Source of the DNA: Thiotrichaceae bacterium
GTDB taxonomy: Bacteria; Pseudomonadota; Gammaproteobacteria; Thiotrichales; Thiotrichaceae
NCBI GenBank assembly: GCA_027008885.1
Contig: JALVDQ010000011.1
Span: 1 to 18,300 of the forward strand
Reading direction: 5' to 3'
Length of the DNA: 18,300 nucleotides
The notes under the pieces: generated by a model
Database searches by the model: none
Seen by the model: only the letters and a program-made list of their open reading frames with translations
What the model was told of the DNA's origin: nothing
Shown here: one piece after another, positions 1 to 18,300 of the stretch
Numbering within the stretch: the first letter of the stretch is position 1
Layout of the letters: every line of letters starts with the position of its first letter
Program-made: the position numbers and the translations under genes

Positions 1-73
1 TTACGCCTTCCCAGACAAATGTTGGTGTCTCTTTTTTCTGTATCGTCTTTTTTGCTGTCGTAAGAGTTGCCAT
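1..73 (-). CDS. pilC: Type IV pilus inner-membrane platform protein PilC, N-terminus only (cut by window edge)
   Basis: Only the first 24 codons are inside the window. The reverse strand reads MATLTTAKKTIQKKETPTF followed by VWEG. The TFVWEG segment is the characteristic start of PilC/GspF platform proteins, which sit in the inner membrane and contact the PilB motor. The ATG at 71-73 is preceded by an AGGA ribosome binding site about 8 bases upstream (near 81-85). The gene begins 47 bases downstream of the pilB stop on the same strand, the usual pilB-pilC order, so co-transcription with pilB is likely. The identification rests on this short N-terminus plus context; the rest of the gene is not visible. 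Confidence 0.85.
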   Translation of the reverse strand, partial: MATLTTAKKTIQKKETPTFVWEGV

Positions 74-120
74 TGTTTATTTCCTGATTTTTTATTTTTT
101 AGTATTAAAACTGCGCTCGT

Positions 121-1830
121 TTAGTCCTTGGTAACACGTTCAAGTTCTGCAAGCGATGTAATCCCCTCGCGTACCTTGTTGAGGGCGGATTGTCTCAAGT
201 CATTAATATTTTCTTTCTGAGCCTGTTCTGCCAGTTCCAGGGAATTGGCACCATTCATAATCATGGCTTCCATTTCAGTTGAAATCGGCATAACCTGATA
301 GATACCGACACGTCCCTTATAGCCATTGGAACATTTTCCACAACCAACCGGCTGGTAAATTTTAAGTTCATCTATTTCATCCTCACTAAAACCCAGTTCC
401 ACAAGTGCCTTGCCTGGAGTTTCTTCATCCGGGACTTTACAGTGCTTGCACAAACGCCGGGCAAGACGTTGTGCAACAATCAAATGAACGGAGGATGCAA
501 TATTAAATGGTGGTACCCCCATATTATGTAATCGGGTTAAGGTCTCGGGCGCACTGTTGGTATGCAGGGTTGACAAAACAAGGTGACCTGTCTGGGCTGC
601 CTTGATTGCTATCTCTGCTGTTTCAAGGTCTCGAATCTCACCAACCATGATGATATCCGGATCTTGTCGCAGGAATGCTCTCAATGCACTGGCAAAGGTT
701 AAGCCAACCTTGTTATTGACGTTTACCTGATTAATTCCAGGTACCTGAATTTCAGCCGGATCTTCCGCTGTTGATATGTTTTTCTCTGAGGTATTGAGTA
801 TGTTTAAACCCGCATAAAGCGTTACTGTCTTACCACTACCGGTCGGACCTGTAACAAGAATCATACCATCCGGTTTCGCAAGTGCCTTCAATAAATCTTT
901 TTTCTGCCTATCGTCAAAGCCCAGATTGTCAATACCCAGGGCTGCGGTATCAGAATCCAGAATACGCATAACGATCTTTTCACCATAAAGGGTGGGTAGT
1001 GTATTCACACGAAAATCTACAAATCTCTCTTCGCCCACCCTGAAATGAATACGCCCATCCTGTGGTATGCGTCTTTCCGAGCTGTTCAGTTGTGCCATAA
1101 CCTTGATACGCGAAGTCATTTTTCGTGAAATTGATTTTGGCGGCATACTGACAACCTGCAAAATACCATCAAGGCGAAAACGGATTCGCAGTATTTTTTC
1201 GTAAGGTTCAATATGAATATCGGATACTTTTTTCTTGATGGCATGACTTAATAACTCGTTTACAAATTGAGTTACATCTACGCCAGAATCATCTTCATCT
1301 TCTTCTGACTCCAGTTCTTCGGTTTCAAGAACCAAATCCTGTGCCTGTGCATCAGATGAAATAGTCATACCTGAACTAACCGAGGATTCATCATAGTCAG
1401 GGTTAAGCAAACGTTGTAATTTTGTGTATTCAACTATTACCGGTTCAGGTACCAGCTCCGTTGCGAATCTGATATCGCTGAGTTGCGCAAGATAAATAGG
1501 GTCTGCAACCGCAACCGTCAGCGCCTTGCTCATCCTAAATAAGGGAATCGCCTGTGTTTTTTTCAATAAATCCTGTGAAAGAATCGACTGCACATCCAGG
1601 GGAATTTCAATAGAATCAAGATCGACATAACTGAGACCAAACTCACGACTGTTATACAAAGCCAGTTCTTCTTCTGAAACAAGTTGCTTTTGTGCCAGGT
1701 GAGTTGTAATGGAAACTTCCCTTTGTTTCGCATCATCATACGCATTTTGCGCGACTTCAGGCGTCAGTTTACCATCAGCAACAAGTTGCTTTAGAATCGT
1801 TGGGAAATTCTTGCTTAGAATCTGAGACAT
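121..1830 (-). CDS. pilB: Type IV-A pilus assembly ATPase PilB
   Basis: This is a full-length 569-residue secretion-type hexameric ATPase, the usual PilB size. It powers pilin polymerisation from the cytoplasmic face of the inner membrane and by family knowledge is needed for twitching and often for DNA uptake. An N-terminal GspE/MshEN-type domain (about 1-145) is followed by an acidic linker (about 168-182, rich in E and D) and the catalytic domain. Visible motifs are the Asp box around 351-360 (STAEDPAE), Walker A GPTGSGKT at 328-335, Walker B DPDIIMVGEIRD at 390-401 and the His box TGHLVLSTLHTN at 414-425. A tetracysteine zinc site is CKHC (461-464) plus CGKC (497-500). These features, and pilC directly downstream, favour PilB over GspE or a retraction ATPase (PilT lacks the long N-terminus). 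The start ATG lies in AT-rich sequence with only a weak AAGATA-type ribosome site. Confidence 0.97.
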   Translation of the reverse strand: MSQILSKNFPTILKQLVADGKLTPEVAQNAYDDAKQREVSITTHLAQKQLVSEEELALYNSREFGLSYVDLDSIEIPLDVQSILSQDLLKKTQAIPLFRMSKALTVAVADPIYLAQLSDIRFATELVPEPVIVEYTKLQRLLNPDYDESSVSSGMTISSDAQAQDLVLETEELESEEDEDDSGVDVTQFVNELLSHAIKKKVSDIHIEPYEKILRIRFRLDGILQVVSMPPKSISRKMTSRIKVMAQLNSSERRIPQDGRIHFRVGEERFVDFRVNTLPTLYGEKIVMRILDSDTAALGIDNLGFDDRQKKDLLKALAKPDGMILVTGPTGSGKTVTLYAGLNILNTSEKNISTAEDPAEIQVPGINQVNVNNKVGLTFASALRAFLRQDPDIIMVGEIRDLETAEIAIKAAQTGHLVLSTLHTNSAPETLTRLHNMGVPPFNIASSVHLIVAQRLARRLCKHCKVPDEETPGKALVELGFSEDEIDELKIYQPVGCGKCSNGYKGRVGIYQVMPISTEMEAMIMNGANSLELAEQAQKENINDLRQSALNKVREGITSLAELERVTKD

Positions 1831-1948
1831 TATTATCTTATTTTTATTAAATTATTTTTTTTAAGCGTCAACGTATTTTAAGGCGGAGCATTTATTATTG
1901 ATAGTGACTTTAGATAATCGGTAGAATGAAATCCAGTTTATGATATTC

Positions 1949-1968
1949 TAGAGCCTGTCCAAGGACTA
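1949..1968 (+). repeat. Solo copy of a MITE-type terminal repeat in the pilB-yebC intergenic region
   Basis: The 20-bp stretch beginning TAGAGCCTGTCC and ending GACTA closely resembles the terminal repeats of the 123-bp element at 17021-17143 (consensus TAGGAGCCTGTC then YGAGAACTA). No matching inverted end is seen nearby, so this looks like a decayed or solo end. It lies in the 205-bp divergent promoter region between pilB and yebC, which otherwise holds only AT-rich sequence without a clear consensus promoter. Confidence 0.45.
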
Positions 1969-2035
1969 CAAATTGACTAAAAATCCCACAATCATCATAA
2001 TCTGAGCTTATCAGGTTCGTTAAATAGAGGTAACA

Positions 2036-2788
2036 ATGGCAGGACACAGCAAATGGGCTAATATCAAGCACAAAAAAGCAGCGAATGACAAAAAACGTGC
2101 AAAAGTCTGGACAAAGATTATCCGGGAAATCACGGTAGCAGCGAGAGAAGGAAACACCTCTGATGCAAACGCGCACCCACGCTTGCGCCTTGCCGTTGAC
2201 AAGGCACTGGCTGCCAATATGCCCAAAGATACAATTGAGCGTGCCTGCAAACGAGGCGCGGGCGAAACTGATGGTGCTAACTACGAGGAAATCAGATACG
2301 AAGGCTATGGTCCTGGCGGTATCGCTATTCTTGTTGACTGCATGACTGATAACCGAAATCGCACCGTCTCTGAGGTACGCCATGCGTTTACCAAGGCAGG
2401 AGGAAATTTGGGAACCGACGGTTCCGTCGCCTATCTGTTCAATAAAATCGGTTCGATTATTTTTGCAGCAGGAGCCGATGAAGATGCCATTATGGAAATT
2501 GCACTCGATGCTGGCGCAGAAGATATTGTTAGCGAAGACGACGGTTCTGTTGAAGTAATCACAACCCCCGAGTCTTTTGCCGAGGTCAATAATGCACTGA
2601 AACAAAAAGGCTTTGAAGCCATGGCATCAGAAATCGTTATGCGTGCCGACTTGTTAACAGCCGTAGACGCAGATACTGCCGAGAAACTCTTGCGTCTGAT
2701 TGATGCACTGGAAGACCTGGATGATGTGCAGGAAGTCTTTTTTAATGCCGAGATTCCTGATGAAGTGCTGGAAAGTCTAAACACCTGA
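2036..2788 (+). CDS. yebC: YebC/PmpR-family protein
   Basis: A 250-residue protein with the invariant start [16 protein letters not shown], the signature of the YebC/TACO1 family. The family has three alpha/beta domains, is cytoplasmic, and has been described both as DNA-binding regulators (PmpR) and, in recent work, as factors that help ribosomes through proline-rich stretches; which role applies here cannot be told from sequence. Other family landmarks are the [23 protein letters not shown] segment near 45-67, YEGYGPGG near 88-95 and [12 protein letters not shown] near 122-133. The ATG is preceded by AGAGGTAA at good spacing. It is the first gene of the yebC-ruvC-ruvA-ruvB cluster, a common gammaproteobacterial order, with 37 bases to ruvC. 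No oddities are seen; length and motifs are complete. Confidence 0.97.
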
Positions 2789-2825
2789 TGTCTGTAAATA
2801 TGATTCCGGGAGGAAATACTAGGCT

Positions 2826-3329
2826 ATGAGAATCCTGGGAATTGACCCTGGCTCGCGCATAACCGGCATCGGTATCATTGAAAGCGATGGTCGTTATAGC
2901 CAGCATGTGTACAGCACCTGCATTCGACTTGGCGATTACACCTTCGCGCTGCGCCTGGGTAAAATTTATAAAGAAATCGAAGCGATTATTCACGAATACC
3001 AGCCTCAGCAAATGGCAATTGAAGAGGTTTTTCTCTCAAATAACCCCTCATCCGCGCTAAAACTGGGACAGGCGAGAGGCGCAGCAATTTGTGCAACGGT
3101 CATGCAAAATATTCCTGTTTTTGAATACAGTGCGCGTGAAATAAAACAGGCAGTTGTTGGCAAGGGCAATGCAGATAAATCACAGGTGCAGCAGATGGTA
3201 AAAATCCTGCTGAACCTGCAAGGAAATATTCAGGCAGATACCGCTGACGGACTTGCAATTGCACTAAGCCATGCACATATTGGTTCAAGCAAAACACGTT
3301 TACAGTCGGCACTGGAAAAACAGGATTAA
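2826..3329 (+). CDS. ruvC: Holliday junction resolvase RuvC
   Basis: RuvC is the dimeric endonuclease that cuts four-way DNA junctions after RuvAB branch migration. The 167-residue protein keeps all four acidic catalytic positions at the same numbering as E. coli RuvC: D7 in ILGIDPGS, E66 in AIEEVF, and D138 and D141 in ADTADGLAIA. This RNase H-like fold is complete, with the usual family length. The ATG has a GGGAGG ribosome site about 12 bases upstream and a second AGG immediately before it. It sits between yebC and ruvA on the same strand with a 28-base gap to ruvA, consistent with one transcript. Confidence 0.98.
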   Translation: MRILGIDPGSRITGIGIIESDGRYSQHVYSTCIRLGDYTFALRLGKIYKEIEAIIHEYQPQQMAIEEVFLSNNPSSALKLGQARGAAICATVMQNIPVFEYSAREIKQAVVGKGNADKSQVQQMVKILLNLQGNIQADTADGLAIALSHAHIGSSKTRLQSALEKQD

Positions 3330-3357
3330 AGTCAATCACAAAAGGCAAGATAACAAG

Positions 3358-3978
3358 ATGATAGGACAATTACGCGGGATTCTGATTCACAAACAGGCAC
3401 CTGATTTAATCCTGGACGTGGCTGGTGTCGGTTATGAATTACTCGCCTCCATTACAACCTTTATCGACCTGCCTGAAGTAAATAATGAAGTCACATTATT
3501 TACCCACCTGATTGTGCGTGAAGACGCGCATACGCTCTACGCTTTTAGCTCACAAAAAGAACGCGCATTATTCCGCACACTCCTGAAAGTGAATGGTGTC
3601 GGACCCAAAATGGCATTAGCCATCGTCTCCGGAATGACCGCCGATGAATTTGCGCACCTTATTCATGCCAATGATGTCACTGGTTTGACACGTTTGCCGG
3701 GTGTTGGCAAGAAAACCGCAGAACGCCTGATTATTGAAATGCGGGATCGCCTCCCCGAACCCGATGAAACTGGTGAAACCGATGAAACTTCAGAAACCGC
3801 TACAAATACAGTCGGCATCAAGACATCTCCCCGAGACCAGCAAGGAGAAGCTGTCGCTGCCTTGTTGGCGCTGGGATACAAACCCGCCCAAGCCAGCAAA
3901 ATGGTTTCCTCCTTTTCAGGCAAGCAGCTGTCAGTAGAAGAAATTGTACGCAATGCACTTAAGGCGAGCTTAACGTGA
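3358..3978 (+). CDS. ruvA: Holliday junction branch migration protein RuvA
   Basis: RuvA is the tetrameric junction-binding subunit that loads RuvB. The start chosen is the ATG at 3358, giving MIGQLRGI and 206 residues; an upstream in-frame start would run into ruvC and lacks family similarity. An AAGGCAAGA ribosome site precedes it. Domain I (OB fold) covers about 1-63, and domain II has two helix-hairpin-helix motifs, [13 protein letters not shown] (78-90) and [13 protein letters not shown] (113-125). After a flexible acidic linker, domain III (about 160-206), which contacts RuvB, ends the protein. The linker at 136-147 is a repetitive D/E-E-T-G/S pattern. The stop TGA overlaps the ruvB GTG start by four bases, indicating translational coupling. 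Confidence 0.98.
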
Positions 3979-5012
3979 GTCATTCTGAACAGCAACAGGA
4001 ACGCATCATCTCCCCGCTTGCCGGACTGGATGAGATCAGCAACGACGCAGAAGAACAGATTCGCCCCAAATATCTGAAAGATTATGTGGGTCAGGCGACG
4101 GTGCGAGAGCAAATGGAGATTTTTATCCCTGCGGCAAAAGCGCGTGGTGAAGCACTGGATCATGTGCTGATTTTTGGCCCTCCCGGTCTGGGTAAAACCA
4201 CCCTCTCCCACATCATTGCCAATGAACTGGGCGCGAATCTGCGCCAGACATCCGGTCCGGTACTTGAAAAAGCAGGTGATCTTGCGGCATTGCTAACCAA
4301 CCTTGAAGAACATGATGTTCTGTTTGTGGATGAAATTCATCGCCTCAGTCCGGTCATTGAAGAAATACTTTATCCCGCGATGGAAGATTTTCAGCTCGAC
4401 ATTATGATCGGTGAAGGTCCTGCGGCGCGCTCAATCAAGCTGGATTTACCCCCCTTTACACTGGTTGGCGCAACCACCAGAGCGGGGCTACTGACCTCTC
4501 CCCTGCGAGACCGTTTTGGCATTGTGCAACGCCTCGAGTTCTACAATATTGAAGACCTGACACATATTGTCAAGCGTGCTGCCGGTATTATTCAGGTTGA
4601 AATAGACAACAATGGCGCAGAAGAAATTGCAAAGCGCTCACGCGGCACGCCACGTATTGCAAACCGCCTGTTACGACGTGTCAGGGATTATGCCCAGGTC
4701 AAGAGCAACGGCAAAATTACACAGGAAATTGCAGACAAGGCACTCAATATGCTGAATGTTGACGAACAGGGCTTTGACCACATGGACAGGCGGGTATTGC
4801 TTGCCATTATGCAGAAATTTGATGGTGGACCGGTCGGTGTCGAAAGCATTGCTGCCGCCATTGGAGAGGAACGCGGCACTATTGAAGATGTTATCGAGCC
4901 GTTTTTAATCCAGCAGGGATTTCTTATGCGAACCCCGCGAGGTCGGGTGGCAACACGCCAAAGCTGGCTACATTTTGGTCTGCAAGCACCCTCACCGGAT
5001 CTGCTTCTCTAA
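3975..5012 (+). CDS. ruvB: Holliday junction branch migration ATPase RuvB
   Basis: RuvB is the hexameric AAA+ motor that pulls DNA through the RuvA-bound junction. The protein has 345 residues, the usual length. Walker A is GPPGLGKT (68-75), Walker B is VLFVDEIH (115-122), the sensor/arginine-finger segment is GATTRAG (165-171), and a C-terminal winged helix includes [12 protein letters not shown] (316-327). The start is GTG at 3975, overlapping the ruvA stop (GTGA), with an AAGGCG ribosome site at 3961-3966; translation is therefore probably coupled to ruvA. The N-terminus before residue 30 is somewhat longer and more Q/E-rich than in E. coli, which is normal variation in this family. Confidence 0.98.
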
Positions 5013-5024
5013 AAACTACTCATA

Positions 5025-6845
5025 ATGCAAACAACAAGCACAAAGCAGCAACAAAGCACTTCGCCAGAAATGCCCGCACACAAGCCTGCCCAGAACTCCG
5101 GGCAGAATGAACTGTTCACCTGGCAATACCTGAAAAATATTGCACTCAGGCACAAAAAAACGCTTGTTTTCGCCAATATCATTTCAATTCTGGCTACCTT
5201 GATCCTGGTGCCGATTCCTCTTTTAATGCCCATGCTGGTAGACGAAATCCTGCTGAATAAATCAGGTGCGGCACTTACAGAGCAAAGCGCAGTATTTTTT
5301 ATCGTCGTATTTACCCTTATCACGCTCTTGCTGCGCATTACAGGCATGATACTACTGGTCATTCAGACACGCTCTTTTACGCTTGTTGCCAAAGACATTA
5401 CCTACCGTATTCGCAAACAGCTCCTGGAAAAAGTCAACTCTATTTCAATGTCGGAGTATGAAGTTCTGGGAAGCGGAACGATTGCCTCTCATTTTATCGT
5501 TGATGTTGAAACCATTGACAAATTTATTGGCGAAACCATCAGCAAGTTTATCGTTAGTATTTTGCTACTGTTTGGAATTATTGCTGTACTGCTCTGGCTG
5601 CACTGGAAACTGGCACTCGTGATTATTATTTTGAATCCGCTTGTGGTGATGTTTTCAGTAAAAATGGGGCAAAAAGTCAAGAAACTCAAGGAAAAAGAAA
5701 ATTCGGCTTTTAGCCTGTTTCAGCAATCACTCACAGAAACGCTGGACGGCATTCAACAGATTCGTGCCAGCAATCGTGAAGGTTTTTTCTTTAAACGCCT
5801 TATCGAACAGGCGAGACAGGTCAGAGATCATTCTGCCAGTTTCTCCTGGCGCAGCGATGCTGCCAGCCGTCTTGCTTTTATGATTTTTCTGATGGGCTTT
5901 GATGTCTTCCGCGCCATATCCATGCTGGTGGTTGTGTTTTCAGATTTAAGCATCGGTGAAATGTTTGCTGTATTTGGCTATTTATGGTTTCTGCTAAACC
6001 CGATTCAGGATATTCTGCACATTAATGTCGCCTGGTTCGGAGCAAAAGCCGCTCTAAACCGCATCAACTCACTTGCCAGACTAAAATCAGAACCGCAATA
6101 CCCACACGAAGTTAATCCCTTCAAGGGAAAACACACTGTCTCTGTACGCGCGGAAAATATCAGCTTTGCTTACGGCAATCATCGACCCGTTCTGAAAAAT
6201 GTCAACCTGACGATTCACAAAGGGCATAAAATCGCTCTGGTAGGTGCCAGCGGGGGTGGAAAATCGACCTTTGTGCAAGTCCTGCTGGGACTTTATCAAC
6301 CACAACAGGGCGAAATCTATTTTGACGAACAAGCCGTAAGCCGCATTGGGCTGGATGTGGTGCGTGAAAATGTCGCTACGGTGTTGCAACATCCCGTCCT
6401 CTTTAATGAAACCGTCAGAATGAATTTAACCCTGGGACAAGACATCGCAGACGAAAAACTCTGGAACGCACTAAAAATTGCACAGTTGGAAGACGTTGTC
6501 AAAGAGCTTGAAAACGGGCTGGATACATTGGTTGGCAAACAGGGTGTACGCCTGTCTGGTGGACAACGTCAACGCCTCGCCATAGCACGCATGGTTTTAA
6601 GTGAACCCAAGGTCGTGATTCTGGATGAAGCCACCTCGTCACTGGACACAGAAACAGAAAAAAAACTGCATCAGGCACTTGCTGAATTTCTTCAGAAACG
6701 CACCACATTAATTGTGGCTCACCGCCTCAGTGCGGTACGTCAGGCAGATCATATCTTTGTTTTTGAAGACGGACACATTATAGAACAGGGAAGCCACGAA
6801 GAACTGATAAAAGGCAAGGGCCTGTATCATCGCCTCTATGGGTAA
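5025..6845 (+). CDS. ABC half-exporter (fused membrane and ATPase domains), substrate unknown
   Basis: A 606-residue half-transporter with a polar N-terminal tail (1-30), an ABC type 1 exporter membrane domain (about 40-345, with hydrophobic segments near 47-70, 88-113, 170-192, 195-212 and 282-325) and a C-terminal ATPase. The ATPase shows Walker A GASGGGKST (407-415), Q-loop Q455, signature LSGGQRQRLAIAR (510-522), Walker B VVILDEATS (530-538) and the switch histidine H566 in VAHRLS. It should act as a homodimer in the inner membrane. MsbA-like lipid flipping, toxin or peptide export are all possible; nothing fixes the substrate. It starts 12 bases after ruvB with no clear ribosome site, so it may be coupled to ruvB translation. 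In many gammaproteobacteria ybgC and tol-pal occupy this place. The stop codon abuts a repeat module. Confidence 0.9.
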   Translation: MQTTSTKQQQSTSPEMPAHKPAQNSGQNELFTWQYLKNIALRHKKTLVFANIISILATLILVPIPLLMPMLVDEILLNKSGAALTEQSAVFFIVVFTLITLLLRITGMILLVIQTRSFTLVAKDITYRIRKQLLEKVNSISMSEYEVLGSGTIASHFIVDVETIDKFIGETISKFIVSILLLFGIIAVLLWLHWKLALVIIILNPLVVMFSVKMGQKVKKLKEKENSAFSLFQQSLTETLDGIQQIRASNREGFFFKRLIEQARQVRDHSASFSWRSDAASRLAFMIFLMGFDVFRAISMLVVVFSDLSIGEMFAVFGYLWFLLNPIQDILHINVAWFGAKAALNRINSLARLKSEPQYPHEVNPFKGKHTVSVRAENISFAYGNHRPVLKNVNLTIHKGHKIALVGASGGGKSTFVQVLLGLYQPQQGEIYFDEQAVSRIGLDVVRENVATVLQHPVLFNETVRMNLTLGQDIADEKLWNALKIAQLEDVVKELENGLDTLVGKQGVRLSGGQRQRLAIARMVLSEPKVVILDEATSSLDTETEKKLHQALAEFLQKRTTLIVAHRLSAVRQADHIFVFEDGHIIEQGSHEELIKGKGLYHRLYG

Positions 6846-6930
6846 TACCCATCCCCCCTGTTTTTGATATATTTTTGCGTAGCCCGTATGAAGCCTGCTG
6901 AATACGGGGAATATGTGCAACATATTCCAG
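6846..6930 (+). repeat. Composite repeat module (C-rich repeat plus hairpin repeat), copy 1
   Basis: These 85 bases begin directly after the ABC gene stop codon and are nearly identical to 18019-18103, which begin directly after the ttcA-like stop. The first part (6847-6876) is a C-rich repeat, ACCCATCCCCCCTGTTTTT followed by an AT run. The second (6877-6930) carries two inverted repeats: CCCGTAT/ATACGGG with an 12-base loop, and GGAATATGT/ACATATTCC with a 3-base loop. The pattern is REP-like; hairpins here could also stabilise or end the ABC transcript. Confidence 0.85.
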
Positions 6931-6933
6931 CAG

Positions 6934-7010
6934 GTAGGGTCGGTGTAGCCTTGCGGAACCGACCATCGTAGCTCGAATCTGGTCGGTTGCGTAAACTTCA
7001 CCGACCCTAC
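6934..7010. repeat. REP-like doublet of two inverted hairpins
   Basis: The block starts GTAGGGTCGGTG and ends CACCGACCCTAC, a perfect 12-base inverted repeat. Each half also folds by itself: GGTCGGT pairs with ACCGACC on the left, and again on the right. Two hairpins in opposite orientation with a short spacer is the layout of bacterial interspersed mosaic (BIME-like) repeats. No RAYT transposase is in the window. Confidence 0.7.
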
Positions 7011-7026
7011 AACTCTGTTCTCTGTC

Positions 7027-7056
7027 ACCCATCCCCCCTGTTTTTGATATATTTTT
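7027..7056 (+). repeat. C-rich short repeat, second copy, abutting two 7-bp units
   Basis: This copy of ACCCATCCCCCCTGTTTTT plus GATATATTTTT is identical over 30 bases to 6847-6876. It is directly preceded by CTCTGTTCTCTGTC (7013-7026), two units of a 7-bp repeat that is expanded next to the copy at 14262-14290. Confidence 0.8.
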
Positions 7057-7078
7057 TGTGGCAGGTGTTATCAAAGCT

Positions 7079-7198
7079 GTGTTTTGTAGGTCGGATTAGC
7101 CCAAGCGTAATCCGACAAAATCGTGGCACTATGTTGGATTACGCTACGCTAATCCAAGCTACGCATTCGAGTAAATCAACAGGTTTCAGCCACTACCT
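7079..7198 (+). repeat. REP-like repeat with GTCGGATTAG/TAATCCGAC hairpins, copy 1
   Basis: The block holds two hairpins: TCGGATTA with TAATCCGA, and TTGGATTA with TAATCCAA around GCTACGC. It ends in AAATCAACAGGTTTCAGCCA. A second copy lies at 15376-15506 with a roughly 12-base insertion, and a fragment of the tail at 14515-14537. Repeats of this GTCGGATTAC/GTAATCCGAC type are common between genes in gammaproteobacteria. Confidence 0.8.
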
Positions 7199-7341
7199 GT
7201 TTCTGATTTTTAGCAGGGTTTCGCAGCCTGATACTTTTGTATTTTTAATAACGGTTTGCGCATGGCTGCGAGATACTTTTCTGTCAACAGCTACACAAAA
7301 GTATCCAAAAGAAAGCCGCCCTGTTAACAAGCCGCAAGCGG
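7198..7341 (+). repeat. 144-bp interspersed repeat, copy 1
   Basis: It matches 18141-18284 over 144 bases with only scattered substitutions and no net length change. Inside is a perfect inverted repeat GATACTTTT/AAAAGTATC around a 16-base spacer. Short open frames cross it on both strands but have no ribosome site and are repeated with the element, so I treat it as noncoding. Just downstream TTAACAAGCCG (7324-7334) pairs with CGGCTTGTTAA (7365-7375). Confidence 0.8.
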
Positions 7342-7410
7342 TATCCGCTGATATCTGCGTTGCTCGGCTTGTTAAAAGGGCTTGTCGCAAGATTCTGTCA
7401 CAGGCTTAGT

Positions 7411-7445
7411 CTTCTGCCTTCTGTCTTCTGTCCTCTATCTTCTGC
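7411..7445 (-). repeat. Five-unit 7-bp tandem array overlapping the acyltransferase gene 3' end
   Basis: Five units of period 7 (CTTCTGC, CTTCTGT, CTTCTGT, CCTCTAT, CTTCTGC). On the reverse strand the units read ACAGAAG-like, close to the ACAGAGG unit of the larger array at 14292-14401. The stop codon of the lipid A acyltransferase gene (7435-7437) lies inside the array. Confidence 0.7.
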
Positions 7446-8403
7446 CTTGATACAAATCCGGCTCGTTCTGCGGGCGTGTGCGAAACCATTTCATTTGCCA
7501 CATATATTGTTCCGGGTGCTGTTTTATTAATTTTTCCAGGGCATGATTGAGTAATTTTGCATCGCTTTCAGGGTCGCCACCGGGGTAGTTTTTTAGGGGC
7601 GCAAGAACTTCTGTCCTGTATTTTTTCAGATCTGTGTCAAACCAGCAAAAAACAGGAAGAGCCACTGCCTTGCCCATTCTGGCAATGCGTGCCGTTGTTG
7701 TGAGTGTTGCTTTTTGCTTGCCAAAGAAAGGGGCAAACACGGCGTTTTTTATTCCCAGGTCTTCATCAGGCAGAAAAATCATCAGGCGTTCTGGAACCAG
7801 TGCCTTTACCAGCTTGCGCAGACCCTGGTCTCTTGAAACCACAAATTTGGCAAAGCGGCAGCGACCTTTGGCAATCATCCAGTCCATCAGTGCGTTTTTT
7901 GAGGTTTTATAAGAGCCGTAAATGGTGTAATGAGAACCTAATGCAGCGGGCGCAAATTCCAGCATTACGCTATGTGCCAGCAAGATCATAATACTTTGCC
8001 TGTTTTTTATTGCCTGCTCGATATGCTGCTTGCCCTCTATATCCAGCATTTTCGACAGACGGTGTTTGCTGGCAAAAAAAAGCAGGCTGTAATCAAGCAT
8101 TGCGCAGGCGTACCACTGCATATTCTGCCGGATTAGGTGCTCTCGCTGTATTGCAGTTTGTTCAGGGAAAGCGATTTCCAGATTGGTTGCGATAATATTC
8201 CGGCGTTTTTTATTATTGGCATAGTTGTAATTGCCTATTTGACGACCCAGAGCATGACGCAAAGACACTGGAAGTTGAGCCAACACAAACATAAAACCCA
8301 GTAATAGCCACGACGACCAGTAGCGGGGGTGAAGCAGTGAAAGGCTAAAACCTATGCCGCATGATTCTGTATCATTTTTGGCTTTAGTTCTGGCTTTGCT
8401 CAT
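7435..8403 (-). CDS. LpxL/HtrB-family lipid A biosynthesis acyltransferase
   Basis: A 322-residue inner-membrane acyltransferase that by family transfers a secondary acyl chain to lipid A. A hydrophobic anchor lies at about 28-46. The catalytic HX4E motif is H144-SVML-E149, matching the LpxL type, and SRDQGLRKLVK (190-200), FLPDEDLG (210-217) and APFFGKQKATLTTTARIA (224-241) are family landmarks. LpxL, LpxM and LpxP cannot be separated by eye, so no symbol is given. The ATG overlaps the TGA of the CinA-like gene by four bases (ATGA), so it is the last gene of a coupled minus-strand operon. The final residues (YQGRR and stop) are encoded inside a 7-bp tandem array, suggesting that the natural C-terminus may have been reshaped. 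Confidence 0.92.
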   Translation of the reverse strand: MSKARTKAKNDTESCGIGFSLSLLHPRYWSSWLLLGFMFVLAQLPVSLRHALGRQIGNYNYANNKKRRNIIATNLEIAFPEQTAIQREHLIRQNMQWYACAMLDYSLLFFASKHRLSKMLDIEGKQHIEQAIKNRQSIMILLAHSVMLEFAPAALGSHYTIYGSYKTSKNALMDWMIAKGRCRFAKFVVSRDQGLRKLVKALVPERLMIFLPDEDLGIKNAVFAPFFGKQKATLTTTARIARMGKAVALPVFCWFDTDLKKYRTEVLAPLKNYPGGDPESDAKLLNHALEKLIKQHPEQYMWQMKWFRTRPQNEPDLYQGRR

Positions 8404-9155
8404 TTTTTACAGCGAAATTGATATTCAATTTTGATTTCGGTAAGGCGTTGTTGAAGCCATTTGGCAGCTTTCTCGACATCAGGCTGCGATCCTTTTAAGC
8501 CAAAGTCGATTAAATTACCACGATGTTTCATGCTTGGCAGGCTGGACAGGTTTACCTCGGGAAAGCGCTCCAGAAGCTCTTCCATCAAATCCATAATGTG
8601 GCTTTCATGTACGCCCTTAATATCCCAGCGCCATTCAACATCAGGGGTTTTATTAAAGAGATGGGTGTAATAGGTATCCAGCACCCACTCCATCATTGGC
8701 CATGCCATATCAGGAAAGCCTGGCACAAAATGGTGCTGTTCAACTTTAAAGCCCGGAACCTGGTTGACCGGATTTGGAATAATACTGGCTTTTTCCGGTA
8801 ATTCACTCATTTTGATACGGTGCGGATAGGCATCATCGGCAAAACGCTGTTCAATTAACTTTACAGCTTCAGGGTGTGCTACCAATTTTTGCCCAAAGGC
8901 TTTTGCTGCGCTGGCACGGGTGAGGTCATCAGGTGTTGCGCCAATTCCGCCAAAACTGAAAACCAGATCATCTGTGGGAATGGTTTGCTTCAGGGTTGCT
9001 ACAATTTCTTCTTCACTGTCACCAATGATACGCACCCAGTTAAGCGACATGCCTCTGGCTTTCAGTAATTCTATGGCTTTTGGCATGTGTTTATCCTGCC
9101 GCAAGCCATTTAGAAGCTCGTCGCCAATAAGAATCAGACCGGTTTGCTGTTTCAT
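8400..9155 (-). CDS. CinA N-terminal-like / MoCF-biosynthesis domain protein (COG1058 type)
   Basis: The 251-residue protein carries the molybdopterin-binding-like fold found in CinA and MoeA/MogA: LILIGDELLNG (7-17), SFGGIGATPDDLTR (67-80) and FVPGFPDMAWPMM (143-155). The C-terminal CinA amidohydrolase domain is absent, so it corresponds to the stand-alone form found in many proteobacteria. A nucleotide pyrophosphatase-type activity is known for some relatives, but this protein's substrate is unknown. Both ends overlap neighbours by four bases (the hemH stop upstream and the acyltransferase start downstream), so translation is likely coupled. The name 'competence/damage-inducible' is historical and does not prove a competence role. 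Confidence 0.88.
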   Translation of the reverse strand: MKQQTGLILIGDELLNGLRQDKHMPKAIELLKARGMSLNWVRIIGDSEEEIVATLKQTIPTDDLVFSFGGIGATPDDLTRASAAKAFGQKLVAHPEAVKLIEQRFADDAYPHRIKMSELPEKASIIPNPVNQVPGFKVEQHHFVPGFPDMAWPMMEWVLDTYYTHLFNKTPDVEWRWDIKGVHESHIMDLMEELLERFPEVNLSSLPSMKHRGNLIDFGLKGSQPDVEKAAKWLQQRLTEIKIEYQFRCKK

Positions 9156-10264
9156 ATTTTGGCACCTTTGGCAATCGCCAGCTTTTTTGATGTTTGATTA
9201 TTTTTTTCGACCACCGAGGCACTCCAGTCTTTGCTTGTTTCCTTCCAGCCCTGGGTGTGTTTCTGGATCAGGTCAGATAAAACGTGAATGTGTTCGGGCA
9301 TATTATTTAACGCAGGAATGTAGTGATAGTTTTCACCCCCCGCATTTAAAAAATATTCACGGTTTTCACCATTAATTTCTTCAAGAGTCTCAAGGCAATC
9401 TGCCGGAAATCCCGGACAGATCACATCGACTGACTTGATACCTTCTGCCGCTAGTGATTTCAGTGTTTCATCAGTATAGGGTTTAAGCCATTCTGCCTTG
9501 CCAAAACGGGATTGAAAGGTAACTTTCCACTGAGTGTCTTTCAGATACAGTTTTTTTGCCAGCAAGCGTGCGCTCTTGTGACACTGGCAAAAATAAGGAT
9601 CACCCAGATCAAGGTTGCGCCTGGGCAAGCCGTGAAACGACATGATCAGCATTTCGCCTGCGGTGTTTTTACGCCAGTGCTCCTTGACGCTTTTCGCAAG
9701 GCAGTCAATATAAGCGGGAAAATCATGGTATTGATTGATAAAGCGTAGCTCGGGAATCCAGCGCCATCCTGCCATTACCCTGGCGATTTCATCAAAGGTG
9801 GTTGCTGTTGTGGTCGCGGAATATTGAGGATAAAGCGGAAATACCAGAATCCTGCGGGCTCCCTTTTGCTGTAACGCTTCCAGCCCACTTTTGATAGAGG
9901 GATTCCCATAGCGCATGGCAAGCTGAACCTGTACCGGACCGCTGAAACGGGTCTCCATTTCCTGCTGTAACAGCTTGCTCTGTTGCAGACTAATACTCAA
10001 GAGTGGTGAGCCTTCATCAGTCCAGACTTTCTGATAGTTTTTGGCACTCTCCGCAGGGCGTTTTCTTAATACAAACCCATGTAAAATGGGGAGCCAGATG
10101 AGACGGGGTATTTCAACGACTCTGCGATCTGACAAGAATTGTGACAAATATTTGCGTACCGCAGAGGGCGTTGCTTCTTCCGGTGTACCTAAATTGACCA
10201 GTAAAACACCCGTACATTCCATTTTTCCATGAAAAAATGAGTCATCCCCTTTAACTGAAGCCAC
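9152..10264 (-). CDS. hemH: Ferrochelatase HemH
   Basis: HemH inserts Fe(II) into protoporphyrin IX, the last step of protoheme synthesis, at the membrane or in the cytoplasm. The 370-residue protein has the family start VLLVNLGTPEE (20-30), YLSQFLSDRRVVE (39-51), the PLYPQYSATTTAT segment (143-155), the catalytic histidine H211 in MSFHGLP and the second active-site acid, probably E292, in DCLETLEEI. Four cysteines (226, 228, 283, 290) are present. The start is GTG at 10264, supported by GAGGAAG at 10269-10275 with a 4-base gap; an internal ATG at residue 15 is less well served. The C-terminus beyond about 340 is a polar tail. It overlaps the CinA-like gene by four bases and follows ycgL by 37 bases. 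Confidence 0.97.
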   Translation of the reverse strand: MASVKGDDSFFHGKMECTGVLLVNLGTPEEATPSAVRKYLSQFLSDRRVVEIPRLIWLPILHGFVLRKRPAESAKNYQKVWTDEGSPLLSISLQQSKLLQQEMETRFSGPVQVQLAMRYGNPSIKSGLEALQQKGARRILVFPLYPQYSATTTATTFDEIARVMAGWRWIPELRFINQYHDFPAYIDCLAKSVKEHWRKNTAGEMLIMSFHGLPRRNLDLGDPYFCQCHKSARLLAKKLYLKDTQWKVTFQSRFGKAEWLKPYTDETLKSLAAEGIKSVDVICPGFPADCLETLEEINGENREYFLNAGGENYHYIPALNNMPEHIHVLSDLIQKHTQGWKETSKDWSASVVEKNNQTSKKLAIAKGAKI

Positions 10265-10268
10265 AATA

Positions 10269-10275
10269 CTTCCTC
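10269..10275 (-). promoter_or_regulatory. Ribosome binding site deciding the hemH GTG start
   Basis: On the reverse strand GAGGAAG lies four bases before a GTG. No comparable site precedes the later in-frame ATG, so the GTG start is preferred. Confidence 0.65.
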
Positions 10276-10301
10276 AACATGTCACTATCTCCTGCTTAAT
10301 C

Positions 10302-10565
10302 TTAGTTATATTCTTTTCTCTCAGGAATCTCGTTTTTTGCTGGAGGCATCTGTAAAAAATAGCCATTCTCCTGCATTATTCTCATGACCTCTTTGGCTTC
10401 TGCCCTGACCAGTTTGCGATCTTCATTCAGATCAAATTCAAATGAAAAACTAAAATTACCAAGCAATTTGACCAGGGAATCAGGAACATCGTCAAAAACA
10501 TCTTTTTCCCTTATGTAAAGATACATGCCAGGTTTGCTATTGCTACGATAGACAAAACAATTCAT
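10302..10565 (-). CDS. ycgL: YcgL-domain protein
   Basis: An 87-residue protein that aligns from memory with the YcgL family: the start CFVYRSNSKPGMYLYI (3-18), a VPDSLVKLLG segment (27-36), a KLVRAEAKEVMRIMQENGY stretch (51-69) and the ending FLQMPP (70-75). These small cytoplasmic proteins are restricted mainly to gammaproteobacteria and have no established biochemical function. The ATG start overlaps the TGA stop of the upstream membrane protein gene by four bases, and hemH follows after 37 bases. It is slightly shorter than the E. coli protein at the C-terminus. Confidence 0.9.
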   Translation of the reverse strand: MNCFVYRSNSKPGMYLYIREKDVFDDVPDSLVKLLGNFSFSFEFDLNEDRKLVRAEAKEVMRIMQENGYFLQMPPAKNEIPERKEYN

Positions 10566-11278
10566 TTGACCACAGCTTTTTTAATCATTAAACGCAAGTG
10601 TTTGATATTGGCGACAGGAAATTCATTTTCAACTGAAATTTCACCCCCTGATTGCAGAAAGATACTGTTCTCGGAAACCCGGCTAATTCTGCCCTCAAGC
10701 AATTCATTTTTATTGGTAACCAGTTGCACGATGCGGTTCTTTAAGGTTTTTAGCTTGTCCACAGGCACCTCTTCAAAAGAAAGCCTGTAAAGCGCCCTGG
10801 CTGGCAACGCCTGTAATTCATTATCGTTTACGAGCCTTTGTATATTGGCAAAAGGCATGGCTGCCTCTTCCTCATCATCATTTGACGGACGTATAACGGT
10901 TGTTCCCACAATTTGCTTTGCTGTCTGGTTTACAGAGATGGATGGAGTAGCAAGAGCCGCATGCTGACTTCCGCCCTGTTGCCGAGCGGATACCTGATTA
11001 TTTTTACCCACTCCCGAATTAAACAGGAGGCGCTTTATATTGGCATCCGCACCGAAAAACCAGCTTGCCGCAAAAATAGCAATCCCCAGCACGCTAATCA
11101 TTAGTTTTTTACTGGTTTTATGCCATAAAGAAGGCACTGTCACAATGTTTAAAACAGGTAACACTGAAATAAGACCCGTGACAAAATGATGCCTGAATCC
11201 GGCAAGCACAAAAGCCAGGTAGCCTGTTAAAAAAAGTAAAACGCCGAGTCCGGCAGTTATTGTTAGTACTAATTCCAT
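10562..11278 (-). CDS. Uncharacterised membrane protein with a soluble C-terminal domain
   Basis: I do not recognise this 238-residue protein. Three hydrophobic segments (about 5-27, 31-50 and 59-76) are followed by a low-complexity linker rich in Q, S, N and acidic residues (90-140) and a soluble domain. The last 50 residues alternate hydrophobic strands (IVQLVTNK, LLEGRISRV, SIFLQSGG, IKHLRLM), which suggests a small beta-barrel of Sm or SH3 type; that is inference only. The ATG has a GAGGTG site rather far upstream (about 12 bases). It is the first gene of the five-gene minus-strand cluster and overlaps ycgL by four bases. The 68-bp region to comM must contain divergent promoters. Confidence 0.75.
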   Translation of the reverse strand: MELVLTITAGLGVLLFLTGYLAFVLAGFRHHFVTGLISVLPVLNIVTVPSLWHKTSKKLMISVLGIAIFAASWFFGADANIKRLLFNSGVGKNNQVSARQQGGSQHAALATPSISVNQTAKQIVGTTVIRPSNDDEEEAAMPFANIQRLVNDNELQALPARALYRLSFEEVPVDKLKTLKNRIVQLVTNKNELLEGRISRVSENSIFLQSGGEISVENEFPVANIKHLRLMIKKAVVK

Positions 11279-11346
11279 GCGTTTATTGTATCACCTCTTA
11301 TCTGGCTTCTGTATGTTGAATTTTGCTATTCTGATAAAATTCTCAA

Positions 11347-12855
11347 ATGAATCTTGCCATAGTTTATAGTCGAACCAATGATGGAATTGATGCACCACAG
11401 GTTACTGTCGAGGTGCATCTTGGTAATGGTCTGCCAGCATTCAGCATTGTTGGTTTGCCTGAAATGGCAGTCAGGGAAAGCAAGGACAGGGTGCGTGCAG
11501 CAATTATCAATTCAAATTTTGAATTTCCCGCGAAACGCATTACCGTCAATCTGGCACCCGCTGATATTCCCAAAGATGGCGGACGATTTGATTTGCCTAT
11601 CGCGCTTGGGATTCTGGCAGCATCGGCACAGATTTCCGCGCAGGTATTATCCCAATATGAATTTATCGGCGAGCTTTCACTGGGCGGACAATTGCGTGCT
11701 GTCAAAGGTGTATTGCCAACCGCCTATGCTGTAAACCAGAGCAGACGCGCCCTCATTCTTCCTGAAGAGAATGCAGACGAAGCCGGGCTGATTAAAGAAC
11801 TAACAGTTTATTCGGCAAATCACCTGTTGCAAATCTGCTCTCACCTGAATGGCATTGAAAAGCTCTGCCCCTATACACCAGCCAATATTTCTCACAAGCC
11901 AAGCTACAATCTTGATCTTTCTGAAGTAAAAGGTCAGTTTCAGGCAAAAAGAGCTTTGGAGATTGCAGCCGCAGGGGGTCATAATCTTCTTATGATCGGA
12001 CCACCAGGCACTGGAAAAACCATGCTGGCTACTCGTCTGGCAACCATTTTGCCACCCATGACAGAAGCTGAGGCACTGGAGGCAGCAACGATTGCCTCTA
12101 TCAGCGATCAGGGCTTTGATGCCTCAAGCTGGGGCTTGCGCACGGTGCGCGACCCACACCATACCTCATCCGGTGTTGCTCTGGTTGGTGGTGGCGCCAA
12201 GGTACGACCGGGTGAGATATCACTGGCTCATCATGGCATATTATTTCTGGACGAGCTGGTTGAATTTGATCGCAAGGTTCTGGATGTTCTGCGCGAACCC
12301 CTGGAAACAGGAAAAATAACCATATCCCGTGCAGCAAGACAGGCAAGTTATCCTGCCCAGTTTCAGTTAATTGCTGCCATGAATCCCTGCCCGCAGGGTT
12401 GTGATACCCATGCAAGCTGCCAATGTTCAGCAGAACAAAAACGCCGTTATCGTGAAAAACTCTCAGCACCCTTTCTCGACAGGATAGACCTGCAAATAGA
12501 AGTCTTGCGTCTGCCCCGGGAAGACCTCTTAAAACCTGGAAAGGGAGAATCCAGCAAACAGGTACGCAAAAGAGTGATTGCAGCAAGAGAGCGACAATTA
12601 AAAAGACAGAATAAAGCCAATCGCTTTTTGACTAACAGTGAAATAGAAAAGTATTGCCAGTTAAGCCCGAAAGATGAAGCACTACTGGCACAAATAATTG
12701 ACAAATTCAAACTTTCCGCGCGTGCCTATCACCGCATTCTGAAAGTCGCCCGCAGCATAGCGGATCTTGAAGGAGCGCAACAGATACAAACAGTCCACCT
12801 CAGCGAGGTCATGTCTTACAGGGCAATGGACAGGGCGCAACAGGGTGCAGCATAA
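11347..12855 (+). CDS. comM: ComM/YifB-family AAA+ ATPase (Mg-chelatase-like)
   Basis: A 502-residue protein matching ComM/YifB. In naturally competent bacteria ComM is a hexameric branch-migration helicase that helps integrate incoming DNA during transformation. It has an N-terminal ChlI-like domain (about 20-140, with NGLPAFSIVGLPE and NLAPADIPKDGGRFDLPIALG), Walker A GPPGTGKT (218-225), GGGAKVRPGEISLAHHG (281-297), Walker B ILFLDE (298-303) and a four-cysteine cluster at 348, 352, 358 and 360. Small departures from the common consensus are LVEF for LPEF after Walker B and RTVRDPHH before it. No strong ribosome site precedes the ATG. The gene is convergent with the SPOR protein, with 23 bases between them and no clear terminator. 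Pili and the CinA-like gene in the same window fit, but do not prove, competence. Confidence 0.95.
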   Translation: MNLAIVYSRTNDGIDAPQVTVEVHLGNGLPAFSIVGLPEMAVRESKDRVRAAIINSNFEFPAKRITVNLAPADIPKDGGRFDLPIALGILAASAQISAQVLSQYEFIGELSLGGQLRAVKGVLPTAYAVNQSRRALILPEENADEAGLIKELTVYSANHLLQICSHLNGIEKLCPYTPANISHKPSYNLDLSEVKGQFQAKRALEIAAAGGHNLLMIGPPGTGKTMLATRLATILPPMTEAEALEAATIASISDQGFDASSWGLRTVRDPHHTSSGVALVGGGAKVRPGEISLAHHGILFLDELVEFDRKVLDVLREPLETGKITISRAARQASYPAQFQLIAAMNPCPQGCDTHASCQCSAEQKRRYREKLSAPFLDRIDLQIEVLRLPREDLLKPGKGESSKQVRKRVIAARERQLKRQNKANRFLTNSEIEKYCQLSPKDEALLAQIIDKFKLSARAYHRILKVARSIADLEGAQQIQTVHLSEVMSYRAMDRAQQGAA

Positions 12856-12878
12856 CGCAACATAAGCAGGAAAGATCG

Positions 12879-13298
12879 TCAGGGAAGATAAATCACAATA
12901 CTTCTTTTAACATAGCGATTATGGGGGTAGCGGCGTTTCAGCTTGTCTTTAATTGCAACCGCTTCTGACTTGTAGGAATAAGGTCCGATTCTTACCTTGT
13001 AAATAGGTCTGCCTCTTAACTCGGTTGACAGCACAAAGGCCGAATACCCGTCTCTGGCAAAATCATACATAAGCTGCTTTGCCTGCCTGAGATCACGGGT
13101 TGCCATCAGCTGCACCCCATAACCTGTATAATTCGGCTCACTGATTATGGTTTCTGTCACAGTGGTGGCAATAGAGGAAACCTTATTTTTGATGACCGCT
13201 CTTTTTTTAAAGGCATACAATATAAGCAGGATAACAGCCCCCGCGATCACCGCTATTGTGAACTTACTCAGCTTTCCATTTTGTTTTTTCATCATCAT
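12879..13298 (-). CDS. Small SPOR-domain inner-membrane protein
   Basis: With the first ATG chosen, the protein has 139 residues: a short basic cytoplasmic tail, one membrane segment (about 14-30) and a periplasmic SPOR domain (about 59-132). SPOR landmarks are GYGVQLMATRD, ARDGYSAFVL, GRPIYKVRIGPY and spaced alanines. SPOR domains bind denuded glycan strands of peptidoglycan, often at the division septum, so a cell-wall role is likely. The start is one of three consecutive ATGs (13298, 13295, 13292); GGGA at 13302-13305 best suits the first two. A TTG at 13310 could extend it by four residues but would overlap that ribosome site. It is monocistronic and convergent with comM. Confidence 0.85.
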   Translation of the reverse strand: MMMKKQNGKLSKFTIAVIAGAVILLILYAFKKRAVIKNKVSSIATTVTETIISEPNYTGYGVQLMATRDLRQAKQLMYDFARDGYSAFVLSTELRGRPIYKVRIGPYSYKSEAVAIKDKLKRRYPHNRYVKRSIVIYLP

Positions 13299-13331
13299 AA
13301 GTCCCTTCAATGCTCTTCCATTAGCACCTAT

Positions 13332-13360
13332 AAGATAGAACGTCGCTTGTTAAAAATCAA
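13332..13360 (-). promoter_or_regulatory. Probable sigma-70 promoter of the SPOR-domain gene
   Basis: On the reverse strand TTGATT (13355-13360) and TATCTT (13332-13337) are separated by exactly 17 bases, each matching four of six consensus positions. A start point near 13325 would give a leader of about 30 bases. Confidence 0.4.
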
Positions 13361-13494
13361 TGATTTGTATTATTAAGAGGCAATATTAGGAACAATTAGG
13401 GAAGAATAAGAATCTTCTCTGGTACTGGTTCTAAGTGCCCAAACAAAATTTCGTTTCCTGTTTTTTTGATAATCAAGGCATTACGGCGGGAGTA

Positions 13495-13510
13495 TAGGAG
13501 CCTGTCCGAG
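13495..13510 (+). repeat. MITE-type terminal repeat, isolated copy
   Basis: TAGGAGCCTGTCCGAG matches the terminal repeats at 17021-17143 at nearly every position. A weak inverted partner, GACAGGGGCTA (13531-13541), lies just downstream. The segment 13510-13558 that follows is also found inverted and diverged at 16958-17006. Confidence 0.55.
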
Positions 13511-13581
13511 CAATAACAAGAAGATCAGAAGACAGGGGCTAAATTATTAGATTAATTTTTAGCGGGTACTTAAAAAAACAG

Positions 13582-13675
13582 TGTAAATAAAAATGCCTCT
13601 TTGCGGGGAACAAAGAGGCATGGAGATTGAGATCGGTAGTCATTTTATTTTTATTTATTAGCTAAACTACTCTTT
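13582..13675. ncRNA. Putative structured RNA element, copy 1
   Basis: Reading the plus strand: GTAAATAAA, then a perfect 11-bp stem ATGCCTCTTTG/CAAAGAGGCAT with loop CGGGGAA, a spacer ending GGTAG, then an AT-rich box inside a GTAGT/ACTAC stem. Read on the minus strand, the first hairpin is followed by TTTTTATTT, like an intrinsic terminator, which would make this a small RNA with an AT-rich middle and a CCCC loop. The direction is therefore open. The element recurs at 13839-13932. I recognise no known RNA family. Confidence 0.45.
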
Positions 13676-13694
13676 ACCTCAGGTTTAACCAGGT

Positions 13695-13736
13695 TTTTAC
13701 TTATGTGTGTAGTCGCATTTACTGACATAAGTAAAA
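13695..13736. repeat. Perfect 12-bp inverted repeat between the structured elements
   Basis: TTTTACTTATGT (13695-13706) is the exact reverse complement of ACATAAGTAAAA (13725-13736), with an 18-base spacer that can pair further (AGT/ACT). Confidence 0.7.
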
Positions 13737-13787
13737 TTTGTAAACAGATAACTAACCGTATAATCCTGCTTAGTTACCTGTTATACC

Positions 13788-13835
13788 CTTCGTGCTTAAA
13801 AATATGCTCAGATTGAGGCATTATTAAGCACGAAG
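13788..13835. repeat. Perfect 12-bp inverted repeat with nested inner stem
   Basis: CTTCGTGCTTAA (13788-13799) pairs with TTAAGCACGAAG (13824-13835). Inside, ATGCTCA pairs with TGAGGCAT with one bulged base, giving a long hairpin. No T-run follows on either strand, so it does not look like a simple terminator. Confidence 0.7.
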
Positions 13836-13838
13836 AAC

Positions 13839-13932
13839 GTAAATAAAGTGTGTCTCCAAGCCGGGGAAAGCAAAGAGACACGTATGAGACTGGTAGTTAT
13901 TTTATTTTTATTTATTAGCTAAACTACTCTCC
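13839..13932. ncRNA. Putative structured RNA element, copy 2
   Basis: GTAAATAAA is followed by a stem GTGTCTC/GAGACAC that encloses a CGGGGAA-containing loop, then a spacer ending GGTAG and an AT-rich box that matches copy 1 at 35 of 36 bases, bounded by GTAGTT/AACTAC. Compared with copy 1 the outer stem differs on both sides while pairing is kept. On the plus strand a weak hairpin (TCAAACT/AGTTTGA, 13958-13973) followed by T-rich sequence lies just beyond; on the minus strand the GTGTCTC stem precedes ACTTTATTTA. Confidence 0.45.
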
Positions 13933-13957
13933 GCCTCGGGGCCTACTAAATTCCTTT

Positions 13958-13990
13958 TCAAACTTCAGTTTGATTTTATTGTTGTTATTC
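13958..13990 (+). terminator. Weak intrinsic-terminator-like hairpin
   Basis: TCAAACT and AGTTTGA form a 7-bp stem around two bases, followed by TTTTATTGTTGTTATT. The stem is AT-rich and the loop tight, so it is weak. It would end a plus-strand transcript of the second structured element. Confidence 0.25.
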
Positions 13991-14119
13991 CTTTTTTCTT
14001 ATGTCTTTAGATATGCAAGCGCAATGCCAAGTTACCAAATAAGCAATCTATCTTATTGTATTTAATCAATTTTTAAGAATCTCAAGAGAGCAGAACAAGG
14101 ATTGATTTATTGTCATAAA

Positions 14120-14146
14120 CTGACACTTAATGACTATTAGTGTCAG
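14120..14146. repeat. Perfect inverted repeat CTGACACT/AGTGTCAG
   Basis: CTGACACT (14120-14127) and AGTGTCAG (14139-14146) pair perfectly, and TAAT/ATTA can extend the stem inward with one bulge. No clear T-run follows. It could be a bidirectional terminator or an operator. Confidence 0.5.
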
Positions 14147-14200
14147 CTTTAAACGCTACTTGAATGCCAGCACAAATTTAACTGACATCCACACAAAAAA

Positions 14201-14263
14201 AGACAAACAAAAGTATGGCACCATGCTGAATTAGGCACGCCAGTTCAATCAGTGCATTAGCAA
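14201..14263 (+). repeat. About 60-bp direct duplication, left copy
   Basis: This block, containing GGCACCATGCTGAAT and ending CAATCAGTGCATTAGCAA, is repeated at 14399-14459 with small differences. The two copies flank the C-rich repeat and the 7-bp array. Confidence 0.75.
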
Positions 14264-14290
14264 AAATATATAAAAACAGGGGGGATGGGT
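14262..14290 (-). repeat. C-rich short repeat, third copy, reverse orientation
   Basis: On the reverse strand it reads ACCCATCCCCCCTGTTTTT then ATATATTTTT. It joins the 7-bp array exactly as the copy at 7027 joins its two 7-bp units. Confidence 0.8.
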
Positions 14291-14291
14291 G

Positions 14292-14401
14292 ACAGAGGAC
14301 AGAGGACAGAGGACGGAGGACAGAGGACAGAGGACAGAGGACAGAGGACAGAGGACAGAGGACAGAGGACAGAGGACAGAGGACAGAGGACAGAGGACAG
14401 A
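14292..14401 (+). repeat. Tandem array of 15 ACAGAGG units
   Basis: Fifteen 7-bp units (14292-14396) plus a partial sixteenth. All are ACAGAGG except the fourth, ACGGAGG. Because 7 is not a multiple of 3, open frames cross the array on both strands as 7-residue repeats, but these have no other gene-like features. Copy number is likely to vary between strains. Confidence 0.95.
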
Positions 14402-14459
14402 CAAGAGTATGGGCACCATGCTGAATCAGACTACACCAGTCCAATCAGTGCATTAGCAA
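14399..14459 (+). repeat. About 60-bp direct duplication, right copy
   Basis: Matches 14201-14263 from AGACAA to CATTAGCAA with a few substitutions and short gaps. Its left end merges with the last partial unit of the 7-bp array. Confidence 0.75.
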
Positions 14460-14463
14460 CAAA

Positions 14464-14483
14464 GGACTGACAATAGTCAGTCC
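14464..14483 (-). terminator. Probable intrinsic terminator of the rhodanese gene
   Basis: On the reverse strand GGACTGAC pairs with GTCAGTCC around TATT, followed by TTTGTTG. It lies about 60 bases past the rhodanese stop codon. The stem is perfect but the T-run is short. Confidence 0.5.
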
Positions 14484-14514
14484 CCTGATGAGGCTAATTT
14501 AAGCTGCAATTGAG

Positions 14515-14537
14515 CAAATCAACAGGCTAAGCCATCG
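14515..14537 (+). repeat. Fragment of the REP-like repeat tail
   Basis: AAATCAACAGG followed by CTAAGCCATC matches the right end of the repeats at 7079-7198 and 15376-15506. The hairpin part is missing. Confidence 0.5.
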
Positions 14538-14544
14538 CTATCGT

Positions 14545-15297
14545 TTATTTCACTGTGGTTAGACCTAATATATTCCAGTCCTGCATTCCACCACGATAAT
14601 ATTTTATTTTCTCGGCTGGATAACCAAATTTTCTGAGTGCCGCGATACTGGCAGGCGATTGCCCACACCACATGCCATTACAGAACATCACCAGTGTTTT
14701 GGCATCGCTAAAATCAAAAACTTCAGAGGTATCACCATTTGCAATTGCCTCATCAACATCAACCTCATCTTTGCCTTGTTTTAGCTTAACTCCGAACTTG
14801 CCCATCATAATCTTCATAATACCTTCTGTGGTCGCTCCTTTCCTTGGCGTTAATTCAACCCACGAGATATTAATTGAGCCTGGAATCGTGCCTCTGGCAA
14901 CCCAGTCGGGTGTACGCGAATCAACCAGCAGAATAGTCTTGTCACCATCGTGAATTTTCTTTGCATAGTTAATCACTTCAAGCTCACCAATGGTTTCTAT
15001 GCCTTTTCCCAAACTCATGGGCTGAATGCAAAAGGGCGGACAGGGACGTGAGGTTTTCGCAAAAGAAGGATCAACATTTGCCAGATTATCCTGATTGCGC
15101 ATAATTTTAACTTCTTTGCCATTATGCGTGACACTGACACTGGACAGCTCGCGCGTTATTCCAACAGGCTTTCCTTTGGCTATAACTGGATTGATGCTTA
15201 AAAGCAGTGCTGTAATCAAAGCGAAAAGCGATAATTTTGACAGCGTTGTTGCCAGCATTGTTGACAGTGTTGTTGATAGTGTTGTTGCCAGATTCAT
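14545..15297 (-). CDS. Exported rhodanese-like protein with extra cysteine motifs
   Basis: With the ATG at 15297 the protein has 250 residues; AGGAGG at 15306-15311, eight bases upstream, decides this start over a longer in-frame ORF that runs into a repeat. A signal peptide is clear (hydrophobic 21-39, likely cleavage after INPVIA, residue 40), so the protein should be periplasmic. The rhodanese fold shows TILLVDSRTPDW (121-132), GTIPGSINISW (136-146) and an active loop MFCNGMWCGQSP (204-215). That loop has two cysteines (C206, C211) rather than the usual single one. A second motif, RPCPPFC (C86, C90), precedes the domain. A role in sulfane-sulfur transfer or thiol chemistry is likely, but the partner is unknown. 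The N-region is encoded by 12-bp tandem repeats. It appears monocistronic. Confidence 0.82.
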   Translation of the reverse strand: MNLATTLSTTLSTMLATTLSKLSLFALITALLLSINPVIAKGKPVGITRELSSVSVTHNGKEVKIMRNQDNLANVDPSFAKTSRPCPPFCIQPMSLGKGIETIGELEVINYAKKIHDGDKTILLVDSRTPDWVARGTIPGSINISWVELTPRKGATTEGIMKIMMGKFGVKLKQGKDEVDVDEAIANGDTSEVFDFSDAKTLVMFCNGMWCGQSPASIAALRKFGYPAEKIKYYRGGMQDWNILGLTTVK

Positions 15298-15305
15298 ATA
15301 AGATT

Positions 15306-15311
15306 CCTCCT
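15306..15311 (-). promoter_or_regulatory. Strong ribosome binding site of the rhodanese gene
   Basis: AGGAGG on the reverse strand, eight bases before the ATG at 15297. It is the strongest such site in the window and rules out the 43-residue N-terminal extension. Confidence 0.8.
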
Positions 15312-15326
15312 GATTATTAGCGGTTT

Positions 15327-15342
15327 CAGGCAATATTGCCTG
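15327..15342. promoter_or_regulatory. 16-bp perfect palindrome upstream of the rhodanese gene
   Basis: CAGGCAATATTGCCTG is its own reverse complement and lies 30 bases before the start codon. It may be an operator for a dimeric regulator. On the plus strand it is followed by TTTTGTTTCTTT, so a terminator for antisense transcripts is the alternative. Confidence 0.4.
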
Positions 15343-15375
15343 TTTTGTTTCTTTATTTGGTAGCGGGTCAAACCC

Positions 15376-15506
15376 GTGTTTTGCAGGTCGGATTAGTCCA
15401 GGCGTAATCCGACAAAGCCGTGGCACTATGTTATGAGCTATGTTGGATTACGCTACGCTAATCCAATCTGCGCATTGGGTAAATCAACAGGTTTAAGCCA
15501 TCACCT
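15376..15506 (+). repeat. REP-like repeat with GTCGGATTAG/TAATCCGAC hairpins, copy 2
   Basis: Second copy of the repeat at 7079-7198, with an insertion of about 12 bases near 15431-15442 that repeats CTATGTT. It fills the gap between the dtd stop codon and the rhodanese promoter region and may act as a transcript end for pip-dtd. Confidence 0.8.
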
Positions 15507-15507
15507 A

Positions 15508-15945
15508 TTATTTTTCCAGCCAAAACGTAACCGGACCCGAGTTCACCAGGCTCACTTGCATATCTGCTGCAAACTCCCCTGTGGCAACCCTGCCAACTTT
15601 GTCACGCGCCAGATTCACAAAGATATCATAAAGCCTTTTCCCCTGCTCGGGTGGGGCTGCTGAAGTAAAACTGGGGCGATTGCCTTTTTTGGTGCTGGCT
15701 GGCAGTGTAAATTGGGGCACAATAAGCATGGCACCGCCAGAATCAAGCAGAGACAGGTTCATCTTATGATTCTGGTCTTCAAATATTCTAAAGTTTATGA
15801 CTTTATCCAAAAGTTTTTGGGCATTTTCTTCGCTGTCGTTTTTTTCAACACCAAGCAATAATAAAATCCCTGCATCAATCGCGCCAACAACACGCTTATC
15901 GACTGTGACAGATGCTTCAGAAACGCGCTGAATCAAGCCAATCAT
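15508..15945 (-). CDS. dtd: D-aminoacyl-tRNA deacylase
   Basis: Dtd removes D-amino acids (and glycine from tRNA-Ala) mischarged onto tRNAs. It is a cytoplasmic homodimer. The 145 residues match the family length. Active-site landmarks are QFTL with T80 (78-81), KKGNRPSF (86-93) and the Gly-cisPro pair G137-P138 in SLVNSGPVTFWL. Two small departures from the usual consensus are PQFTL for SQFTL and NSGPVT for NDGPVT; both leave the key residues intact. The ATG overlaps the TAA of pip by one base (TAATG), so the two genes are translationally coupled. Confidence 0.97.
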   Translation of the reverse strand: MIGLIQRVSEASVTVDKRVVGAIDAGILLLLGVEKNDSEENAQKLLDKVINFRIFEDQNHKMNLSLLDSGGAMLIVPQFTLPASTKKGNRPSFTSAAPPEQGKRLYDIFVNLARDKVGRVATGEFAADMQVSLVNSGPVTFWLEK

Positions 15946-16901
15946 TATGTCACCCGCAAATCTTTAAGCATATCGTTTCCAGCCTTGACCAAAGCAGTCG
16001 TAATACCTGCCTCGCTTGCCGAATGCCCTGCCCCCTGAACAATATACAGCCCGGACAATTCCCATGCCTTGTGCAGTGAAAATGCCTGCTGAATCGGACA
16101 GATCATGTCATAGCGCCCGTGAATAATATAGCCTGGGATATTTTTCAGGCGACTCGCATTATCAAGCAACTGATTCTCTTCAAGAAAACAGTCATGCATA
16201 AAGTAATGTGTTTCAATACGCGCAATGCTGAGTGCATTATGCGGATCACTAAAGTGCTTCATAATGGAAGAACTTGGCAGTAGGGTTGCGGTACGAGCCT
16301 CCCACAGCGACCATGCCTTGGCAGCCCTCATGCGCGCAATTTCATTATCGCCGTTAAGTCGCCGGTGATAAGCCTGCACTAAATCACCCCGCTCATCCTC
16401 TGGAATGGGCTGTATAAAATCCTCCCAGTAATCAGGAAAAAACTTGCTCGCTCCACCCTGATAAAACCACTCGATTTCCGCCTTGCTGGCAAGAAAAATC
16501 CCGCGCACAATTAAGCCCAGAACACGTTGCGGGAAGGTTTCGGCATAAACAAGTGCCAGCGTAGAACCCCACGAACCACCCGCCACAACCCACTGTGCAA
16601 TATCCAGCTCCTTGCGGATTTTTTCCATATCTGCAATCAAATCCTGGGTCGTATTATTATGCAGGGAAGCGTGCGGATGCGAGCGCCCACAGCCACGCTG
16701 GTCAAACAGAATAATGCGATACTTTTCAGGGTCGAAAAGCTGACGATGATACGATTCGCATCCAGCCCCCGGACCGCCATGCAAAAACACCACCGGTATT
16801 CCCGCTTCATTGCCGCATTCTTCAACGTAGATCTCATGCTCATCATCCACTTTCAGGTAAAAATGGCGGTTTTCATGGATAGGTGGATATAAATCACTCA
16901 T
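15945..16901 (-). CDS. pip: Proline iminopeptidase
   Basis: A 318-residue alpha/beta hydrolase that removes N-terminal proline from peptides in the cytoplasm (MEROPS S33). The oxyanion motif HGGPGAGC is at 41-48, the FDQRGCGRS block at 66-74, the nucleophile elbow GGSWGS at 108-113 (S110), and the remaining triad residues are probably D265 (HGRYDMICP) and H293 (GAGHS). Length and motifs are typical of the monomeric bacterial enzyme. The start MSDLYPPI is family-typical, with only a weak GAG ribosome site. A copy of the C-rich short repeat lies just upstream and could supply AT-rich promoter sequence. Coupled to dtd downstream. Confidence 0.95.
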   Translation of the reverse strand: MSDLYPPIHENRHFYLKVDDEHEIYVEECGNEAGIPVVFLHGGPGAGCESYHRQLFDPEKYRIILFDQRGCGRSHPHASLHNNTTQDLIADMEKIRKELDIAQWVVAGGSWGSTLALVYAETFPQRVLGLIVRGIFLASKAEIEWFYQGGASKFFPDYWEDFIQPIPEDERGDLVQAYHRRLNGDNEIARMRAAKAWSLWEARTATLLPSSSIMKHFSDPHNALSIARIETHYFMHDCFLEENQLLDNASRLKNIPGYIIHGRYDMICPIQQAFSLHKAWELSGLYIVQGAGHSASEAGITTALVKAGNDMLKDLRVT

Positions 16902-16912
16902 TGCTCTGGCTC

Positions 16913-16942
16913 AAAAATATATAAAAAAAGGGGGGGATGGGT
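16913..16942 (-). repeat. C-rich short repeat, fourth copy, upstream of pip
   Basis: On the reverse strand it reads ACCCATCCCCCC, then a T-run and ATATATTTTT, ending 11 bases before the pip start codon. It is slightly diverged (a longer C-run, CTG lost). The rest of the 346-bp gap between pip and the ttcA-like gene holds the diverged repeat at 16958-17006 and the MITE-like element. Confidence 0.75.
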
Positions 16943-16957
16943 ATGATACCTAACCAT

Positions 16958-17006
16958 AATAAATCTAACAATTTTGATCTTATTTTCTGATCTTCTGCGT
17001 TATTGC
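16958..17006 (-). repeat. Diverged repeat shared with 13510-13558
   Basis: Reverse strand GCAATAAC, then AGAAGATCAGAA and later TTAGATT, in the same order and spacing as at 13510-13558. There the segment is joined directly to a MITE-type end; here it lies 14 bases outside one. Confidence 0.5.
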
Positions 17007-17020
17007 GTCAGTCATGTAGC

Positions 17021-17143
17021 TAGGAGCTTGTCCGAGAACTAGCTTCCAAAAAATGCGACCACAATATATAGTGTTTTCTTGATGCGAAAACCACTATATA
17101 TTGATTGAAATTTTTAAAAACTTAGTTCTCAGACAGGCTCCTA
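17021..17143. mobile_element. MITE-like element with terminal inverted repeats and internal hairpin
   Basis: A 123-bp block. The left end TAGGAGCTTGTCCGAGAACT and the reverse complement of the right end TAGGAGCCTGTCTGAGAACT agree at all but two positions, and the next base also matches (21 bp in all). If the outermost TA on each side is the target duplication, insertion was at TA, as in IS630/Tc1-type elements, although other families are possible. Inside, CAATATATAGTGTTTTC (17062-17078) pairs with GAAAACCACTATATATTG (17086-17103) around a 7-base loop. It has no coding capacity. It lies about 105 bp before the ttcA-like start. Confidence 0.75.
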
Positions 17144-17247
17144 TGCTCCTTCTGCAATGCCTTGAATATCAAAAAATAAGAAACAAAATTTTTGTTGGAT
17201 TAATTATGCTCAGGTACTTATGTTTATCATGCTATCATCATACGGAT

Positions 17248-18018
17248 ATGACAAATAATCGCAAATTAATCAATCCAATAACACTTCCCAAACGCTTAAA
17301 ACGCTATGCGGGCAAGGCAATCAGTGATTATGCCATGATCCGCGATGGTGACCGCGTACTGCTGGGCTTGTCTGGCGGCAAGGATTCCTTAAGCCTGCTA
17401 CACTTGCTGATCCACTTTCAGCGTCATGCACCGATTAAATTTGAAATCGCCGCCATGACGGTAGACCCGCAATCAGACAACTTTGACCCCTCACCACTCA
17501 TCCCCTACCTGGCATCGCTGGGAGTCGAATACTACTACGTCAAGGAAAGCATTCTGGAAATGGCAGACAAGCACATGAGTGGCGACTCCTACTGCTCATT
17601 TTGCGCCCGTATCAAACGGGGAGTGATGTATAACACCGCCAGAAAACACGGCTACAACGTACTGGCTCTGGCACAACACCTGGATGATCTGGCAGAAAGT
17701 TTTTTAATGTCAGCCTTTCATGGCGGCAAGCTAAAAACCATGAAAGCGCATTACCTCAATGATGCCGGAGACGTGCGCGTCATCCGCCCACTGGTTTATA
17801 CCAGAGAACGCATTCTTGCCAGCTTCGCCAAACAACAGAACCTTCCGGTAATCGAAGAAAACTGCCCCGCCTGCTTCTCAATGCCCACTCAGCGCGAACA
17901 CATGAAACAACTACTGGCAAAAGAAGAACAATCCGCACAAAACCTCTTCGGCAGCCTGCTATCCGCCATGCGCCCCCTAATGCGGCAAGGAATGCCTGAA
18001 AATAATAACAGCAAATAA
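17248..18018 (+). CDS. TtcA-family PP-loop ATPase, probable tRNA 2-thiolation enzyme (short form)
   Basis: The ATG at 17248 gives 256 residues; the longer in-frame ORF runs back into the MITE-like element and is rejected. The PP-loop is SGGKDS (42-47). CSFCARIKRGVMY (116-128) supplies the paired cysteines C116 and C119, and LAQHLDDLAESFLMSAFHGGK (141-161) matches the TtcA/MesJ-type nucleotide-binding block. TtcA uses an iron-sulfur cluster to put sulfur on cytidine 32 of tRNA. This protein is shorter than E. coli TtcA (about 310 residues), and its late cysteine motif is NCPACF (C206, C209). It may therefore be a TtcA paralogue with a different target. The ribosome site is weak (CGGAT). The stop codon abuts a repeat module. 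Confidence 0.82.
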   Translation: MTNNRKLINPITLPKRLKRYAGKAISDYAMIRDGDRVLLGLSGGKDSLSLLHLLIHFQRHAPIKFEIAAMTVDPQSDNFDPSPLIPYLASLGVEYYYVKESILEMADKHMSGDSYCSFCARIKRGVMYNTARKHGYNVLALAQHLDDLAESFLMSAFHGGKLKTMKAHYLNDAGDVRVIRPLVYTRERILASFAKQQNLPVIEENCPACFSMPTQREHMKQLLAKEEQSAQNLFGSLLSAMRPLMRQGMPENNNSK

Positions 18019-18103
18019 TACCCATCCCCCCTGTTTTTTACACATTTTTGCGTAGCCCGTATGAAGCCTGCGGAATACGGGGAATATGTGCAACATATTC
18101 CAG
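18019..18103 (+). repeat. Composite repeat module (C-rich repeat plus hairpin repeat), copy 2
   Basis: Equal in length and nearly equal in sequence to 6846-6930, and likewise placed directly after a TAA stop codon. The CCCGTAT/ATACGGG and GGAATATGT/ACATATTCC stems are conserved; differences are concentrated in the AT run between the two parts (TACACA for GATATA). Confidence 0.85.
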
Positions 18104-18140
18104 ATGAGCAGGCACATTATTGTTTAATAGAAAAGCCGAT

Positions 18141-18284
18141 TGTTTCTGATTTTGAGCAGGGTTTCGCAGCCTGATGCTTTTGTGTTTTTAATAACGGTTT
18201 GTGCATGGCTGCGAGATACTTTTCTGTCAACAGCTACAGAAAAGTATCCAAAAGAAAGCCGCCCTGTTAACAAGCCGCAAGCGG
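18141..18284 (+). repeat. 144-bp interspersed repeat, copy 2
   Basis: Second copy of 7198-7341, with the GATACTTTT/AAAAGTATC inverted repeat kept although the spacer differs by one base. The window ends 16 bases later. Between this copy and the composite module there are only 37 bases, whereas the first locus has the REP doublet and another REP-like repeat in between. Confidence 0.8.
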
Positions 18285-18300
18285 TTCCCTGCGCTACTCG

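Follow-up and report, generated by a model that had tools for sequence, protein, structure and literature searches.

The minus strand of the window, by which we mean the whole 18,300-nucleotide stretch analyzed here (positions 1 to 18,300 of contig JALVDQ010000011.1, assembly GCA_027008885.1, from a Thiotrichaceae bacterium), carries two units of a structured small RNA whose family is, judging by comparison, as good as certainly new and whose transcription is very likely driven by sigma-54. The RNAs are likely to be controlled by PilR and likely to bind Hfq, and on balance we lean toward reading the locus as a set of PilR/sigma-54-controlled, Hfq-binding siblings that function like CrcZ and CrcY without being members of those families by sequence.

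Comparison of the window with itself aligned two units, 257 bp apart, over 56 nt at 88% identity without gaps, a repeat for which chance is not a reasonable explanation. Both copies of the tandem pair described in an earlier note on this DNA are present, with GTAAATAAA, the GGGGAA loops, GGTAG, and the near-identical AT-rich box and its GTAGT/ACTAC closure, and the outer stem changes from ATGCCTC/GAGGCAT to GTGTCTC/GAGACAC with its pairs preserved, as had been claimed. The stems of that description stand but its extent does not, as each unit is ∼106 nt long and the region reaches ∼14145 with its promoter and upstream sites. In the minus-strand RNA the outer stem forms the terminator-like hairpin; the earlier description contained neither the sigma-54 promoter nor the pairing of GAGGC/GAGGU with GUCUC/AUCUC, which closes the box from outside. 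The features are as follows, with bit scores from two covariance models, R1 and R2.

14111..14145, minus strand: candidate upstream activating region, with the palindrome TGTCA-N5-TGACA at 14111-14125 and an extra half-site at 14141-14145
14014..14030, minus strand: sigma-54 promoter TTGGCAT-N5-TTGCA, score 18/18
13948..14003, minus strand: predicted 5′ leader, its start placed 12 nt past the -12 GC
13974-13989, minus strand: A-rich AATAACAACAATAAAA in the leader, a run of 7 ARN triplets
13842..13947, minus strand: RNA unit 1 (R1, 110.2 bits; R2, 92.5 bits), laid out as GGCCCC 5′ strand, P1, internal loop, P2, linker, and P3
13897-13923, minus strand: P2 of unit 1 with its A-rich apical loop
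13850-13881, minus strand: terminator-like hairpin P3 of unit 1, unflagged by the terminator scan
13788..13835, minus strand: spacer hairpin just past unit 1 (inverted repeat I3, 16-nt arms)
13695..13736, minus strand: spacer hairpin just ahead of unit 2 (inverted repeat I2, 17-nt arms)
13585..13690, minus strand: RNA unit 2 (R1, 100.3 bits; R2, 86.8 bits over 13584-13690)
13636-13670, minus strand: A-rich box of unit 2
13593-13621, minus strand: terminator-like hairpin of unit 2, followed by TTTTATTTAC and flagged by the terminator scan

The upstream region is predicted to be the site of an NtrC-family enhancer-binding protein, probably PilR. Unit 2 has no sigma-54 site of its own and is probably co-transcribed with unit 1; a transcript running from the predicted start at 14003 to the end of unit 1 would be ∼162 nt long and, with read-through, would reach ∼420 nt and take in both units. 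A sigma-70 scan of 13300-14550 returned a single site, past unit 2 (13491-13519), compared with 3.4 in shuffles. The 494-contig assembly of the same organism holds the pair in the window as its only two matches, and the covariance models agree.

Other repeats lie in the same DNA. Upstream of the RNA promoter, at 14291-14401, there is an array of ∼16 copies of GACAGAG with 98% matches, and direct repeats that are 87% alike (14202-14266 and 14396-14462) stand on either side of it. A dispersed repeat of ∼30 nt or more occurs in ∼5 copies on both strands of the window (6847-6876, 7027-7056, 14260-14290, 16912-16944, and 18015-18051); the copy near 14280 holds GGGGGATGGGTGAC, and similar strings were seen by eye in two Cocleimonas loci, L009 and L019. 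Finally, a 145-nt direct repeat with 97% identity (7198-7342 and 18141-18285), accompanied by 6843-6930/18016-18103, resembles a mobile or duplicated segment.

The sense strand of the RNA is the minus strand of the window. Measured against shuffles, the minus-strand fold gave a z score of -3.4 for copy 1 and a weak -1.6 for copy 2, and plus-strand folds of the two copies were no better than shuffles (-0.8 and +0.1). RNAalifold, applied to a MAFFT alignment of 18 units (A1, with the near-identical L006 and L015 left out), found two-sided changes in 15 of 20 pairs. The structure consists of three helices: P1 (GAGGC/GUCUC), P2 (GUAGUU/AACUAC) bearing an A-rich apical loop of ∼20 nt, and P3, the terminator-like hairpin. 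Across the 18 units 93.2% of the cells are paired with two-sided changes at 16 of the 22 pairs, and none of 500 shuffles equaled the covariation on any of five measures. With 84 units all 22 modeled pairs show two-sided changes; this alignment was fitted to the model, and 22 pairs were reached by 1 of 500 shuffles and the other four measures by none, with slid controls scoring far lower. On the minus strand G-U cells outnumber A-C cells by 32 to 9 in A1 and by 111 to 27 in A3, an alignment fitted to the model. Two proposals made earlier from the two copies, selection on RNA structure and a sibling small RNA in each minus-strand unit (having an AU-rich segment and, as terminator, a hairpin with a CCCC loop), are strongly supported by this covariation in 18 and in 84 units, by the promoter direction, and by the G-U excess. 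The companion suggestion of a CsrA site on the plus strand was rejected: the promoter faces the opposite way, the G-U excess is on the minus strand, and the GGGGA is simply what stands opposite the terminator loop.

Two segments are conserved in addition to the A-rich loop. The columns of the 5′ strand GCAAGCCCC are 80-98% conserved in the 84 units although the model leaves them unpaired; the C-rich terminator loop is conserved there as well, to a lesser degree, and in the Thiothrix units that were read it lacks this C-rich character.

The RNA was found across the Thiotrichaceae. A nucleotide search of 57 relatives, including the organism's own genome, detected the element in nine, of which seven have at least two units near each other; in the other two, G002 and G007, the units stand singly, at two sites per genome. 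Model R1 matched 43 of 63 family genomes at an E value of 0.01, and R2, which was built from 84 units, matched 56 of the 63 at 0.001, among them 43 of 46 good genomes and representatives of all eight genera; order-level and family-level samples consisted of the same 63 genomes. The copies returned by these searches carry compensating changes, as would be expected of the structured family that the earlier note had suggested looking for with a covariance model. No R2 match was obtained in seven genomes (G003, G034, G058, G062, G065, G067, and G071), although the promoter pattern is present in G003, G034, and G065. A search of the class matched 3 of 276 genomes, all three of them Thiotrichaceae, with 0 of 273 for the other genomes of the class, under strict filters that weak relatives may escape and with 253 rows beyond those listed. 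A pattern scan with one genome per species (84,980 species) returned 30 stretches, which fall in Cocleimonas, Leucothrix, Thiothrix, Thiotrichaceae MAGs, and two proteobacterial MAGs; the exact pattern of the box in the window had no match in the contig database. Kinship suggests a Cocleimonas-like bacterium of the Thiotrichales as the source of the window. There are up to six units per genome (G017 and G028), and two model matches with E values of 0.69 and 0.85, along with the duplicate locus L042, were left out of the locus counts. Rfam gave nothing at the gathering score in the window and only rows below gathering scores at ten loci, in agreement with the earlier note, whose author knew of no family so arranged.

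Some loci have further pieces past the units. L007 has a lone terminator-like hairpin past its second unit (1813-1853) with the same CTTTCCCCGG loop and without the A-rich part. Four Cocleimonas loci share a third conserved piece, at ∼1304-1370 of L005 (minus sense), 1900-1990 of L007, 1740-1810 of L008, and 1200-1260 of L010, made up of AGTTTAGTTAATCTAGCAAG...CCTGAGG...GAGTA and then a U-rich stretch that might pair with the A-rich loops; it may antagonize the array or act as its sponge.

When the best TTGGCAY-N5-TTGCW site was sought in the 200 nt ahead of the first unit, 49 of 50 loci gave a sigma-54 site scoring 16-18 of 18, the sole exception being L046, which begins just 32 nt into its contig; random stretches drawn from these loci, which hold some true sites, reach 16 in 3.0% of cases. 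Most later units of arrays have no sigma-54 site of their own. Searching with palindrome and promoter together, with no RNA sequence in the pattern, gave 61 sites in 39 of the 63 genomes and none for the reversed pattern. Thirty of these were fetched, of which 14 were read and 16 match model hits in position; 29 of the 30 lead into RNA of one of two types, the other being L093, whose contig ends right where a unit usually starts, and no protein gene was seen as a direct target among the 30. The second type of RNA accounts for six of the 30 sites (L094-L099), all in genus g7, the Leucothrix group. It lacks GCAAGCCCC, contains five to eight AAYAAHAA motifs per RNA, and scores only 17-24 bits with R2. 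In all four genomes searched of the six, hfq lies ∼5 kb downstream of the type-2 RNA on the same strand, which may be mere gene order.

With distribution and promoter in hand, two readings that dispense with a trans-acting RNA can be weighed. A mobile or palindromic repeat of the REP or MITE kind, lacking RNA function, would explain why the two copies in the window are near-identical, as are two copies in L063 that lie 2.4 kb apart, but it would not lead one to expect just two copies in the organism's own genome, covariation of three helices, a promoter at nearly every first unit, or an RNA that the searches made confine to one family; we consider it exceedingly improbable. We give hardly more credence to a cis-acting leader or riboswitch of the downstream gene at 12879-13310 on the minus strand. 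In the window that open reading frame does follow the units in the same direction, and its product was named by eye as SPOR-domain-like. Folds, however, close both units with terminator-shaped hairpins (the scan flagged unit 2 alone), and the neighbors, again judged by eye, vary: some Cocleimonas loci have a glyS-like frame on the opposite strand, and in the Thiothrix locus L079 the neighbors are oxidoreductase-like and arginine-decarboxylase-like open reading frames.

The identity of the activator is suggested by the sites upstream of the promoters. TGTCA/TGACA half-sites number 3.74 per 170-nt upstream region at 53 promoters, compared with 0.31 in composition shuffles, and the palindrome TGTCR-N5-YGACA occurs in 29 of the 53, nearly always 77-109 nt ahead of the -24 box, and is absent from 24. 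Each of nine genomes also has a pilin gene with a 17/18 sigma-54 site and 3-5 half-sites in 200 nt. Thirteen of the 19 pilin matches were examined, the remaining six being mostly second tandem copies, and 10 of these 13 loci have the sigma-54 site with at least three half-sites (the exceptions are L180, L193, and L194), a number of half-sites found in 2.9% of random stretches, which hold some true sites; at L189, the outermost pilin match of G017, a mere 14 nt separate the sigma-54 site from the end of the contig. For 17 other sigma-54-like sites ahead of open reading frames, belonging to P-II and activator loci, the mean was 0.41 half-sites, with none of the 17 having three, and 14 of them have NtrC-type sites. 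These two sets of results indicate that the half-sites are common to the RNAs and the pilin gene and not to nitrogen genes. NtrC was rejected as the activator, as NtrC-type promoters carry TGCAC instead of TGTCA.

Activators were compared at 23 of 28 loci in G000, G002, G022, and G012, with L160, L161, L162, L165, and L172 absent from the comparison and weaker matches unfetched. Two groups had best matches in all four genomes, NtrC and a PilR-like protein, which we take for PilR itself, with a tail (WNRTAAAKKLGMTFRQLRYRIKKY) resembling that of Pseudomonas PilR. A histidine kinase gene is directly upstream of the PilR-like gene, which in G012 ends ∼0.8 kb ahead of the first of two pilin matches. 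In NCBIfam the PilR-like protein matched NtrC best, at a score below the cut-off, and no PilR model was among the 25 matches listed. Because the half-sites are common to the RNAs and the pilin gene and are at background at the 17 other sites, PilR is the likely activator. In the Pseudomonas PilR regulon, pilA has a sigma-54 promoter with TGTC-type half-sites; the RNAs resemble that regulon in their sigma-54 promoter and in having half-sites in common with a pilin gene, and differ from pilA in that the target here is a non-coding RNA. The spacing of the half-sites at the pilin genes, however, is unlike the TGTCA-N5-TGACA palindrome of the RNAs, and the hallmark of PilR sites given in excerpts of PMC6058289 is the GTCT element, which TGTCA matches only in part, so that PilR stands as the best candidate rather than as a proven activator.

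The motifs within the transcripts point to Hfq. First-unit transcripts contain 3.08 AAYAAHAA motifs each, compared with 0.19 in dinucleotide shuffles, and 2.06 motifs of the strict form AAYAAYAA, compared with 0.09, with at least one strict motif in 41 of 53 (53 transcripts were counted, with one identical transcript left out of the AAYAAHAA count). The motifs are located in the leader, where AAYAAHAA is found for 36 of 53 promoters, and in the apical loop, whose most conserved columns spell AATAAAAATAA at 73-95% conservation each. The transcript in the window has three strict motifs; its units have a longest ARN run of 4 triplets, compared with 5 or 6 in most Leucothrix units, a point against the proposed reading. 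Of the 36 family genomes searched for hfq, 35 gave a match; the exception is G002, in which the RNA is present and whose close relative G007 has hfq. Some pilin leaders have AAYAAYAA near the start codon as well (G012, G035, G075, and G030 of the Thiothrix group and G017 of Leucothrix), and those of G000, the organism's own genome, G002, and G028 do not. The motif stands ahead of 10 of 135 open reading frames, six of the 10 being pilin rows from three genomes; the 135 come in part from overlapping loci, so some were counted more than once.

What the RNAs would do with Hfq and which protein switches them on are the points at which other explanations carry most weight. The RNAs could be Hfq-dependent, base-pairing siblings in which the A-rich loop is just the Hfq part, with GCAAGCCCC and the terminator loop pairing to G-rich ribosome sites of several mRNAs in the manner of Listeria LhrC or Neisseria NgncR_162/163, and to this we assign a substantial, although minority, share of belief. 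Multi-copy siblings under sigma-54 control are known among base-pairing RNAs such as Qrr, and conservation of GCAAGCCCC and of the terminator loop counts against a pure Hfq decoy, which would not need them. The searches for targets, weak tests as they are, went the other way. No perfect match to the 9-nt strand shortly ahead of the start of an open reading frame was found among the 30 of 110 hits fetched, from 11 genomes: 2 of 36 readings were open for at least 60 codons, and both frames are open further upstream (the reversed control contains CG and was unfair). Duplexes with pilin leaders reached at most ∼2 standard deviations against 15 shuffles each in eight genomes, and the departure of the Thiothrix terminator loops from a C-rich sequence also speaks against such pairing. 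An Hfq decoy is slightly favored over a base-pairing regulator. As to the activator, we think it unlikely, but by no means negligibly so, that a different enhancer-binding protein acts on the RNAs and that their half-sites coincide with those of the pilin promoter by chance. The half-site is a short pentamer, a single-domain activator (L165, L167, and L170) and a divergent one (L161) are also present, and five of the 28 activator loci lie outside the comparison with others unfetched; weighing against coincidence, the same half-sites recur at a pilin gene in all nine genomes and fall to background at the 17 other sigma-54-like sites.

Several known RNAs invite comparison. The Qrr RNAs of Vibrio are multi-copy siblings with sigma-54 promoters that are linked to LuxO and Hfq, and the present RNAs differ from them in that later units of the arrays are mostly without their own promoter; the Qrr model had no match at the units, its sole row being one of 21.2 bits (cut-off 50) elsewhere in L010. 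LhrC of Listeria and NgncR_162/163 of Neisseria are tandem siblings with C-rich single-stranded segments, for which we know of no sigma-54 control. The repeated loop GGA of CsrB/RsmZ-type decoys is not seen here, GGA occurring in 2 of 18 A1 units (twice in unit 1 of the window, one of them in P3, and once in unit 1 of G009) and in none of the apical loops.

The closest parallel is with CrcZ and CrcY, beside which CrcX is a further Hfq-Crc decoy. The Rfam CrcZ model gave no row at E values up to 5 in four loci or up to 1 in six, the latter including two of type 2. In Azotobacter, excerpts of PMC5429807 place an RpoN promoter just ahead of the first A-rich motif of CrcZ and count six AANAANAA motifs in CrcZ and five in CrcY, mostly on loops, with Hfq and Crc together repressing mRNAs that have such a motif near the start; RpoN dependence of CrcZ is also given in excerpts of PMC6292655. 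As far as these excerpts go, the RNAs described here are like CrcZ and CrcY of Pseudomonas and Azotobacter in having a sigma-54 promoter, an NtrC-family activator (a candidate here), redundant copies, and several AANAANAA-type motifs that begin close to the 5′ end and sit mostly on loops. They are unlike CrcZ in that the activator is probably PilR rather than CbrB and in having the conserved P1/P2 stem, the GCAAGCCCC strand, and repeated units each with a terminator-like hairpin. The CbrAB system is described in PMC6296734 and PMC8871633 as confined to pseudomonads. Among the matches listed in the open-licence literature, no title or opening of an abstract dealt with the RNA described here or with a PilR-controlled small RNA.

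Taken together, a PilR-controlled, Hfq-binding RNA would work as follows. PilR, with PilS, would switch on transcription of the RNAs during pilus production; the P1/P2 stem would hold the A-rich loop open, Hfq would bind both the leader and the A-rich loops at their AAYAAYAA-type motifs, and P3 would end or protect the RNA. It is less certain that the RNAs work mainly by occupying Hfq, as the Pseudomonas CrcZ and CrcY do; if so, translation would rise for mRNAs that carry this motif close to their start codon, among them the pilin mRNAs of several Thiothrix and of one Leucothrix, with the strength of the effect set by copy number. We put forward only tentatively, and judge to be rather unlikely as a whole, the bolder proposal that Thiotrichaceae independently evolved a CrcZ-like Hfq decoy wired to PilSR instead of to carbon catabolite control. 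PilR would then induce pilin together with arrays of two RNAs, type 1 presenting AAN repeats on a stem and type 2, in Leucothrix, an AAN-rich RNA that is much diverged or unrelated, and these would strip Hfq off pilin and other mRNAs; the resulting feed-forward loop would commit filaments to attaching or gliding.

The RNA is a structured family with strong covariation, spread across a whole family of sulfur-oxidizing bacteria and without a match above the Rfam cut-offs, and it arrives with a ready hypothesis about its regulator, for which Cocleimonas flava, Leucothrix, and Thiothrix offer cultured carriers for tests. If that hypothesis is true, it would tie global regulation through Hfq to the two-component system of the pilus and would suggest an origin of CrcZ-like decoys outside Pseudomonas as well, in response to another signal.
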